From Desulfobulbaceae bacterium (GTDB taxonomy: Bacteria; Desulfobacterota; Desulfobulbia; Desulfobulbales; Desulfocapsaceae): a stretch of DNA of 64,000 nt. Made by a program: the position numbers and the translations under genes. The stretch spans positions 1-64,000 of the forward strand of contig JAITSS010000030.1 of the NCBI GenBank assembly GCA_031287565.1, given 5' to 3'. How positions within the stretch are numbered: position 1 is the stretch's first letter; the number at the start of each line of letters is the position of its first letter. This document shows positions 1 to 64,000 of the stretch, one piece after another. The notes under the pieces are model-generated. The model searched no databases and was not told the origin of the DNA. It was given only the letters and a program-made list of their open reading frames with translations.

Positions 1-120
1 TTCATCCCGCAACGGGCCATCGGCTACCAATCCCCCATCGATGCACTCAAATCATGGTACGCGCAACAGCCTGATCTGTTTGTTAAACAGGTCTATAAAC
101 AGGCGGAACTTGACAGCTAA
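1..120 (+). mobile_element. 3' end of an IS481-like transposase gene (partial)
   Basis: The first frame reads as the C-terminus of an integrase-core transposase and stops at TAA 118-120. It contains the segments IPQRAIGYQSPIDALKSWY and PDLFVKQVYKQAELDS. The pattern of a PQ-A-G-SP-ALK motif followed by an LF-K-VY segment and an AELD-type end is typical of IS481-type transposases. The catalytic DDE residues would lie upstream, outside the window. A short palindrome (GACAGC at 112-117 and GCTGTC at 128-133) spans the stop codon and could belong to the element's end. The exact terminal repeat cannot be fixed from one end. Confidence 0.62.
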
Positions 121-858
121 GTCAAGCGCTGTCTTTACACGGTCAAATATCGTAATAATAACGGGCAGACATCCGGCGCGGATATTGGCCTTGCATTTCT
201 GTATCAGCGGTTCTCCCGGCGCGGTTGTGCAATGGAGAATTGTGTTATTTATCACAAAATCCCCGCCGCGATCCGTTGGCGAATCCGCCACATACGCGCC
301 GTGTATTTGAAAATCATCGGGCGGCAGTATCACGGAAAGTTTCGCGCCCACCAAGTGTTGTAAAACAGCGCCTAAATACTGTGTGCCGGGATTCTGTTTC
401 TGCCGCTTTTTGGCCTGTTCAAAAAGCTCGTCCAAACTCGCGCCAATCGTCCGTGAAGGGTCGGCGGTAAGCGTAAAGGGCAGATTTCTAAAATATTCGC
501 GTACCTGCTCCGCCCAAAAGGCTTCAATCATGTCAAAGTCAATTGCTTCTTCCGTTTGCCATGCGTTCAGAAACTCCACATATTTCATCATCAAGCCCAT
601 GTTGCCGCGGCTTGTCCTGCCGCCCTCGGATGCAAGCACCTGAGTAACGTCATGGTCTTTGAGTATCTTTTTCAGATTGCCTCCGCCAAGTCCCGCTACC
701 TGCCCCTTGTTCTCCGTCAGAAAATCCTCCGGGTTTAACGGGAACGTCTTAGTGCGGACAATGCGCGTAAGCTGAACCAAAAGGGCAAGCGGGCCTTTAG
801 TAACGACGTTATGCGCGTCTTTGAATGACCTCAATCTGCTGTATGTGTTGTTCTCCAT
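52..858 (-). CDS. DUF4928 family protein, probable restriction-modification partner, 3' end likely truncated by the IS
   Basis: This 268-residue frame overlaps the end of the upstream cytosine methyltransferase gene by 50 bases, so the two are almost certainly co-translated. The sequence resembles DUF4928 proteins, which are commonly found next to C5-cytosine methyltransferases and are presumed restriction-associated; the biochemical role is not established here. The central part (GTQYLGAVLQHLVGAKL, then DRGGDFVINNTILHCTTAPGEP) looks like the conserved, nuclease-like core. The last 20 or so residues are simply the antisense of the transposase end at 1-120, so the native C-terminus is missing from about position 110-140. 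The protein is therefore probably a truncated, possibly inactive product. Confidence 0.62.
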   Translation of the reverse strand: MENNTYSRLRSFKDAHNVVTKGPLALLVQLTRIVRTKTFPLNPEDFLTENKGQVAGLGGGNLKKILKDHDVTQVLASEGGRTSRGNMGLMMKYVEFLNAWQTEEAIDFDMIEAFWAEQVREYFRNLPFTLTADPSRTIGASLDELFEQAKKRQKQNPGTQYLGAVLQHLVGAKLSVILPPDDFQIHGAYVADSPTDRGGDFVINNTILHCTTAPGEPLIQKCKANIRAGCLPVIITIFDRVKTALDLAVKFRLFIDLFNKQIRLLRVP

Positions 859-1951
859 AAGCCGCCTCCGATAATTTTGTTAAAAATGATTCTCCGATGA
901 AAGTTGCAACAGACATAACTACGGCGTCGCCCATAGCCTTATATCCGTCGTTATAAGTATACGGCAGGACAAAGCTGTCCGGCGCGCCCATTAAACGCGC
1001 CGCCTCACGCGGCGACAAAAGACGAGCGTGTATCTCACCGTTACGCTTGACTATGAGGAATTGCTTGCTGCTGCCGCCTTCCGGCGTCCGCAAACAACCC
1101 GCCACACCGTCAAAACGCAATTCCAAGCATTGTTTCCCTCCCCGCGTCCGGCGATAACCCGTGGCGATGGCCTTATCGATACTATCGAGTTTTTCCTTAT
1201 GGCGCGGGGAAATTAGCCGTAAAACATCGTCCTTATCATAAGGGAGGGAAAAGTCTATAATATCTGTCAGATGGCTACGTCGTTTTGGCGGCTTTTCAGT
1301 TCTCCACCATATCCATTCCGGTAAAATCTTTCCGAGATTGGCGGCGGCTTTGTTATGTAGCCAATTTGGCTGAGTATCAATTAGTTCTTGTGGAATAGCA
1401 ATATCACATCTAACCGCAATGATAAATATACGAGTCCTTGACTGTGGGACAAAATGAATGGCGTCAATCAGCATAGCGCCGCTCTTATATCCGAGTTCCA
1501 ACAAGGCGTGATGGAGCTTGGCATAGCTCTGTCCTTTGCTGCTTGACAACAATCCAGCGACGTTCTCAATCAGCAGAACAGCCGGACGCTCCGGCATTTC
1601 CCGCAAAATTCGGAGCCATTCCCAAACAAGCCCGCTACGCGAAGCGTCAATTCCCCCCAATGCCCCCGCCAAAGACAGGTCTTGGCAGGGGAAGCTTGCC
1701 CACGACAAATGAGCGCAAGGCAAATCGGCGCCAGTTATGTTCTTAATATCGTCTAAAACAAAGTGATTGCTGTAAAAGTTTGAATGATAAACCTTAGCCT
1801 TCTTCTCACTTATATCGTTCGCCCATATAGGAATAAACATCCCTTTTAGACCGTAAGCAACTAAGCCACTCCCGGCAAAAAATTCGTGCATTGTCCAAGG
1901 CGCGCATGACAAATCGACCTTGCGTATATCTATTGGCTGTACTGTTGCCAT
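809..1951 (-). CDS. dcm: DNA (cytosine-5-)-methyltransferase
   Basis: This 380-residue protein transfers a methyl group from S-adenosylmethionine to C5 of cytosine in DNA. Diagnostic motifs are in order: motif I EFFAGSGLVAYGLKG near residue 24 (SAM binding), motif IV ASFPCQDLSLAG with the catalytic Cys of PCQ, motif VI LLIENVAGLL, motif VIII QSRTRIFIIA, and C-terminal motifs IX-X ending in GYKAMGDAVVMSV. The spacing between motifs VIII and IX holds the target-recognition region. A GAGAGG ribosome-binding site precedes the ATG. It starts 25 bases after the stop of the aminotransferase gene upstream and overlaps the DUF4928 gene. With its partner truncated, it may persist as an orphan methylase. 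The recognition sequence cannot be read from the protein. Confidence 0.93.
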   Translation of the reverse strand: MATVQPIDIRKVDLSCAPWTMHEFFAGSGLVAYGLKGMFIPIWANDISEKKAKVYHSNFYSNHFVLDDIKNITGADLPCAHLSWASFPCQDLSLAGALGGIDASRSGLVWEWLRILREMPERPAVLLIENVAGLLSSSKGQSYAKLHHALLELGYKSGAMLIDAIHFVPQSRTRIFIIAVRCDIAIPQELIDTQPNWLHNKAAANLGKILPEWIWWRTEKPPKRRSHLTDIIDFSLPYDKDDVLRLISPRHKEKLDSIDKAIATGYRRTRGGKQCLELRFDGVAGCLRTPEGGSSKQFLIVKRNGEIHARLLSPREAARLMGAPDSFVLPYTYNDGYKAMGDAVVMSVATFIGESFLTKLSEAAYGEQHIQQIEVIQRRA

Positions 1952-1976
1952 ATGATAACCCTCTCACCATTTCTGT

Positions 1977-3179
1977 TCAGGCGCGGGCGGCTTGTTGTAA
2001 GGCGGCGCGCATCTGGCCCAAACGCTCGTCGCTCATCCTGACCGGAATCTGGAAACCCAGGCAGCGCTCGATGAAACCAGCCGATTGCGGCAGCGCCGCC
2101 GGGTCGTAGACAAAGCGCCGTTTGCCGCGCGCGGTGAGCGGCCAACCTTCGCGGCTGATGGTTTTGCCGTCCAACAGGTGTTCCCAGCGCGGATAATAAT
2201 GCCAGGAATTAGCGCCGAAATAGGTGGCGGCGCAACCGTTTGCCGCTAAGACCTCGTTCACCCGCTGGCAATGCTCGACGCTATCGAGGAAAAAGCAGAG
2301 ATGAGTGGCCGAATCGCCGTCCTGATCGATGATTTCCCGGAATTGGACGCCAGGCAGAACCGCCGCCGCTTCTTTGAACGCCGCCTTGTTTTTCTTCTGA
2401 CCGGCGATGATCACCGAATCGAGCTTGGCCAATTGCGCCAGGCCAATCGCCCCTTGAATTTCCATCATCCGGTAGTTGCTGCCGACAAAGCGCCGTTTTT
2501 CGCCGCCGCGTCCGCCGGGATTCGCTTGGTGGTCGTGGCCGTGATCGTGATATTCCGACATGCCTCGCCACAATTCGCCGTCGTTTGTGATGATCATGCC
2601 GCCTTCGCCGGTGGTCATGGTTTTGACCGAATCAAAGGAAAAGGTACCGCAAGCGCCAAAGGTGCCCAGATGTTGTCCTTTGTAGCGGCCGCCTGCCGAT
2701 TGCGCCGTGTCTTCGAGCACCGGGATGCCGTATTTTTGCGCGATGGCGACGATTTCCTCGATGCGAGCCTGCGCCCCCAGCATATGCACCGGGATGATGC
2801 AGCGGGTATTGGCGCTGATCTTTGTTTCCAGATTCGCCGGATCCATATTCATGGTGGCGTCCACCTCGGCGAAAACCGGGGTCGCGCCGACTTCAAGAAT
2901 CGCCTCCCAGGTGGCGACAAAGGTAAACGCCTGGGTGATGACTTCATCGCCCGGCCCGACGCCTAAGGCCGCGAGCGCCACTTTCAGCGCCGCCGTGCCG
3001 GATGTCACCGCCTGGGCAAACGACGCGCCGCAGAAGGCGGCGAATTTCTCCTCAAAGGTTCGCACCTTGTAGACGCCCTGGCGTTCCGCCGCGAATTCAT
3101 AGCGAAACAGGACGCCGGTTTTCAACACATCCTGAATTTCCTGTTCTTCTTCTTTGCCAAATACCTCGAAGCCGGGCAT
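1977..3179 (-). CDS. DegT/DnrJ/EryC1/StrS-family PLP aminotransferase, KdnA-like
   Basis: A 400-residue sugar aminotransferase. The ATG at 3179 is chosen because AAGGAGAAAAAC lies directly before it and the N-terminus then reads MPGFEVFG, as in 8-amino-3,8-dideoxy-manno-octulosonate transaminase (KdnA) of Shewanella. Other matching features are the LFRYEF segment, SGTAALKVALAALGVG, the LEDTAQSAGG Asp that contacts the PLP ring, the Schiff-base Lys about residue 186 in SFDSVKTMTTGEGG, and the C-terminal NSWHYYPRWEHL motif. KdnA makes Kdo8N, an 8-amino form of Kdo in lipopolysaccharide. The usual oxidase partner KdnB is not in the window, so the exact substrate is inference; an aminotransferase for another nucleotide or acidic sugar is the alternative. 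It is the last gene of the run before dcm. Confidence 0.8.
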   Translation of the reverse strand: MPGFEVFGKEEEQEIQDVLKTGVLFRYEFAAERQGVYKVRTFEEKFAAFCGASFAQAVTSGTAALKVALAALGVGPGDEVITQAFTFVATWEAILEVGATPVFAEVDATMNMDPANLETKISANTRCIIPVHMLGAQARIEEIVAIAQKYGIPVLEDTAQSAGGRYKGQHLGTFGACGTFSFDSVKTMTTGEGGMIITNDGELWRGMSEYHDHGHDHQANPGGRGGEKRRFVGSNYRMMEIQGAIGLAQLAKLDSVIIAGQKKNKAAFKEAAAVLPGVQFREIIDQDGDSATHLCFFLDSVEHCQRVNEVLAANGCAATYFGANSWHYYPRWEHLLDGKTISREGWPLTARGKRRFVYDPAALPQSAGFIERCLGFQIPVRMSDERLGQMRAALQQAARA

Positions 3180-3319
3180 GTTTTTCTCCTTTTCAATATG
3201 GGGAACGATGGAACGGGCGCTTCTCATCCGCCGGACGTGGACGGACGAGTTCTTTCCCTCTTTTTTCTTTTCGCGTCAAGGCGTCGGGCGGGCGTTTCTC
3301 CGGCTCGCCGCCAGGGGAA

Positions 3320-3787
3320 TCAGAGAAAATGCGCCACTGGAATATACTGTTCATGGCCGTCGCCGGTGATGACAACGCCGCCGCTTTTCAACCAGGCGTG
3401 CGCTTTGAAGGCTTGCCCCGGCTGGGCATAAAAATGTTTCGCGCCGAGAATCAGCAGGCAGGTCACGCCCTGGCGGCGCAGGAAAAAACGCGCCACCAGC
3501 GCCTGGGCCAGACATCTCCCCGGCCAGAAGGGAAATTTTCGTTCGATGATGCGGAAAATTTTCCGTACCCGCGCCTGTCTGCTCAGGCAGGCTGTCGCGC
3601 TGGCCGCGCTCGGCCCATCCAGCTGGTAATCGGCGGGGACGCTTCGCAGATGCGCAAGCCGCATCAGTTTTGGCAAGGGCAGGACGGCGACGGCGAGTTG
3701 CGCCCAAGGTAAAAGGGCCAAAGCGGCCAGCAGCAGAAACCGCTCGCGGCTCTCCAAGCGCCGGAAGGCGGCGAGATTATGACGCAC
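3320..3787 (-). CDS. Lasso peptide biosynthesis B2-like protein (transglutaminase-like fold)
   Basis: This small protein resembles the B2 leader-peptidase subunit of lasso peptide systems. A hydrophobic N-terminal segment (FLLLAALALLPWAQLAVAVL) is followed by the cysteine-protease core: Cys in WPGRCLAQALVARFFLRRQG, then LLILGA, then the catalytic His in FKAHAWLKSGG. A GTG at 3787 overlaps the last codons of the B1 gene and gives a B2-like N-terminus; an in-frame ATG lies at 3811. The B1 and B2 genes overlap, as they do in lasso clusters. No lasso cyclase (asparagine synthetase-like) gene or precursor peptide was found nearby, so the target is unknown. It may process a different ribosomal peptide or a distantly encoded precursor. 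Confidence 0.72.
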   Translation of the reverse strand: MRHNLAAFRRLESRERFLLLAALALLPWAQLAVAVLPLPKLMRLAHLRSVPADYQLDGPSAASATACLSRQARVRKIFRIIERKFPFWPGRCLAQALVARFFLRRQGVTCLLILGAKHFYAQPGQAFKAHAWLKSGGVVITGDGHEQYIPVAHFL

Positions 3788-4073
3788 GAACCAGCAACAG
3801 CCCGGCGACATAGAGTTGGCGCAAAAAAATCAGCACGTCGCGTTCGCATTCAGCGCGGCTGACCTCATACTCGTCCAGCAAATGGTCAACCACAGCCGAG
3901 ACCATGACCGGTTCGGCCAGAGCGCTCCAGATGCGGCCAGCCACCGGGCCGAGGCCGTAATAGCTACTCTTGGCCACATCCAGCAGCACCGTTTCGTCAT
4001 CGACGGTGTTCGACAGGGTTGAAGGCGTTCGCGAGACGATGCTTTCCAGTTGAATATCCGTTTCCGTGGGCAT
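3777..4073 (-). CDS. PqqD-family peptide-chaperone protein (lasso B1-like)
   Basis: A 98-residue PqqD-fold protein. PqqD/B1 proteins are RiPP recognition elements that bind the leader of a precursor peptide and hand it to the partner enzyme. The diagnostic core is present: VLLDVAKSSYYGLGPVAGRIW, where L-D--S-YY-L---G--IW is the family signature, followed by the helical half VVDHLLDEYEVSRAECERDVLIFLRQL. It overlaps the B2 gene and starts 15 bases after the AICAR transformylase stop, so it sits in the same transcript. The pairing with B2 supports a joint leader-processing role; no substrate is visible. Confidence 0.78.
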   Translation of the reverse strand: MPTETDIQLESIVSRTPSTLSNTVDDETVLLDVAKSSYYGLGPVAGRIWSALAEPVMVSAVVDHLLDEYEVSRAECERDVLIFLRQLYVAGLLLVRAS

Positions 4074-4087
4074 GTTCCCCTCGCGCT

Positions 4088-5377
4088 TCAGTGTTTGAAT
4101 GAACGTTGTCCCGTGTACATCATCGCCACCTGCGGTCGGGCCTCGTTGCAGGCGACAATGGTTTCAAAATCGCGCAACGAACCGCCGGCCTGCAAAATGG
4201 CGGTGATACCCTGGCGAATGCCGACATCGGCGCCGTCGCGAAAGGGAAAAAAGGCGTCGGAAATCATGACGCTGCCGGGTAAACCAGCGCGGTCGCGGCG
4301 GGTTGTCTCGTCGATTTCCTCTTTGGCGGCGCTCGGCTGCTCGCCCGCCGCGATCTTCAGCTCCAGATCGGCATAACCGCAACCATATCGGTCAAATGAG
4401 AGCATATCGGCGTATTTTATGTACGCTTTATGCACGGCGATTTCGGCGACGCCAACCCGGTCCTGCTCGCCCGCGCCGATGGCCACAGTGCGGCCGTCCT
4501 TGACGTACAGCACCGAATTCGAGGTGACGCCATGTTCAACCGCCCAGCCGAAGAGCATGTCGGCGATTTCCGCCTGGCTCGGCTGCCGGTCGCAGGCATA
4601 GGCTTTTCCCTGCCAAACGGCCACGGCCGCTTGCAAATCGGCGGCGTGGCGAATCGAATTGACCGCCGATTGCTGGACGATGATGCCGCCGTCGATCAGA
4701 CTTTTGAAATCGACGAAGCGGGTGTGTTCGTAGGCCGCCAGCCGGTCGATGCGAGCGATTTTCAGAATGCGCAGGTTTTTCGCCCGACCCAGAATCTCCA
4801 GAACGCCCTCTTCAAAATCCGGCGCGGCCAAGACTTCGAGGTAATTCTTGGCCAAAAGGTTCGCGGTGTCGGTGTCGCAGGGCCGATTCAGAACCACCGC
4901 GCCCCCGAAGGCGGCGATGCGGTCGGCGCGCAGGGCGCGGTCAAAGGCGTCGGCCAAATCTTTGCCATAGGCCGCGCCGCAGGGATTGTTGTGCTTCAGA
5001 ATCACCGCCGCCGGTCGGTCCATCAGATATTTGATGATATTTAAGCCGTTATCGACATCGGTCAGGTTAATTTTGCCCGGATGTTTGCCGACTTGTAGCA
5101 TGTCGGCGACGGAAATCGCCGAGACCAGGCCATTGCCCGGCCTAATATAGGCGGCCTCGCCCAAAACAAGATTGCCGCCCACCAATTCGTACAGGGCGGC
5201 TTCCTGGTCAGGGTTCTCACCGTAACGCAGACCGCGCTCATCAACGCCGCCGTCGGCCAAGGGGATCGCCCAGGTTTTTTTGCGGTAAACCAAGGTCTGG
5301 TCGCCAAAGGAAATGGTCATCTCGGTCGGAAAATGGTCGCCCAGGATGGTGGAATAGGCTTTTTTCAGGTCAGTCAT
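4088..5377 (-). CDS. Stand-alone AICAR transformylase (PurH C-terminal domain only)
   Basis: At 429 residues this matches the formyltransferase half of PurH, which converts AICAR and 10-formyl-tetrahydrofolate to FAICAR in late purine synthesis. Diagnostic segments are LRYGENPDQEAALY, the VILKHNNPCGAA active-site region (Lys-His-Asn), RADRIAAFGGAVVLN, LPGSVMISDAFFPFRDG near the C-terminus and MYTGQRSFKH at the end. The N-terminal MGS-like IMP cyclohydrolase domain of full-length PurH (about 520 residues) is absent, so IMP cyclisation must be done by another protein. The gene starts 52 bases after the GlmU-like gene and lies in a run of same-strand genes with short spacers. Confidence 0.88.
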   Translation of the reverse strand: MTDLKKAYSTILGDHFPTEMTISFGDQTLVYRKKTWAIPLADGGVDERGLRYGENPDQEAALYELVGGNLVLGEAAYIRPGNGLVSAISVADMLQVGKHPGKINLTDVDNGLNIIKYLMDRPAAVILKHNNPCGAAYGKDLADAFDRALRADRIAAFGGAVVLNRPCDTDTANLLAKNYLEVLAAPDFEEGVLEILGRAKNLRILKIARIDRLAAYEHTRFVDFKSLIDGGIIVQQSAVNSIRHAADLQAAVAVWQGKAYACDRQPSQAEIADMLFGWAVEHGVTSNSVLYVKDGRTVAIGAGEQDRVGVAEIAVHKAYIKYADMLSFDRYGCGYADLELKIAAGEQPSAAKEEIDETTRRDRAGLPGSVMISDAFFPFRDGADVGIRQGITAILQAGGSLRDFETIVACNEARPQVAMMYTGQRSFKH

Positions 5378-5429
5378 GATTTGTCCATCGGAAATACCAG
5401 GTTTGCGGAAAAGCCAGAGACATCTTTTT

Positions 5430-6434
5430 CTATTCCTGTCGCGTATGCGCCGCTGTTTTGCCGCCCTGTTTGAGCGCTACGCCGGTCAGGCAAGTGTAGG
5501 GGCCGATGTGGCAATCGTCGGCAATGCGGCAATCGGTGAGAATCGCCCCCTGACCGACGCGGCAATCGTGGCCCAGGCTGGTCGCGCCCAAAAGCCTGAC
5601 GCCTGGTTCTAGCACACAATCCGGCGCGACGCTGACTGTGGGGGCAACGACGATGCTTTCCGGGTTTTCCATGCTGATACCCGAAAGCATCAGCTCGCGG
5701 TTGCGGCGGCGCTGAAGTTCCTGGTGCGCCAGGGCCAGTTCAACACGGGAATTGACGCCCAGAACTTCGTTGGGATCGTCGTTGACGAATTGCTCGACAC
5801 TTTGCCCAGATTTAACAATTTTCTCAATTATATCCGTAAGATAAAACTCTCCCTGCGCGTTGTTGCGGTCAATCGAAGACAGGGCCGAAAACAGTGCGTC
5901 GCGTTCGACCAGGTAGATGCCGGCGTTGATGGTTGTTATCGCCCGCTGTTCCGGGGTTGCGTCTTTTTCTTCAACAATTCCAAGAACTTTCCTATCCGAT
6001 CCGGTTAAAACCCGGCCATAGCCATGCGGGTCGTCGAGTTTGGTGGTCATCAGGAGGCAGGCGGCGCCGCTTTTGTGATACTGCGCGACCATTCTTTGCA
6101 GGCTTTCCGGACGCAACAAGGGCGTGTCGCCGCAGAGAATCATCACCGCGCCCGGAGGAATCACGCTTTCGGTCAGAAGCACGGCGTGGCCGGTGCCGAG
6201 TTGTTCTTCCTGCGCCACCGTGGTCACGCCGAATTCGGCAATCGCCGCTTCGACCGTTTGACGTCCATGGCCGACGATGACCACGAGGCGCTCGGCCGCA
6301 AGCGTTTGGGCTGCGGCTAGGACGTGGTGCACCATCGGCGCGAAGAAGACCTCGTGCAGCACCTTGGCCTTCTCGGATTTCATGCGGGTGCCCTTGCCGG
6401 CGGCGAGGATGATAACAGAAAGATTCTGGTTCAT
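5430..6434 (-). CDS. GlmU-like UDP-N-acetylglucosamine pyrophosphorylase, short form
   Basis: A 334-residue nucleotidyltransferase. The ATG at 6434 gives the canonical N-terminus LSVIILAAGKGTRMKSEKAK, the sugar-1-phosphate uridylyltransferase loop. QEEQLGTGHAV, ILCGDTPLLRPESL and the GRVLTGSDRKVLGIVEEKDA segment fit the GlmU N-terminal domain that makes UDP-GlcNAc. The C-terminal part carries only about four hexapeptide left-handed beta-helix turns (SVAPDCVLEPGVRLLGATSL onward) and ends abruptly, where full GlmU (about 450 residues) has an acetyltransferase domain. It is therefore probably uridylyltransferase only. Acetylation of glucosamine-1-phosphate must come from elsewhere, or the enzyme uses another N-acetyl sugar phosphate. 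Confidence 0.85.
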   Translation of the reverse strand: MNQNLSVIILAAGKGTRMKSEKAKVLHEVFFAPMVHHVLAAAQTLAAERLVVIVGHGRQTVEAAIAEFGVTTVAQEEQLGTGHAVLLTESVIPPGAVMILCGDTPLLRPESLQRMVAQYHKSGAACLLMTTKLDDPHGYGRVLTGSDRKVLGIVEEKDATPEQRAITTINAGIYLVERDALFSALSSIDRNNAQGEFYLTDIIEKIVKSGQSVEQFVNDDPNEVLGVNSRVELALAHQELQRRRNRELMLSGISMENPESIVVAPTVSVAPDCVLEPGVRLLGATSLGHDCRVGQGAILTDCRIADDCHIGPYTCLTGVALKQGGKTAAHTRQE

Positions 6435-6456
6435 GGGCGCGTGTCGTGGGTGAATT

Positions 6457-8121
6457 TCAGGACTGGCGGGTTTCGAGCAGGATGCCGTTTTCGAGGCACA
6501 GCACCCGGTCGGCGAGCGATAAGGCGGCCGGGCGGTGAGTGATGATGATAACCGTTTTCCCTTGAAGTTTCTCCAGATTTTCTTCAATAAACTGGCGCTC
6601 TCCCTCTGGATCGAACATCGCGGTTGGCTCGTCTAAAATGAGAATCGGCGGGTCTTTCAGCAGCGCCCTGGCCAGAGCCAGGCGCTGTTTCTGGCCGCCG
6701 GAAAGTTTGATGCCTTTGTCGCCGATGGCGGTGTCGAAGCCGCGCGGCAGTTTTTCGATGAACTCCAGGGCGTTCGCCGCCCGCGCCGCTTGCCGCATTT
6801 GCGCCTCCGAGGCATTTGGCCCGCCGATGATAATATTTTCGGCGACGCTGGCGTTTTTTAACAGGATATGCTGTTGCACCAAACCGATTTGCCTGCGGAG
6901 AGCGGTCAGCGAGAGCGTTGGCAAATCGTGGCCATCCAGGCGGATGCGCCCGGAATCGGGTTCAATGAAACGTAGCAATAAAGCGGTCAGGGTGCTTTTG
7001 CCAGCGCCATTTTCGCCGGTGATGACTACGGTTTCCCCGGCCTCGATGCGGCAGTTCAGGCCGCGCAGAATTTCCGGACGCCCCGGCCAGGCGAAGCGCA
7101 GGTCTTCGATGCTGATCGCGCCCCTGACCGCGTTCGGGGCGAAATCGATGCCCTGACCATACGGTTCTGTTTGTTGCCTGAAGACCGCATTCAGCCGATC
7201 GGCGGCGCTTAGGGCGTGTTGCAAGGAGCCGTACATGTCGGCCAGACGGCTGACCGGCCCGGCCAGCAGCATGGCGTATAAGGCCATCGACACCAGTTCG
7301 CCTGCGGTGAATGCGCCGACGGCCACCGCGTCGCCAAGAAAGAACAGCACGACAAAAAGGGTGGCCACGGCCAGCAAACGCCCGGTCGGCGCGAGCAGGG
7401 CCTGCGCCTGATAATACCCCTTAGACGCCCGCAGCAAAGCCTCGGAGGCGGCGGCGAATTCAGCCGATTCGGCCCGTTCGCGACAGAAGGATTTTATTAG
7501 TGGAATATTTGCCAGGTTTTCTTCGGCGAGCGACATCAGCGCCGCATAATTGTCCAGGAAGGCGCGGGCGCGCGGCCGGGTTTTGCGACCGAGGATTTTC
7601 AGGATGAGGGCTGTCAGCGGCAGCATCGCCGCCACTACCGCCGCCACTGCCGGGCTGATCAAGGCCAGGCACAGCAATGCGCCGCAGGCGGTCAGAATGA
7701 TGGGGACGAAGGCGATGACGGAATTGGTGAGAAAGGCGCTGAGCGCCATGCAGTCCTGGCTCAACAGGCTGAGCGTCGCGCCGGGTTTCTGGTTGATGAA
7801 GTAGGCGAGCGGCAGGGCTTGCAGATGGTCGTACAGGTGGTTTCTGGTTTTGCTGACCATGGTTTCGGCGGCCCGCGCCGACAGGACGCGATTGCCGTAG
7901 GAGATCAACGATTGCAGGCACAGACAAAAAAATATCAGCGCCAGCATCGGACGAAAAGTCAGGCTGCCGCCGGAGAGTGTTTGTGTCAGACGACCAGCCA
8001 GCCAGGGGATGAGTAATCCGACGCCGTTTTCGGTCAGGCTCAGCGCGATGAGCAAAACGACAATGCGGCGGCCGGGCAAATCGTCGCGAAACAGGGTAAA
8101 AAGGTGGGAAAAAGACCGCAT
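6457..8121 (-). CDS. ABC exporter, fused permease and ATPase (MsbA-like)
   Basis: A 554-residue half-transporter of the type IV exporter family. Six membrane segments occupy roughly residues 20-300 (RRIVVLLIALSLTENGVGLL is the first). The ATPase domain follows with Walker A GENGAGKSTLTALLL, the Q-loop (LVQQHILL), signature LSGGQKQRLALARALL, Walker B PPILILDEPTAMFD and H-loop IIITHRPAAL. An in-frame TTG at 8145 would add eight residues; the ATG at 8121 is preferred, though neither has a strong ribosome-binding site. It ends 22 bases before the GlmU-like gene. Substrate could be a lipid-linked glycan or, given the B1/B2 pair downstream, a peptide; the sequence does not decide. Confidence 0.85.
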   Translation of the reverse strand: MRSFSHLFTLFRDDLPGRRIVVLLIALSLTENGVGLLIPWLAGRLTQTLSGGSLTFRPMLALIFFCLCLQSLISYGNRVLSARAAETMVSKTRNHLYDHLQALPLAYFINQKPGATLSLLSQDCMALSAFLTNSVIAFVPIILTACGALLCLALISPAVAAVVAAMLPLTALILKILGRKTRPRARAFLDNYAALMSLAEENLANIPLIKSFCRERAESAEFAAASEALLRASKGYYQAQALLAPTGRLLAVATLFVVLFFLGDAVAVGAFTAGELVSMALYAMLLAGPVSRLADMYGSLQHALSAADRLNAVFRQQTEPYGQGIDFAPNAVRGAISIEDLRFAWPGRPEILRGLNCRIEAGETVVITGENGAGKSTLTALLLRFIEPDSGRIRLDGHDLPTLSLTALRRQIGLVQQHILLKNASVAENIIIGGPNASEAQMRQAARAANALEFIEKLPRGFDTAIGDKGIKLSGGQKQRLALARALLKDPPILILDEPTAMFDPEGERQFIEENLEKLQGKTVIIITHRPAALSLADRVLCLENGILLETRQS

Positions 8122-8145
8122 GGATAGCTTCGGTGTTGGGAACAA

Positions 8146-8494
8146 TTGCTGAAAACAGAAAACAGGAAAACAAAAAACGTCGAGACAGGCGACCCAGCCG
8201 CCGCCAATATCTTTTCATGGGCGGCTGAAGAAAGCAAGGGAGAGACCCGATACCATTCAGGAAGAAGCGGCGCGCGCCAAACCAGCCATTGGCGTCGGTA
8301 TTTGGCGTCAATACGACCACGGAAATGTCGATGTGGGCGCGAAAAAAACACTAAGCGCTACCGACAGCGCTTGGGTTTTGCTACTGTTGTACTGTTGGAT
8401 CTCGTTTTGGACGGAATTGGTTGATTATGCGCTCAGCCTGTCAATAACCGACCGCGCATGAAGGCGCATCGCGTCAACAAAAAGAGGATATTCC
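8146..8494. other. Intergenic stretch with an ATG-less open frame and a hairpin
   Basis: No supportable gene lies between the ABC exporter start and ogt. A plus-strand frame is open from 8153 to the TGA at 8457-8459 and its second half reads protein-like (PDTIQEEAARAKPAIGVGIW, then TDSAWVLLLLYCWISFWTEL), but it has no ATG or good start, so it may be a remnant. An AAGCGCT/AGCGCTT hairpin occupies 8353-8372. The promoters for both flanking genes presumably lie here. Confidence 0.4.
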
Positions 8495-9010
8495 ATGCCG
8501 CTTAATACCTGTTCATTCTCAAGCGATTTCGGTGAGATACATATTTTTGCCCAGGACGGCGCCCTGTGCCTTCTGCGTTTGCCTGGCCAGGAAACGACCG
8601 CCGGCCAATTCTTCGACGACGCGACGCGGAACTTCCTGGATGACCGGAAAGACCCGCTTTTGCGCGAGGCCCGCGCCCAGCTTACGGCCTATTTCGGTGG
8701 CGATTTACGGCGTTTCGATCTGCCGATTGCGCCGGTCGGCACCGCTTTTCAGAAAGAGGTCTGGCGCGCGCTCATGGCGATTCCATACGGAGAAACCGCG
8801 ACCTACGGCGCGGTGGCGCAAGGCCTCGGCGACAAAAACAAGGCCAGGGCGGTTGGCGGCGCGGCGCATGTCAACCCGATTCCGCTCGTGATTCCATGTC
8901 ATAGATTGATAGGTTCTGATGGCGGCCTGACCGGTTTTGCCTGCGGGTTGGCCATGAAAAAAGCCTTGCTGGCGCTTGAGCGCCGCCATGACCCGTCGCC
9001 GGCAGCCTGA
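8495..9010 (+). CDS. ogt: Methylated-DNA--[protein]-cysteine S-methyltransferase
   Basis: A 171-residue suicide repair protein that takes the methyl group from O6-methylguanine in DNA. The active-site motif IPCHRLIG has its acceptor Cys at residue 135. The upstream helix-turn-helix region has FQKEVWRALMAIPYGETATY, the arginine-finger and recognition-helix region is AVGGAAHVNPIP, and the N-terminal ferredoxin-like domain is short, as in the Ogt subfamily. An AAAGAGGATATTCC segment precedes the ATG. It is the first of three plus-strand genes with short spacers (next gene 55 bases away); it has no obvious functional link to them. Confidence 0.93.
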   Translation: MPLNTCSFSSDFGEIHIFAQDGALCLLRLPGQETTAGQFFDDATRNFLDDRKDPLLREARAQLTAYFGGDLRRFDLPIAPVGTAFQKEVWRALMAIPYGETATYGAVAQGLGDKNKARAVGGAAHVNPIPLVIPCHRLIGSDGGLTGFACGLAMKKALLALERRHDPSPAA

Positions 9011-9065
9011 CGCCAAGCGGCAAAACGCGGACGATGTTTCCATTCATTTTTCATAAGGATATTCC

Positions 9066-10130
9066 ATGCTTGTTCCAGCTTGTCGGCCTCTTCTCATCGG
9101 CAGTTTCCCCGGACACTCGCACATGGAAACCGTGCGGACCATTTTTTCGACCACGCCCGATTTCCCGGTTTGGCCACAGTTGCCGGTTTATGGCAAAGAA
9201 GGGATGATCGAACAATTTCTTGAAGGATTTCCAGGCGTTACCTGCGTTGAGGATAAAGTCTGGATTGAGACTGCGGCAAACGATTTCGATGAACAATTGC
9301 TGGCCTTTTTCGAGGACTATGTCCGCTGTCTGGACAACCCGGCGGCGCTTGTTGATTCGCGTTTCGCCTTCTCCGAAGAGGCGGGCAAAGGTCTGTCGGC
9401 CTTGCTGTCATATTGTCAGGCTTTACCACAAAAACCTGTCGCATTAAAGGGCCAGGTGACGGGACCGGTGACCTTTTGCACTAGCGTGGTTGATGAGCGC
9501 GGGCGGGCGATTTTTTATAACGAGGTTTTGCGCGACGCGGCGATCAAAATGCTGGCAATGCGGGCGCGTCTCCAGACGCGGTTGATGCGGGAACTATCGG
9601 ATAATGTTTTGATTTTTCAGGATGAACCCGGCCTCTCCGGTTTCGGCTCGTCGGCCTTTATCACCATCACGAAGGACGATGTGGTGGCGGCAATCGGCGA
9701 AGTGGCGGCGGCGATTCATGAAGAAGGCGGCCTCTGCGGCGTTCATGTCTGCGCCAATACCGAATGGCCGCTTCTTTTAGAAAAGAACGTTGATGTCCTG
9801 AGTTACGACGCTTTTTCTTATTTCGACAAGCTGGCGCTCTATCAGGATGAGCTGGCCGCCTTCATCCGTCGCGGCGGTCTTCTCGCCACCGGCATCATCC
9901 CAACCGCGCCGGAATTCATCGACCAGGTGACGGCGGCCGATTTGACGCGACGCTGGCTAAAACAGTGCGACGCCCTGGTCGCCCTTGGCCTGGAACGGCG
10001 GCGCATTCTAAACCAGACCTTCATCACGCCCAGTTGCGGCATGGGTTCGCTGACCGAGGCGCAGGCGGGAAAAGCGCTGGCCCTGCTAGGCGATGTTTCG
10101 GCGGCGGCGCGACAGGCGATGTCGGCATAA
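9066..10130 (+). CDS. MetE/uroporphyrinogen-decarboxylase-superfamily protein, probable methyltransferase
   Basis: A 354-residue TIM-barrel protein of the cobalamin-independent methionine synthase/UROD superfamily. It starts with PLLIGSFPGHSHMETVRTIF, as in MetE-like C-terminal domains. The putative zinc ligands are visible: His and Cys in GVHVCANTEWPLLL, and a Cys in the C-terminal TPSCGMGSLTEAQA motif that matches the MetE-type substrate-binding loop. ALKGQVTGPVTFCTSV is the typical barrel strand motif with the TGP turn. Stand-alone proteins of this size act on methyl donors other than 5-methyltetrahydrofolate polyglutamate (for example methylated corrinoids). The true substrate is unknown. 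It is 19 bases upstream of a DUF89-like gene. Confidence 0.72.
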   Translation: MLVPACRPLLIGSFPGHSHMETVRTIFSTTPDFPVWPQLPVYGKEGMIEQFLEGFPGVTCVEDKVWIETAANDFDEQLLAFFEDYVRCLDNPAALVDSRFAFSEEAGKGLSALLSYCQALPQKPVALKGQVTGPVTFCTSVVDERGRAIFYNEVLRDAAIKMLAMRARLQTRLMRELSDNVLIFQDEPGLSGFGSSAFITITKDDVVAAIGEVAAAIHEEGGLCGVHVCANTEWPLLLEKNVDVLSYDAFSYFDKLALYQDELAAFIRRGGLLATGIIPTAPEFIDQVTAADLTRRWLKQCDALVALGLERRRILNQTFITPSCGMGSLTEAQAGKALALLGDVSAAARQAMSA

Positions 10131-10149
10131 AATTGCAAGGGAAAACGCC

Positions 10150-11898
10150 ATGAGCGAGATATTTGTCCACAATAAGGGCCAGGACCCGGATCGGGATGCC
10201 TGGTTGACCAATTTTTTCACGGAAAATCATCTCTCCTATGAGGCCACTCCCGATACGGTCGCCTCGCCGGAGCAGTTACGATTCATCATCTATCTGGAAA
10301 TGGGCGAGCTGTATTACCCCTGTTCCGACGCGCTGTTTCGGGCCATTCTGGAGAAACGCGCCGACTCCATGCTGCTTTCCGAGTACATCGCCATCTGGAC
10401 GCGGCTGGAAAAGCTGGTGCGGGCCGTGGTGACTGACTCGTACAAGCAGCGCTATCTGCTCAGCCTCCTGACGAATAAATACAATCATGACACCGCCAGC
10501 AAGGTGCGGCTGCCGGGCCGGGTTGAAGAGGGGCTTCTGCGCATCTTCACCTCGATCAGTGATATTGACCGACCGCTGGCCGCCGAGCGTGAAGCGGAAA
10601 ATCGCCGCGCCGACGCTTTCCTGCGTTCGGAAGCCTTTGAGAAGGCGTTTCATTCTCAGGAAGGGCTGGATATTTCCGCCGAATCGACGCTAAACGATAT
10701 CGACCTGCAACTGCATCTGTTGCGTCTGCGCCGCCTGTTGCGCCTGTCCAACATGCGGACGATCTGGCAGCGGCACACGCCGCCGGATATGGCCGAGCTG
10801 AAAGCGACGATGAACGAGCCGGTGCATATCCCGGAATGGGCCTGGCTCTGCAACTGGCTGGCTGAAGTGATCGCCGGGAAAAGGCGGCCCTGCATTTTAT
10901 GGGTCGGCGGAAGTTCCGGAGAAATTGTCTTTGATATTGCCATCTTACGGATTTTTATGAAGATTGGCATCAAGGTGATTCTCGCGGTGAAAGAGGATTT
11001 TTACTACCACCGGGTGTCGTTTTCCGACTTGCTCGAAGACCCGGTTCTGCGCGGCCTGCTGGAGGATGCCGACATCGTTGGCGATCCGGGTATTTCTAAA
11101 AATGAACTGCTGCGTTATCTGGACAGCGACAACCGCCTGCTGGTCATCTCGGACGGCACCCGCGAGCCGTTTAACCCGCTTGTGACCTCGGTCACGTATG
11201 CCAGGGCCTTCAAAGAGGCGGATCTGGCGGTCTATCGCAACCCCGGCGGCAGAGACACGGTATCGAATCATTTTCAATTCACGCGCGATATTGTCTCAAT
11301 CATCACCACCGATGACGGTGAACTGGATATTTTTGTCAAAACGCACCATCCAAAGGCGGTGCGCTTTTCGCGAGCGACGTTGCGGAAGATGGCGGAACAC
11401 CTGATCCACACTGCGGAACAGGAAAAAGAACGCGGCAAGGCCGTGATGTTCTATTCGGCGATTGTTGGCTCCATCCCCGGCCAGCTCGCCACCGCCAAAG
11501 AAATTCTCAAAATTTTTATCGAACACCTGCGCTCGTCCTTGGGCGACGTGCTGATCATCAATCCCGGCGAGCATTTCATTGAAGGGATGGACGCCGACGA
11601 CATCATGTATATGTGGGAGATTTTCCAGCGCTCCGGCGTCATCGACATCTGGCGCTTCCAGACCATGGACGACATCGTCAAAGCCTTTGAATTGATGGGC
11701 AAAAAGGTGCCGCCGGAATGGACCGGCAAAGACGCCACCTATTCCACCGGCTGCACCAAAGAGATGGAAATCGCCGTGCGGATGCAGAAACGCTATCCGG
11801 AAATGCAACTGGTCGGCCCGCCCTATGAAAAATTTCAGCGGCGCAAGGAATACGGCGTCGGCAAACTCTACGACCGGACGCTCGTCGGCGGCGATTGA
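10150..11898 (+). CDS. Large protein with a divergent DUF89/ARMT1-like core
   Basis: The ATG at 10150 follows AAGGGAAAACGCC and gives a 582-residue protein with no confident named family. Its middle (about residues 245-430) has the order of elements seen in DUF89/ARMT1-like phosphatases: WVGGSSGEIVFDIAILRIF, then KVILAVKEDFYYHRVSFSDLL, then a AFKEADLAVYRNPGGRDT segment. In canonical members the first motif reads DNAGE and ligates metal; here it is GSSGE, so the site would be changed. N- and C-terminal regions are unrecognised helices; the last part has GCTKEMEIAVRMQKRYP and RRKEYGVGKLYDRTL. It is soluble, lacks a signal peptide, and is coupled to the MetE-like gene. Function unknown. Confidence 0.5.
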   Translation: MSEIFVHNKGQDPDRDAWLTNFFTENHLSYEATPDTVASPEQLRFIIYLEMGELYYPCSDALFRAILEKRADSMLLSEYIAIWTRLEKLVRAVVTDSYKQRYLLSLLTNKYNHDTASKVRLPGRVEEGLLRIFTSISDIDRPLAAEREAENRRADAFLRSEAFEKAFHSQEGLDISAESTLNDIDLQLHLLRLRRLLRLSNMRTIWQRHTPPDMAELKATMNEPVHIPEWAWLCNWLAEVIAGKRRPCILWVGGSSGEIVFDIAILRIFMKIGIKVILAVKEDFYYHRVSFSDLLEDPVLRGLLEDADIVGDPGISKNELLRYLDSDNRLLVISDGTREPFNPLVTSVTYARAFKEADLAVYRNPGGRDTVSNHFQFTRDIVSIITTDDGELDIFVKTHHPKAVRFSRATLRKMAEHLIHTAEQEKERGKAVMFYSAIVGSIPGQLATAKEILKIFIEHLRSSLGDVLIINPGEHFIEGMDADDIMYMWEIFQRSGVIDIWRFQTMDDIVKAFELMGKKVPPEWTGKDATYSTGCTKEMEIAVRMQKRYPEMQLVGPPYEKFQRRKEYGVGKLYDRTLVGGD

Positions 11899-12068
11899 GG
11901 GCGGAACACATGTTTGGCGCATTATGCCCGCGGCCGACGGGCGGGCGTCCAACCAGCTTCCCGGCTTGCTTCCGTCCGGGTGTCCTGCTAAAGTGCCGGG
12001 TTCGCGCCGAACGCGCTGAAAAGTCCCGCGCCTCGGCCCTGGCCCAATCCCTCAACCACACATTCCCC

Positions 12069-13238
12069 ATGATTCAGACCGGACTTGAACGGCTTTTGCT
12101 CGGTGCCGCGCCGCCGCCCGCCGGACGCTGGGCCTTGCTCGCGAACCAGGCGTCGGTGGCCACCGACCTGCGACATGGCCGCGAGCATCTGCAAAAAACC
12201 TTTCCCGGCCGCCTGGCCTGCCTGTTTTCGCCGCAGCACGGTTTTTTCGCGGAAAAGCAAGACAATATGATCGAATCGCCGCATCAACGCGATCCAGCAA
12301 CCGGTCTGCCGGTGTTCAGCCTGTACGGCGAAAGCCGTTATCCAAGCGAAGAAATGTTTCAGCATTTCGATACCTTGCTGATTGATCTTTGTGATGTCGG
12401 CACGCGGGTCTACACCTTTCTTTACACCATGGCCTATTGCCTTGAGGCGGCGGCCAAATGGGGCAAAAAGGTGGTGGTGCTGGACCGGCCAAATCCGTTA
12501 GGCGGCCAGATGGTTGAAGGAAATCTGCTTGATGACGATTGCCGCTCGTTTGTCGGCCTGTATCCTTTGCCGATGCGGCACGGCTTAACCTTCGGCGAGC
12601 TGGCGCTGTGGCTGAATAAAGAAGGCGGCATCGGTTGCGACCTGGAAATCGTCGCCATGAGCGGCTGGCGGCGGGATATGTTCTTTCGCGACTGCGGCAT
12701 TCCCTGGATATACCCGTCGCCGAATATGCCGAGGCCGGAAACGGCCATGGTCTATCCCGGCCAGGTGTTATGGGAAGGAAGCAACGTCTCGGAGGGGCGC
12801 GGCACCACCCTGCCCTTTGAACTCTGCGGCGCACCCTGGTTCAGAGGAAAGGCCGTCCTTGGCAAAGTTTCGGTCACGCCTTTGCCCGGCTGTTTTTTGC
12901 GGCCCGTGGCTTTTCAGCCAACCTCCGGCAAATGGGCGGGCGCGGTCTGCCAGGGCGTGCAGATTCACGTGCTTGATCACCGCGTCTTCATGCCCTACCG
13001 CACGACTTTGGCCCTGTTACAGGCGGTAATGCTGGCGCACCCGCAGGAATTCGCCTACAAACAGCCGCCTTACGAATACGAATACGAACGCCTGCCAATG
13101 GATCTGCTGATTGGCCGCAAAACACTCCGCGAGCAACTGCAAACAGGCGCGCCGATCATGGAACTGGAGGCCTCATGGCGCGAAGAACTGCGCCTTTTTG
13201 ACAAGCAACGGCGTAATTTTTTCCTTTACGAATCATAA
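12069..13238 (+). CDS. namZ: Exo-beta-N-acetylmuramidase family protein (NamZ/DUF1343)
   Basis: A 389-residue DUF1343 protein. NamZ enzymes (GH171) cleave MurNAc from the non-reducing end of peptidoglycan fragments. Conserved blocks are [18 protein letters not shown], then [76 protein letters not shown], and the [19 protein letters not shown] and [16 protein letters not shown] motifs. The ATG at 12069 begins a canonical N-terminus ([10 protein letters not shown]); an in-frame upstream extension to 11895 is not convincing. No signal peptide is evident, unlike many exported NamZ proteins, so it may act on fragments in the cytoplasm. Murein salvage genes (MurU, AmgK) lie 3.5 kb downstream on the same strand. 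Confidence 0.88.
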
Positions 13239-13249
13239 TATTCCGCGAC

Positions 13250-14335
13250 ATGACCACAAACAAAACACTCCGTCTCGACCAAGCGTCGGCCATGGTCGGC
13301 GGTCAGCTGCGCGGCAATCGCAACTGCGGCGAGATCAGCATCTCCGGCTTCGCCTCGCTGGAAACGGCGGGGCCATCGGATATGACCTTTCTCGCCCGCG
13401 CCAAAGACAAGCATCTGCTGACGGCCTGCCGCGCCGCCTGCGCGCTGGCGCCGCCGGGCCTGGGCGACGCGCCAATGCCAGTCATTGAACTGGCCGATCC
13501 CTATCTCGGCGCGGCTATCATCCACAGCTATCTTCTGGCCCGACCCTTCGTCGCCCAAGGCATCCACGCGACGACGATAATCGGCGCCGATTGTCTGATC
13601 CCGGAAGAGGTCAGCATCGGCGCGCATGTGGTGATCGGCGACCGGGCGCGGCTGGGGACACGGACGCGCATCGACGCCGGTGTCGTCCTGGGTGACGATG
13701 TGATTTTGGGCGATGACTGCTGGCTGAAGGCCAATGTCGCCATCGCCGACGCCACGCGCATCGGCCATCGCGTGGTCATTGATTCCGGCACCGTTATCGG
13801 CAGCGACGGCTACGGCTACGCCACCGACCGCGCCACCGGTCAACACTACAAACGACCGCAGGTCGGCATTGTCCGCATTGAGAACGACGTGGAAATCGGC
13901 GCCTGTTGCTGCATCGACCGCGCCACCTTCGGTGAAACCGTGATCGGCCATGGAACCAAAATCGACAATCTGGTGCAGATCGCCCACAACGTCGTGGTCG
14001 GCGCGAACGCCCTGCTGGTCGCCCAGGTCGGCATCGCCGGATCGGCGATTTTGGGACGGAATGTGGTCATAGCCGGGGCCTCAAAATTGAAGGGCCATAT
14101 CCATATCGGCGACCGCGTGACGGTGGCAGGGGCCAGCGGCGTCCATAACAATGTGCCGTCCGGCGCGACGGTGGCTGGCGTCCCGGCGATAAACGCCCGA
14201 CAGTGGCTGAAAAGCAGCGCCATCTATCAACGCCTGCCGGAAATGTACGATGAGCTGAAAAAACTGCGCGGCGAAGTGCAAAGCCTTTTGCCAGCGGCCG
14301 CCGCGACAAGCGAGGATGAACACCATGACAAATGA
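13250..14335 (+). CDS. lpxD: UDP-3-O-(3-hydroxyacyl)glucosamine N-acyltransferase
   Basis: A 361-residue lipid A enzyme that adds the second 3-hydroxyacyl chain to UDP-3-O-acyl-glucosamine using acyl-ACP. The N-terminal uridine-binding domain ([17 protein letters not shown]) is followed by a long run of hexapeptide repeats from about residue 100 ([20 protein letters not shown]). The catalytic His lies in [34 protein letters not shown] and [20 protein letters not shown] are characteristic LpxD segments. It begins 12 bases after namZ and its stop overlaps the start of fabZ, so the lipid A genes are translationally linked. Confidence 0.96.
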
Positions 14336-14795
14336 AACGCGGCCAGCGGAGCGAAGCGACGTCAGCGCGCTCGATATTGTCAAAATACTTGAGCTGATTC
14401 CACACCGATACCCATTTGTCATGGTTGACCGGATTCTGGAAATGGAACCCGGCCTTTCCATCGTCGGCCTGAAAAACGTCAGCTACAACGAGCATTATTT
14501 TCAGGGCCATTTTCCGGCGCAACCGGTGATGCCGGGCGTTCTGATCCTTGAGGGATTGGCGCAGGTCGGCTGCGTGCTCGCCTACACCGCCCAGCCGGAA
14601 ATCATCGGTCGCCGCCTGGCCTTTTTCGCCGGCATCGACCACGCCCGTTTCCGCAAACCGGTCGTCCCTGGCGATCAACTGATTTACAAGCTACAAACCA
14701 TCAAGGTGAAACGCGCCATTCGCATCATGGCGGCCAAAGCCTACGTCGATGACGTTTTAGTCGCCGAAGCGCAGCTTATGGCGTCATTCAGCTGA
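14325..14795 (+). CDS. fabZ: 3-hydroxyacyl-[acyl-carrier-protein] dehydratase
   Basis: A 156-residue hot-dog-fold dehydratase that removes water from 3-hydroxyacyl-ACP in fatty acid elongation and competes with LpxA/LpxD for the same pool. The active-site motif is [20 protein letters not shown], with catalytic His in GHFP and Glu in the following helix; [13 protein letters not shown] is the typical N-terminal segment. The ATG at 14325 is preferred because GAGG is suitably spaced before it; an earlier in-frame ATG at 14316 exists. It overlaps the end of lpxD and sits in the classic lpxD-fabZ-lpxA order. Confidence 0.96.
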
Positions 14796-14822
14796 AAAAA
14801 CAATTTCGGATGAAAACGCCAG

Positions 14823-14969
14823 ATGCCGGAATATCAAATCGACCTCATATCGGATCACAAAGCCGCTGTCTGGATTGCCACCAGTCAGGCTATAGCTGAG
14901 AATTGGTTCCTAGAATCCGGTTTTCTGGGCGCGCTCATCGAGCGCGCCCGTTTCGCCGCGCCGGAATGA
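14823..14969 (+). CDS. Possible 48-residue small protein between fabZ and lpxA
   Basis: An ATG-TGA frame of 48 codons lies in the 268-base gap between fabZ and lpxA. It begins MPEYQIDLISDHKAAVWIAT and ends LGALIERARFAAPE. Codon use looks like that of the neighbours, but there is no recognised family and no strong ribosome-binding site. Its 3' half contains a nine-base perfect hairpin (GGGCGCGCT 14927-14935, AGCGCGCCC 14941-14949), so the stretch could instead be a regulatory or terminator-like structure. Low certainty. Confidence 0.3.
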   Translation: MPEYQIDLISDHKAAVWIATSQAIAENWFLESGFLGALIERARFAAPE

Positions 14970-15063
14970 CTGGCTTGACAAAGGGAAACCAATCAGTCCT
15001 TGGCTTTCTCATTTCCGCAATCAACTGACATTCCATTCATAAAAATCCAACCCACCCAGGCCC

Positions 15064-15867
15064 ATGCCCATTCATCCCACCGCAGTGATCGACAAGACGG
15101 CGCAACTGGATACTTCGGTTGAAGTCGGCCCCTACGCCGTCATCGGCGCGCATGTCCGCATCGACGCCGATAGCATGGTCGAAGCGCACGCCTCGGTGAA
15201 AGGCCCAACCTTCATCGGCAAAAGAAACGTCGTATCATCGTTTGCGGCGGTGGGCGGCGACCCGCAAGACATCAGCTACAAGAAAGGCGATGCGTCCGAG
15301 CTGCATATCGGCGACGACAACAAAATCCGCGAATACGCCACCCTTCAGCGCGGCACCCAAAAAGGCGACGGCAGAACGCTTGTCGGCAACGGTAATCTGT
15401 TCATGGCCTATAGCCACGTGGCGCACGACTGCCGCGTCGGCGATCACGTCATCATGGCCAACGTCGCCACCCTGGCCGGTCATGTCGAGATTGAGAACCA
15501 CGCGACCCTGGGCGGGCTGGTGGCGGTGCAGCAATTCTGCCGCATCGGCGCCTACAGCTATATCGGCGGCACGAGCGGCATCACCTTCGACGTGCCGCCC
15601 TACGTGATTCTCGAAGGCACCCGCAACCAGATGCGCATCGCCGGTCTGAATAAAGTCGGTTTGCGGCGAAACGGCTTCAGTCGGGAAACCATCGGCCAAC
15701 TCGACAAAGCCTTCCGGCTCTTGTTCCGCTCGCCGGACTTGCTGCTGCAAGACGCCCTAACCGAGGCCAGAGCCAGCGCCCCGGACTGCCCGGAAGTCAT
15801 TTATCTTGTTGAATTCATTAAAAATTCAAAGAACGGCGTCGTGCGCCGCGCGCTTGGGGAAGACTGA
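15064..15867 (+). CDS. lpxA: UDP-N-acetylglucosamine O-acyltransferase
   Basis: A 267-residue first-step lipid A enzyme that transfers 3-hydroxyacyl from acyl-ACP to the 3-OH of UDP-GlcNAc. It is a left-handed beta-helix from the start (IHPTAVIDKTAQLDTSVEVG), with the catalytic His in AYSHVAHDCRVGDHV. GGDPQDISYKKGDASEL and IREYATLQRGTQKGDGRT are LpxA-specific loops, and a helical C-terminus (RRNGFSRETIGQLDKAFRLL) follows. It is separated from fabZ by 268 bases, then lies 5 bases from lpxI. Confidence 0.97.
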   Translation: MPIHPTAVIDKTAQLDTSVEVGPYAVIGAHVRIDADSMVEAHASVKGPTFIGKRNVVSSFAAVGGDPQDISYKKGDASELHIGDDNKIREYATLQRGTQKGDGRTLVGNGNLFMAYSHVAHDCRVGDHVIMANVATLAGHVEIENHATLGGLVAVQQFCRIGAYSYIGGTSGITFDVPPYVILEGTRNQMRIAGLNKVGLRRNGFSRETIGQLDKAFRLLFRSPDLLLQDALTEARASAPDCPEVIYLVEFIKNSKNGVVRRALGED

Positions 15868-15872
15868 ACGAC

Positions 15873-16712
15873 ATGGTGGATTCATCGCTGATTGGCGTTG
15901 TCGCCGGCGGCGGCCAATTCCCGCTTTTATTCATCGAAGCGGCGCGTAAGGCCGGACGCCGCGTCGCTCTGGTCGCCCATGTCGGCGAAACCATGCCGGA
16001 AGCGGCGACCGCAGCCGACCTGTTGTGCTGGGTCAAGCTGGGGCAATTCGGCAAATTGCTGGATTTTTTCCGGGAACACGGCGTCGGCGAGACGGTGTTT
16101 CTCGGCGCCATCACCAAAACCAAGATTTTCACCAACGTGTTCCCAGATATGCGAGGATTGGCGCTGTGGAACAGAATCCGCAGCCACCAGGACGACAACC
16201 TGCTGCGCGCCATCGCCCGCGAACTGGAAGACGCGGGCATCAGCGTGCGAGAATCGACCATGTATCTGCGGCATTTGCTTTTTCCCGTCGGCGTCCTCGG
16301 CAAAAAGAAACCCACAGACGAGCAGCGGCGCGACATCGAATTCGGCTTTAAGCAGGCGCGGGCGATTGGCGCTCTTGATATTGGTCAGTGCGTCGTCATC
16401 CTCGACCGGACAGTGTTGGCGGTTGAAGCCATCGAAGGCACCGACGCGGCCATCAGACGCGGCGGCGCGCTGGCCAAAGGCAAGGTGGTGGCGGTTAAGG
16501 TGCGAAAACCCGGCCAGGATTTCCGTTTTGACCTGCCGGCCACCGGCCCGCGCACCATCCAAGCGCTGGCCGAAGTCAAGGGCGCGGTCTTGGCCGTCGA
16601 GGCCGAGCAATCACTGATATTTGACCGCGACGAGATGATCAGCCTAGCCGACCAATCAGGTATCGCCGTTATCGGCGTCGAAGAACAGGCCGACGGACAT
16701 TTGCGATTCTGA
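15873..16712 (+). CDS. lpxI: UDP-2,3-diacylglucosamine diphosphatase, LpxI type
   Basis: A 279-residue LpxI (DUF1009) protein. It hydrolyses UDP-2,3-diacylglucosamine to lipid X, and replaces LpxH in many alpha- and deltaproteobacteria. The N-terminal GVVAGGGQFPLLFIEAARKA, the KLGQFGKLLDFFREHGV segment, FLGAITKTKIF, and the C-terminal MISLADQSGIAVIGVEEQ match the family. The gene lies 5 bases after lpxA. The next expected step, LpxB, is not encoded beside it; murU and amgK follow instead. Confidence 0.95.
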   Translation: MVDSSLIGVVAGGGQFPLLFIEAARKAGRRVALVAHVGETMPEAATAADLLCWVKLGQFGKLLDFFREHGVGETVFLGAITKTKIFTNVFPDMRGLALWNRIRSHQDDNLLRAIARELEDAGISVRESTMYLRHLLFPVGVLGKKKPTDEQRRDIEFGFKQARAIGALDIGQCVVILDRTVLAVEAIEGTDAAIRRGGALAKGKVVAVKVRKPGQDFRFDLPATGPRTIQALAEVKGAVLAVEAEQSLIFDRDEMISLADQSGIAVIGVEEQADGHLRF

Positions 16713-16727
16713 ACGGGATAGTTTCCC

Positions 16728-17627
16728 ATGCAAGCAATGATTCTCGCCGCCGGTTTCGGCACGCGGCTGTTGCCGCATTCGGCGTTGAAACCAAAACCGC
16801 TGTTCCCGATTCTCGGCGCGCCGCTGCTTCTGGCCACGATTGCGCGCCTGCAAGCCGCCGGATTTGACCATATTCTGGTCAATGCTCACCATCTGCGCGG
16901 GCAAATCGGCGCGGCGCTGGCCGGGCTACCCGGCGTTGCGCTGATTGAGGAAGAACGCATCCTCGGCACCGGCGGCGGCCTGCGCGGCGCTTTGCCTTTC
17001 TTGCGCGACGAGCCGCTCCTGGTGACAAATGGCGATATTTATCATCTGCTTGATTTCGCTGAAATATATCAGGCGCACTGCCGCGCTGACGCCCCCGTGA
17101 CCATGGTCATGCGCGATTTTCCCCGTTTCAACACAGTGACGACGGCAAATGGTCGCGTCATCAGTTTTGACAGGCCGGAATGCCGTGGCAACCTGGCCTT
17201 CACCGGCCTGCACGTGATCAATCCACAAATTTTAAGCGCTCTGCAACCCGGTGTTTTTTCGTCAATTATCGACCTTTACCGGCAGATGCTGGCACAAGAG
17301 AAAGCCATCCGGTGCCACGACGCGAGCGGCGTCTTCTGGACCGATATGGGCACAGAGGCCGATTATCTGGCCTTACACGAAAAATTATTGTCAGGGAAAA
17401 TCCAACGCTGGCGGCAACTGCCCCAGCCGGTCGGCGCGCGACTGATCGCTCGTGACGCCCATATCGGAGCCAATTGCCGCCTCGACGATTGGCTGGCCAT
17501 CGGCGCGGCGACCATTACGGGCGGCGCGGCTTTGGCGCGGGTGGTGGTTTGGGACGACGTGGAAATTTATGGTGGCGTGTGCCGTGATTGCCTGATTTCT
17601 GAGAACACGCGGGTGAAAAACGCATGA
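16728..17627 (+). CDS. murU: Nucleotidyltransferase, MurNAc-1-phosphate uridylyltransferase-like (MurU)
   Basis: A 299-residue NTP-transferase starting MILAAGFGTRLLPHSALKPK, the sugar-phosphate nucleotidyltransferase loop. VTNGDIYHLLDF supplies the metal-binding Asp, and EERILGTGGGLRGALPFL is the sugar-binding region. C-terminal hexapeptide turns (AHIGANCRLDDWLAIG) follow. Family members of this size directly upstream of an AmgK-like kinase are MurU, which makes UDP-MurNAc from MurNAc-1-phosphate. Here the ATGA overlap with the kinase gene makes that assignment likely. Mannose-1-phosphate guanylyltransferase is the sequence-level alternative. Confidence 0.8.
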   Translation: MQAMILAAGFGTRLLPHSALKPKPLFPILGAPLLLATIARLQAAGFDHILVNAHHLRGQIGAALAGLPGVALIEEERILGTGGGLRGALPFLRDEPLLVTNGDIYHLLDFAEIYQAHCRADAPVTMVMRDFPRFNTVTTANGRVISFDRPECRGNLAFTGLHVINPQILSALQPGVFSSIIDLYRQMLAQEKAIRCHDASGVFWTDMGTEADYLALHEKLLSGKIQRWRQLPQPVGARLIARDAHIGANCRLDDWLAIGAATITGGAALARVVVWDDVEIYGGVCRDCLISENTRVKNA

Positions 17628-18700
17628 CGACACCGGATGACGCCTGGCAAAAGCTGACTGAATTGGCCGCAACGCTCAGCGAAAACGCCGGGTTTCCTGG
17701 CGCTCTGACGCTGGAACCGCTGACCGCCGACGGCTCGACCCGGCGTTTTTGTCGGCTGCGTTTTGTAGATGGCAAAAGCGCTGTCCTGATTGCGCCCGGC
17801 TCGGACCATGAAGCCGCTCGCCGCGAAGCCCGCGCTTCGTGGCTGATTGGCTGTCATCTGGCGGCCTGCGACGCGCCGGTTCCCCACCAATATGCCTTTG
17901 ATGCGGCAAGCGGCGCTCTGCTCTGTGAAGATTTGGGCGGTGTCCATCTGTTCACGCTGGCGGCGCGACTGAACCGACGCGAGCCGCGCGGGCGGGAACA
18001 ACTGCGCGACCTCTATCAAGAAACCATCCGCGCCCTTGTGGCCATGCAGGTGCGGGCGGCGGACGGATTTGACCCCGCCTGGTGCTGCGACACCCCCAAG
18101 TATGACAAAAATATGATGCTGACACGGGAATCCGGCTATTTTCTGCGCGCCTTCTGGCAGGATTTTCTTGATCAGGCGGAACCCGCTGGTTTAGCGGCAG
18201 AATTTCGCCTGCTCGCCGAACTCGCCGCCCAGCCGCTGCCCGTGTTTTTTCTGCACCGCGATGTCCAGTCGCGCAACATCATGATTCATGCGGGCCGCCC
18301 GCGCTTTATTGATTATCAGGGCGGACGTCTGGGGCCGCTCGGCTACGACTTGGCTTCGCTCCTCATCGACCCCTATGTCCAGCTCGATGAATCAATGCGT
18401 GAGGATTTGCTACTTTTTTATCTGGAGCGATTGCGGCGATTGATACCAGTTGACGAAGAAGAATTCCGGCGCGGCTACCTGGCCTTGGCCGCCCAACGCA
18501 ACCTGCAAATCCTCGGCGCTTTCGCTTTTTTAAGCCAAAAACGCGGCAAGCCCTTCTTCGCCGCCTATCTGCGCCCGGCCCTGACCAGTTTAAACCGTCT
18601 TCTGGCCGATGAGACGTTGGCCTTTCTGCCGACGCTGACCGAATGCGCCCGGCGGGCTGAAAATTTATTGATGCTCCGGCAAAACGAAGCGGCACAATAA
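17624..18700 (+). CDS. amgK: Sugar kinase of the aminoglycoside-phosphotransferase fold, AmgK-like (MurNAc/GlcNAc anomeric kinase)
   Basis: A 358-residue protein-kinase-like phosphotransferase. The catalytic loop is FLHRDVQSRNIMI (HRD-like, Asp base, Asn for Mg) and the metal loop is RFIDYQGGRLGPLGYDLASL. GSTRRFCRLRF is the ATP-binding glycine-rich hairpin. AmgK phosphorylates MurNAc and GlcNAc at C1, feeding MurU directly to UDP-MurNAc and bypassing GlmM/GlmU and MurA/MurB. The start ATG overlaps the MurU stop by 4 bases. Followed by a hairpin near 18703. Confidence 0.82.
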   Translation: MTTPDDAWQKLTELAATLSENAGFPGALTLEPLTADGSTRRFCRLRFVDGKSAVLIAPGSDHEAARREARASWLIGCHLAACDAPVPHQYAFDAASGALLCEDLGGVHLFTLAARLNRREPRGREQLRDLYQETIRALVAMQVRAADGFDPAWCCDTPKYDKNMMLTRESGYFLRAFWQDFLDQAEPAGLAAEFRLLAELAAQPLPVFFLHRDVQSRNIMIHAGRPRFIDYQGGRLGPLGYDLASLLIDPYVQLDESMREDLLLFYLERLRRLIPVDEEEFRRGYLALAAQRNLQILGAFAFLSQKRGKPFFAAYLRPALTSLNRLLADETLAFLPTLTECARRAENLLMLRQNEAAQ

Positions 18701-18702
18701 AA

Positions 18703-18737
18703 GCCGCCCTCCCCGACAAACCGGAAAAGGCGGCTTG
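18703..18737 (-). terminator. Probable intrinsic terminator of the DUF3597 gene
   Basis: AAGCCGCC at 18703-18710 pairs with GGCGGCTT at 18731-18738. Read on the minus strand, the hairpin follows the DUF3597 stop and is trailed by TTTTATT; the plus strand has no T run. It separates the convergent amgK and DUF3597 genes. Confidence 0.6.
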
Positions 18738-18763
18738 GTCGCCAAAATAAAAAAAACCGGCGC

Positions 18764-19144
18764 TTACAGCAATTCTTTCGGGATGTTGCCGCCGTTGGCC
18801 GCCAGTTTGGCCAAAACTGTTCGATGCAGCCAAACATTCATTTTGGCCGAATCGCCCATTTTATCGGCTGGGCAACCTAACTCCGACGCCAGTTGTTTGC
18901 GAGCGTCAAGGCCGCTGTCGATGCCTAAAAGTTTCAGCAGATCAACAATCGACTCCTTCCAATTGAGTTTTTGTGGATTAGCGGCGGCCATGACCGTGAG
19001 CTTGCCAACCACATCCACCATCGGCATCGCCGCCGCATTAGCCACCGCGTTGCAGGTTTCCGGCGGCACCGGCACGGCTTCAGCGGCCGCCGCCGTTTCC
19101 GCGCCAAAACCCAGCTTTTCCATGATACTCGCGAACAGTCCCAT
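18764..19144 (-). CDS. DUF3597 domain protein
   Basis: A 126-residue protein with an N-terminal MGLFASIMEKLGFG amphipathic stretch, an Ala/Pro-rich linker, and a C-terminal DUF3597 domain. The domain is recognised by LNWKESIVDLLKLLGIDSGL, DARKQLASELG and NVWLHRTVLAKLAANGG. This family is small and uncharacterised; it is described as possibly binding to the membrane or cell envelope through its N-terminus, which is inference. Two other genes follow the same direction upstream. Confidence 0.85.
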   Translation of the reverse strand: MGLFASIMEKLGFGAETAAAAEAVPVPPETCNAVANAAAMPMVDVVGKLTVMAAANPQKLNWKESIVDLLKLLGIDSGLDARKQLASELGCPADKMGDSAKMNVWLHRTVLAKLAANGGNIPKELL

Positions 19145-19192
19145 AATTCCTCCATGTGATTTGGGTTAAGGGACAAGACGGCTGTAGACCGT

Positions 19193-19651
19193 CTATTCAA
19201 TCTTTATACTGATCAGACCATCATTATCGTCATCGCTGTCGGTTTCGGTATTGATCCTTGGCCCGTCCAGCGTCGCTTCCTCATCCGTCGTTTCGCCAAA
19301 GAGACTGGGCGGCCGCTCAACCGGCTCACTTGCCGCCAAAGGCGCGACCACGCTGGCAGCGCTGGCTTTGGTGATGATGAGCGGCCTGCCTGAGCAGACA
19401 GGCGCGGCTTCGTCCGAAGACGGCGCTACCGACGCGGCCATGTCGGTCATTTCCGGCAAGCGTTCATCCAGCGGCTGTTTGCACAGGGCCACCAAACCGT
19501 CCTGAACGTCGAGCATCGTCACCAGCTCCCAGCCGTCCTGGCCGTAACGGCAGAGAATCTGCTCAAGCTCAGGTTCATCAAGAAACGAGCCACCGAGGAG
19601 TCCGTCTTTTTTCAAATCAATATGCAATGTTTTATAGCGCCAGCGTATCAT
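19193..19651 (-). CDS. DUF4177-type N-terminal domain with a long acidic disordered tail
   Basis: A 152-residue protein. The N-terminus (YKTLHIDLKKDGLLGGSF, YGQDGWELVTMLDVQDGLVA) fits the DUF4177 fold, a small domain of unknown function. Residues 65-152 are low complexity, ending TETDSDDDNDGLISIKIE. Its ATG overlaps the MORN gene stop by 4 bases (19648-19651), so it is translationally coupled to a secreted MORN protein. It has no signal peptide, so it probably acts in the cytoplasm. Confidence 0.65.
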   Translation of the reverse strand: MIRWRYKTLHIDLKKDGLLGGSFLDEPELEQILCRYGQDGWELVTMLDVQDGLVALCKQPLDERLPEMTDMAASVAPSSDEAAPVCSGRPLIITKASAASVVAPLAASEPVERPPSLFGETTDEEATLDGPRINTETDSDDDNDGLISIKIE

Positions 19652-22392
19652 GAATTCGCCTTGGTTTTATCCTTGCCGCCTGTCTGCTTTAGCTGGCCGC
19701 GTCCGGTTAGCTTGTCGTTGACGAATATCCCTTCAATAATCTGCCCGTTTTTTGTCTTCAGACGACCTGGCCCGTTGCGGCGACCATCTTTGAATTGTCC
19801 ATCAAACACACTGCCATCCACCGAAGTCAAAGCGCCTTGACCATGCGGCAAATCGTTTTTGAATTGCCCCTCGTACACCGATTTATCGGCGTAAACAATC
19901 TTGCCCGCGCCGTTGAAGGCCCCCTCGGCGAAATTGCCGTTGTAGACGCTACCATCGGCGAAGCGGTATTCACCCTTGCCCGCGAACATATCATTTTTGA
20001 ATTCGCCTTTGTAGCGGGTCGAATCAGCGTAGACCAGTTCGCCTTTTCCTTCTTTAAGCCCCTCGCGAAATGTCCCGGTGTAGACCCGTTTATCGGCGTA
20101 ACGGTACACGCCCCGGCCCTGAAATTTGCCACGCTGGAACTGGCCGCTGTAGCTGTCGCCTCTGGCGTAGCGCAGGCTGCCTTTGCCCTGCATCAAACCA
20201 TCCGCGACTTCGCCGTCATAAATGCCGCCATCGGGCAAAATGATCTGCACCGCGCCCGTAAAGGGCGCGTCGGTCGCCGCATCGAGAATCAAACCATTTT
20301 TCACCACCTGTTTCGAGACGACGGCGGTTTTGTCGGGTAACGGCGCAGGCGAAACGCTCGTCGGGGCAAGCGGCGCTGAGGCCGTTTTGGCGGCGGCGGC
20401 TTTGACCGTCTCGGTTTTGGCGGGCGTGGGGGCGTCATCCTCATCATCAAAGAGACCGGCCAGCCAACCCGGCGTCTGTTCCGCCTTCGCCTTAACCGGC
20501 TTAGCCTTATCCTTATCCGGCGGCGGTGATTTTTTGGTGTTTTCAGGGGCGAGGTTTTTGGTCGTGGTCAGTTTGTTTTGCCGCGCCGGTTGCCCGAAAC
20601 GAGCCGCGTCGCGTTCGCGATTGACGCTGAGGGCGGGCGGCAGGCCATGCTCGACAATCGCGCTCGGACGAGAAAGACTGGTCGAAGCGTCGGTTAAAGC
20701 ATTGAGGCCGCCGGGCGAGTTGGAAGGCATCAGCGCATCCCAACCGGGGCCGAGTGGTTTTTCCGCCGTCTCGCTGGCCGTCGCTCGCCGCCCCGCCGAC
20801 TCATCGCCCATTTTGGCGACCGACGCGCTTGGGTTGGTCGCCGGATTTGTCCGGATGGCCCGCGACGGACGAGCGGGCGGCCTGGCCTTATTCGTAGCGG
20901 CAAGCGTCGTTTTCGATGGGGACGGCTTATCGGTCGATTCCTCCGCCGCGACCGTGGCCGCCACTTCATCCCGTTCACTAAATGGCCAGACTTTTTTCAG
21001 CCAACCTTGTTTTTCTTTTGGCGCTCCCTGGCGCGAGGCGGGCCGCCCAGCCGTTTCCGACCGCGCCGCCTTTTCATCCGCTTCATCCTGGCCAAACGGC
21101 CAGACTTTTTTCAACCAGCCTGCTTTCTTTTCTTCAGCTTTTTCTTCGGCCTTTTCTTCAGCTTTTGCCGTCAGTGGCGGCGCGACCGTGGCCGTCTCCT
21201 CCGACGCGCTTGGCGGTCGCGGTTGCGCCACCGCGCCCACCGTGGACAGTTCTGGCGCAATCGCCCGAAGCGGCGGCGCGGGCGCGGTTGATAGCGGCGC
21301 GGCTGGCGGCGAATCGCTTTCCCGCGCGGCGATCACTGCAAACTCGATCAGGCGCTTGCCATCCGGCACCGGTTCGGTGGCGCTGTTGATGTGACGCGGC
21401 GCATTACCCAAGGCCAAGGCGTCGCGCGACACCATGACTTCTTCCGAAGGCGCGGGCTGGCCGCGTTCAAAACGGCCAACGATTTTCCCGCCTTCGGGCG
21501 TCAGCCATCGCCCTCGTCCGTGCGGCAGGTCGGCGGCGAAACCGCCGATGTAATCCGAACCATCGGCATAGATTTGCTCACCCTTGCCCTGCCGCCTGCC
21601 GACGACAAAATCGCCCTCGTAACGACTCTTGTCAGCGCCGATGAAGACGCCTTTGCCCTCCGGCAAATCATTACGAAACGCGCCGCTGTAGCGCGCGCCA
21701 TTCAGATAGATCATCTCGCCCCGGCTCACCTGATCGCGCGCGAATTCTCCAGTGAAGCGCAGGCCGTTTTGCCAGCGCATGGTGCCCAGACCGTGGCGCA
21801 GATTTTCTTTGAACATGCCCTCATAGCGCCCGCCGTCGGCATAGAGATGCAGTCCCTTGCCGCCCGCTTGGCCGTTGACAAAAAAACCCTCGTGGTATGA
21901 ACCGTCGGGGAATGTCAGTTTGCCAAAGCCATCAATTGAGCCGTCTTTACACTCTCCCTGATAGGCGCGGCCATCGGGAAAATCAATTCTGCCCATGCCG
22001 TGGTAGCGCCCATAGACGAAATCGCCGACATAACGTTCGCCACTGGCCCGACGCAGGTCGCCGCGACCATGGAACATGCCGTTCAGGAACACGCCGGTGT
22101 AAACGTCGCCCCTGGCGGTCGTCAGCTGGCCGCTGCCGCTGTAGCGGCCATCAGCAAATTGGCCGATGTAGGCGTCGCCTTCCGGTGTATTGAGTCGGCC
22201 TTTGCCATGCAGCTTGCCGTTTTGGAACTCGCCCTCATAGCGACGACCATCGTCGCCAACGAGCGTCCCAAAGCCATTCCGGCAATCACCCGCCAGGCAA
22301 GCAGCGGCGGCCTGCCTGGCGGGCAGACAGACCAGAAACAACGAAAGCGCAAGCGCCGCCACAAGCGACGCGACCATATGCAACCTATTCAT
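19648..22392 (-). CDS. Exported MORN-repeat protein with two repeat blocks and a disordered linker
   Basis: A 914-residue protein that starts at ATG 22392 with a signal peptide (hydrophobic VAALALSLFLVCL, cleavage near ARQAAA). About 12 MORN repeats (YEGEF, YIGQF, YTGVF, YVGDF and so on, roughly 23 residues each) fill residues 40-320; about 8 more fill 715-900. The linker is Ala/Pro/Lys-rich and disordered, with a GWLKKVWPFG and a GWLKKVWPFS motif about 36 residues apart, and a third related PGWLAGLFDDEDD. MORN repeats bind membranes or partner proteins; this arrangement suggests a periplasmic scaffold, but its function is unknown. An upstream in-frame extension to 22536 lacks support. Confidence 0.82.
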   Translation of the reverse strand: MNRLHMVASLVAALALSLFLVCLPARQAAAACLAGDCRNGFGTLVGDDGRRYEGEFQNGKLHGKGRLNTPEGDAYIGQFADGRYSGSGQLTTARGDVYTGVFLNGMFHGRGDLRRASGERYVGDFVYGRYHGMGRIDFPDGRAYQGECKDGSIDGFGKLTFPDGSYHEGFFVNGQAGGKGLHLYADGGRYEGMFKENLRHGLGTMRWQNGLRFTGEFARDQVSRGEMIYLNGARYSGAFRNDLPEGKGVFIGADKSRYEGDFVVGRRQGKGEQIYADGSDYIGGFAADLPHGRGRWLTPEGGKIVGRFERGQPAPSEEVMVSRDALALGNAPRHINSATEPVPDGKRLIEFAVIAARESDSPPAAPLSTAPAPPLRAIAPELSTVGAVAQPRPPSASEETATVAPPLTAKAEEKAEEKAEEKKAGWLKKVWPFGQDEADEKAARSETAGRPASRQGAPKEKQGWLKKVWPFSERDEVAATVAAEESTDKPSPSKTTLAATNKARPPARPSRAIRTNPATNPSASVAKMGDESAGRRATASETAEKPLGPGWDALMPSNSPGGLNALTDASTSLSRPSAIVEHGLPPALSVNRERDAARFGQPARQNKLTTTKNLAPENTKKSPPPDKDKAKPVKAKAEQTPGWLAGLFDDEDDAPTPAKTETVKAAAAKTASAPLAPTSVSPAPLPDKTAVVSKQVVKNGLILDAATDAPFTGAVQIILPDGGIYDGEVADGLMQGKGSLRYARGDSYSGQFQRGKFQGRGVYRYADKRVYTGTFREGLKEGKGELVYADSTRYKGEFKNDMFAGKGEYRFADGSVYNGNFAEGAFNGAGKIVYADKSVYEGQFKNDLPHGQGALTSVDGSVFDGQFKDGRRNGPGRLKTKNGQIIEGIFVNDKLTGRGQLKQTGGKDKTKANS

Positions 22393-22421
22393 TTTTTTCT
22401 TTTTTTCGCTTATGGCGGGCG

Positions 22422-23690
22422 CTACCGCCCGTTGAAAATAGCCCGCGTTTCCTCGGCGATAATTTCGATGCCGCGCCGCGTCGTCGCTTCGTCCTGGGCA
22501 TAGGTGACGCGGATGCACTCGCGGCTGTGCGGCCAATCGCTCGGATCGCCGGGCAGACCGGGGAAAAAGTAATGGCCGGACACCACCACAACCCCGCGTT
22601 TTTTAAGACGCCGATACAATTCCAGACTCGAAACCGGCAGACCAGGAAAGCAAAACCACAGGAAAAACGCGCCCTCCGGCTTGTGTATCCGGTATGGGGC
22701 GTCAGCGCAAGAGCGCCGAGCGGCGTCCAGAGCCGCCTCCATTTTGCCACGATAAAACGGGCGCAGGCCGTCACGGCTGATGCGGAATATCTCGCCGCTC
22801 GCCAACATATCCTCAATCAGCATCGGCCCGAATTTTGACGGCGACAGCGCCAGAATCGCATTCATCGCTCTGATATGCCGAATAATTTCAGGATTGGCCA
22901 CGATAATGCCGCAGCGAATCGACGGCAGCCCGAATTTGGAAAGCGACAGACAAAAAATCACCCGCTCGTTCCAATACGGGCGCGCCTGACCGTGGACCAA
23001 TGAGGGGAAAGGCGGCCCGTAGGCGCCGTCGATAATCAATGGAATATCAAGCTGTTGCGCGATTTGGTCAATCTTTTGTAATTCTTCTTCCGTCACCAGA
23101 TTGCCGGTCGGATTCGTTGGCCGCGACAGGCAAAGAGCGCCGATGTCATCCGACAGCGGCAGATGGGCGAAATCGACGTGATATTTGAAGAGATTATCGG
23201 GCAGAAGCTCAATATCAGGCCGCGCCGCGATAAAAAAATCATCGTTGATACCCAAATCGGCGTAACCGATATATTCCGGCGCCAGCGGCAAAAGAATCTT
23301 CCGGCGACGACCATCGGCCAAATCCCCGGCAAACAGATTCATCAGCATAAAAAAGGCGCTCTGGCTGCCATTGGTCAGGCAAAGATTATCGGCGGAGAGC
23401 GGCCAGCCCAATTCGCCGCCCAGGCGATCGGCGAGTAGCCGCAGGAAAGCCGCATCGCCGCCGGGCGGGGCGTAGCTGTCCATCAGCCGGTGAAAGAGCG
23501 TCGGCTCCGAAGCGATTTGCGCCAGGCGACGACGCAATGCGTCCTGCACCGGCGGGAACAGGCCGGGATTGCCGCCGCCCATCATGATCATTTCCCGCCC
23601 ATCATCGGCGACGGCCTGGCCCAAGTCATCCATCAAAGACAGGATGCCCGCCTTGCCGGTCAGTTTTTCGCCAAAAAGAGAAAGTCGCAT
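22422..23690 (-). CDS. avtA: Valine--pyruvate aminotransferase
   Basis: A 422-residue class I/II PLP aminotransferase that interconverts valine and pyruvate with 2-oxoisovalerate and alanine. It matches AvtA from the N-terminus (LSLFGEKLTGKAGILSLMDD, MMGGGNPGLFPPVQ) and has the PLP-contact segments LSRPTNPTGNLVTEEEL, IIDGAYGPPFPSLV, and the Schiff-base Lys in FCLSLSKFGLPSIRCG. The C-terminus PEGAFFLWFCFPGLPVSS is typical. A 29-base gap separates its stop from the MORN gene start, so the genes may share a transcript. Confidence 0.92.
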   Translation of the reverse strand: MRLSLFGEKLTGKAGILSLMDDLGQAVADDGREMIMMGGGNPGLFPPVQDALRRRLAQIASEPTLFHRLMDSYAPPGGDAAFLRLLADRLGGELGWPLSADNLCLTNGSQSAFFMLMNLFAGDLADGRRRKILLPLAPEYIGYADLGINDDFFIAARPDIELLPDNLFKYHVDFAHLPLSDDIGALCLSRPTNPTGNLVTEEELQKIDQIAQQLDIPLIIDGAYGPPFPSLVHGQARPYWNERVIFCLSLSKFGLPSIRCGIIVANPEIIRHIRAMNAILALSPSKFGPMLIEDMLASGEIFRISRDGLRPFYRGKMEAALDAARRSCADAPYRIHKPEGAFFLWFCFPGLPVSSLELYRRLKKRGVVVVSGHYFFPGLPGDPSDWPHSRECIRVTYAQDEATTRRGIEIIAEETRAIFNGR

Positions 23691-23725
23691 TCGTTTCCGC
23701 TATCGGATTGAGAACAAGATGAAAT

Positions 23726-24436
23726 TCATGCGGATTTCTTGCCCCAGTGCAGGGCGACGGTTCCGCCCATCAGACGCTTAAAGCCAACATCGACGAAACC
23801 AGCGGCGGTGAAAAGGGCGGCCAATTCCTCCGCCGGATAAAAATTCATCGTTGAACCAGTCAGATAAGCGTAGGCCGAACGGTCGCCCGCCAATAATTTT
23901 CCTAAAAAAGGCACAATCACGGCCAGATAAATCCTGGCCAGAGCGGCGATGAGACCTTGCCGCGGCGGCGTCGTATCGAGACACACCACGCGGCCGCCGG
24001 GTTTGAGAACGCGGGCCACTTCCGCCAGCGCCCGCGACGCATCGGCGACGTTGCGCAGCAGATAGCCAAACGTAACCGCGTCAAACGAGGCGTCGGCAAA
24101 GGGCAGATAATTGGCGTCGCAGGCCAGCCAGGAAATCGGCGAGTCGGCAAAACGCCTGCGCGCTTCCATCAGCATGTTGTGAGAAAAATCCGCAGCCAGC
24201 ACCCGCGCCTGGGAATTTTGCCCGGCCAGCATCGCGGCGATGTCACCAGTGCCGCAGGCCAGATCGAGAAATCCGCGGCCAGCCCCGGCCTGTTCCACCA
24301 GCCGCCGCCGCCAACTCTGGTCAAAACCCAGTGTCATAACCCGGTTCATCAGGTCGTAGCGAGGGGCGATGGCGTCAAACATCTTGCGCACGCGCTGGCC
24401 TTTGGCATCGGCTTGGTTTGCCGCCGGGGTCAACAT
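23726..24436 (-). CDS. ubiE: Quinone C-methyltransferase UbiE/MenG
   Basis: A 236-residue class I SAM methyltransferase that methylates demethylmenaquinone and/or 2-polyprenyl-6-methoxy-benzoquinol. The N-terminal RVRKMFDAIAPRYDLMNRVM motif, SAM motif FLDLACGTGDIAAMLAG, and the GYLLRNVADASRALAEVARV motif (LRN) are family hallmarks. In a deltaproteobacterial host, menaquinone methylation is the more likely duty. The start overlaps the asnS stop by 7 bases. Confidence 0.92.
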   Translation of the reverse strand: MLTPAANQADAKGQRVRKMFDAIAPRYDLMNRVMTLGFDQSWRRRLVEQAGAGRGFLDLACGTGDIAAMLAGQNSQARVLAADFSHNMLMEARRRFADSPISWLACDANYLPFADASFDAVTFGYLLRNVADASRALAEVARVLKPGGRVVCLDTTPPRQGLIAALARIYLAVIVPFLGKLLAGDRSAYAYLTGSTMNFYPAEELAALFTAAGFVDVGFKRLMGGTVALHWGKKSA

Positions 24437-25767
24437 GGCGCGAAGCCCGGCGCGCGCGGGAAGGCGATGACGTCGCGAATATTGGCCATGCCGCTGACGA
24501 AGCGGACCAGGCGCTCAAATCCTAAACCGAAACCGGCGTGCGGCGCCGAACCGTAGCGACGCAGGTCAAGATACCAGGCGTAGTCGTCAAGATTCATCCC
24601 GGCGGCAAGCATCCGTTTTTCCAGCACATCGAGGCGCTCTTCCCGCTGACTGCCGCCGATGATTTCGCCGATGCCGGGCACGAGAATATCCATGGCGGCG
24701 ACAGTGCGGCCATCATCTGACAACCGCATGTAGAATGGTTTGATCGCCGCCGGATAATCGGTGATGATCAGCGGCGCTTTATAGCGTTCTTCGCACAGAT
24801 AGCGCTCGTGCTCCGATTGCGGGTCGATTCCCCAGTGAACCGGATAGCTGAATTTCACCGGCGCGGCCAGAAGTTGCTCAATCGCCTGGTCATAGGTCAG
24901 GTGGATGAAATCCTGTTCGACCAAGGCCCGCAGTTTGGCGAGCAGACCTTTTTCGACATAGGCGTCAAACAATTCCAGGTCGGCGGCGCAATTTTTCAGG
25001 GCGTCGGCAACCAGATATTTTAAGAGCGCGACGGCCATTGCCATATCGCCTTGCAGGTCGCAAAAGGCCATTTCCGGCTCGATCATCCAGAATTCGGCCA
25101 GGTGGCGGCTGGTATTGGAATTTTCGGCGCGAAAAGTCGGGCCGAACGTGTACACCTTGCCTAAGGCCAAGGCATAGGCTTCGGCCTGCAACTGACCGCT
25201 GACCGTCAGCCCGGCCGGTTTGCCGAAAAAATCGCCCTGACCGGTCACAACCTCAAACATCTCGCCCGCTCCCTCACAATCACTGGTGGTGATGATCGGC
25301 GTATGCGTCTGGACGAAGCCGCGTTCCTGAAAAAACTGGTGGGTGGCGAAGGCCAGCCGCGAACGAACCCGCATGACCGCGCCGATGGCGTTGGTTCGCG
25401 GACGCAGATGGCAGATTGTCCGCAAAAATTCCGGCGAATGGCGCTTTTTCTGCAAGGGATAGTCCGCGCCCGCCGCCCCTATCAATTCGACCTGGGCGGC
25501 GGCGATTTCCACGGCCTGCCCCTTGGCCGGAGACGCCCGCAGCGTCCCGACGACGCGCAGAGCGCAACCGGTGGCCAGTTTTTTTATCTCGCTGTGGTAA
25601 TTTGCCAGATCATCCCCGACGATCACCTGAATATTCGCCAGGCAGGAACCGTCGTTGATTTCCAGAAAAGAGAAGGAAGCGGCGTCGCGGCGCGTGCGCA
25701 GCCAGCCTGTGATTTCGACGCTTTGGTCCAGGGGTGGATTGGCGAGTAAGCCAGCAATGTTGCGCAT
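24430..25767 (-). CDS. asnS: Asparaginyl-tRNA synthetase
   Basis: A 445-residue class II aminoacyl-tRNA synthetase that charges tRNA-Asn. It has an N-terminal OB fold (VEITGWLRTRRDAASFSFLE), motif 2 FGPTFRAENSNTSRHLAEFW followed by MIEPEMAF, and motif 3 GFGLGFERLVRFVSGM. The HTPIITTSDCEGAGEMFEV stretch is AsnS-like rather than AspS-like. Having AsnS means the cell can charge Asn directly instead of relying on transamidation. It is the first gene of a minus-strand series with ubiE. Confidence 0.96.
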   Translation of the reverse strand: MRNIAGLLANPPLDQSVEITGWLRTRRDAASFSFLEINDGSCLANIQVIVGDDLANYHSEIKKLATGCALRVVGTLRASPAKGQAVEIAAAQVELIGAAGADYPLQKKRHSPEFLRTICHLRPRTNAIGAVMRVRSRLAFATHQFFQERGFVQTHTPIITTSDCEGAGEMFEVVTGQGDFFGKPAGLTVSGQLQAEAYALALGKVYTFGPTFRAENSNTSRHLAEFWMIEPEMAFCDLQGDMAMAVALLKYLVADALKNCAADLELFDAYVEKGLLAKLRALVEQDFIHLTYDQAIEQLLAAPVKFSYPVHWGIDPQSEHERYLCEERYKAPLIITDYPAAIKPFYMRLSDDGRTVAAMDILVPGIGEIIGGSQREERLDVLEKRMLAAGMNLDDYAWYLDLRRYGSAPHAGFGLGFERLVRFVSGMANIRDVIAFPRAPGFAPC

Positions 25768-25993
25768 AATCCATTTTCTATCAGGTAAATAGTGGGCGAG
25801 TGGCCATTTTCAACAATTGAGCACCGCAAAAAATCCATGTTGCATGTCAGGGAAGAAGCAAACGACCAGCGCTCCCGGACTTGATGCGCCTGTCCCGGCC
25901 CACGAGCCAGAACGGGCATACCGCAATGAGGTGTGTTTTTGGCGCCGGTCAAAACCAGTATGCGTTTTTCGAGGTAGATAGGAATAGGCGCGG

Positions 25994-26347
25994 TCAGTGT
26001 TTTTCCGAACCAGCCTTTTCATCAGAGCTGATCTCTGGAGCCTTGGCAGCGCATTGTCCGGCGTGTCTTTCTCCGCTGCCAAGCAAATAGCCGGCGAGGG
26101 TACCGAGCAAACCAACAACCTGCGCCATCTGCTCACGAGTAAAACCAGCGACCACGAGAATAACGGCCATAACAACGATGAGGATAAGACCAAAAGGCCG
26201 CAACAAATCTGTTTTGTTATGATTTTTACGCATGAGACAGGTGACGCAAATCAATGCGACGAGACCAAAGAGCAACACGCCACCACAGACAATCAGACCA
26301 TGAATCGGCTTCCAGGACGGACTCATTATTATTTCTCCAAGGCTCAT
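25994..26347 (-). CDS. Small two-span membrane protein, hypothetical
   Basis: A 117-residue protein of unknown function. It has two predicted membrane segments: IHGLIVCGGVLLFGLVALIC (residues 15-34) and FGLILIVVMAVILVVAG (52-68), followed by a short hydrophobic stretch (MAQVVGLLGTLAGYLLGSG) and a hydrophilic tail. The ATG overlaps the stop of the upstream gene (TGATG), and GGAG lies 8 bases earlier, so it is coupled to the repeat protein. It is the last gene in an AT-richer block of three. Confidence 0.6.
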   Translation of the reverse strand: MSLGEIIMSPSWKPIHGLIVCGGVLLFGLVALICVTCLMRKNHNKTDLLRPFGLILIVVMAVILVVAGFTREQMAQVVGLLGTLAGYLLGSGERHAGQCAAKAPEISSDEKAGSEKH

Positions 26348-27069
26348 CAGTTTTTTTCTCCCTCCATTTTCGGCCTTTTTTCGGACAATCGATCTAACAA
26401 ACTCTCAAGTTCACCCAGAATTGTGTTTAGGGCCGTTACTTCTTCAGGAGTACACCTCCTCCTCCCGTCCCCTATCTTCTTCCAGATATTTATCCACGAT
26501 GACAACTCTTCCTGGTATTTGTCCCGGAATTCGAACAGACGTAGCCGCTCCTCCGTACAATCAGGCGTACGAGGCTGGTGCGGCGGCGTATGAGGCTGAG
26601 TTTCGCCGGGGGAAAGAAAGTGACCTGGAACTCGATCATCATTTTTTTCCCCCTCCATTTTCGGCTTTTTTTCGGACAATCGTTTTAACAAACTCCCAAG
26701 TTCACCCAGAATTATGTTTAGGGCCGTTACTTCTTCAGGAGTACACTTCCTCCTCCCCATCCCTATCTCCCACCAGATATCTATCCACGATGACAACTCT
26801 TTGTAGTATTGATGCCAGAAGTCGCGCAGTTTTTTCTGCTCTTCCGTATAACGAAAGCGTCCAAACGTCTCCGACGTATCAGGCTGAGCGTCGCCGTCAT
26901 CCGGCGGCACCGGCGGCAGCCACTCGCCCGGGTCCATAAGTGGTTTCACACTGTCAACTTTCTGGTCGGGATATCGAGCCAAAGTATAGTTAGGCGTGAC
27001 ACACCATCCTAGCAAACAAACTGCTCCGGCGCAAAATAACCAAAGGCGCAACCCTTTTCTTCCTGCCAT
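26347..27069 (-). CDS. Exported protein with an internal duplication, hypothetical
   Basis: A 240-residue protein. The ATG at 27069 follows a GGGGGG ribosome-binding site and opens a signal-peptide-like segment (LRLWLFCAGAVCLLGWC), perhaps a lipoprotein since Cys lies after LLGW, though the lipobox is imperfect. Two copies of a roughly 70-residue unit follow; the best 53-residue core differs at 9 positions. Each has ELSSWI-IW, then GRR-CTPEEVTALN-ILGEL, then KPKMEGEKN or RPKMEGEKN. A Pro/His-rich spacer separates them. No known family was recognised. Neighbours are a secreted protease and a small membrane protein. Confidence 0.6.
   Translation of the reverse strand: MAGRKGLRLWLFCAGAVCLLGWCVTPNYTLARYPDQKVDSVKPLMDPGEWLPPVPPDDGDAQPDTSETFGRFRYTEEQKKLRDFWHQYYKELSSWIDIWWEIGMGRRKCTPEEVTALNIILGELGSLLKRLSEKKPKMEGEKNDDRVPGHFLSPGETQPHTPPHQPRTPDCTEERLRLFEFRDKYQEELSSWINIWKKIGDGRRRCTPEEVTALNTILGELESLLDRLSEKRPKMEGEKN
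26350..26508 (-). repeat. Direct repeat copy B within the duplicated exported protein
   Basis: Coding repeat of 159 bases that matches 26641-26799, offset by 291 bases. The encoded 53 residues are about 83 percent identical by eye (44 of 53). The repeat probably extends a little further upstream where TEE--L is also shared. Confidence 0.75.
26641..26799 (-). repeat. Direct repeat copy A within the duplicated exported protein
   Basis: The N-terminal copy of the duplicated unit, 291 bases from copy B. Long runs of DNA identity remain (for example around CTTCAGGAGTACAC at both copies), suggesting a fairly recent duplication or gene conversion. Confidence 0.75.
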
Positions 27070-27169
27070 ATTTTTCCCCCCCGTTCGTTTATCCGACCAT
27101 CTGATTGAATCGGCGCAAATTACTCTATGCATTGGAGAAGAAAAGCAAAATATCGCGGAACTTTTTGTT

Positions 27170-28291
27170 TCAGTTAGATGGAGCAATATCGTTTCGATAT
27201 GATCGCAAGAAAACAGTAAATAATTTCAATGAGTTAATCGTTTCTTCCTGTTCTCTCTCCGTGACTTCAGCTTTTGGGGGGCGCGGCCTTGGGAAGTTGT
27301 CAATTTTTTGCAAAAAAGGCAGAAGATCGTGGGCCTTGCTGGCATATTTCACAGTGCTATCGTAGCTGGATCGGCTAAGGATGATACCCACCAAATTGCC
27401 CGCCTTATCAAACATTGGGGCACCGGAATCTCCAGGTGATACAGGCGCATTGATTTGATAGCATGAATTAGTGTCCATATGTTTTCCTATTGGGCAACTA
27501 AAACCAGAAACATATCCTTTTCGATATTTTGTTTCAGTACCCAATACCTGTCGAATCGGGTGACCCAGAATAAAAACATCTGTACCAGAATTCACAGCCG
27601 TATTCATCAGAGAGAAATCCGCTCCTTCGCTTAAGCCATCCACCTTCAATACAGAGAAATCGAAATTTTTGTCCCGGAGCAGGATGGATGCAGGAAAATC
27701 CTTGCCCTTATACTCAATAAAAATGCGTGCTTTATCGTCTCCCACGACATGAGAACAGGTGAGAACATAGCCCCCTTGCACCAGAAAGCCACTACCCGAA
27801 CTTTTTGATGGGCAATCCTTCCAAGAGGGGAGCGTCGTACCCGGCAGCGCGGCGTCCAGCTCCTTCACGCAGTCCTCTAAACGTTTCGCCTCTTTCAATC
27901 CTTGTTCATATCCGTTTTTTCCCGCTTGCTCGTACCATCTCCGAGCCTCCGTATCGCTCTGTTCTACACCTAACCCATATTTATACATAGCACCAAGGTT
28001 GAATTGGCCCTCCCCAGAACCTTGCTCCGCTGCCTGGCGGTACCATTTCACAGCCTCTCCGTAGTCTCTCGACAGACACGTGCCTTCTTTATACATCGTG
28101 CCCAACTTGTTTTGAGCCTGGGGAAGACCTTGTTCCGCTGCCCGGAGAAGACCTTCTTTCCTTTTTGTACAATCTGATGTCCTCATGGCATTCTTATAAT
28201 CTCCCAGGGCATTTTCTCTGTTCACAATCCCACATCCAGACACGGCGAAGAGGATGAGCACCACAACAAATACGAAACACTTCAGGCGCAT
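27170..28291 (-). CDS. Lipoprotein with Sel1 repeats and a trypsin-like serine protease domain
   Basis: The ATG at 28291 begins a lipoprotein signal (FVVVLILFAVSGC, lipobox AVSGC), giving a 373-residue protein. Sel1-like helical repeats occupy roughly residues 55-130 (AQNKLGTMYKEGTCLSRDYG, EAVKWYRQAAEQGSGEGQFN). A chymotrypsin-fold protease domain follows: His in VLTCSHVVGDD, Asp in NFDFSVLKVD, Ser in VSPGDSGAPMFDKAG. This layout is of a surface- or periplasm-anchored protease; a quality-control or defence role is possible but not shown. It is divergent from the plus strand end and followed by two small exported or membrane proteins in the same direction. AT content is higher than in flanking genes. 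Confidence 0.8.
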   Translation of the reverse strand: MRLKCFVFVVVLILFAVSGCGIVNRENALGDYKNAMRTSDCTKRKEGLLRAAEQGLPQAQNKLGTMYKEGTCLSRDYGEAVKWYRQAAEQGSGEGQFNLGAMYKYGLGVEQSDTEARRWYEQAGKNGYEQGLKEAKRLEDCVKELDAALPGTTLPSWKDCPSKSSGSGFLVQGGYVLTCSHVVGDDKARIFIEYKGKDFPASILLRDKNFDFSVLKVDGLSEGADFSLMNTAVNSGTDVFILGHPIRQVLGTETKYRKGYVSGFSCPIGKHMDTNSCYQINAPVSPGDSGAPMFDKAGNLVGIILSRSSYDSTVKYASKAHDLLPFLQKIDNFPRPRPPKAEVTEREQEETINSLKLFTVFLRSYRNDIAPSN

Positions 28292-28394
28292 TCTCGTCTC
28301 TGTTTCAACATTATTGTATATCATATTATGTTCAGCACATCACTATATTACGATTCGCATCGCCAATCCTTATTGACTTGATGCGATGGCCTTA

Positions 28395-29288
28395 TCAGCT
28401 TGTCCCATACCGAAACACCGCCATTTCGCCCTGCCCTGGCAAAGCCTCTGGCAATCCGGCGAGTTCCGCGAGATGCGTGCCGACAACGGAACATTTTATT
28501 GTCAGGAGAAAGAAAATTTCCCGCTCGCCTTCGGAAAGCGATTCAAAGTTGCCCTGCCCTTTGGCAATCACCAGGGCAGCTCTGGCGAAGCGACGGCGGA
28601 AATCCGGCGAGCAGAGAGCCAGCGGCGTGCCAGGACAAACCGCGCCATTATCAATGATTTCAGCGTATTGGCCAAGACCGGCCACGTGGGCGTCCGCGAC
28701 CAGGGCGTCGTTGATGATCGGCCCGGCTTTGACCACGGCGGCCATCCGGCATTTCGTTTTGGCGATCTGTTCCAGCAGCAGACGGTCATAAACAATTTCT
28801 CCGGCGTTATCACAGAGATACAGTACTTCTTCATCGTCGCGCAAAGCCTGAATGCGGGCCATGAGCGGGCCACCGTCATCGACCGCCAAAGGCAGCTCGC
28901 GGCAACGCCGGAAGGCGGCCTCGACATCAAAACGCGCCGCCGCGCCATAATCAATGATGTTGCCGGCAATGGCGAAACGAATAGCCAGGAATAAGGGATT
29001 TTCCACCTGGTCCAGAAGCGGTCGCAAAGCCGCGACCGCCGTCAGGGCCTCGCGGTTGCTCGCGGCTTTTATAGCCTGATAGGGATCGGCGACGCCGGTG
29101 AGTTCGGTGATCTTCGCATACACCGCCATCGAGTTTTCCGGCGGCGTTCGGCCTTCGGTCAGCGTCGGCAACAAAGCGGCCACCGCCAGGACGACGCCGC
29201 GAGCGGTTTTTTCATCCGCCCCGGCCAGACGCGCCGTTTGCAGGGCCTGACGCAGATAACAGGGCAGGCAGTCGGCATCGGTTTTCAT
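28395..29288 (-). CDS. DUF89 (ARMT1-like) damage-control phosphatase family protein
   Basis: A 297-residue protein. It starts MKTDADCLPCYLRQAL, the family's N-terminal CxxC, and has the metal-binding signature LCDNAGEIVYDRLLLEQI, then VVKAGPIINDALVADAHV and a LVIAKGQGNFESL segment. These are hallmarks of the DUF89 fold, whose members remove phosphate from damaged or reactive sugar phosphates and related metabolites, usually with a metal. It overlaps the TtcA-like gene by 4 bases (29285-29288), so the two are coupled. The substrate cannot be told. A more distant DUF89-like protein is encoded at 10150. Confidence 0.88.
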   Translation of the reverse strand: MKTDADCLPCYLRQALQTARLAGADEKTARGVVLAVAALLPTLTEGRTPPENSMAVYAKITELTGVADPYQAIKAASNREALTAVAALRPLLDQVENPLFLAIRFAIAGNIIDYGAAARFDVEAAFRRCRELPLAVDDGGPLMARIQALRDDEEVLYLCDNAGEIVYDRLLLEQIAKTKCRMAAVVKAGPIINDALVADAHVAGLGQYAEIIDNGAVCPGTPLALCSPDFRRRFARAALVIAKGQGNFESLSEGEREIFFLLTIKCSVVGTHLAELAGLPEALPGQGEMAVFRYGTS

Positions 29289-30034
29289 GGCAGATATTCG
29301 GCGCGGACATTTTTCAGCGCTGCGAACACCGCTCGCCGGGCATCGGGCTGGAATCGCTCGATGGCCATAATGATATTGCGCGTCGTCTGGCGGCGGCTGT
29401 CGTCGGCATACGGACAATAGTTCGGTTGCGGCCGCAGACGCCAAAGCTGGCCGAGGGTCAAAATTTCCTCCTTACTCAGGTAGGCGAGTGGTCGCAACAG
29501 TTTCAACCGCCCGTCAAACAGAAGTTGCTTTGGCTTCATCGTCGAAATATTGCCGCCGTAGAGAAGATTGAGGAAAAATGTGTCGATCAAGTCATCGCGG
29601 TGATGGCCGAAGACAATCGCCGTGTGGCCTTCGTCGCGGGCGATGGAAAAAAGCTGGCTGCGGCGGTCGCGGGCGCAATGAAAGCAGGATTGAGCCTGGC
29701 CGGGAGCGCCCCAGGCCGACTCGACGCGCAAAGCCAATCCCCATGGCCGCAGTTGTTCGCTGATGACTGCGGCCGGATTATCGACGCCTGGATGCCGCCG
29801 CCAATATCCGTGGTCGATGGTGATGGCGCAAAGGTCGAACGAAACCGGGGCTTTTCGCCGCCAGAACGCCAACACCGCCGCCATAACCAAGGAATCAATA
29901 CCGCCGGAAACCGCCAGAGCAAGCTGGTCGCCGTCCTTTATCATGGCGTAATCATGCAAAGCCTGGCCAATTTTACGATTTATTTCGGACGGCGGCGACG
30001 GGAACCTCCCGTCTAGCGAGCCTGGCCACGACAT
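29285..30034 (-). CDS. TtcA-like PP-loop ATPase (tRNA-thiolation family)
   Basis: A 249-residue adenylating enzyme. The PP-loop motif is LALAVSGGIDSLVMAAVL; CFHCARDRRSQLF gives a CxxC and VFGHHRDDLIDTFFLNLLYG is the TtcA-family second motif, followed by LLRPLAYLSKEEI. Proteins of this group use an iron-sulfur cluster and sulfur donor to thiolate tRNA (TtcA: 2-thiocytidine 32). Whether it is TtcA itself or a relative used with other substrates is not certain; the typical second CxxC pair is only partly visible (PNYCPYADD). It lies 5 bases after hisB and overlaps the DUF89 gene. Confidence 0.8.
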   Translation of the reverse strand: MSWPGSLDGRFPSPPSEINRKIGQALHDYAMIKDGDQLALAVSGGIDSLVMAAVLAFWRRKAPVSFDLCAITIDHGYWRRHPGVDNPAAVISEQLRPWGLALRVESAWGAPGQAQSCFHCARDRRSQLFSIARDEGHTAIVFGHHRDDLIDTFFLNLLYGGNISTMKPKQLLFDGRLKLLRPLAYLSKEEILTLGQLWRLRPQPNYCPYADDSRRQTTRNIIMAIERFQPDARRAVFAALKNVRAEYLP

Positions 30035-30039
30035 GGCCG

Positions 30040-30642
30040 CTATAACGAACCTTTTGATGAGAGCACAAGGCCGGAATCAAGGGGCGCGGTCGCTTCGTTC
30101 AGGCAGCGGCCCAGTCCTTTGAAAATCGCCTCGATGATGTGGTGGCTGTTTTCGCCATGCAGCAAATCGACATGCAGGGTCAAACCGCCGTGTTGACAGA
30201 AAGCGCGCGTGAATTCTTTCGCCAGAGCGGTATCGAAATTGCCAACTTTTGGGTCAGGAATAGCCACGTCCCAATGCAGAAAAGGTCGGTTGGAAACGTC
30301 AACCACCACGCGCGCCAAGGTCTCGTCCATCGGCAGATGGGCGCAGGCGTAACGGCGAATGCCGCCTTTATCCCCCAAAGCCTGAGCAAATGCTTGCCCC
30401 AAACAGATGCCGATGTCTTCCACCGTGTGATGATCATCGACTTCGACATCGCCTTTGGCTTGCAGGATGAGGTCAAAAAAACCATGCACGGCGAAAAGCG
30501 TCAGCATATGGTCAAGGAAGGGAACGCCGCTGGCAATTTCGCGGCGGCCTTGGCCATCAAGGATCAAGTCAAGAGAAATGTCGGTTTCGGCGGTGGTTCG
30601 GCGCAAGGAAGCGCGGCGCGGGCGAGAGAAATCGGCGGTCAT
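30040..30642 (-). CDS. hisB: Imidazoleglycerol-phosphate dehydratase
   Basis: A 200-residue monofunctional HisB that converts imidazole-glycerol phosphate to imidazole-acetol phosphate in histidine synthesis. Manganese-binding motifs are VPFLDHMLTLFAVHGFFDL, then VDDHHTVEDIGICLG, and the C-terminal GENSHHIIEAIFKGLGRCL. There is no phosphatase domain. It starts a three-gene run with the TtcA-like and DUF89 genes, whose functions are unrelated to histidine; the start codon faces the tRNA-Gly promoter region. Confidence 0.96.
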   Translation of the reverse strand: MTADFSRPRRASLRRTTAETDISLDLILDGQGRREIASGVPFLDHMLTLFAVHGFFDLILQAKGDVEVDDHHTVEDIGICLGQAFAQALGDKGGIRRYACAHLPMDETLARVVVDVSNRPFLHWDVAIPDPKVGNFDTALAKEFTRAFCQHGGLTLHVDLLHGENSHHIIEAIFKGLGRCLNEATAPLDSGLVLSSKGSL

Positions 30643-30771
30643 AACAGGGTGGCCAGAGGAAGAATGAATGTTTTATTGGTTACGAAATCGCGCATTTTAC
30701 CCGATACCGCCCCGGCTATCTCACACTTTATCGTTGGCAACGAAAAAACGTTTTTCCCGGCTCGTTTTCTG

Positions 30772-30800
30772 TTGACAGTCAATCGCTAAGCCGGTATAAA
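30772..30800 (+). promoter_or_regulatory. Sigma-70-type promoter for tRNA-Gly
   Basis: TTGACA at 30772-30777 (perfect -35) and TATAAA at 30795-30800 (near-consensus -10) are separated by 17 bases. The tRNA begins 35 bases after the -10, placing the transcript start near 30807. No other strong promoter is visible before rplM. Confidence 0.8.
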
Positions 30801-30834
30801 CAGCGCCGCTTCAGGCAGGCAGTACCCCAATAAT

Positions 30835-30909
<75 letters not shown>

Positions 30910-30920
30910 TGATTTCACGA

Positions 30921-30952
30921 AAGGTTCAGCGTTAGCCTGAACCTTTTTTTTT
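30921..30952 (+). terminator. Intrinsic terminator directly upstream of rplM
   Basis: A perfect nine-base stem (AAGGTTCAG 30921-30929 with CTGAACCTT 30937-30945), a seven-base loop and a run of nine T. It ends the tRNA-Gly transcript but lies only 22 bases before the rplM start codon, leaving no room for a promoter after it. Confidence 0.9.
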
Positions 30953-30974
30953 CAGAAAATCTGAGGTTCACGAT

Positions 30975-31415
30975 ATGAAAACCTGCGTAAAGACCTATCT
31001 GGCGCCGGTCGAGTCGATTGAAAAAAAATGGTATGTCGTTGACGCCAAAGATAAAGTGCTGGGACGTTTGGCCTCGGAAATCGCCAGCCGCCTGCGCGGC
31101 AAACACAAGCCGACATTTTCCACTTTTATCGACAACGGCGACTTTGTGGTCGTCACGAACGCCGACAAAGTTCGCCTGACCGGAACCAAATGGACGGACA
31201 AAAAATATTATCGGCATACCGGCTTTATGGGCGGCTTGAAAGAAGCGTCGGCCAAAGAGCTGGTCGCCAAGCATCCCACTGACCTGCTTATGTTCGCCGT
31301 CAAGGGAATGTTGCCGAAAAACCGGCTCGGTCGGGCGCAACTCAAAAAGTTGAAAGTTTATGTCGGCGACGAGCATCCGCACGCCGCCCAGCAACCCATC
31401 AAGCTGGATATTTAA
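30975..31415 (+). CDS. rplM: 50S ribosomal protein L13
   Basis: A 146-residue L13 protein of the large ribosomal subunit, an early assembly protein. It reads KWYVVDAKDKVLGRLASEIA, then FSTFIDNGDFVVVTNADKV, and the HTGFMGGLKEASAKEL and KGMLPKNRLGRAQLKKLKV family segments; length is normal. It is followed by rpsI after a 27-base gap with a good GGAGAAGC ribosome-binding site before rpsI. A terminator sits just upstream, so expression likely relies on read-through from the tRNA-Gly promoter or on a promoter inside the tRNA region. Confidence 0.98.
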   Translation: MKTCVKTYLAPVESIEKKWYVVDAKDKVLGRLASEIASRLRGKHKPTFSTFIDNGDFVVVTNADKVRLTGTKWTDKKYYRHTGFMGGLKEASAKELVAKHPTDLLMFAVKGMLPKNRLGRAQLKKLKVYVGDEHPHAAQQPIKLDI

Positions 31416-31442
31416 TCAGATACCTCATCGGAGAAGCGAAGT

Positions 31443-31835
31443 ATGGCTCAGAACCGTTTTTACGCCACCGGCAAACGGAAAAGCGCCATCGCCAGGGTTT
31501 GGCTGACTCCCGGCGTTGGCAAGGTCACAGTGAACGGCATGAATACCGAAGGGTATTTCGGTAATCTTCCCACCGTCAACAAAATCAATCGCCCTTTCGC
31601 CCTGACCGAAAACGCGGAGCGCTATGATGTTTTGGCCACTCTGAGCGGCGGCGGCAAATCCGCCCAGATTGACGCTCTGACCCACGGCATTTCCCGCGCC
31701 TTGCTGGAAGTGGATGCCGAAAATCGCCAGGCCCTGAAAAAAGCCGGTCTTCTGACCCGTGACCCGCGCACCAAAGAACGGAAAAAATATGGTCAGAAAG
31801 CAGCGCGCGCCAAGTTCCAGTTCTCCAAACGCTGA
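31443..31835 (+). CDS. rpsI: 30S ribosomal protein S9
   Basis: A 130-residue S9 of the small ribosomal subunit. It starts FYATGKRKSAIARVWLTPG, and has DALTHGISRALLEVDAENR, LLTRDPRTKERKKYG, and the basic C-terminal tail ending FSKR that reaches the P-site tRNA. It forms the usual rplM-rpsI pair. Two hairpins follow before argC. Confidence 0.98.
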   Translation: MAQNRFYATGKRKSAIARVWLTPGVGKVTVNGMNTEGYFGNLPTVNKINRPFALTENAERYDVLATLSGGGKSAQIDALTHGISRALLEVDAENRQALKKAGLLTRDPRTKERKKYGQKAARAKFQFSKR

Positions 31836-31842
31836 GTATATT

Positions 31843-31924
31843 ACCAGTTTGCGGCATCGCTTGTTTTCTATGATGTCAAACTGGTTGATACGCGGGGAAA
31901 CAGTAGATATTTTGCTGTTTCCCC
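31843..31924 (+). terminator. Two stem-loops after rpsI (possible terminator or processing site)
   Basis: ACCAGTTTG 31843-31851 pairs with CAAACTGGT 31877-31885, and GGGGAAACAG 31894-31903 pairs with CTGTTTCCCC 31915-31924. The second is not followed by a clean T run, so termination may be weak; argC lies 59 bases further on. Confidence 0.5.
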
Positions 31925-31982
31925 GTTGCTGTTTCCCTCGCTTTTGTTCATAAAAATTTCAGATTCCGCCAGAAAAGCCGCC

Positions 31983-33041
31983 ATGATTTCTTCTTCGGAA
32001 AAGGTATCGGTCGCTGTCATCGGCGCGTCGGGTTATACCGGCGTCGAATTGGCCCGCCTGTTGTCCATCCATCCTTTGGCCCGGCTTGTGGCAGTGACCT
32101 CGCGACAATATGCCGGGCAGGCGATGTCGCAGGTATTTCCCAGCCTGCGCGGCATCTGCGACCTGAGTTTTGAAGAACCATCCGTTGCTGACATCTGCCG
32201 CCGCGCCGAAATCATCTTCACCGCCGTGCCGCACAAAACCGCCATGCTGGTGGCGCCGGAGATTTTGGCGGCCGGGCGCAAACTCATCGACCTTTCCGCT
32301 GATTTCCGGTTGCGTGACGCCGCGACCTACGAAAAATGGTACGAGCCGCACAGCGCGCCGGACTATCTCGCCGAGGCTGTCTATGGCCTACCGGAGCTGT
32401 ATCGCGACGAAATAAAAAACGCCCGGCTCATCGCCAATCCCGGTTGCTACCCAACTTCAATCATTCTGGGCCTGGCGCCCTTGCTGCGCCAGGGTGTCAT
32501 CGACGCATCGACCATCATCGCTGACAGTAAATCCGGCACCTCCGGGGCCGGCCGCTCCGCAAGCATTTCTTCACTATACTGTGAAGTGGCCGACGGATTT
32601 CATCCGTATAAAGTTGGCGGCAGTCACCGCCATATCCCGGAAATTGAGCAAGAACTCGGCAAGCTGCACGGTTCGGCGCTGACCATTACCTTCACGCCGC
32701 ATCTGTTGCCGGTCTCACGCGGCATTCTCAGCACCATCTATACTCGGCTGCGAAAAGATGTCAGTGTCGAGCAAATCGCCGAATGGTACAACGCGGCCTA
32801 CAGACAAGAACAATTCATCAGGATATTGCCTCCAGGCGGTATTCCGGCCACCCAATACGTCCGCGGCAGTAACTACTGCGACATCGGTTTCGCCATTGAT
32901 AAACGCGCCGACAGAATCATCGTCATGACCGCCATTGACAATATCGTGAAAGGCGCATCCGGCCAGGCAATCCAGAATATGAATCTACTCTGTGGCTTCC
33001 CTGAGAACACCGCTTTGTCGGCGCCAGCTTTTTTCCCCTGA
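31983..33041 (+). CDS. argC: N-acetyl-gamma-glutamyl-phosphate reductase
   Basis: A 352-residue arginine-pathway enzyme that reduces N-acetyl-glutamyl phosphate to the semialdehyde with NADPH. The NADP loop is [18 protein letters not shown], the catalytic Cys lies in [18 protein letters not shown], and the catalytic His in [14 protein letters not shown]. The ATG at 31983 is chosen since upstream in-frame residues to 31926 look non-coding. The rpsI-argC-truA order is seen in several deltaproteobacteria. Confidence 0.95.
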
Positions 33042-33053
33042 TTTCGGCAAAAT

Positions 33054-33821
33054 ATGGACAATCCGGCGCGCAACATTCGCCTGGATATCGCTTATGATGG
33101 CGGCGATTACCAAGGCTGGCAGCGCCAAGCCAGCGCGCCGACCATCCAGGGAGAAATAGAAGGCCGGCTTTCGGCCATCACCGCAACCCAGGTGACGCTA
33201 CATGGCGCGGGGCGTACCGATGCCGGAGTGCACGCCGTCGGCATGGCGGCGAACTTTCACACCCATTCCGCCATTTCTTGCCCACAACTGAAAAAAGCTT
33301 TGAACTCTATGTTGCCGTCGGCCATTCGCATCTTCGACGCGGACAACATGGACAGTGACTTTCACGCCCGATTTTCCTCTAAAGGAAAATGCTATCGCTA
33401 CTATCTCCAAACCGTTCCGGTGCAATCGCCTTTTTTTCGCCGTTACGCCCTTCATGCGCCGGTGGCGCTCAATTTCAACCGAATGCAATCCTGTCTGGAT
33501 ATGCTGGTCGGCACCCACGACTTCAGTTCATTTGAAAACACCGGTAGCCGCGACAAAGAAGCTGAACATGGACGCGGCGCGGTGCGAACCCTGTACACAG
33601 CGCAAATGCGGCAATATGGTCAGAGCACTTATGCCATTGAGCTGATTGGCGATGGATTTCTGCGCGGCATGGTGCGCAACATTGTCGGAACGCTCGTCAA
33701 GGCGGGAGAAAATAAGATAAAGCCGGAAGACTTCGCAGCCATCCTGGCGGCTAAAGACCGGGCGGCAGCCGGTCCAACCGCGGCGGCGCGCGGACTCTTT
33801 CTGCAAAAGGTCTTCTACTGA
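33054..33821 (+). CDS. truA: tRNA pseudouridine(38-40) synthase
   Basis: A 255-residue TruA that isomerises U38-40 in the anticodon stem. The catalytic Asp is in HGAGRTDAGVHAVGMAANF. Other markers are RLDIAYDGGDYQGWQRQ at the start, and ELIGDGFLRGMVRNIVGTLV near the end. It lies 12 bases after argC and converges with the LysR gene, the two stops being only 6 bases apart. Confidence 0.96.
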   Translation: MDNPARNIRLDIAYDGGDYQGWQRQASAPTIQGEIEGRLSAITATQVTLHGAGRTDAGVHAVGMAANFHTHSAISCPQLKKALNSMLPSAIRIFDADNMDSDFHARFSSKGKCYRYYLQTVPVQSPFFRRYALHAPVALNFNRMQSCLDMLVGTHDFSSFENTGSRDKEAEHGRGAVRTLYTAQMRQYGQSTYAIELIGDGFLRGMVRNIVGTLVKAGENKIKPEDFAAILAAKDRAAAGPTAAARGLFLQKVFY

Positions 33822-33827
33822 CGCGCT

Positions 33828-34817
33828 TTAACCGGAGTGCCGCATCCGTCCAGCGGAATGGCGCGCCAACAGGGATTGCAAGCGCCACGGTGAAGACAGA
33901 CAGGAACGCTCTTCTTCCGTACAAACCGACATGACGTTGCAGAGGTTGGTGAACTCAATCAATGGTGGCGACAGCTCTTTGTCAGTGCGGAGAATAATTT
34001 GAAGCTGCCGCCGCATATCGACTCCTTTCACGCGCAGGCTTTTAATCCAGCCATGCTCGGTCTCGCGAGCGACACATAAACTTGACAGGCAGGCTATACC
34101 GACGCCGGACTCGACGGCGCGTTTAATCGCCTCCGGATGGCCCATCTCCATGACGGCATTGACATCATCAAGATGGTTTTTGAATTTCTCGCGGAAAACT
34201 GCTTCGGTGCCGGAGCCTTTCTCACGCATTACCCATTTTTTATCGCGAATATCATTCTTTACGTCGAAAAAATCCTTGTGCGCCAATGGGTCGTTCGGCC
34301 CACAAAGAACGACAAGCTCATCGCGAAACCACGGTCTGACCTGCAAATCTTCATTGTGTGAGGGCAACCCTTCAACGTAGCCAATATCGGAATTTCCTTC
34401 CAACACCATTTTTTCACACTGGCTGGTATTGTACACTAACAAATTGATATGAACTCGCGGATGCACCCGTTTAAAAGCGCCAATCAGGTACGGCAAAATA
34501 TAGTTGCCTAATGTGGTGCTCGCCACCACATCGATCTGCCCATCCAGCGTGTCGTTACGCTCGGTCATGGCGCTTTCAATGCCATTGACCTGTTCGGTAA
34601 TTTCTTTGGCCAAAGGCAACAGATAACGCCCTCGCGCGTTGAGCACCAGGCTACGCCCATGGCGGTCATACAAAGGGCCGCCAAGCTGGTTTTCAAGCTC
34701 AGCCAGGGCCATACTGACCGCCGACTGGGTGACGAAGAGTTTTTTACTGGCTTTCGTGACTTGCGCCGTCTCAGCCACCGCGATAAAAATTTCCAACTGC
34801 CGTAGGGTAATAGACAT
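33828..34817 (-). CDS. LysR-type transcriptional regulator (YeiE/CysB-like)
   Basis: A 329-residue LysR regulator. The winged helix-turn-helix (residues 1-60) contains ITLRQLEIFIAVAETAQVTK, then LFVTQSAVSMALAELENQLG, and DRHGRSLVLNARGRYLLP. The effector domain (residues 90-300) has a typical two-lobe pattern with GHPEAIKRAVESGVGIACLS. The tail after residue 300 is extra. It is transcribed away from the nuo operon, and a LysR-type T-N11-A palindrome lies in the shared spacer at 34873. Regulation of nuo is plausible but may equally be autoregulation only. Confidence 0.9.
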   Translation of the reverse strand: MSITLRQLEIFIAVAETAQVTKASKKLFVTQSAVSMALAELENQLGGPLYDRHGRSLVLNARGRYLLPLAKEITEQVNGIESAMTERNDTLDGQIDVVASTTLGNYILPYLIGAFKRVHPRVHINLLVYNTSQCEKMVLEGNSDIGYVEGLPSHNEDLQVRPWFRDELVVLCGPNDPLAHKDFFDVKNDIRDKKWVMREKGSGTEAVFREKFKNHLDDVNAVMEMGHPEAIKRAVESGVGIACLSSLCVARETEHGWIKSLRVKGVDMRRQLQIILRTDKELSPPLIEFTNLCNVMSVCTEEERSCLSSPWRLQSLLARHSAGRMRHSG

Positions 34818-34872
34818 GAGGGGAAGATGGCGGAAGGATAACTAAAATAGAATCGAAAAATAAATTACGAAA

Positions 34873-34887
34873 ATACCAACTTGGTAT
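34873..34887. promoter_or_regulatory. Putative LysR-type operator between the regulator and nuoA
   Basis: A perfect inverted repeat, ATACCAA-C-TTGGTAT, contains the LTTR pattern T-N11-A (T at 34874, A at 34886). It lies 56 bases upstream of the LysR start on its strand, near a possible TATAAT (complement of 34906-34911), so autoregulation is the simplest reading. The nuo promoter is about 125 bases further away. Confidence 0.6.
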
Positions 34888-35011
34888 AATACTCTATTTA
34901 TTTTGATTATAAAATCATTTTGTTTGATTGTCCGGGAAAAAGCGCATGGCTTCAGGGTGATGGAGAAAAAACAAGCCTTCCTGAGGCGGACAAAGAAAGA
35001 GTAAAAAATGA

Positions 35012-35040
35012 TTGACAGTCTCAAGCCACCCCTTTACTTT
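35012..35040 (+). promoter_or_regulatory. Probable sigma-70-type promoter of the nuo operon
   Basis: TTGACA at 35012-35017 and TACTTT at 35035-35040 are spaced by 17 bases; the -35 is perfect and the -10 is 4 of 6. NuoA starts 76 bases after the -10. It lies in the 298-base spacer shared with the divergent LysR gene; no other feature besides the operator is seen there. Confidence 0.6.
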
Positions 35041-35115
35041 TGCGCTCGTTTTTGGTGTGTAACGCAGTGCTGGCTCAAACAACCAAGTACGTCTTAATAA
35101 CGACAGGACACGGCT

Positions 35116-35532
35116 ATGGGTTTTGAAGCTTTTCTCTACCGCGACACCATCATCTGGATCGCCTCTTTTCTCCTCGGTGGTCTGGCCTTCGCTCTTGGCC
35201 CCATCGCCATCGTCTATTTGCTGATGCCGCTAGAAACACGCCAAATTGTCGGCAAGACAAAATGGCCTGTGGAATGCGGCATGGATCCAATCGGAGACAG
35301 TTGGATTCGCTACGGTGTGGTCTACTATCTGTACGCTCTGATATTCCTCGCTTTTGACGTGGATGTGCTCTTCCTTTTCCCCGTTGCTCTGGTTTACGAC
35401 AGTCAGACCTTCGCCGGTTCAGCCCGCGATTTCATCGAAGTTGTCATGTTTGTCGGCATCTTGGCCCTAGCAGTAGTTTACGCATGGATTAAGGGAGTGT
35501 TCAAGTGGGAACGAAAGACATACCAACAGTAA
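35116..35532 (+). CDS. nuoA: NADH-quinone oxidoreductase subunit A
   Basis: A 138-residue membrane subunit of complex I with three spans (first: [19 protein letters not shown]). The conserved loop [20 protein letters not shown] is the family signature and is followed by [19 protein letters not shown]. An AGGACA ribosome-binding site precedes the ATG. It is the first gene of the nuo operon and overlaps nuoB by 28 bases. Confidence 0.96.
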
Positions 35533-36041
35533 AGGATGGAGTGCCCTCCTCCATCGTCCAGTTCGCCGTAGTGGATCAGGTTATTAACCTCTGCCGCGTG
35601 AATTCGCTCTGGCCGGTAACATTCGGCATCGCCTGTTGCGCCATTGAGATGATGGCGACTGGTTGCGCTCGCTTCGATATGTCACGGCTCGGCGCGGAAG
35701 TTTTTCGTCCTTCACCGCGTCAGGCCGATCTGATGATTGTCGCCGGAACAATCACCAAAAAAGCGCAACCTTGGATAAAAACGCTGTATGACCAAATGCC
35801 AGAACCAAAATGGGTTATGGCGCTTGGTAACTGCGCCATCTCTGGCGGACCTTTCGCCTTCGACGGCCAGTACAGCATCGTTTTGGGCGCGGATACATTT
35901 TTACCTGTAGATGTGTATGTGCCTGGTTGTCCGCCTCGGCCCGAAGGATTACTTCAAGGCATTATAGAATTAGAACACAAGGTTTCAGGCTGGAAACGTT
36001 GGAAAGACCCTGAAGCAAAACCGGAAATGATTACCGGCTAA
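35505..36041 (+). CDS. nuoB: NADH-quinone oxidoreductase subunit B
   Basis: A 178-residue subunit that carries cluster N2, the last Fe-S cluster before quinone. Ligands are the tandem Cys in [14 protein letters not shown] (residues 44-45), Cys110 in [10 protein letters not shown], and Cys142 in [12 protein letters not shown]. The start is GTG at 35505, which overlaps the nuoA end; the protein begins [11 protein letters not shown]. The length and motifs are normal. Confidence 0.96.
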
Positions 36042-36102
36042 TCATGAGGGATGTTCGGGACGCGCGACGATTGCCGCACCAACAAACATAGAGGCTGTAC
36101 AC

Positions 36103-36648
36103 ATGATCCGAACTAATATCTTAAATTCTTTGCGAGCGCTTTTTCCCGAAGCAGACACTGTTGTGGAAACGCCGCCACCGCCTACGCCAGAAGAGGAAAG
36201 TGGCGAGAAAAAAAAAGCGGGGAAAGCCGCTAAACCCGCGCCGAGAGTAAATGGCATGTTGGAGCGCGATTATACAGTACATGGCTACCATATAGATGCG
36301 CAGGTATCACCTGAACAATTATTGAATGCGGTTACTATTCTTGACCAGCAGCAGTTTTTTCTCGAAACGATAACCGGAGTGGACTGGATAGACGACCAAC
36401 AACTGGAAGCGGTTTACGATTTCAGTCATTATGGTTTTGAACCGTGCCGCGTGGTTATCCGAGTCAGAATACCAAGAGATAATCCCAAATTACCGACCAT
36501 AAGCGGGATTTATCAGGGCGCGAATTGGCATGAACGCGAAACGTTTGAATTTTTCGGCATAGTCTTTGAAGGACATCCGCATTTGGTGCCGCTACTGTTG
36601 CCGGAAGATGCGGATTATCATCCCTTACTGAAGGATTTCAAGGCATGA
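36103..36648 (+). CDS. nuoC: NADH-quinone oxidoreductase subunit C with Pro/Lys-rich N-terminal insertion
   Basis: A 181-residue peripheral-arm subunit. The conserved C-terminal half has GANWHERETFEFFGIVFEGH and LVPLLLPEDADYHPLLKDF. Residues 1-50 carry an unusual linker (TPEEESGEKKKAGKAAKPAP) before the start of the NuoC fold at about residue 55 (YHIDAQVSPEQLLNAVTIL). The family usually lacks this insertion. The ATG overlaps none; a 61-base spacer precedes it, and its stop overlaps nuoD by 4 bases. Confidence 0.92.
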   Translation: MIRTNILNSLRALFPEADTVVETPPPPTPEEESGEKKKAGKAAKPAPRVNGMLERDYTVHGYHIDAQVSPEQLLNAVTILDQQQFFLETITGVDWIDDQQLEAVYDFSHYGFEPCRVVIRVRIPRDNPKLPTISGIYQGANWHERETFEFFGIVFEGHPHLVPLLLPEDADYHPLLKDFKA

Positions 36649-37763
36649 GCAAGCCCATTCAGTTACCCTCGGACGAGACTTTCGTTCTGAACGTCGGGCC
36701 ACAGCATCCCGCCACACACGGAGTGTTGCGGATCAAGATGCGGATGGATGGCGAGTACGTCAGCGAAGCCGAAACGGTTATAGGTTATATCCATCGTATG
36801 CACGAGAAAATGGGTGAACTGAAAACCTATCAGCAATTTCTGATGAATCTTAGTCGGCTTGATTATCTAGGCGCGCTGGGCTATTGCCACGGTCATGTCT
36901 TGGTTGTCGAAAAAGCTGGCGGTATCCAAGTCCCCGAACGAGCGGAGTATATCCGTGTCATAACGGTCGAGCTGAACCGCATTGCATCGCACCTGTTTGG
37001 CGTCGGTTCCTACATTATGGATTTGGGTGGTTTTTCCCCTCTCATGTATATGCTTCAGGATCGAGAATACATACTCGACATGCTGGAAGCTGTCACTGGT
37101 GCGCGTCTTACGTACTGTTATTATCGATTCGGTGGATTATACAATGATATTGATGATACTTTCATTGCCCGCGCCCGCGCCTTTATCCCACGTTGCCGGG
37201 AATCACTGAAAAAATACCACAAGTTAGTAACTGAAAATATCATTTTCCGTAAACGACTTGAAGGTAATGCGTATTTATCGCAAGAGATATGCCGCAAATA
37301 CGGCGCGACCAGCGCGGTCGCTCGCGGTTCAGGCATCAACTATGATGTCCGCAAAAACGAGCCATATTCAGTTTATCCGGAATTTGATTTTGATGTGCCG
37401 GTTTTCACCGAAGGCGATTCGATGGCGCGGTACAAGGTGAAGATGGCTGAAATCGAACAGTCACTGCGAATCATTGAACAGGGCTTGGACAAACTGCCTG
37501 GCGGCCCGATTATGGCCGAGAAAGCGCCGAAAAATATCAAGCTCCCAGTTGGGGATTATTATCAAGCGGTGGAAGCCGCTAAAGGAAGTTTTGGTATTCG
37601 GTTGGTAAGCGATGGGTCGAAGAATCCGTATCGTTTGAAATTGAGATCGCCGTCGTACTCCAACATGAGTCTCTTTGATGAGGCATGTCGCGGGCTGATG
37701 ATCATGGACGCCATGGCTTTTTTTGGTAGTCTTGATCTGGTTGTGCCGGAAATTGATCGTTAA
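36645..37763 (+). CDS. nuoD: NADH-quinone oxidoreductase subunit D
   Basis: A 372-residue subunit forming the quinone pocket with NuoB. It begins FVLNVGPQHPATHGVLRIKM, the canonical start, with GYIHRMHEKMGELKTYQQ and VITVELNRIASHLFGVGSYI. The quinone-binding His/Tyr region lies in the first 100 residues. The C-terminus SPSYSNMSLFDEACRG and VVPEIDR fits. NuoC and NuoD are separate, not fused. The 18-base gap to nuoH shows continued operon organisation. Confidence 0.96.
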   Translation: MSKPIQLPSDETFVLNVGPQHPATHGVLRIKMRMDGEYVSEAETVIGYIHRMHEKMGELKTYQQFLMNLSRLDYLGALGYCHGHVLVVEKAGGIQVPERAEYIRVITVELNRIASHLFGVGSYIMDLGGFSPLMYMLQDREYILDMLEAVTGARLTYCYYRFGGLYNDIDDTFIARARAFIPRCRESLKKYHKLVTENIIFRKRLEGNAYLSQEICRKYGATSAVARGSGINYDVRKNEPYSVYPEFDFDVPVFTEGDSMARYKVKMAEIEQSLRIIEQGLDKLPGGPIMAEKAPKNIKLPVGDYYQAVEAAKGSFGIRLVSDGSKNPYRLKLRSPSYSNMSLFDEACRGLMIMDAMAFFGSLDLVVPEIDR

Positions 37764-37781
37764 TCGACCTGTGGGGACTTT

Positions 37782-38777
37782 ATGAGTCTGACATTATTCA
37801 ACGTTCTAGCGGCCGTCATCATCATAGTGGCTTTTGTCGCACTGAATGCCGCGTATCTGGTCTGGGCCGAACGTCGTGGGGCGGGGCGCATCCAACGACG
37901 ACCAGGCCCGAACATCAACGGACCATTCGGCTTATTTCAGCCACCGCTTGACGGTCTGAAGCTGATGGCCAAACAATTGCTCATCCCCAATAATACCGAT
38001 AAGGCGGTTTTCATCACTGCGCCGGTTTTGGCTATGTTCCCAGCCATCATGAGTTTTGTCACCATTCCCTTTAGTGACATTCTCGTCGCCCATAATATCA
38101 ATATCGGTTTGTTGTGCGTATTTGCTTTTGCCTCCATGGGCGGCATGTCGTTGTTTTTTGCCGGCTGGAGTTCTCGCAACAAGTACGCCATGATGGCGGC
38201 AGTCCGCGCAGTATCGCAATCGGTTGCCTATGAGATACCGATGCTTATCACCGTCATTACCGTTGTGATGATCAGTGGTAGTCTTGACCTGCGCGAGATC
38301 GTCCGCCAGCAAAGTGGAAATTTCCTTCACTGGAATATCTTTCCACTCCTCGGCAATTCGCACAATTTGCTCATGCCGTTTTCATTTCTCATCTTCTTCA
38401 TCTGCTCTTTGGCTGAAACAAATCGCGCTCCTTTCGACTTAGGAGAGGCGGAAAGCGAACTGGTCGCTGGTTATCATATTGAATATGGCAGTATGGGTTT
38501 CGGTCTGTTCTTTATGGGCGAATATGCCAATATCGTTGTCGGCGCCAGTTTGGCCACATTGTTATTCTTGGGCGGTTGGGCCTGTCCTTTCGGGCTGTTT
38601 CCCGGAGTGTGGTGGTTCTTGATTAAGGTTTATGCGCTCATAGCTACGGTCATCTGGATACGATGGACCTTTCCGCGCACCACAATATACAGCCTGCTCA
38701 ATCTCTCGTGGAAAGTATTGATTCCTTTGTCACTCTTTAACCTCCTGCTTACTGCGGGACTACTGAAGGTGTTTTGA
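37782..38777 (+). CDS. nuoH: NADH-quinone oxidoreductase subunit H
   Basis: A 331-residue, eight-span subunit that joins the two arms and lines the quinone tunnel. Landmarks are AERRGAGRIQRRPGPNINGP, GLFQPPLDGLKLMAKQ, and SLAETNRAPFDLGEAESELV (conserved acidic residues), then HIEYGSMGFGLFFMGEYANI. It overlaps nuoI by 4 bases. Confidence 0.96.
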   Translation: MSLTLFNVLAAVIIIVAFVALNAAYLVWAERRGAGRIQRRPGPNINGPFGLFQPPLDGLKLMAKQLLIPNNTDKAVFITAPVLAMFPAIMSFVTIPFSDILVAHNINIGLLCVFAFASMGGMSLFFAGWSSRNKYAMMAAVRAVSQSVAYEIPMLITVITVVMISGSLDLREIVRQQSGNFLHWNIFPLLGNSHNLLMPFSFLIFFICSLAETNRAPFDLGEAESELVAGYHIEYGSMGFGLFFMGEYANIVVGASLATLLFLGGWACPFGLFPGVWWFLIKVYALIATVIWIRWTFPRTTIYSLLNLSWKVLIPLSLFNLLLTAGLLKVF

Positions 38778-39217
38778 TGATTCGCTATTTCCAAGAAATA
38801 TTCTCAGGTTTATGGAGTTTGTTTGTGGGAATGAGCATTTCCTTTAAGGAATTCATCTCTCCGGTGGTCACGGTTGAGTATCCCTACGAAACCTTGACCA
38901 TGTCTGATCGATTCCGTGGACATATTGATTTGGTTCCGGACGAGAATGGCTCTCCCAAATGTGTGTTGTGTATGGCGTGCGAACGCGCTTGTCCCTCCGG
39001 ATGTATCACCATTGAAGGAGAGAAGAAAGAAGGCGAGAAGAAAAAATCGCTTACACTCTACAAACTTGATTTTACCCGTTGTTCATTATGTGGTTGTTGT
39101 GTGGAAGCCTGCAATTTCGATGCCATAGACTTTTCCAAAGAATACAATCTGGCGAGCACTCGTAAGGAAGATTACTATTTCGACCTTCTCAAACGACTTC
39201 AGGAGAAACGGCAATGA
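38774..39217 (+). CDS. nuoI: NADH-quinone oxidoreductase subunit I
   Basis: A 147-residue ferredoxin-like subunit with clusters N6a and N6b. The ligand motifs are CVLCMACERACPSGCITIEG and CSLCGCCVEACNFDAID. A short KKEGEKKKS insertion lies between them. It hands electrons to NuoB. The stop overlaps nuoJ by 4 bases. Confidence 0.95.
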   Translation: MMIRYFQEIFSGLWSLFVGMSISFKEFISPVVTVEYPYETLTMSDRFRGHIDLVPDENGSPKCVLCMACERACPSGCITIEGEKKEGEKKKSLTLYKLDFTRCSLCGCCVEACNFDAIDFSKEYNLASTRKEDYYFDLLKRLQEKRQ

Positions 39218-39738
39218 CCCCATCTCTTTTCAGCGCCGATGGACTAGTCGGTATAATTTTTCTCCTCATGCTGGCTGCGACACTAGTTGGAGCGATTGTT
39301 GTTGTTACAGCTAAACGTCTTGTTCGCGCCCTTGCTGGATTGATTGTTTGTTTCGTCGGCGTGGCCTCCATGTATTTTTATCTCAATTCGCCTTTTGTCT
39401 CGATGATGCAGATTTTAATCTATGTCGGGGCAATCGCCGTGACCATTGCTTTTGCTATCATGTTTGCCGATCCGGAAGGCAAAGAGCAAAAGAATCATGG
39501 CAATCTTTTAAGTGGACCAGTCGGTTTTTGTTGTGCGACGCTTGTTACCTTCGGTCTTGCTGCTTTGGCATTAAGCGCCAATTGGATACCATTCGCCAAA
39601 ATCAATGATGGCAGCGTAAAAGAAGTTGGCACGCAATTACTGACTACGCATGCCATGGTCTTTGAACTCGTTTCCGTACTACTGCTCATCGCCATACTTG
39701 GCGCTCTGGTCATCGCTAGAGAAGGGAGGAGGAACTGA
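39214..39738 (+). CDS. nuoJ: NADH-quinone oxidoreductase subunit J
   Basis: A 174-residue membrane subunit with five spans (DGLVGIIFLLMLAATLVGAI first) and the conserved pattern LVRALAGLIVCFVGVASMYF. The MQILIYVGAIAVTIAFAIMF stretch contains the pi-bulge helix region. Stop and nuoK start share one base (39738). Confidence 0.94.
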   Translation: MTPSLFSADGLVGIIFLLMLAATLVGAIVVVTAKRLVRALAGLIVCFVGVASMYFYLNSPFVSMMQILIYVGAIAVTIAFAIMFADPEGKEQKNHGNLLSGPVGFCCATLVTFGLAALALSANWIPFAKINDGSVKEVGTQLLTTHAMVFELVSVLLLIAILGALVIAREGRRN

Positions 39739-40064
39739 TGGAGATTCTGACTCTGTACAACAATTTGACGACATATTTATTGCTGGCAGCCGTTTTGTTT
39801 GGGTTAGGTATGTATGGTTTTATCACCAGGCGCGATTTTATCGGTATGCTAATTTCCGCTGAAATGATTTTGAATGCCGCCTCGCTCAATTTCATGGCAT
39901 TCAACCGTTTCCTGTCGCCTGACCCCGCCACAGGTCAGATATTCACTCTATTCATCATGGCGATTGCCGCAGCTGAAGCGGCGATTGGTCTCAGTCTTGT
40001 TGTCGCGGTTTATCGTTACTATCGGTCGATTGATTGCCAAGATGTAACGAAACTTCAAGGATAA
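39738..40064 (+). CDS. nuoK: NADH-quinone oxidoreductase subunit K
   Basis: A 108-residue, three-span subunit. Conserved Glu residues on helices 2 and 3 lie in LISAEMILNAASLNFMAFNR and IMAIAAAEAAIGLSLVVAVY. It is an MrpC homologue and contributes a proton channel element. A 13-base gap precedes the first antiporter-like gene. Confidence 0.95.
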   Translation: MEILTLYNNLTTYLLLAAVLFGLGMYGFITRRDFIGMLISAEMILNAASLNFMAFNRFLSPDPATGQIFTLFIMAIAAAEAAIGLSLVVAVYRYYRSIDCQDVTKLQG

Positions 40065-40077
40065 GGAACTTTTACGC

Positions 40078-41562
40078 ATGGAAACCGGTACAGTAGTCAG
40101 CGCTCCTTCCCTGCTATTCGCCCTATTGGTGCCGCTTATCGGCTCGATTGGGGTCATGCTCAACGGCAAAAAAGAAAATCGTCGCGAAGCAATTTCCTCC
40201 ATCGCATCAGTGATTCTTTTAGCCATAGTATGCTCGCTAATTCCGGATGTTCTGTCGGGCAAAACGTTGCGGCTGGAGATGTTTCATTTGCTACCCGGCG
40301 TGTCCGTCACGCTACGTGCGGACGGCATGTCGATGATTTTCGCGCTGGTCGCTTCTTCTTTGTGGACAATTGCTGTCTACTACTCCATGGGTTATATGCG
40401 CACCCTGCATGAACACGCTCAGACGCGCTTCAATGCTTGTTTCGCTTTAGCAATTTTTGGGGCCATCGGTGTCGCTTTTTCGGACAACCTGTTCACAATG
40501 TACCTGTTCTACGAGATCGTTTCGATCTGCACATATCCCCTGGTTGCACACCATCAAGATGAGGAAGGGTACAGTGGAGCGCAGAAGTACATCGTGTATT
40601 TGACCACCACGGCCAAAGCATTACTTCTGCCAGCGATGATTCTAATCTATGTGCTAACCGGCACATTGGATTTCCCAACCAACATCAAAACCGGAATTTT
40701 CCCGGCAGACAGCAATCAATGTCTGGTGACACTGTTATATATCTTCTGCCTGTGCGGATTTGCGAAAAACGGCATCATGCCATTCCACCATTGGCTTCCT
40801 GGCGCAATGGTCGCGCCCACACCGGTTTCCGCCCTGCTCCATGCCGTCGCCGTTGTTAAAGTCGGCGTCTTCTGCACGACAAGGACGATGCTGTACATAT
40901 TCGGCGTCGATACCATGGATGCCTTTAATCTCGGAATTCCGACCGCATATTTTGTCGGATTCACCATTATCATGGCGTCCGTGATCGCTCTGAGCAAAGA
41001 CAACCTGAAAGCGCGGTTGGCGTATTCGACGGTCAGTCAGCTTTCCTACATCATCATGGGCGTGGCTCTTTTGACACCCAGCGGCATTGAGGGCGGCTTG
41101 ATTCACATCGTCAATCACGCCTTTTCTAAGATCACACTGTTCTTTTGCGCCGGCGCGATCTACGTCGCCGCCCATAAGAAATTTATTTCCGAGCTGGATG
41201 GCTTGGGGAAAACGATGCCCTTTACTTTCGCTGCCTTTGCAATCGCTTCGCTGTCTATGATTGGCGCGCCGCCTGTGGCTGGTTTTATAACAAAGTGGGA
41301 TTTGCTTGTCGGTTCGGTGCAGGCGCACCAAATCGGAATCCTGCTGATTCTCATCACAAGCACATTGCTCAATGCCGCTTATTTCGCGCCGGTGACATAT
41401 CGCGCCTTCTTCGGCAAACGAGCGGCGACGGAACCTTTTACCGGTATTAAAGAAGCGCCTCTGAGTATGCTTATTCCGATACTCATTGCTTGTACAATTT
41501 CTGTCCTGATTGGTATTTTTCCCAATTTCATGTTGCAATTTGTCAAGGCGGTGATCGGATGA
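40078..41562 (+). CDS. MrpD/NuoL-like proton-translocating subunit
   Basis: A 494-residue, about 14-span antiporter-like subunit in the position of nuoL. Markers are TMYLFYEIVSICTYPLVAHH (conserved Glu on helix 5), then GFAKNGIMPFHHWLPGAMVA and PTPVSALLHAVAVVKVGVFC (conserved Lys helix 7-8 region), and LARLAYSTVSQLSYIIMGVA-like segments (KARLAYSTVSQLSY). It lacks the long C-terminal lateral helix of canonical NuoL (about 600 residues), and resembles MrpD-type proteins. It overlaps the next gene by 4 bases. Confidence 0.82.
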   Translation: METGTVVSAPSLLFALLVPLIGSIGVMLNGKKENRREAISSIASVILLAIVCSLIPDVLSGKTLRLEMFHLLPGVSVTLRADGMSMIFALVASSLWTIAVYYSMGYMRTLHEHAQTRFNACFALAIFGAIGVAFSDNLFTMYLFYEIVSICTYPLVAHHQDEEGYSGAQKYIVYLTTTAKALLLPAMILIYVLTGTLDFPTNIKTGIFPADSNQCLVTLLYIFCLCGFAKNGIMPFHHWLPGAMVAPTPVSALLHAVAVVKVGVFCTTRTMLYIFGVDTMDAFNLGIPTAYFVGFTIIMASVIALSKDNLKARLAYSTVSQLSYIIMGVALLTPSGIEGGLIHIVNHAFSKITLFFCAGAIYVAAHKKFISELDGLGKTMPFTFAAFAIASLSMIGAPPVAGFITKWDLLVGSVQAHQIGILLILITSTLLNAAYFAPVTYRAFFGKRAATEPFTGIKEAPLSMLIPILIACTISVLIGIFPNFMLQFVKAVIG

Positions 41563-41810
41563 TAGTGAACCTGATTGAATTTCTGAGGACGCGGCCAAAG
41601 CTACTTAGTCGCTGTGGGTATGGGATTGTGGCGGCAATTGTGATTTGGAGCCTGATCGTTATAGATAGGCAACATGTGCATAGTTTGCTTGAAAAAATCC
41701 CAGGATTCTGGTCGTTTTTTACAATTATCTCCGCCTTAGTTTTACTAATTCTGGCACTGGCATGGGCGAAAACCGGCATCGAAACGAACGAGGATTACTA
41801 TGACCGGTAA
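41559..41810 (+). CDS. Small two-span membrane protein in the nuo operon
   Basis: An 83-residue protein whose start overlaps the upstream antiporter gene by 4 bases and whose end overlaps the next by 11, so it is clearly co-translated. Two hydrophobic segments (GIVAAIVIWSLIVI at 22-35 and FFTIISALVLLILALAW at 53-69) flank an Arg/His-rich linker, and the C-terminus is acidic (TNEDYYDR). It does not match a standard complex I subunit. It may be an accessory subunit linking the two MrpD-like proteins. Confidence 0.65.
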   Translation: MIVNLIEFLRTRPKLLSRCGYGIVAAIVIWSLIVIDRQHVHSLLEKIPGFWSFFTIISALVLLILALAWAKTGIETNEDYYDR

Positions 41811-43596
41811 CTGCGGCTTTCTCCATCCATCACTGATTCTGCTTGTGGGCGCGGCATTGTTGCCCCTTATTCGCGACCCGTTCCGCAAGCCTTATCTTCT
41901 GCTGATCCCGATTTTGGCTTTTCTGGATGTGGTGTTTCTCAATGCCAATCCCGGAACCTATGGTGTTGTGCAATTCATGGGCGACTGGACGCTTACTTTT
42001 GGTCGCGTGGACAGTCTATCCAGCGTTTTCGCTTTCATCATGGCATTAATGGCCATTATTGGCACACTCTATGGCCTGCATGTTGATGACCCCTGGCAGC
42101 ATGTTGCCGCTTGGTTTTACGTGGCTGGTTCACTTGGCGTCATCTATAGCGGCGACTACTTAGTTCTGTTCCTGTTTTGGGAAATGATGGCATTCGCCTC
42201 GACTTTCCTCATTTGGTTCAACCCAGATAAAGATAGTTTGGCGGCCGGTTATCGCTATTTACTGGTGCATACCTTTGGCGGAGTCATCCTTCTTTTAGGA
42301 TTTGTTCTGCGATATCAAGCAACGGGAGATTTTTCTTTCGTCCAACTCAGTGAACAGCACACCAACCTTTCGACATGGTTGATCATGGCTGGCTTGATGC
42401 TGAATGCCGCAGTGCCGCCATTGCATTCTTGGTTACCCGACGCTTATAGCAAAGCCACAATCACTGGCGCGGTTTTTATGTGCGCGTTTACAACAAAAAC
42501 CGCTGTCTATACGTTGGCGCGCGCTTTCGCCGGTTTTGATATTTTGATCTACCTCGGCGTATTTATGGCTATTTTCGGCATAATTTACGCCTTAAAAGAA
42601 AACGACATCCGTCGATTGCTTGGTTGGGAGATCATCAGCCAGGTTGGTTATATGGTCGCGGGCGTCGGCATCGGCACCGCGCTGGCGATAAACGGAACAG
42701 CGGCGCACGCCTTTGCGCACATTCTCTACAAAGGTCTGCTGTTCATGACCGCTGGCGCGGTCATCAAAGCGACGGGAACGAGCAAATTTACCGAACTTGG
42801 CGGATTGTACAAAAGAATGCCCATGACCATGCTTTTCCTCCTGGTCGGCGCGGTCTCGGTTTCCGGTTTTCCGTTCTTCTCAGGTTTTGTCAGTAAATCA
42901 ATGATAATTTCCGCAGGCTTTGAAGAACATTTACCACTGGTGGGCTTTGCATTGATGATGGTCTCCGCAGGTACTTTTTTGGTGGCTGGATTGCGTTTGC
43001 CAAATCTCATCTTTTTCGGCGACTTCAAGGGGAAACAAGAATCGTATAATCAAGCGGCTGAACCGACTTGGAATATGACTATGGCTATGGCGACGGCATC
43101 CATTCTGTGTTTCCTCTTTGGCACATTTTATCCAATGCTCTATGCCATGTTGCCGAATGCTGGAGTCGTTTATCAACCTTACAGTAGTTACCACATGGCC
43201 GAAACTTTACAGGTTTTGGCGTGCACAGCTCTGGTTTACGCATTTATCAAAGACCGCATCGGCGCAAAAGCCAATACCATGCTTGATCTTGACTGGGTGT
43301 ATCGTCGAGGCGGCCGTGGATTTCTATGGCTGGCGAGCAAACCCTTGCAAGCAATAGACACGGCCTGGGGAGAAGCATATCGCGTCATTGGCTTGATGCC
43401 CCTAATGCTTGTCTCGCGCTTCTGGGCGTGGTTTGACTGGCACGGTATTGATGGCGTAGTTGATGGAACCGCTCGTGGCGTTCGTGGTCTGGGTCAGCGG
43501 ATAAGCTGCGGCTTTCAGCGCGGCCAGATTCAGTATTCGCTGTTTTTCACAATAACTTTTGCCGCATTGGCTCTATTGGCCTTTGTTTGGCTTTAA
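41800..43596 (+). CDS. Second MrpD-like (Na+/H+ antiporter D) subunit
   Basis: A 598-residue antiporter-like protein with about 15-16 membrane spans. The core matches the proton-channel family: FLFWEMMAFASTFLIWFNPD (Glu helix), PPLHSWLPDAYSKATITGAV (channel helix), FTTKTAVYTLARAF (conserved Lys), and GYMVAGVGIGTALAINGTAA. An extended C-terminal region of about 150 residues follows (LDWVYRRGGRGFLWLASKP and two further hydrophobic segments). Along with the preceding MrpD-like gene, it replaces canonical NuoL and adds an extra pumping module. Confidence 0.8.
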   Translation: MTGNCGFLHPSLILLVGAALLPLIRDPFRKPYLLLIPILAFLDVVFLNANPGTYGVVQFMGDWTLTFGRVDSLSSVFAFIMALMAIIGTLYGLHVDDPWQHVAAWFYVAGSLGVIYSGDYLVLFLFWEMMAFASTFLIWFNPDKDSLAAGYRYLLVHTFGGVILLLGFVLRYQATGDFSFVQLSEQHTNLSTWLIMAGLMLNAAVPPLHSWLPDAYSKATITGAVFMCAFTTKTAVYTLARAFAGFDILIYLGVFMAIFGIIYALKENDIRRLLGWEIISQVGYMVAGVGIGTALAINGTAAHAFAHILYKGLLFMTAGAVIKATGTSKFTELGGLYKRMPMTMLFLLVGAVSVSGFPFFSGFVSKSMIISAGFEEHLPLVGFALMMVSAGTFLVAGLRLPNLIFFGDFKGKQESYNQAAEPTWNMTMAMATASILCFLFGTFYPMLYAMLPNAGVVYQPYSSYHMAETLQVLACTALVYAFIKDRIGAKANTMLDLDWVYRRGGRGFLWLASKPLQAIDTAWGEAYRVIGLMPLMLVSRFWAWFDWHGIDGVVDGTARGVRGLGQRISCGFQRGQIQYSLFFTITFAALALLAFVWL

Positions 43597-43620
43597 TTGA
43601 TTTTCAAAGGTTATCTCGTG

Positions 43621-45162
43621 ATGGAACAACTATTGATACATACAGGACCACCGGTGCTGAGCATCCTGATATTCCTTCCGCTCATTTGCGCCATTCCTCT
43701 TTTGTTTAACGCCAATGAGAGATTTGCCCGCAACTGGACGCTTCTTGTTACTTCTGTTGCGGCTTTGTATTCGCTCAAGCTGTTGTTTGGATTTGATAGG
43801 AGTGTGGCCGCGTTCCAGTTCTGCGAGAAGCATACCTGGATTCAAGCGCTCAATATCAATTATGTAGTGGGTCTGGATGGTATTTCCATTCTTCTCGTGC
43901 TACTGACCACGCTGATCATGCCGTTTTGTGTTTTGGCTTCGTGGACATACATTAGCAAACGTGTACGCGCCTTCATGGTTTGCCTGTTGGTAATGGAATC
44001 GGCCATGATCGGGGTTTTCGTCGCCCTTGATTTCCTGCTTTTTTATGTCTTCTGGGAAGCAATGCTGATACCGATGTACCTAATCATAGGTATATGGGGC
44101 GGGCCGCGCAAAATATATGCTTCAATAAAGTTCTTTTTGTATACGCTGGCCGGTTCGGTTCTGCTACTGGTTGCAATTATCTGGCTCTTTGTACAAAACG
44201 GTTACAGTTTTTTCATCCCCGACATGATGTGGAAGGGATACGATTTTAATGCGCAAATACTTGTTTTTCTGGCTTTTTTTCTGGCCTTCGCCATCAAGGT
44301 GCCAATGTTCCCATTTCACACTTGGTTGCCAGCGGCGCACGTTGAAGCGCCGACTGCGGGGTCAGTTATTCTGGCCTCGGTTTTGCTTAAAATGGGTACC
44401 TACGGTTTCTTACGCTTCGCCCTGCCGATAACACCGGACGCCACGATATATCTGGCACCGGCCATTCTATGGCTTTCCATCGCGGGCATTATTTACGGCG
44501 GGTTCACAGCGCTGGCACAAAGCGACATGAAAAAGTTGATCGCGTATTCGTCGGTCGGCCATATGGGTTTTGTCACATTGGGTATTTTCATTCTGAACCA
44601 GCAAGGCATTGAAGGCTCAATCCTCCAGATGATTAATCACGGCGTCACGACCGGTGCACTCTTTCTGTGTGTGGGAATGATTTATGAGCGCACCCATAGC
44701 CGTGAATTGCGTTCCGCGACTGGAGTCGGCAAATTCATGCCAATATATGTCACGTTCCTGACCTTCTTTTCACTTTCTTCATTCGCGTTTCCCGGCACGA
44801 ACAGTTTTGTCGGCGAATTCATGATCTTAGCCGGAACCTTCTCTTTTGACGTGGCCCACGGCAAATTTCCTTATCTTGCCTTGGCCGCGATTCCCGGCGC
44901 GGTGTTGGCGGCCGCCTATATGTTGAGAATGTTGCAAAAAATTATCTGGGGCGGTACCGACAATCCGGATCAATCATGGCTTAAAGATATTAACAAACGG
45001 GAGATCATCACCCTTGCGCCGTTCCTGCTTTTTGTCTTTTGGATTGGATTGGCACCGCAGCATTTTCTCGACCTGATGCACGTCAGCGTCGCGAATCTGC
45101 TCAGCCAGTTCGCGGCATATAGTGGACACGGGGCGACAGCCGTCGGACAGCTTCTTCCATAA
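43621..45162 (+). CDS. nuoM: NADH-quinone oxidoreductase subunit M
   Basis: A 513-residue, 14-span proton-pumping subunit. The ATG at 43621 follows AAAGGTT; an in-frame TTG at 43597 is less likely. Markers are YVVGLDGISILLVLLTTLIM, then FYVFWEAMLIPMYLIIGIWG (Glu on helix 5), PMFPFHTWLPAAHVEAPTAG (Lys region), SDMKKLIAYSSVGHMGFVTL and SSFAFPGTNSFVGEFMIL. Length and sequence fit NuoM rather than MrpD. Confidence 0.95.
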   Translation: MEQLLIHTGPPVLSILIFLPLICAIPLLFNANERFARNWTLLVTSVAALYSLKLLFGFDRSVAAFQFCEKHTWIQALNINYVVGLDGISILLVLLTTLIMPFCVLASWTYISKRVRAFMVCLLVMESAMIGVFVALDFLLFYVFWEAMLIPMYLIIGIWGGPRKIYASIKFFLYTLAGSVLLLVAIIWLFVQNGYSFFIPDMMWKGYDFNAQILVFLAFFLAFAIKVPMFPFHTWLPAAHVEAPTAGSVILASVLLKMGTYGFLRFALPITPDATIYLAPAILWLSIAGIIYGGFTALAQSDMKKLIAYSSVGHMGFVTLGIFILNQQGIEGSILQMINHGVTTGALFLCVGMIYERTHSRELRSATGVGKFMPIYVTFLTFFSLSSFAFPGTNSFVGEFMILAGTFSFDVAHGKFPYLALAAIPGAVLAAAYMLRMLQKIIWGGTDNPDQSWLKDINKREIITLAPFLLFVFWIGLAPQHFLDLMHVSVANLLSQFAAYSGHGATAVGQLLP

Positions 45163-45197
45163 TTTTTCAATTATTGTACGCATAGATAGGTAAGCCG

Positions 45198-46619
45198 ATG
45201 GTATTTCTACCTGAATTGACAGTTATGGCCGCTGGGTTGGTCTTTTTTGGACTCAGCCTCACCGCCAGTAAACCAGAGGTAGTGCGGAACACCGCATATG
45301 TGTTCTACGCCATTCTATCCCTCGTCTGTTTGGGAACATTACACAGTTCCGGGGAGCTATTTTACGGCGCCTTCCGCGTCGATATGTTCTCGCAATTGAG
45401 CAAATTGGCCATTGCCGTGGCGGCATTTATCGTGGTCGTCATTTGCGGTGGCCATGAGGGGATCAAAGAGAAATTTTTCCCGGAATATCAGCTATTTCAG
45501 GCGGTATCGGTGTTGGGCCTGATGATGCTGGTTTCGAGTGTTGACCTGCTGGCGATATTTGTCGCCCTCGAACTTTCCTCCTTCGCAGTTTATGTGATGG
45601 TGCCGATTCGCCGCGACAATGAAGGGAAAATGGTTATTCAATTGGAAGCCGGCATTAAGTATCTATTGTTCGGCGTTGTCGCCACTGGATTCATGCTGTT
45701 CGGCATGAGTTATATATATGGCCTAGCCGGTTCAACCAATATCGCTGTCATCGCCGAGCGCTTGCCCGATTTGCTCCATGAACCGGCACTGGTCATTGCG
45801 GCAGTGATGGTCATGGCTGGGTTCTTTTTCAAGCTGGCATTCTTCCCCTTTCATTTCTGGGTGCCGGATGTCTATGAAGGCGCGTCGAATGAAACCACCG
45901 CTTTCATCGCTGCGGCACCTAAAATCGCGGCAGTGGCTCTACTGGTGCGTCTGGCCAGTTTGTTTGACATTCGCGGCGAAAGCATTGGCATTATCCTCGC
46001 GGCCTGCGCCGTCCTCTCAATGTTTTATGGCAATCTTTCCGCCTTGGTGCAGAAAGATATAAAGCGAATGCTGGCGTTTTCCGGCATCGCCCATGCTGGT
46101 TTTGTCATGTTGGGCGTTTTAACATTTCAAACCATAGGTTACGCCTCCGCAGCCTATTACATTTTCGGCTATATGCTGATGATTCTGGCCTGCTTCATGG
46201 TCATCTGTTGCATTTCTAAAAATGGCGACAATGTGGCGATTAGCGATTTTACTGGTCTGTATCAGCGTTCACCCTTACTGGCGGTGACGTTGTTAATCGC
46301 ACTTTTTTCCCTGGCCGGGATTCCGCCGTTCATCGGTTTTACTGGTAAATTCATGTTGCTGGTGGGCGCATTTAAAGAGGGGCATCATGTTTTGGTCACG
46401 TTGGCCGCCATTAACACCGCCATCGGTATTTACTACTATCTATCGGTGGTGCGCCTGACATTTTGCACTGCCGATGAAAGTCAGGAGTCGCTTGTCATCA
46501 ACAAGCCAAATCGGTTTATGCAGGCAATTTCACTGGTGTTAATCGTGGCCATCATTTATTTTGGCGTGTTGCCGAACCATTTCCTGAATCTGATGCAGAC
46601 AGCGCTGAGCGGCGTCTGA
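45198..46619 (+). CDS. nuoN: NADH-quinone oxidoreductase subunit N
   Basis: A 473-residue, 14-span antiporter-like subunit, the last of the operon. Markers are ELTVMAAGLVFFGLSLTASK, LELSSFAVYVMVPIRRDNEG, KLAFFPFHFWVPDVYEGASN and KRMLAFSGIAHAGFVMLGVL. The typical closing segment IPPFIGFTGKFMLLVGAF is present. The transcript ends at the terminator 31 bases later. NuoE, NuoF and NuoG genes are absent from the locus. Confidence 0.95.
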   Translation: MVFLPELTVMAAGLVFFGLSLTASKPEVVRNTAYVFYAILSLVCLGTLHSSGELFYGAFRVDMFSQLSKLAIAVAAFIVVVICGGHEGIKEKFFPEYQLFQAVSVLGLMMLVSSVDLLAIFVALELSSFAVYVMVPIRRDNEGKMVIQLEAGIKYLLFGVVATGFMLFGMSYIYGLAGSTNIAVIAERLPDLLHEPALVIAAVMVMAGFFFKLAFFPFHFWVPDVYEGASNETTAFIAAAPKIAAVALLVRLASLFDIRGESIGIILAACAVLSMFYGNLSALVQKDIKRMLAFSGIAHAGFVMLGVLTFQTIGYASAAYYIFGYMLMILACFMVICCISKNGDNVAISDFTGLYQRSPLLAVTLLIALFSLAGIPPFIGFTGKFMLLVGAFKEGHHVLVTLAAINTAIGIYYYLSVVRLTFCTADESQESLVINKPNRFMQAISLVLIVAIIYFGVLPNHFLNLMQTALSGV

Positions 46620-46649
46620 TTCGCTTGATGCAAATAGCGTTTTTCTTGC

Positions 46650-46687
46650 AACGCAGGGCGGCATAAGGCTGCCCTGCGTTGTGTTTT
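46650..46687 (+). terminator. Intrinsic terminator after nuoN
   Basis: AACGCAGGGC (46650-46659) pairs perfectly with GCCCTGCGTT (46671-46680) and is followed by GTGTTTTTT. It closes the 11.5 kb nuo transcript. Confidence 0.9.
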
Positions 46688-46833
46688 TTGTAAAGATTTT
46701 TTCTCATTCCACTCCGGCTGTATACCAGCCAGTTTCCATGACAGACAAATTAGCCATTTATCATGTTCAACATTTCGGCACACGCATCCACAGTGCCGCA
46801 AAGCCTGTTCTCACTGGATATTTTTCGATCTGA

Positions 46834-48963
46834 ATGTCCGATTATCAACATGATAGCCTGAACGAGGCGCAGCATCTGGCTGTGACCACAACGACCGGAC
46901 CGGTGCTGGTCATCGCCGGGGCGGGAAGCGGCAAGACCCGCACGTTGGTGCATCGGGTCGCCTATCTGATCGCTGAAGGCGTTGAACCCTGGCAAATTCT
47001 GCTCCTTACATTCACCCGCAAGGCCGCCCAGGAAATGCTGTGGCGCGCCGCCGGTCTGGTTGGAGATTCCAGCGCTCAAGTAACAGGCGGCACATTCCAC
47101 GCCATCGCCAACAATTTGTTGCGCCGCTACGCCAATGCGATCGGCTATCCATCATCTTTTTCCATCATTGACCAGGCTGATGCTGAGGGCATTATCAACT
47201 TGCTGAAATCATCGCTGGGAATGGGGAAAGAAAATCGGCAATTCCCTTCCAAGCGCGCCATTATCGGCATATTCAGCGGCGCGGTAAACCGTTCAGTCGG
47301 TGTGCCGGACATCATCGAACGCAACTATTCGCACATGGCCGAACACCTCGACCAGATCCTCACCCTGCATCAATATTATCAGAGCTATAAACGTGAACAC
47401 GCGCTGATGGATTATGATGATCTGCTGGTCAACTGGCGTCTGCTTCTGGCCGAACACCCAGAAGCGCGGGATGCTCTGTCGCGACGCTTCGCTTACATCA
47501 TGGTCGATGAATACCAAGATACCAATCTGATTCAGGCGGAAATCGTGCGTTTGCTGGCGGCTCCGCACAACAATGTCATGGTGGTGGGCGACGATTCGCA
47601 GTCGATTTATTCCTTTCGCGGCGCCGACTTTCACAATATCATGCGTTTCCCGGATTTGTTTCCGGGCGCGTCTTTAATCAAACTTGAGGAAAACTATCGC
47701 TCAACCCAACCCATCCTAACCCTGACCAATTCGATAATCCAGGCGGCGGCGGAAAAATACGCCAAGACTCTATTCAGCCGAATCGAAGGCGGCGCTAAGC
47801 CGCAACTGTATCCAGCCAGGGATGAGCGCGACGAAGCAAGTTTTGTCGTTGAAAACATACAAAAACTGATTGCGGATGGCACCCCGGCCTGGGAAATCGC
47901 GGTTCTGTTCCGCTCCGGCTTCCATTCGTTTCGCGTCGAACTTGAGTTGGCCGCCGCCGGGCACAACTTTGAAAAACGCGGCGGCCTGAAACTGACGGAA
48001 TCGGCGCACATGAAAGATGTGCTTGCCTTCCTGCGCCTGCTGGTCAATCCTCATGACGGACTGAGCTGGAGCCGGGTTTTTTTGCAACTCGAAAAAATCG
48101 GTCCAAAAACCGCGCAAAAATTCACCACCGCTTTGGTCAACGCCACGGACACATGGCAGGCATTGGCCGAACTACCGGTTAAGGCGAACTTCCATGATGG
48201 TTTCGCCGCGCTGCGCCGCCTCTTTACTGACCTGCGCGGCGGCGACAGCACACCGTCATCCCTGTACGAAAAAATCTTTATCTACTATCAGCCAATTCTC
48301 CAGCGACTCTATGCTGACGATTATCCGAAGCGACAAAAAGACCTCGACCAGTTGAAAAGCATCATCCTGGCTTACGCCGATGTGCGGAGCTTCATCGATG
48401 ACACCATGCTCGACCCACCCAATGTCCGTGACGAATCCAGCCGCGACCGCCTCATCCTCTCGACCATCCATTCGGCCAAAGGTCTGGAATTCGACGCGGT
48501 GTTCGTTATTGGTCTGGCCGATGGCCGTTTTCCGCACAGCGCCGCCGGGGCCATGGGCGCGCAATACGAAGAAGAAAGACGCCTGCTCTACGTCGCCGCC
48601 ACCCGCGCCCGCAAACATCTCTGGCTCACCTATCCTTGCGAGTTGATGACTGCCGACCGCATGTTTAATCGGGCAAATATGTCGCCATTTCTTGCGGAAA
48701 TTCCACCGCATCTCTACAAGCGCCTGCGCACCCGTGACATGTCGGCACCGATTTTCACCAGAACAAGACCGATCACGCCGTCCGTCGATAGCCCCACGCT
48801 CGCAAAGGAAGCCGATTTAATCCCAGGACAGCGGGTCAGCCACGCCTTTTACGGCGCTGGCATCGTGACGGCGCTGGGCGCTGACCGGAGCTTCAGCGTG
48901 CGGTTTGATCGGCACGGCCTGAAAACGCTGCATTTTGATTACGTCAGATTAACACTTTTATAA
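46834..48963 (+). CDS. UvrD/Rep-family ATP-dependent DNA helicase
   Basis: A 709-residue SF1A helicase. Motifs in order: Q-motif LNEAQHLAV, Walker A VIAGAGSGKTRTLVHRVAYL, motif Ib TGGTFHAIAN, Walker B IMVDEYQDTNLIQAEIVRLL, motif III VVGDDSQSIYSFRGADFHNI, motif IV LEENYRSTQPILTLTNSIIQ, motif V STIHSAKGLEFDAVFVIGLA, and motif VI EEERRLLYVAATRARKHL. A C-terminal Tudor-like tail (HAFYGAGIVTALGADRSFSV) binds RNA polymerase in PcrA/UvrD relatives. PcrA or UvrD cannot be told apart from sequence alone; the length fits PcrA-type. It lies 214 bases after nuoN. Confidence 0.92.
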   Translation: MSDYQHDSLNEAQHLAVTTTTGPVLVIAGAGSGKTRTLVHRVAYLIAEGVEPWQILLLTFTRKAAQEMLWRAAGLVGDSSAQVTGGTFHAIANNLLRRYANAIGYPSSFSIIDQADAEGIINLLKSSLGMGKENRQFPSKRAIIGIFSGAVNRSVGVPDIIERNYSHMAEHLDQILTLHQYYQSYKREHALMDYDDLLVNWRLLLAEHPEARDALSRRFAYIMVDEYQDTNLIQAEIVRLLAAPHNNVMVVGDDSQSIYSFRGADFHNIMRFPDLFPGASLIKLEENYRSTQPILTLTNSIIQAAAEKYAKTLFSRIEGGAKPQLYPARDERDEASFVVENIQKLIADGTPAWEIAVLFRSGFHSFRVELELAAAGHNFEKRGGLKLTESAHMKDVLAFLRLLVNPHDGLSWSRVFLQLEKIGPKTAQKFTTALVNATDTWQALAELPVKANFHDGFAALRRLFTDLRGGDSTPSSLYEKIFIYYQPILQRLYADDYPKRQKDLDQLKSIILAYADVRSFIDDTMLDPPNVRDESSRDRLILSTIHSAKGLEFDAVFVIGLADGRFPHSAAGAMGAQYEEERRLLYVAATRARKHLWLTYPCELMTADRMFNRANMSPFLAEIPPHLYKRLRTRDMSAPIFTRTRPITPSVDSPTLAKEADLIPGQRVSHAFYGAGIVTALGADRSFSVRFDRHGLKTLHFDYVRLTLL

Positions 48964-49088
48964 AAAATGTTGATGAATGCTTGTCCGTCCGAGCAGAGAA
49001 GCCACTTCGCGTCTGGCAAACTTGTCAAACCAGGCGGATTCAATCAACGTTTCCATGAGCTTACCCGTTTTGCAAATCCAGTGAAGAC

Positions 49089-50420
49089 ATGAATTTTATC
49101 GAAGCCGAAGGCTATTTGAACCATCTTCAGATGCACAAAATCAAACTTGGCCTGGAGGCCATGCAATCCTTTCTGGCCAGGGTCGGCAGCCCGGAACAAC
49201 GTCTGCGCTTTGTGCATGTAGCCGGCACCAACGGCAAAGGCTCAGTCTGCGTTACGCTTCTGACCGCGCTCAAACTGGCCGGATTTCACGTCGGCATGTA
49301 CACATCGCCGCATTTTAGCACGGTACGCGAGCGCATCCGCCTAAACGACGACTATATTTCCGAAGAAGAATTCGCCACGCTGGCCGAACGAGTCATCGAG
49401 GTTTTAGCCGGAGAAACCATCACCTATTTTGAGTTCACCACCGCCGTGGCGCTCCTGTGGTACGAAAAACGCCAGCCGGATCTGGTGATCCTGGAAACCG
49501 GCATGGGCGGGCGTCTCGACGCCACCAATGTCGTAACGCCCATCGTATCACTCATTACCAGCATCAGCATTGATCACCAAGCCTATCTGGGCGATACCTT
49601 GGCCGCCATCGCCTCGGAAAAGGCCGGCATCATCAAAGAAAATATTCCGGTCGTCGCGGTGGGCGGCCAGGATGAAGTGACGCGAACGCTGAGCGACACG
49701 GCGGCTTCGCGACACGCGCCTTTGTATCTTTTGGGGCGGGAATTTTCCTGCGAAAAACGAAACGGCGCGCTTTGGCGCTGGCGTGGCTTGGCGCCGCCTG
49801 TAACCGGAGAAATCGACGGACTCGAATGCGCAATGAAGGGTGCCTATCAATATGAAAATGCGGCGCTGGCCATTGCCGCCCTAAAACTTCTGTCCGGGCA
49901 TGGTTTTCCCGTTGATGACTCGACGCTGCGGCGGGCGCTTCTGGCGGTGCGCTGGCCAGGCAGGCTGGAGTTTTTCCGGCTGGTCGGCGCAGATTTTCAT
50001 AAAGCTTTTCCGGCACTTAACAGGCAAACCGCCGCCAATTTTCTCCTCGACGGCGCCCACAACCCCGATGGCGTCGAGAAACTGGCCACGACCTTACAAC
50101 ACGATTATGCCGACCTGCCGCTGACCCTGCTCTGGGGCGCAATGAACGATAAGGACATCCGCGCCGGACTGGCTCGCCTGACGCCACTGTGCCGTCATGT
50201 CGTGCTGACACGCGCCGAAGGCGAACGCGCCGCCGAGCCGGAATATCTCCTATCCTGTATGCTGGAAAACGAGCGTCACAAGGCGATTTTGGCGCGACGC
50301 CCCGCCGACGCCCTGACTAAAGCGATGAACCTTGCCGATGGCGGTGGTCTGGTCGTCATCGCCGGGTCATTGTATCTCCTGGGCGAATTGCGCCCCTTGC
50401 TCGTCGGCCCAATTGCCTGA
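49089..50420 (+). CDS. folC: Folylpolyglutamate/dihydrofolate synthase
   Basis: A 443-residue Mur-ligase-fold enzyme that adds glutamate to dihydropteroate and to folate. Signatures are HVAGTNGKGSVCVTLLTALK (P-loop), TSPHFSTVRERIRLNDDYIS, LVILETGMGGRLDATNVVTP (FolC motif), and FLLDGAHNPDGVEKLATTL. The start ATG has a spaced AGTGAAGAC. It is separated by 125 bases from the helicase and by only 3 bases from an HNH gene, so those last two probably share a transcript. Confidence 0.95.
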   Translation: MNFIEAEGYLNHLQMHKIKLGLEAMQSFLARVGSPEQRLRFVHVAGTNGKGSVCVTLLTALKLAGFHVGMYTSPHFSTVRERIRLNDDYISEEEFATLAERVIEVLAGETITYFEFTTAVALLWYEKRQPDLVILETGMGGRLDATNVVTPIVSLITSISIDHQAYLGDTLAAIASEKAGIIKENIPVVAVGGQDEVTRTLSDTAASRHAPLYLLGREFSCEKRNGALWRWRGLAPPVTGEIDGLECAMKGAYQYENAALAIAALKLLSGHGFPVDDSTLRRALLAVRWPGRLEFFRLVGADFHKAFPALNRQTAANFLLDGAHNPDGVEKLATTLQHDYADLPLTLLWGAMNDKDIRAGLARLTPLCRHVVLTRAEGERAAEPEYLLSCMLENERHKAILARRPADALTKAMNLADGGGLVVIAGSLYLLGELRPLLVGPIA

Positions 50421-50423
50421 CAA

Positions 50424-50744
50424 ATGACGATGAATGATTTCAGCGATATTTTTTTCACCGCGCCCGATGAAGCCATCATCCGGCGCGAGCGGCAGAAAGC
50501 CAGAGACCTGCGGAAAACCCGCTGGTGGCAGCAAAAAACCGCCACCGGTCACTGCCATTATTGCGGGCGAAAATGCGCCCATGCCGAACTGACCATGGAT
50601 CACATCGTGCCGCTTTCACGCGGCGGCGCAAGCAGCAAAGGCAATCTGGTCCCCGCCTGCAAAGAGTGCAACACGAAGAAAAAAACCATGCTGCCGCTGG
50701 AGTGGCAAGACTACCTGTACCACATCCAGCAGACCCCAATCTGA
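50424..50744 (+). CDS. HNH endonuclease domain protein
   Basis: A 106-residue HNH nuclease. The motif is GHCHYCGRKCAHAELTMDHI (CxxC zinc pair plus His-Ile), with VPLSRGGASSKGNLVPACKE and CNTKKKT completing the HNH and second CxxC pair (PACKECN). The short N-terminus is charged. It lies 3 bases after folC and is not flanked by mobile-element genes. Role unknown: it could be a stand-alone nuclease in repair or defence. Confidence 0.85.
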   Translation: MTMNDFSDIFFTAPDEAIIRRERQKARDLRKTRWWQQKTATGHCHYCGRKCAHAELTMDHIVPLSRGGASSKGNLVPACKECNTKKKTMLPLEWQDYLYHIQQTPI

Positions 50745-50905
50745 AACCGCCTCTCCGATAAGTTCTCGATTTTTCGACCGTATTCTTTATCGGTAGCGAA
50801 TTTGTTTTCCGCGTCGCCCTGCGATACAATTGTGCGAATCGGTCTTGGCCGTGAAAACATTCGCGCCGTGGCCACACAAAAACTTTTCTTTTGTCATTGA
50901 AACTC

Positions 50906-52240
50906 ATGCTTTTTCCCCACCAGGCCGACGCTAGCGGCTATGCCGAACACCGGGTCGTGATTCTGATGTCCGACATGGAGCAGTATTCGCGCCGCACCTC
51001 GACCATGACGCCGGAGGAGTTGCGCGACTTCATCATCGGCTATCATCGAACCTTTCGCGACATTGTGATGACCGCCGACAGCCAACCGGTCGAAGTCGAG
51101 CCGTCGGCCGGTGACGGCACGTTGATCATCTTTCGGAAAAAACCCGGCGAAGGTGACGACGCCATTTGCCGACGCGCCCTGCGGGCCGCCATCCGCGTCG
51201 CCTACACCATCGCCGACGGCGCCTTGCCGCCGACCAGGTTGGGCCTTTTTCTCGGCGAAATCGTCGAAGCCGAACTGGGCGGTCGCCTGTGCAAATTCAG
51301 TACCAGTTTCGCGGTGGCTAATCGGCTCGAAGAACTCTGCGGCCATTTTGGCACCTGTCTGCTCATGGACCGCGAAGTCGCCCGCCACCAGGTCGAGGAA
51401 GCGTCGTGGTTGGTCAGCATCGGCAAATTCAGCCTGGCCAGCGTCATCCATCCGATGAACGCATACAGCGTCTACAAGCCAGGATTAAACAATTGCCCGA
51501 ACGATGTCGGCCATCGCCCGCTTATGCAATTCATCCAGATGAAAAACGAGGCGATGGATTTGTTCAGCGGCAATCTGCAAATGGGCATCCTTCCAGATTT
51601 TCCGGCCGTGCGCGACCAACTGCTGTCGGCGCAGAGTTATTTTGTCGAAATGACCGGCCACGAGGACAAGGCCATTTCCCGCATCCTCGAATACATCCGC
51701 GAAACGCCGTTTCCAGCCGCCGACTTCAACACCCACGGCATGAAGCTGATGGAAAAGAAACGCGACACCATCGGCGAGCGACTGCCTTATTTGTCTAAAC
51801 AGTTGCTGATGGCCATGGACTACGAAATCTATCACGCTTTGGTCGTCGATGTGCAATGGGAGCAGTACTTCAAAATGGACTGGTACAAGGCCGGCAGCCT
51901 GATCATCCAGATGGGCGCCGAGCCGGATGGCGTGTATTTTCTCGATTATGGCCGCGCCAAGACTGTGGATGGGCAAGGCGCCTTGATTTCGACGATGGAT
52001 CCCGGCGCGATTTTCGGCGAGTTGGCCTATTTCGCCGGGGAAAAAAAGCGCACGGCCACGGTCATCGCCGAAACCGACGTGGTGGTCAGGAAAATTTCCG
52101 CCGCTGACTTCCACAATCTGCCGGTGATCATGGAAATCTTCCGCCGCATCGCCGCCGCTCGCCACAGACGAGAAACATACCCGGTGGGCGGACCGATCGA
52201 AAGGCGGCGCCAGAGCTGGCCTCCAGCCCCCCGGCAATGA
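50906..52240 (+). CDS. Class III nucleotide cyclase fused to a cyclic nucleotide-binding domain
   Basis: A 444-residue fusion. The N-terminal catalytic domain (about residues 15-185) has the first metal-binding Asp in ILMSDMEQYSRR and the second in VEPSAGDGTLIIF, with GLFLGEIVEAELGGRLC. The Arg of the transition-state motif remains (AVANRLEEL) but the usual Asn looks replaced by Ala, so activity is uncertain. The C-terminal cyclic nucleotide-binding domain has MGAEPDGVYFLDYG and the phosphate-binding cassette AIFGELAYFAGEKKRTATVI (Glu and Arg intact). The ATG at 50906 is used; an in-frame TTG at 50891 is less likely. It overlaps the histidine kinase gene by 4 bases. Confidence 0.82.
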   Translation: MLFPHQADASGYAEHRVVILMSDMEQYSRRTSTMTPEELRDFIIGYHRTFRDIVMTADSQPVEVEPSAGDGTLIIFRKKPGEGDDAICRRALRAAIRVAYTIADGALPPTRLGLFLGEIVEAELGGRLCKFSTSFAVANRLEELCGHFGTCLLMDREVARHQVEEASWLVSIGKFSLASVIHPMNAYSVYKPGLNNCPNDVGHRPLMQFIQMKNEAMDLFSGNLQMGILPDFPAVRDQLLSAQSYFVEMTGHEDKAISRILEYIRETPFPAADFNTHGMKLMEKKRDTIGERLPYLSKQLLMAMDYEIYHALVVDVQWEQYFKMDWYKAGSLIIQMGAEPDGVYFLDYGRAKTVDGQGALISTMDPGAIFGELAYFAGEKKRTATVIAETDVVVRKISAADFHNLPVIMEIFRRIAAARHRRETYPVGGPIERRRQSWPPAPRQ

Positions 52241-54867
52241 ACCCCGGAGGGGAACCGCCGCCGCCTGTCCGTCCCCTGCCCGCGCGGCAGCAAGCGGGAG
52301 GCAAGCGTTCCAGCCAGATTCATCGGAAACTTTTCCTGTTATTGCCGCTCTGTTCACTCGCGCCGCTCATCCCGGCCATGTTGCTGCCAGTCCTGTTCGC
52401 CCGCCATGCCCTGCTCGCCGCTTTGCTTGGTCTCACCCTCGTCGCTGCGGTCGCCGCCGCCGCCCACTTCGTCGCCAAACGCATCCTCGGCGCAATCGGC
52501 GACCAGAACCGCTTCGCGAAGAAAATTGTGGCGGGCGACTACAATGCGCCGCCGCCCGCGCAAAACGGCGCGTTCAACGAGTTGACACGAACACTTATCG
52601 AAATGGCGGCGAAATTCCGCCACTTGTCGGCCACAACACGGGCGCAACAGCGCGAGCTGGCGCGGTCGCTGGCCGAACTGGAAGAAAAAAATCAAAACCT
52701 TGACCTGTCGGAAGAGCGCCTGCGTCGCGGCCATGAAGAATTGCATCGGCTGCGCCTTGAACTTGAGGAACGCGCCAAAGCCATGCAGCGCCAGCAAGAG
52801 GAAATGCAGGCCACCAATCTGCGACTGGTCGCAGCCCAAGAAATCGTCCAGCAGAAGGCTGACGACCTGGAAAAAGCCAACCGCCACAAATCAGAATTCA
52901 TCGCCACCATGTCGCACGAGCTGCGCACGCCCTTGAACAGCATCCTTATCCTGTCAAATATTCTTAGCGAAAACCGCAGCGGCTGTCTGCGTGAAAAAGA
53001 CATTGAACTGGCCGAAACCATCAATACCTCCGGACAATCACTGTTACGGCTGATCAACGAGGTGCTGGATATTTCCAAAATCGACGCCGGGAAAATGCCC
53101 ATCATCGTCGAAGAGTGCGACGTACACGACCTGTTGGCCGACCTCGACCGGATGTTTCGCGAAGTCGCCGAGGGAAAGAAGCTGCGCTTTATCGTCGAAT
53201 GCGCGCCCGACCTGCCCGCCACCTTGCACACCGATGGCCACCGGCTGCGGCAAATCCTGATCAATCTTTTGAATAACGCCTGCAAGTTCACGGAACAGGG
53301 AGAAATTCGTCTTGAAGCGCGACGCGCCGATGCCCGTTTTTTCGATGCTGGCAATCCGCCTATTCCCAACGCGCTGGCCTTCAGAGTCGTTGACCAGGGC
53401 ATCGGCATCGCCCACGACAAGCGGCAGGCGATTTTTCGGGCCTTCCAGCAGGCCGAAGGCGGCATCAGCCGCAAATACGGCGGCACCGGCCTTGGCCTGA
53501 CCATCTGCCGCAGATTGGCGAAACTGCTCGGCGGCTTCATCCACCTCGAAAGCGAATTGGAACAAGGCAGTGTGTTCACATTGATTCTGCCGGAAAGTCT
53601 GGACGGCTACATCGGCGTCGATTGCGCCAAAGAGGATGAGCGGCCCTACGCGACCGTCGCGGAAACACCGCCGGAAGACGACCGTGGGCAACTTGAGGCC
53701 AGTTCCAAAACCATTCTGAACATCGAAGGCGATCCGATTTCGGCGCGACTGATGCGCGACTCCGCGCACGAACACGGTTTTGCCTATCTGTGGGCGGCCA
53801 GCGGCGAAGAAGGCTTGAAGATGGCGCGTTTTCATCGACCACGGGCGATTCTCCTGAATATCAAGCCGCCGGATATGAGCGGCGTCGAAGCGCTCAACCG
53901 TTTGCAGGCCGAAGACGATCTGGCGATTATTCCGGTGTTTTTCAGCATAACCGCGCAGGAGGCCAGCTTCTCTGACACAGCCAGGCGACTGGGGGCGGAA
54001 GGCGTTTTGCTGAGACCCCCGACACCGACCCACATCAAGGCGTTCTTCACCCGGCTGCGCGAACTGATGGATGAAACCGCGCCGATTCTTGGTCTCATCA
54101 GCGACGGTCTGCCTGGGCAAACAGGCGCGGATTTTGCCTTGCCGCCGTCAGATGTCCACGTGGAGAAAATCGTCTGGCCAAGCGGATTGACTGAAAAGCG
54201 GTACGATTGCCTGCTCCTCCTGGCCTCAGCGCAGCCCAACGCGCTTCTCCCAGAGATTGTGGAGCGGCTCGCCGCTCGCGACACCGCGCCGCCCTTGCTG
54301 ATCTTCGCTGAGCATGGGTTGAACGCCGCCACGCAAACAATCATCGACGCCAACCCGCGATTACCCGTGAGAAGCGCCAGCAGCCTGCATGACACTTTAC
54401 GGCTGCTGGCGATTTTTCTGCATCGCGGCGCTTTCTACCCATCGGCAACAAACGGAAAGGCAAGGACGACCGAGGCGCGACCGACCACCCCAGCAATACC
54501 CGCTTCAAGTTGGGCGGGCCGCGTGATTTTATTGGGCGATAGCGACCTGCGGCGGGCTTTCAAAGTATCGAGCGACCTGGAAAACCTGGGCATCCACACG
54601 ATGATTGGCCGAAGCGAGACAGAATGCCAGGCGAAACTCGCGGAACAAAGTATCGACGCCACCCTGTTGGATGTGGATTTGCCACCATTCGGCGGCCAGG
54701 CCGTGTGCGCATCCATCCGCGCCGACCAACGCTTCGCCGCCTTGCCCATATTCCTGACCGGCTCCGAATCTGACCGCGCCGCATGTCTCACCCGCGACGC
54801 AACCGGATTTCTCGTAAAACCGGTTCAACCTGAAAAATTACTGGAACTGTTGTCCGCTGAATTATAA
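52237..54867 (+). CDS. Hybrid sensor histidine kinase with a degenerate internal receiver and a C-terminal receiver
   Basis: An 876-residue hybrid kinase. The N-terminus has one or two membrane segments (LFLLLPLCSLAPLIPAMLLP, LLAALLGLTLVAAVAAA), a HAMP-like linker, and a long coiled coil (residues 120-225). The HisKA motif is ATMSHELRTPLNSILILSNI; the ATPase domain has INLLNNACKFTEQGEIRLEA, RVVDQGIGIAHDKRQA and RKYGGTGLGLTICRRLAKLL. A receiver-like domain near residue 500 lacks the phospho-acceptor (LLNIKPPDMSGVEALNR: Asn for Asp; Arg for the Lys). The C-terminal receiver is intact (ATLLDVDLPPFGGQAVC, FLVKPVQP). The start overlaps the cyclase stop, and the GGDEF gene follows 39 bases later. 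Confidence 0.88.
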   Translation: MNPGGEPPPPVRPLPARQQAGGKRSSQIHRKLFLLLPLCSLAPLIPAMLLPVLFARHALLAALLGLTLVAAVAAAAHFVAKRILGAIGDQNRFAKKIVAGDYNAPPPAQNGAFNELTRTLIEMAAKFRHLSATTRAQQRELARSLAELEEKNQNLDLSEERLRRGHEELHRLRLELEERAKAMQRQQEEMQATNLRLVAAQEIVQQKADDLEKANRHKSEFIATMSHELRTPLNSILILSNILSENRSGCLREKDIELAETINTSGQSLLRLINEVLDISKIDAGKMPIIVEECDVHDLLADLDRMFREVAEGKKLRFIVECAPDLPATLHTDGHRLRQILINLLNNACKFTEQGEIRLEARRADARFFDAGNPPIPNALAFRVVDQGIGIAHDKRQAIFRAFQQAEGGISRKYGGTGLGLTICRRLAKLLGGFIHLESELEQGSVFTLILPESLDGYIGVDCAKEDERPYATVAETPPEDDRGQLEASSKTILNIEGDPISARLMRDSAHEHGFAYLWAASGEEGLKMARFHRPRAILLNIKPPDMSGVEALNRLQAEDDLAIIPVFFSITAQEASFSDTARRLGAEGVLLRPPTPTHIKAFFTRLRELMDETAPILGLISDGLPGQTGADFALPPSDVHVEKIVWPSGLTEKRYDCLLLLASAQPNALLPEIVERLAARDTAPPLLIFAEHGLNAATQTIIDANPRLPVRSASSLHDTLRLLAIFLHRGAFYPSATNGKARTTEARPTTPAIPASSWAGRVILLGDSDLRRAFKVSSDLENLGIHTMIGRSETECQAKLAEQSIDATLLDVDLPPFGGQAVCASIRADQRFAALPIFLTGSESDRAACLTRDATGFLVKPVQPEKLLELLSAEL

Positions 54868-54906
54868 AATACAGGTATTGCCTTTTCGTTATTACGAACG
54901 ATCAGT

Positions 54907-56085
54907 ATGCGGAAAAACATGGCAATCCGGAAAAATACCGAAAAGTCGGCGGCGCTGAACCACGAAAAAACAGCCAGGCGGCAAACGGATCAATCCGAAA
55001 ACGGGCGATTGCCGGGCATAAGGGCTGGGCAAATTTCCGGACATGGCGGAGACGAGGTGAACAAAGCAAAAATTCTCATTGTTGACGACAAGCCGGAAAA
55101 CCTGCTGGCTCTGGAGCGTCTCTTAGAAACCCAGGATGCCGAAACCATCCGCGCCGCCTCCGGCGAAGAAGCTTTGGCCCATATCCTCGACCACGACTTC
55201 GCCCTGATCCTCCTGGATGTCAACATGCCGGGCATGGACGGTTATGAGCTGGCTTCCCTTTTGCGCGGCAATTCCCGCAGCAAGCACATTCCAATCATCT
55301 TTATCACCGCCGCCAACCAGAATTGGGAGCAATTGTACAAAGGCTTTGACTACGGCGCGGTCGATTATTTTTTCAAGCCGCTGGATTCGATTGTCTTGAC
55401 CGGCAAGGTTAAGGTCTTCCTCAACCTGTATCATCAGCAGCAACTGTTGCGCGAAAAAGCCGAACAGCTTGACCGCCAACTGATCGAGCTGGAAAGTTTG
55501 CGCCGCAAGCTGGAAAAGGCCAACGAAAAACTCCAGCACCTATCAACCACCGACGCCCTAACCGGCCTGATGAACCGGCGCCGCTTCGACGAAATTTTCA
55601 AGGATGAATGGCAACGCGCCGTCCGCGATAAACATCCGCTGACGCTCCTGATGATCGATATTGATCATTTCAAGATGTACAACGACACCTACGGCCACCT
55701 GCAAGGCGACCGCGCCCTGATCCGGGTCGCGCAGAGCCTGTTAGCCACCGTGCGGCGGCCCACCGACCGGGTTATACGCTACGGCGGCGAGGAATTTCTC
55801 GTTATTCTGCCCGACACCGACGCCTTGGGCGGTTATCAGGTGGCGGAAAAATTGCGGCTGGCGGCGCAGGCGATGAATCTTGAGCATAAAAGCTCGCCGG
55901 TCGCCGCCATGCTGACCATTTCCGTTGGCGTCGCCACCGCCGTGCCGCAGGCCCGTCAATCAATGGTGCGCCTGCTCGCCGCCGCCGACGACGCCCTCTA
56001 TGAAGCCAAGGAGCAGGGGCGCAACCGCAGCGTCGGCGTGGAAATCGGCGCGGCCAAGCTTATCGACAACCAGGACGAATCCTGA
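54907..56085 (+). CDS. Receiver-GGDEF response regulator, diguanylate cyclase
   Basis: A 392-residue protein with a receiver (residues 50-170: ILIVDDKPENLLALERLL, phospho-acceptor ALILLDVNMPGMDGYEL, K in YFFKPLD), a coiled coil, and a GGDEF domain (residues 215-380: TDALTGLMNRRRFDEIF, DIDHFKMYNDTYGHLQGDRA, RYGGEEFLVILPDTDAL). The active-site GGEEF makes c-di-GMP from two GTP. A GTG at 55057, with GGAG in front and right before the receiver, is an alternative start. The phospho-donor could be the hybrid kinase upstream. Confidence 0.9.
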   Translation: MRKNMAIRKNTEKSAALNHEKTARRQTDQSENGRLPGIRAGQISGHGGDEVNKAKILIVDDKPENLLALERLLETQDAETIRAASGEEALAHILDHDFALILLDVNMPGMDGYELASLLRGNSRSKHIPIIFITAANQNWEQLYKGFDYGAVDYFFKPLDSIVLTGKVKVFLNLYHQQQLLREKAEQLDRQLIELESLRRKLEKANEKLQHLSTTDALTGLMNRRRFDEIFKDEWQRAVRDKHPLTLLMIDIDHFKMYNDTYGHLQGDRALIRVAQSLLATVRRPTDRVIRYGGEEFLVILPDTDALGGYQVAEKLRLAAQAMNLEHKSSPVAAMLTISVGVATAVPQARQSMVRLLAAADDALYEAKEQGRNRSVGVEIGAAKLIDNQDES

Positions 56086-56092
56086 CGCTTTT

Positions 56093-57970
56093 TTATGCCG
56101 CCACCTCATCGAAGCGGCAACTCAACTTCAGCATATCCTCTTCAAAAACAGTTTTGGTTTTATAGGGTAGCGTCTTAAACAGGCTGATCATCGGCTTGTT
56201 GGTCGGCGCGGTGAAGGCGACGAAACCGGCGATGCCGTTATCCCGCGCCGCTTCCGAGAGCTTGGCCATCAGCAACTTGCCCAAGCCCTTGCCCTGAAAG
56301 TCTTTGCTCGTCGAAAAAGCCACCTCGGCCAGATTGTTGTCGGCGTCGAGCAGATACTCGCCAATCGCCACTACCTTTTCAAAGCCAGGCTCACCGACCA
56401 GCGCGATCAGTGACAGGTCGCGCAGATAATCAATCTTGGCCACCGTATCCACATCCTGGTGGCTGAAGCTGGTCTTTTCGTGGAAAAAACGGGTCAGCAC
56501 GTCGTCTTTTTCCAGGGTGTAGTAATGCTCCTGAATCCGCCGTTCGTCGGCCGGTTTCGCCGGGCGGATGGCGATTGAAATCCCGTCGCGCTCAACGCTG
56601 TCTTCGAGGTGCACCGGGTAGACCGCCTTGTTGCTGGCGCCCAGTTTGCGGTCTTTTCCGACCAGGCCACGCTCTTTCGCCGCTTCGAGCAGCTCATCGC
56701 GATAATCGGGATGAGCGATACTGATCATCGCGATGGCCCGCTCCTGCAAACTTTTACCTATCAGATTTGTAAGGCCGTATTCGGTGGCGATGAAGTGGAC
56801 ATCGCCGCGCGGCACCGTCACCGGCGCATCACTGATCCGTGGGATAATCGCGCTCTTGCCGGTCTCGCAATCGAGTGACGGTAAAAAGAGAATGGATTTG
56901 CCGCCCTTGGAACCCCTGGCGCCGCGCACGAAATCCAGAATACCGCTGACGCCGGCGAAATGGGTGGCGACCAGGGCCTCGGCCTGTACCTGGCCGGTCA
57001 GATCGACGGCCTTGGCGCGGTTGACACTGACCATCTTGTTGTGCCGGGCGATGATGAAGGCGTTGTTGACGTAATCGGATGGATGAAATTCTATCGCCGG
57101 ATTGTCGTGCAGAAATTCGTAGAGATTTTTGCTGCCCAGAGCCGCCGAGGCCACCAGCTTGCCGTCGTTGAACCCCTTATGGCGGTTATTGACAACTCCG
57201 CTGGCATACAGATGCATCACATCCTCGGTCAGGTATTGCGAATGCAAGCCCAGGTCGTTCTTGTTTTGCAGCGCCTGCACCGTGGCCTGCGAAGCGGCGT
57301 CAAGCCCCACCTGGATGGTCGAGCCATCCTCAATCAGTCGCGAGATATGCTGGCCAATCTGCATGGAAATGTCGGATGGAGAAATCGACGGAATGGTCAG
57401 CAGGTCTTCCTCGCATTCAACGATATAATCCACCTGGTTGACATGAATAAAGCTCTGCCCCATGACTCGCGGCATTCGCGGATTGATCTGGGCGATGACC
57501 ATATTGGCCGCGAGCGTCGCCGCCTGAGTGACATCGACGGAAACGCCCAAACTCATCCAACCAAAATCGTCGGGCGGCGATACCTGAATTAAGGCGACAT
57601 GAATCGGCATCCGGCGACTGGTGAACAGACTCGGCGCCATCGACAGATTCATCGGCGTGATAAAACGCCGGTTGCGGGCCAGGTAATCGGCACTGGTCGA
57701 ACCCAAGTAAATGTTTCTGATATTGAGACTTGAATCGTTCGAGCGGTTGGCGATTTCCGTCAACGGCGCGGTGTCGCTACTGAGCATCCGCACCACTTCG
57801 ACGCCGGAAAGATGCTGGGCATAGGCGGCCAGGGCGCGGGCCAACTCCTGCGGCACGCCACAGGCCGAACCCAGAAAGACCCGCTGGCCGTTTTTGATGT
57901 GGCGAATCGCCTTGTCGGAAGTGCAAAGTTTTGTGAGATAGGTATCCGCCCAATACAGTGAACCGGCCAT
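56093..57970 (-). CDS. Acetyl-CoA hydrolase/transferase with C-terminal GNAT domain
   Basis: A 625-residue fusion. Residues 1-450 match the acetyl-CoA hydrolase/CoA-transferase family: NGQRVFLGSACGVPQELARA, LIQVSPPDDFGWMSLGVSVD, FIHVNQVDYIVECEEDLLTI, and the CoA-transferase catalytic Glu region FIATEYGLTNLIGKSL. The last 160 residues form a GNAT acetyltransferase (IAEYLL-type strand, then KDFQGKGLGKLLMAKLSEAA with the acetyl-CoA loop). Family members move CoA between acetate and other acids; the GNAT part could acylate or bind as a regulatory site. It converges with the GGDEF gene (stops 8 bases apart). Confidence 0.87.
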   Translation of the reverse strand: MAGSLYWADTYLTKLCTSDKAIRHIKNGQRVFLGSACGVPQELARALAAYAQHLSGVEVVRMLSSDTAPLTEIANRSNDSSLNIRNIYLGSTSADYLARNRRFITPMNLSMAPSLFTSRRMPIHVALIQVSPPDDFGWMSLGVSVDVTQAATLAANMVIAQINPRMPRVMGQSFIHVNQVDYIVECEEDLLTIPSISPSDISMQIGQHISRLIEDGSTIQVGLDAASQATVQALQNKNDLGLHSQYLTEDVMHLYASGVVNNRHKGFNDGKLVASAALGSKNLYEFLHDNPAIEFHPSDYVNNAFIIARHNKMVSVNRAKAVDLTGQVQAEALVATHFAGVSGILDFVRGARGSKGGKSILFLPSLDCETGKSAIIPRISDAPVTVPRGDVHFIATEYGLTNLIGKSLQERAIAMISIAHPDYRDELLEAAKERGLVGKDRKLGASNKAVYPVHLEDSVERDGISIAIRPAKPADERRIQEHYYTLEKDDVLTRFFHEKTSFSHQDVDTVAKIDYLRDLSLIALVGEPGFEKVVAIGEYLLDADNNLAEVAFSTSKDFQGKGLGKLLMAKLSEAARDNGIAGFVAFTAPTNKPMISLFKTLPYKTKTVFEEDMLKLSCRFDEVAA

Positions 57971-58101
57971 GCGCGCCCCCGCATCGTTAAAAGAAGGTTT
58001 TATTGAAACCGATTTTCAATTTTCCAAACGCACGATAGCACGCTGGCGCGGGCGGCGTCTCGCGGATAATGCTGTTAAAAATTATTGATGTGTGGGCCGC
58101 T

Positions 58102-58643
58102 TCATTCCCCAGTAAACGAGCAAAAAGCGTGCACGGCGAGGCCATCCTGGCGCAATCTGGCGCTACCGCCCAAATCGGGCAGATCAACGATGGCGTTCAC
58201 TTCGAGAATCCGCACCTCCAGGCGACGCAACAAACGGGCGGCGGCCAGAAGCGTGCCACCCGTGGCGATCAGATCGTCAATCAACAGCACACGAGCGCCA
58301 GGACGCAGGCAATCGGTCTGAATTTCCAACTCAGCCGCGCCGTATTCCAGGGCGTAGGCTTCGGCGATGACCGCGCCGGGTAGCTTGCCTTTTTTGCGCA
58401 GCGGCACAAAGGCGACATTTAAGGCATAGGCGACCGGCGCGCCGATGATGAAGCCACGGGCGTCAACCGCGGCCACGGCATCAATCGCGGTGGAGAAATG
58501 GCGGCGCGCCAAAAGGTCCACCAGGCGACGGAAATTAGCGGCGCTGGTCAGAAGCGGGCTGATGTCGCGGAAAACGACACCTTTTTTTTGGCCAGTCAGC
58601 GAGCGAGCGAATGCAGTCGCCGGGATGAAACGATTCAGACATG
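58102..58643 (-). CDS. apt: Adenine phosphoribosyltransferase, frameshifted at an A8 tract
   Basis: Apt recycles adenine to AMP using PRPP. The PRPP loop (ARVLLIDDLIATGGTLLAAA) and LRKKGKLPGAVIAEAYALEY are intact in the main frame. The natural N-terminus is in another frame: ATG 58643 gives MSESFHPGDCIRSLADWPKK, and the conserved continuation GVVFRDISPLLTSA is in the frame of the rest. The switch falls in a run of eight A (58582-58589, minus strand); seven A would restore the reading frame. Uncorrected, the ATG frame stops at 58535. Either the A8 is a sequence error or the gene depends on slippage; a real loss is the third option. A GGAGG-like ribosome-binding site precedes the ATG. Confidence 0.85.
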
Positions 58644-58712
58644 GGACACCTCCAGATATATGTCAGCGAGACTTGCGACGGAACGCGCTACAAGCATCCG
58701 TTTTAATGGAGC

Positions 58713-58750
58713 AAAAAAAAGGGGGAAGAATAGCAAGCTATCCTTCCCCC
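58713..58750 (-). terminator. Intrinsic terminator between the TSUP gene and apt
   Basis: On the minus strand GGGGGAAGGATAGC pairs with GCTATTCTTCCCCC (58721-58750) and is followed by eight T (complement of 58713-58720). It ends the TSUP transcript before apt, which therefore needs its own promoter. Confidence 0.85.
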
Positions 58751-58776
58751 AGCAAGCGGTCAGCGCCGCAAACCTC

Positions 58777-59187
58777 TTAGAACAAAGCGAAGAACTTATC
58801 CAACCAGCCGAGCAAACTACAGGCCAGAATCAGAAGGCCAACCACCGCCACCCGTTTGACCACCAGCGGGCTGACCCGTTTGGCGATCTGCGGGCCAATC
58901 CAGCCGCCGAGCAAGGCCGCCGGAAACATGGCGCAGAAAAACAGCCAGTCAAAGTTACCAAACTGGATATGACGGATGGTTGAGACCGAGGTATTGAAAA
59001 AGATCGCCAGAAGCGAGCTGCCGACCACGAGAAACATCGGCAGGCGCAGGCCGACGGTCATCAACGGCACCATAAAAGGGCCGCCGCCGAAGCCGAACAT
59101 CGACGACATGATGGCGATCAAAAACCCGCCGATGCAGCCTAACACCATATTGACAGTAAATTCCTGTCCCCAGAATTCCACTTTCAT
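58777..59187 (-). CDS. TauE/SafE (TSUP) permease-like protein, short half
   Basis: A 136-residue membrane protein with four hydrophobic segments (VLGCIGGFLIAIMSSMFGFG, then LPMFLVVGSSLLAIFF, WLFFCAMFPAALLGGWIG and VKRVAVVGLLILACSLLGWL). It resembles half of a sulfite exporter TauE/SafE-family permease, with the conserved GFGGGPFMVPL. It lies 19 bases after a longer TSUP-like gene, with which it probably assembles as one permease. Substrate unknown. Confidence 0.78.
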   Translation of the reverse strand: MKVEFWGQEFTVNMVLGCIGGFLIAIMSSMFGFGGGPFMVPLMTVGLRLPMFLVVGSSLLAIFFNTSVSTIRHIQFGNFDWLFFCAMFPAALLGGWIGPQIAKRVSPLVVKRVAVVGLLILACSLLGWLDKFFALF

Positions 59188-59206
59188 ATCGAAAATCCTC
59201 CTGAAA

Positions 59207-60550
59207 TTAAGCCTGTTTGGCCTTGGCCGCTTCTTCGGCGCGTTTTTTGAATTCTTTCAAAATCGCCTGCTCCTTCTTGTTCTTCTCAAGATAACCAGGC
59301 GTCGTCTGCCAGAACATCAAGACAGCCAGGACAATAAGAATCCAGCCAAAGGCGAACTTGAACTGCGTCAGCGTGATCATTTCGGTCAGTTTCGGGCCGA
59401 TGAACCCACCGACCATCATCGCCAGGCCGATGCCGATGCCAAGTTTCCAGGAAATGAACTTGATCTTGGAATAGTTCATGATGCCGCTGCCCTGCGAGAA
59501 CAATACCGTCGGCGTCACCGTGCCGGCGATATAGGTATGCGGCAGGCTGGGGAAAATCTGGGCGAAGAGCGGATTCATGATGAAACCGCCGCCCGCGCCC
59601 ATCATGACGCCGAAAATAGCCACCAGTAGCGTGATGACGAAGGGCCAGATCAGGTTCATGCTGGTACCGGCGGAGGGCAGATACATGGTCGGAAAGGCAA
59701 TGTCGTTCTTGAATGTCACCGCCTCACTTTTGGTGTTTTTATCGACGCTGGCGACGATGGCGTATTCGCCAGGCGCGCTTTTGGGCGGCAACTTGAAGGT
59801 GGCTTCATAGTGACCATCCGGCTGCACCTTGACGCCGACATTGAAGACCTTGCCGATTGAACGGAAACGGGCCTTCAGCAGCTGCATACTGCGGGCCTTG
59901 GTCTCCTTGGCGTCCAACGCTTCCAGCTCCTCACCACGACTGCCGATGACGCTGGCCAGAAGGGTGCTCTGGAAATGGTCGATTTTCGCCTGAGTCGGCG
60001 CGACATAGGCATCGCCCGCGCCCAAAGCTTTAATCAGCGCGGAAACGCTCCACTGGCCCTTCTTGTCTTTTTGTTCGGCAAAGGCCGCTTTATTGGCCTC
60101 GTTATCCGTCACCATCAGCATGTAATATGAGGGCATTTCATGCGTGATATAGAACACATACGGGCGGTCACCGGCCTTTTTACCAAGCTTATCCATGTAG
60201 TATTTATCGGATGAGCTGACGCCAACGCCTTTATCATCGGCCTTGATCGGGTCGCTGTCGAAGCGACTGGCCCGCACCTTGTGTTCTTTGTTGTAGATTT
60301 CCACAAAGACCGGTTTATCCGCCGGGGCCTGGCCAGTGATTGTAATGACGCCGCCATCATGCAACTGGCTGGTGTCGATGTTGAGGGTTACAGCGCCGCC
60401 TGCATCGGCTGGGGCGACGATTTGCGCCGGGACCGCCACCTCGGTGGTTGAAGCGGACGGGGGCGCTTCCTCGGCCCGCGCCGTCTGTGAGCCAAGCACC
60501 AGCATCAGCGCCATGGCCAACCATGGCAGGATTCCATACTTTCCTTTCAT
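59207..60550 (-). CDS. TauE/SafE-like permease half with an N-terminal exported domain
   Basis: A 447-residue protein from ATG 60550 (ORF upstream to 60640 lacks support). A signal sequence (WLAMALMLVLGSQTARA) is followed by a roughly 260-residue extracytoplasmic region that has beta-rich segments (GGVITITGQAPADKPVFVEI, FKLPPKSAPGEYAIVASVDK). The last 140 residues hold four membrane spans with TSUP signatures (GVMMGAGGGFIMNPLFAQIF, YIAGTVTPTVLFSQGSGIMN). The other half of a normal TSUP permease is the next gene. An exported lobe fused to a TSUP half is an unusual architecture; it may bind the transported anion. Confidence 0.8.
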   Translation of the reverse strand: MKGKYGILPWLAMALMLVLGSQTARAEEAPPSASTTEVAVPAQIVAPADAGGAVTLNIDTSQLHDGGVITITGQAPADKPVFVEIYNKEHKVRASRFDSDPIKADDKGVGVSSSDKYYMDKLGKKAGDRPYVFYITHEMPSYYMLMVTDNEANKAAFAEQKDKKGQWSVSALIKALGAGDAYVAPTQAKIDHFQSTLLASVIGSRGEELEALDAKETKARSMQLLKARFRSIGKVFNVGVKVQPDGHYEATFKLPPKSAPGEYAIVASVDKNTKSEAVTFKNDIAFPTMYLPSAGTSMNLIWPFVITLLVAIFGVMMGAGGGFIMNPLFAQIFPSLPHTYIAGTVTPTVLFSQGSGIMNYSKIKFISWKLGIGIGLAMMVGGFIGPKLTEMITLTQFKFAFGWILIVLAVLMFWQTTPGYLEKNKKEQAILKEFKKRAEEAAKAKQA

Positions 60551-60740
60551 TGTCTTCACACTCCATACATAAGTTACTGTTAGCGCTCCGGGACGAAAAA
60601 CCCCTTCCGGCGCGCACGCCACGATAATCCTCACGCACATCAGGCGCGAAGCTGTTATTTTTTAAGGAACAAACCAACGCCTCCGGCCCACCTCATCCCT
60701 GTTCATCCTGAATGCGCGTTCAAAGGCGGACGGAGAAAGA

Positions 60741-60775
60741 CGCCGGGAACAATTCATGACTCATCCCCGGCGCGG
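60741..60775 (-). terminator. Weak terminator-like hairpin after the NuoF-GltD gene
   Basis: GCCGGG (about 60742-60747) pairs with CCCGGC (about 60766-60771); read on the minus strand it is followed by GTCTTTCT. The T run is poor, so it may not terminate strongly. Confidence 0.35.
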
Positions 60776-60782
60776 AAAACCA

Positions 60783-62711
60783 TTATGCCTGACAGGCGCA
60801 AGTGACAATCCGATAACAGCGCAGGCAACGATCAGCCTCGCGCGCCGCCTCGGTAGCGGTAAAGCCTTTGTCCACTTCACGGAAATCAACCTTGCGCTCC
60901 GCCGCCGGTTCATGGGCAATCGCCGCGCGGGCGACACCTGCGGGCAACGGACCGTTTTTCGCCGGAATCATCGTCTGCAACTGTTTGACCAGGGCGAATT
61001 CGTCTTCCTCCGGCAGTTTTTCAATCACATTTTCGGCCAGATATTTGGCGATCTTTTTGCCGACCAGACGACCATGGGCGCAGGCGCCAATCAGGGTATC
61101 CGGGCCGGAAACATAATCGCCGCCCGCGAACAGGCCGGGCACGGCGGTCATCAGATTTTCATCGACGACCATGATGCCCCATTTGTCGAGTTCGACGCCG
61201 GGGACAGCGCCGGTGCAGGCGGTATCAACCTCCTGGCCAATCGCCGAAACCACGACATCGGCGGGAATGACATATTCCGAACCGGGAATTTCCACCGGAC
61301 GGCGGCGGCCAGAGGCGTCCGGCTCGCCCAGTTCCATCTTGCTGCATTCGAGGCCGACGACTTTGCCATTTTCGGCGACAATCCGCTTCGGCGCGACCAG
61401 AAAATGGAATTTGACTTCCTCGGCCTCGGCGTCATGAATTTCCACCGGATCGGCGGGCATCTCTTTGATGGTGCGGCGATAAACCAGATTGGCGTCGGTG
61501 AAGCCGACGCGAAAGGCCGTGCGCACGCAGTCAATGGCCACGTTGCCGCCGCCGACGACGGCGATGCTTTTGCCCTTGGGCAGCTCATCCAACCGACCCA
61601 GATTGACGTTGCGCAAGAAGGTGACGCCGGGGACAAAACCGTAGTACCCGGCGTCCTCACCCTCGACCCGCATCTTTTTGAAGGTGTGGCAACCCATGGC
61701 GACAAAAATGGCCTTAAATCCATCGGCCTTCAGACTCTCGATGGTGAAATCCTTGCCCAAAGCCTTGTTGTACTGAATTTCGACACCCAATTTTTCGGTT
61801 TCGCCAATTTCGCCGCGCAGGATTTCCCTGGGCAAGCGATAGTCAGGAATACCGACGGCGGCCATGCCGCCCGGCTCCGGCAGCATCTCAAATATTGTTA
61901 CTTTGTAGCCTTCTTTAGCCAGCACATTGGCGCAGGTGACGCCAGCCGGGCCAGCGCCGATGATGGCCACTCTCGCGTCTTTCGTCGCGCTTTTTTGCGC
62001 CGCGCCGCAGGAACAGCATGAGGATGGCTTAGCCTCAGCCTGACGCGCAAGCGCCACGTCGGCGACGAAGCGTTTTAAGTGTTTGATCTGTAACGCCCCG
62101 TCGGCGCGGCCACGCTGGCAGGCGGTTTCGCAGGGACGGACGCAGACGCGGCCAACAACACCGGGAATCGGCAGTTTCGACTTGATGACATCCAAGGATT
62201 CCTGAAAACGCCCGCGTTTTATGTCCTCGATGTATTGAGGAATATTCAGATGAATCGGGCATGCCTGCATACAGGGCGCGGTGACGAAGGACTTGTAGGC
62301 ATATGAGCCTTTTTGCGGCGGCGTCTTAATCGCGCTGACAAAATCGGCGCGAAAATGCTCAATCATGTAGGCAATCGCCTTCGGCGAGGTCTGGCCAATG
62401 TCGCAGAACGAAGCCTGTCCGATGGTATCCGCCAATTCGATAATCTGATCGAGATGGCTTTCGCTGCCCTGACCGGCCACGATTTTATCGAGCAGATCGG
62501 CTATCACCTGGGTGCCGACGCGGCAGGGAATGCAGTGGCCGCAGGAATTGTCGCGGACGGCGTGGGCATATTCGGCGCACAGGCCAACAATATCAATATT
62601 CGGGTCGGTGACGGACACCTCGCCCCAGGCGACCACCGCCGCCACATCTCTGGCGCCGTATCGCAGCGGTTTCACTTCACTGCCCCAACTGTTGAAGACT
62701 GAATTCGCCAT
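60783..62711 (-). CDS. NuoF-type iron-sulfur domain fused to a GltD-like NAD(P)/FAD oxidoreductase
   Basis: A 642-residue flavoprotein. Residues 1-140 match only the C-terminal iron-sulfur part of NuoF (RDNSCGHCIPCRVGTQVIAD, CDIGQTSPKAIAYMIEHF); the FMN/NADH-binding lobe is absent. A GltD-like part follows: a ferredoxin-like Cys block (APCMQACPIHLNIPQYIEDI, CVRPCETACQRGRADGALQI), FAD motif VAIIGAGPAGVTCANVLAKE, NADPH motif IAVVGGGNVAIDCVRTAFRV, then PGLFAGGDYVSGPDTLIGAC. It probably accepts NAD(P)H electrons and passes them to iron-sulfur partners, or the reverse. It is the third of three coupled genes. Confidence 0.83.
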   Translation of the reverse strand: MANSVFNSWGSEVKPLRYGARDVAAVVAWGEVSVTDPNIDIVGLCAEYAHAVRDNSCGHCIPCRVGTQVIADLLDKIVAGQGSESHLDQIIELADTIGQASFCDIGQTSPKAIAYMIEHFRADFVSAIKTPPQKGSYAYKSFVTAPCMQACPIHLNIPQYIEDIKRGRFQESLDVIKSKLPIPGVVGRVCVRPCETACQRGRADGALQIKHLKRFVADVALARQAEAKPSSCCSCGAAQKSATKDARVAIIGAGPAGVTCANVLAKEGYKVTIFEMLPEPGGMAAVGIPDYRLPREILRGEIGETEKLGVEIQYNKALGKDFTIESLKADGFKAIFVAMGCHTFKKMRVEGEDAGYYGFVPGVTFLRNVNLGRLDELPKGKSIAVVGGGNVAIDCVRTAFRVGFTDANLVYRRTIKEMPADPVEIHDAEAEEVKFHFLVAPKRIVAENGKVVGLECSKMELGEPDASGRRRPVEIPGSEYVIPADVVVSAIGQEVDTACTGAVPGVELDKWGIMVVDENLMTAVPGLFAGGDYVSGPDTLIGACAHGRLVGKKIAKYLAENVIEKLPEEDEFALVKQLQTMIPAKNGPLPAGVARAAIAHEPAAERKVDFREVDKGFTATEAAREADRCLRCYRIVTCACQA

Positions 62712-62740
62712 GTTTTTCTCCTGTTTGTTCAGTATCGATT

Positions 62741-63508
62741 TCAGATGGCGGCCCGCTCAAAACAAGGGGCCGGGTTCCTTTCCCGCGCACAGGCGGGACA
62801 GTACACGGCATCCAGCGTCAGCGCATCTTTTTTCAGCCTTTGCCGCAGCAGGTCAACGACCTTTTCAGTGGCGAACGGCGCGCCACAAACCTGACATTTT
62901 ACAAGGTCGATAACATTGGCCGTTTCGCCATACAGCGACAGCTCGCGTTTGTCATTTTTATCCTGAACCGTGAGCGCCCCGACCGGGCAGACATTGGCGC
63001 AGGCGCCGCAACCGACGCAGCGTTCCGCATCCAGAATGACCGCATCCGCCGCCTTGCCGCCTTGCGCGGCGTAAGAGAGCGCCGATACGCCGATTTTCTC
63101 CTGACATGCCTGGATACAGACGCCGCAGAGGGCGCAGGCGTCGCGCTTGGCGACGGCGAAGGGCGTGGCGAAAACGCCCAGACCCGCCGCCAGTTCCTTC
63201 ACCGCGATATTGTCAGGCATGGCGGCCAGCAACAACTGGATGATTGCTCGCCGCATCTTCTGTATTTTCGCGCTGTTGGCGCTGATTTCCATGCCCTCCG
63301 CCACCAGCAGATCGCAGGAGGCGGCGACCATCTTTTCCAGGCCAGGCGCTTGTACTTCAACGATACACAGGCGGCAGGCTTTATTTGGCCGCAACGCCCG
63401 CAACGAACAGAGCGTCGGAATGACGATTCCAACTTCGCGGGCCGCCGCCAGCGCCGTCGTCCCGACCGGGACTTCACATTTCTTCGCGTCAATAACTAAT
63501 TTCACCAT
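62741..63508 (-). CDS. NuoG/HoxU-like ferredoxin subunit
   Basis: A 255-residue protein. The ATG at 63508 follows GAGAGGTGG; a GTG at 63517 is the longer option. The N-terminal [2Fe-2S] domain holds Cys residues in IPTLCSLRALRPNKACRLC and AASCDLLVA. Two [4Fe-4S] motifs follow: CALCGVCIQACQEKIG and CVGCGACANVCPVGAL, then CQVCG and CPACAR zinc/cluster-like pairs. It resembles the electron-input subunits of NAD-reducing hydrogenases and formate dehydrogenases. It lies 29 bases before the flavoprotein gene. Confidence 0.83.
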   Translation of the reverse strand: MVKLVIDAKKCEVPVGTTALAAAREVGIVIPTLCSLRALRPNKACRLCIVEVQAPGLEKMVAASCDLLVAEGMEISANSAKIQKMRRAIIQLLLAAMPDNIAVKELAAGLGVFATPFAVAKRDACALCGVCIQACQEKIGVSALSYAAQGGKAADAVILDAERCVGCGACANVCPVGALTVQDKNDKRELSLYGETANVIDLVKCQVCGAPFATEKVVDLLRQRLKKDALTLDAVYCPACARERNPAPCFERAAI

Positions 63509-63532
63509 AAAATCCACCTCTCGGATACTTAA

Positions 63533-63982
63533 TCATTTGTCCAGACTAACCCATTGCAGGGCGTGCGCCGTGCATTTGCTGACACAGGCCGGTTGCAGGC
63601 CCTGGTCAACGCGGTCACGGCAGTGGTCGCATTTGCTCACGGTTTTCGTTTCGGCGTTCCACTGCGGCGCGCCCCACGGGCAGGCGGTGATGCAGAATTT
63701 GCAGCCGATGCACAGCGACTGGTCTACAAAGACGATGCCGTCTTCGCGCTTTTGCATCGCCCCGCTTGGACAAACCGCGACACACCACGGCGTATCGCAG
63801 TGAAAACAGGGCATGAAGGAAAATTCCGTCTTTGGCCGGTCGCCCACCACCTGGCTATGGTCGGCGATAATGCGGCAGTTGCGCGGGCCAAGCGGCAAGT
63901 CGTTTTTCGTCTTGCAATGCACCTCGCAGGCGTAACAACCGATGCAGCGGTTTTGTTTCAGTTGAATGATATGTTTGCCCAT
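63533..63982 (-). CDS. Four-cluster ferredoxin-like subunit (DmsB/HybA/FdhB type)
   Basis: A 149-residue electron-transfer subunit. Four cysteine motifs are seen: CIGCYACEVHCKTKNDLPLG, CFHCDTPWCVAVCP, CIGCKFCITACPWGAP and CDHCRDRVDQGLQPACVSKC. This is the pattern of the beta subunits of molybdopterin oxidoreductases and some hydrogenases. A GGGAGAGCCGCC ribosome-binding site precedes the ATG at 63982, at the window edge. It probably serves a catalytic subunit encoded upstream, outside the window. Confidence 0.88.
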   Translation of the reverse strand: MGKHIIQLKQNRCIGCYACEVHCKTKNDLPLGPRNCRIIADHSQVVGDRPKTEFSFMPCFHCDTPWCVAVCPSGAMQKREDGIVFVDQSLCIGCKFCITACPWGAPQWNAETKTVSKCDHCRDRVDQGLQPACVSKCTAHALQWVSLDK

Positions 63983-64000
63983 GGCGGCTCTCCCTTATGC

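Follow-up and report, generated by a model that had tools for sequence, protein, structure and literature searches.

The window is a stretch of 64 kb, the first part of contig C80 (69176 bases) of G000, a 2.7 Mb draft MAG of the Desulfobulbales (86% complete, 83 contigs, reported contamination 0.35%). It begins at the first base of C80, and the outermost neighbours visible on that side are a restriction-modification-like gene pair at the contig edge (52-1951; a C5-methyltransferase and a DUF4928 protein) with a GC content of 49%, compared to about 59% in the adjoining genes. The genes that follow are:

1977-3227, minus strand: DegT/DnrJ/EryC1 aminotransferase (PF01041); genus-level neighbour
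3320-3811, minus strand: B2, putative Cys-His leader peptidase, 163 aa (NF033537, Transglut_core3, residues kept)
3777-4073, minus strand: B1, stand-alone PqqD-type RiPP recognition element (RRE), 98 aa (PF05402, NF033536, PDB profile matches)
4088-5377, minus strand: stand-alone AICAR transformylase (AICARFT), half of a split purH (PF01808); host locus, not part of the pathway
5430-6434, minus strand: GlmU-like nucleotidyltransferase with a short left-handed helix (TIGR01173); host locus, not part of the pathway
6457-8145, minus strand: MsbA-type ABC exporter, probable lasso exporter or D protein (ABC_membrane and ABC_tran)

Two large frames lie further on (9066-11898), one of 354 aa without a Pfam match and one of 601 aa without an NCBIfam match.

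The B1-B2 pair

B1 matched the Pfam PqqD model PF05402 (E 1.4e-17) and the NCBIfam lasso PqqD model NF033536 (E 4e-22; 78.2 bits, just below the 80-bit cut-off). When the PDB was searched with a profile of the family's B1 proteins, the solved lasso RREs TbiB1 (4e-23) and TfuB1 were recovered. B1 has the PqqD-fold RRE expected of a lasso B1 protein. B2 matched Transglut_core3 (E 1.1e-15) and the lasso B2 model NF033537 (70 bits, cut-off 33). Its residues Cys100, His138 and Trp140 occupy columns that are invariant in the family alignment, as predicted for a lasso B2 leader peptidase in which the catalytic Cys and His are kept. The structure model of B2 had a pLDDT of 89; searches with B2 against solved structures and folds gave no informative match. 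The B1 and B2 frames share 35 bp, and B1 starts 14 bp past the AICARFT stop. The Pfam and NCBIfam profiles thus confirm the overlapping PqqD-like and transglutaminase-like genes that an earlier note had described from the sequence.

Only one PqqD-family protein and one lasso B2 were found in the whole draft genome. No cyclase was found in the 64-kb window, and when all of it was scanned by motif and HMM for a precursor-like frame near the pair, only chance-like frames came up. The earlier note's statement that the pair has neither cyclase nor precursor nearby therefore holds within the window. Genome-wide it does not, as candidates for both were found on contig C34.

Cyclase and precursor candidates on contig C34

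C34 156741-158621: Cys-less AsnB-type lasso cyclase candidate, 626 aa (lasso-clade placement in tree)
C34 164878-165030: predicted lasso precursor, 50 aa, leader MNTTVRQTVDSEKKVWAQPVLTRLEVGETA, core SKQVQCTNDSEFPGAALCNS (motif scan and HMM)

Asn-synthase searches of G000 returned two long proteins, on C65 and C34. The C65 protein was rejected as a cyclase, being closest to amidotransferase/asparagine-synthetase models and grouping with true amidotransferases. The C34 protein is without the N-terminal Cys of amidotransferases and was the only such AsnB-type cyclase candidate found in G000. Its best NCBIfam model was the lasso cyclase NF033535, at 187 bits. Because this score is below the cut-off of 525 bits, we assigned the protein by tree. 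Among 40 proteins, it fell inside the lasso-cyclase clade (support 100/99), as sister to the cyclase of a related genome, G083 (99/96). As both proteins form long branches, the tree was rebuilt without G083, and the C34 protein remained in the lasso-cyclase clade (100/100). Note that the pairing with G083 unites two long branches, which we counted as a weakness. S239GGLDS and K528, which do not vary among the aligned lasso cyclases, are retained in the C34 protein, and a fold search with it returned only the AsnB/beta-lactam synthetase superfamily. Thus, the AsnB-type cyclase that lasso biosynthesis calls for is present in the genome. The protein is 18-23% identical to other lasso cyclases, has a very long branch and deviates at 25 of 59 otherwise well-conserved columns; it could be drifting. 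A public genome scan gave no relatives of it. Its start codon overlaps the pyrF stop by four bases.

The precursor ORF was first found by motif scan. A model built from 14 precursors of other genomes, with G000 left out, had this ORF as its single match in the whole genome (E 0.0034; E 2e-5 among 1803 ORFs). Note that the first model (A1) included G000's own precursor, and its E-value of 4.9e-17 is a self-match that was not counted. The leader carries W(-15)xxP(-12)xL(-10). The five W-type precursors, among them that of C34, all carry W at -15, T at -2 and an acidic residue at core position 9, which is Asp on C34. The ORF thus has the [Y/W]xxPxL leader, the T(-2) and the acidic residue at core position 7-9 that are expected of a lasso precursor; T(-2) and [Y/W]xxPxL are leader recognition elements (PMC10368454; PMC13381572). 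A Cys6-Cys18 disulfide could form in the core. The genome search proposed in the earlier note, for lasso cyclase homologues and short precursors, hence produced one candidate of each, both on C34. No HprK-type kinase was recognised in the C34 stretches read around them.

Lasso A, B and C genes are usually clustered, and the chemistry does not require it. Here they are not clustered together, B1-B2 lying on C80 and the precursor and cyclase genes on C34, at least 45 kb apart. Conceivably, the organism has an intact cluster that assembly or binning of the MAG broke up or mixed: the pair sits 3.3 kb from a contig end, and the assembly is incomplete and in many contigs. However, even if the contig ends abut, the pair would be at least 45 kb from the precursor and at least 52 kb from the cyclase, and the C34 parts sit between ordinary genes with a context of their own (pyrF, BacA). 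C34 and C80 also match in tetranucleotide make-up (r 0.98, compared with 0.36-0.76 for the other genera tested), pyrF on C34 has orthologues at 79-82% identity in the congeners, the pyrF, BacA and HI0933-like neighbourhood is kept in the congener G001, and the reported contamination is low. We therefore regard an assembly or binning artefact as very improbable. At 86% completeness, a second, complete cluster could be absent from the assembly.

Neighbouring genes in related genomes

The ABC exporter, the short GlmU-like enzyme and the stand-alone AICARFT that the earlier note had listed beside the pair were all confirmed. Its KdnA-like label for the aminotransferase was not confirmed; the assignment stops at the DegT/DnrJ/EryC1 level, as no specific NCBIfam cut-off was reached. 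The GlmU-like protein scored 342 bits against TIGR01173, under the cut-off of 366.85.

AICARFT occurs in 73 of 93 genomes of the family, mostly without B1/B2, and in 17 of 18 genera; the other purH half is represented in G000 by an N-terminal PF01808 match (G000:C4:23436-23633). The usual order of the locus in relatives is GlmU-like, AICARFT, DgkA, Gfo/Idh-type protein, IspA and DinG, where the names beyond AICARFT and GlmU-like were assigned by reading the sequences. Genomes that lack B1/B2 also keep the GlmU-like gene next to AICARFT. In both congeners, G001 and G002 (79-87% complete), a DegT gene 85-87% identical to that of the window directly follows AICARFT, again without B1/B2. Since all three genes are present without the pair in relatives, they represent context, and we dropped them as candidate pathway enzymes; the suggestion that they form one peptide system with B1-B2 found no support in the comparison.

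A homologue of the ABC exporter lies upstream of the GlmU-like gene in G083, G021, G096 and G081, all with B1/B2 at the locus; those relatives lacking B1/B2 whose loci were read have no homologue in this position (Fisher p 0.003, from hand counts that ignore kinship). The distribution suggests that the exporter of the window probably belongs to the lasso pathway.

Complete clusters and orphan pairs in relatives

In G083 (L059; same family, other genus), the ABC exporter, GlmU-like, AICARFT, B1 and B2 genes are on one strand, an HprK-type kinase gene and the cyclase gene are convergent to B1-B2, and the precursor and a PEP-CTERM gene adjoin. This cluster resembles G000 in the gene order from the ABC exporter to B2 and in its precursor type, and differs in having cyclase, kinase and precursor beside B2 in one cluster. 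At the AICARFT site of G021 (L053) and G096 (L061), cyclase, kinase and precursor are likewise present, and a short contig of G095 (L125) carries B1, B2 and cyclase genes with the same genes flanking them. The gene order whose conservation the earlier note proposed to test is thus found in G083 but not in the congeners, where no B1/B2 was found. The same note took a complete lasso cluster around the pair in relatives as evidence against an orphan system. Such clusters do exist in G083, G021, G096 and probably G095; in our reading they show what the pair derives from.

The window B2 was nearest to the G083 B2 in the B2 tree (90/79) and the window B1 nearest to the G083 B1 in the B1 tree (91/18, weak). 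G083 is thus the nearest relative in three separate trees; the support is strong in the cyclase tree, moderate in that of B2 and weak in that of B1. In the incomplete genomes of G001 and G002 we found no B1/B2, no cyclase of the C34 type and no precursor. No cyclase follows pyrF in G002; in G001 the contig ends 324 bases past pyrF.

At the AICARFT site, G081, G007 and G023 carry the pair and G018 carries B2, in each case with no cyclase at the site. The orphan pairs of the Desulfofustis-type genomes G007 and G023 (L052:8945-9710 and L045:8857-9622) lie between AICARFT and DgkA, and appear to be under purifying selection, with dN/dS of about 0.20 (B1) and 0.32 (B2) at a dS near saturation. No lasso cyclase and no convincing precursor were found in these two genomes. 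G007 (4.2 Mb) and G081 (6.8 Mb) are each one contig, with the pair at the AICARFT locus; those of their AsnB-like proteins that were placed in the tree fell among true amidotransferases, and the precursor model returned nothing convincing. In G018, where B2 is beside AICARFT, the AsnB-type protein encoded at L109:4129-5985 is Cys-less and branches off just outside the lasso-cyclase clade; this may be a second scattered system.

That G083, G021 and G096 have complete clusters at the AICARFT site raises the question of whether the pair and the ABC exporter are the remains of a lasso cluster once whole at the AICARFT locus, the C34 parts being unrelated or decaying. Retention of the pair without an adjacent cyclase in G081, G007 and G023 and the fast evolution of the C34 cyclase would fit such a relic. 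In G000, however, none of the four frames (B1, B2, cyclase and precursor) is disrupted, their key residues are retained, and all parts co-occur and are of one type. Moreover, the dN/dS values of about 0.2 and 0.3 in Desulfofustis indicate that retained pairs need not be dead. We consider a relic unlikely.

Alternatively, B1-B2 might act on a precursor other than that of C34 without a ring being closed, which may be the case in Desulfofustis and G081. G007 and G081 keep the pair although no cyclase or convincing precursor was found, and the G007/G023 pair is under apparent purifying selection. Against this stands the existence of a matching cyclase and precursor in G000, and in the B2 tree the G007, G023 and G081 pairs are placed on a different branch from the window B2. 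Such a stand-alone function is quite improbable here.

PEP-CTERM genes beside lasso loci

On C34, a PEP-CTERM gene starts 37 bases past the precursor stop, with a terminator-like hairpin after it. A precursor directly followed by a PEP-CTERM gene is common to C34 and G083. PEP-CTERM genes beside lasso precursors in Desulfobulbales are:

L077:3878-4892
L059:62-1072
L053:4990-6040
L041:9677-10683
L128:5430-6472

A PEP-CTERM gene was present in the fetched stretch at 8 of 21 lasso loci (at six of these, no more than 0.4 kb separates it from the precursor or cyclase gene), a count that needs an independent survey because some of the loci had drawn attention for their PEP-CTERM gene. The six positive genomes searched have 3 to 8 PEP-CTERM genes each. 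In L077, a VapB/PIN-type toxin-antitoxin-like pair, read by eye at about 5660-6540, is flanked by the PEP-CTERM gene on one side and, on the other, by a 208-bp copy (91% identical) of that gene's 3' end and terminator.

Discussion

The pair probably recognises and removes the leader in a lasso pathway whose genes are scattered among three or more loci, and B1-B2 would act in trans. Considering the domains, their uniqueness in the genome, the place of the cyclase in the lasso clade, the precursor motif and the co-occurrence of the parts in G000 as compared to the two congeners, we infer a scheme in which every enzymatic step, the exact core, the role of the exporter and the working together of the parts are predictions. 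B1 of the window would bind the W(-15)xxP(-12)xL(-10) leader of the C34 precursor and B2 would cut after T(-2)A(-1). The C34 cyclase would then adenylate Asp9 and join it to the amine of Ser1, forming a nine-residue ring, and the ABC protein (6457-8145) would export the product. Since B1-B2 follows AICARFT and the cyclase gene follows pyrF, both may be transcribed as parts of housekeeping operons. The earlier note's option of a lone pair serving a distant precursor gains support from the cyclase and precursor of matching type on C34.

Paeninodin-type clusters, with separate B1/B2 and an HprK-type kinase, are the closest known systems considered (PMC13381572 for their lasso parts; PMC10368454 for T(-2), YxxPxL and the B1/B2/kinase division). 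They share with G000 the B1 RRE, the B2 Cys-His peptidase, an AsnB-type cyclase, the WxxP leader, T(-2) and an MsbA-like transporter. In contrast, G000 has its genes at three or more separate loci, a core predicted to begin with Ser, and a PEP-CTERM gene after the precursor, and the C34 stretches that were read revealed no kinase. Maturation enzymes encoded away from the precursor are also known from the citrulassin PAD (PMC12971885) and lanthipeptide proteases (PMC8960859). There, a tailoring enzyme or the final protease is detached, whereas in G000 the core lasso set (A, B1-B2, C) is split; the unclustered cases met in our literature searches involved tailoring enzymes or proteases only. Genome-mining tools seek adjacent lasso genes and would therefore overlook a scattered pathway or class its genes as orphans.

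That lasso precursor genes are repeatedly paired with PEP-CTERM genes in this family may point to a connection of lasso peptides with surface proteins sorted by exosortases. In full-text searches of the open literature, no paper was found that discusses such a connection; one paper mentions the two topics separately (PMC8776678).

A lasso pathway with its core split among three loci would be well suited to testing how B1 locates its leader in trans. More tentatively, the B1-B2 proteins of this family may be able to live apart from cyclase and precursor, as part of a scattered, PEP-CTERM-paired lasso pathway here and under selection without a cyclase in Desulfofustis. A pair kept by selection without any cyclase would mean that B1-B2 has a role outside lasso ring formation.
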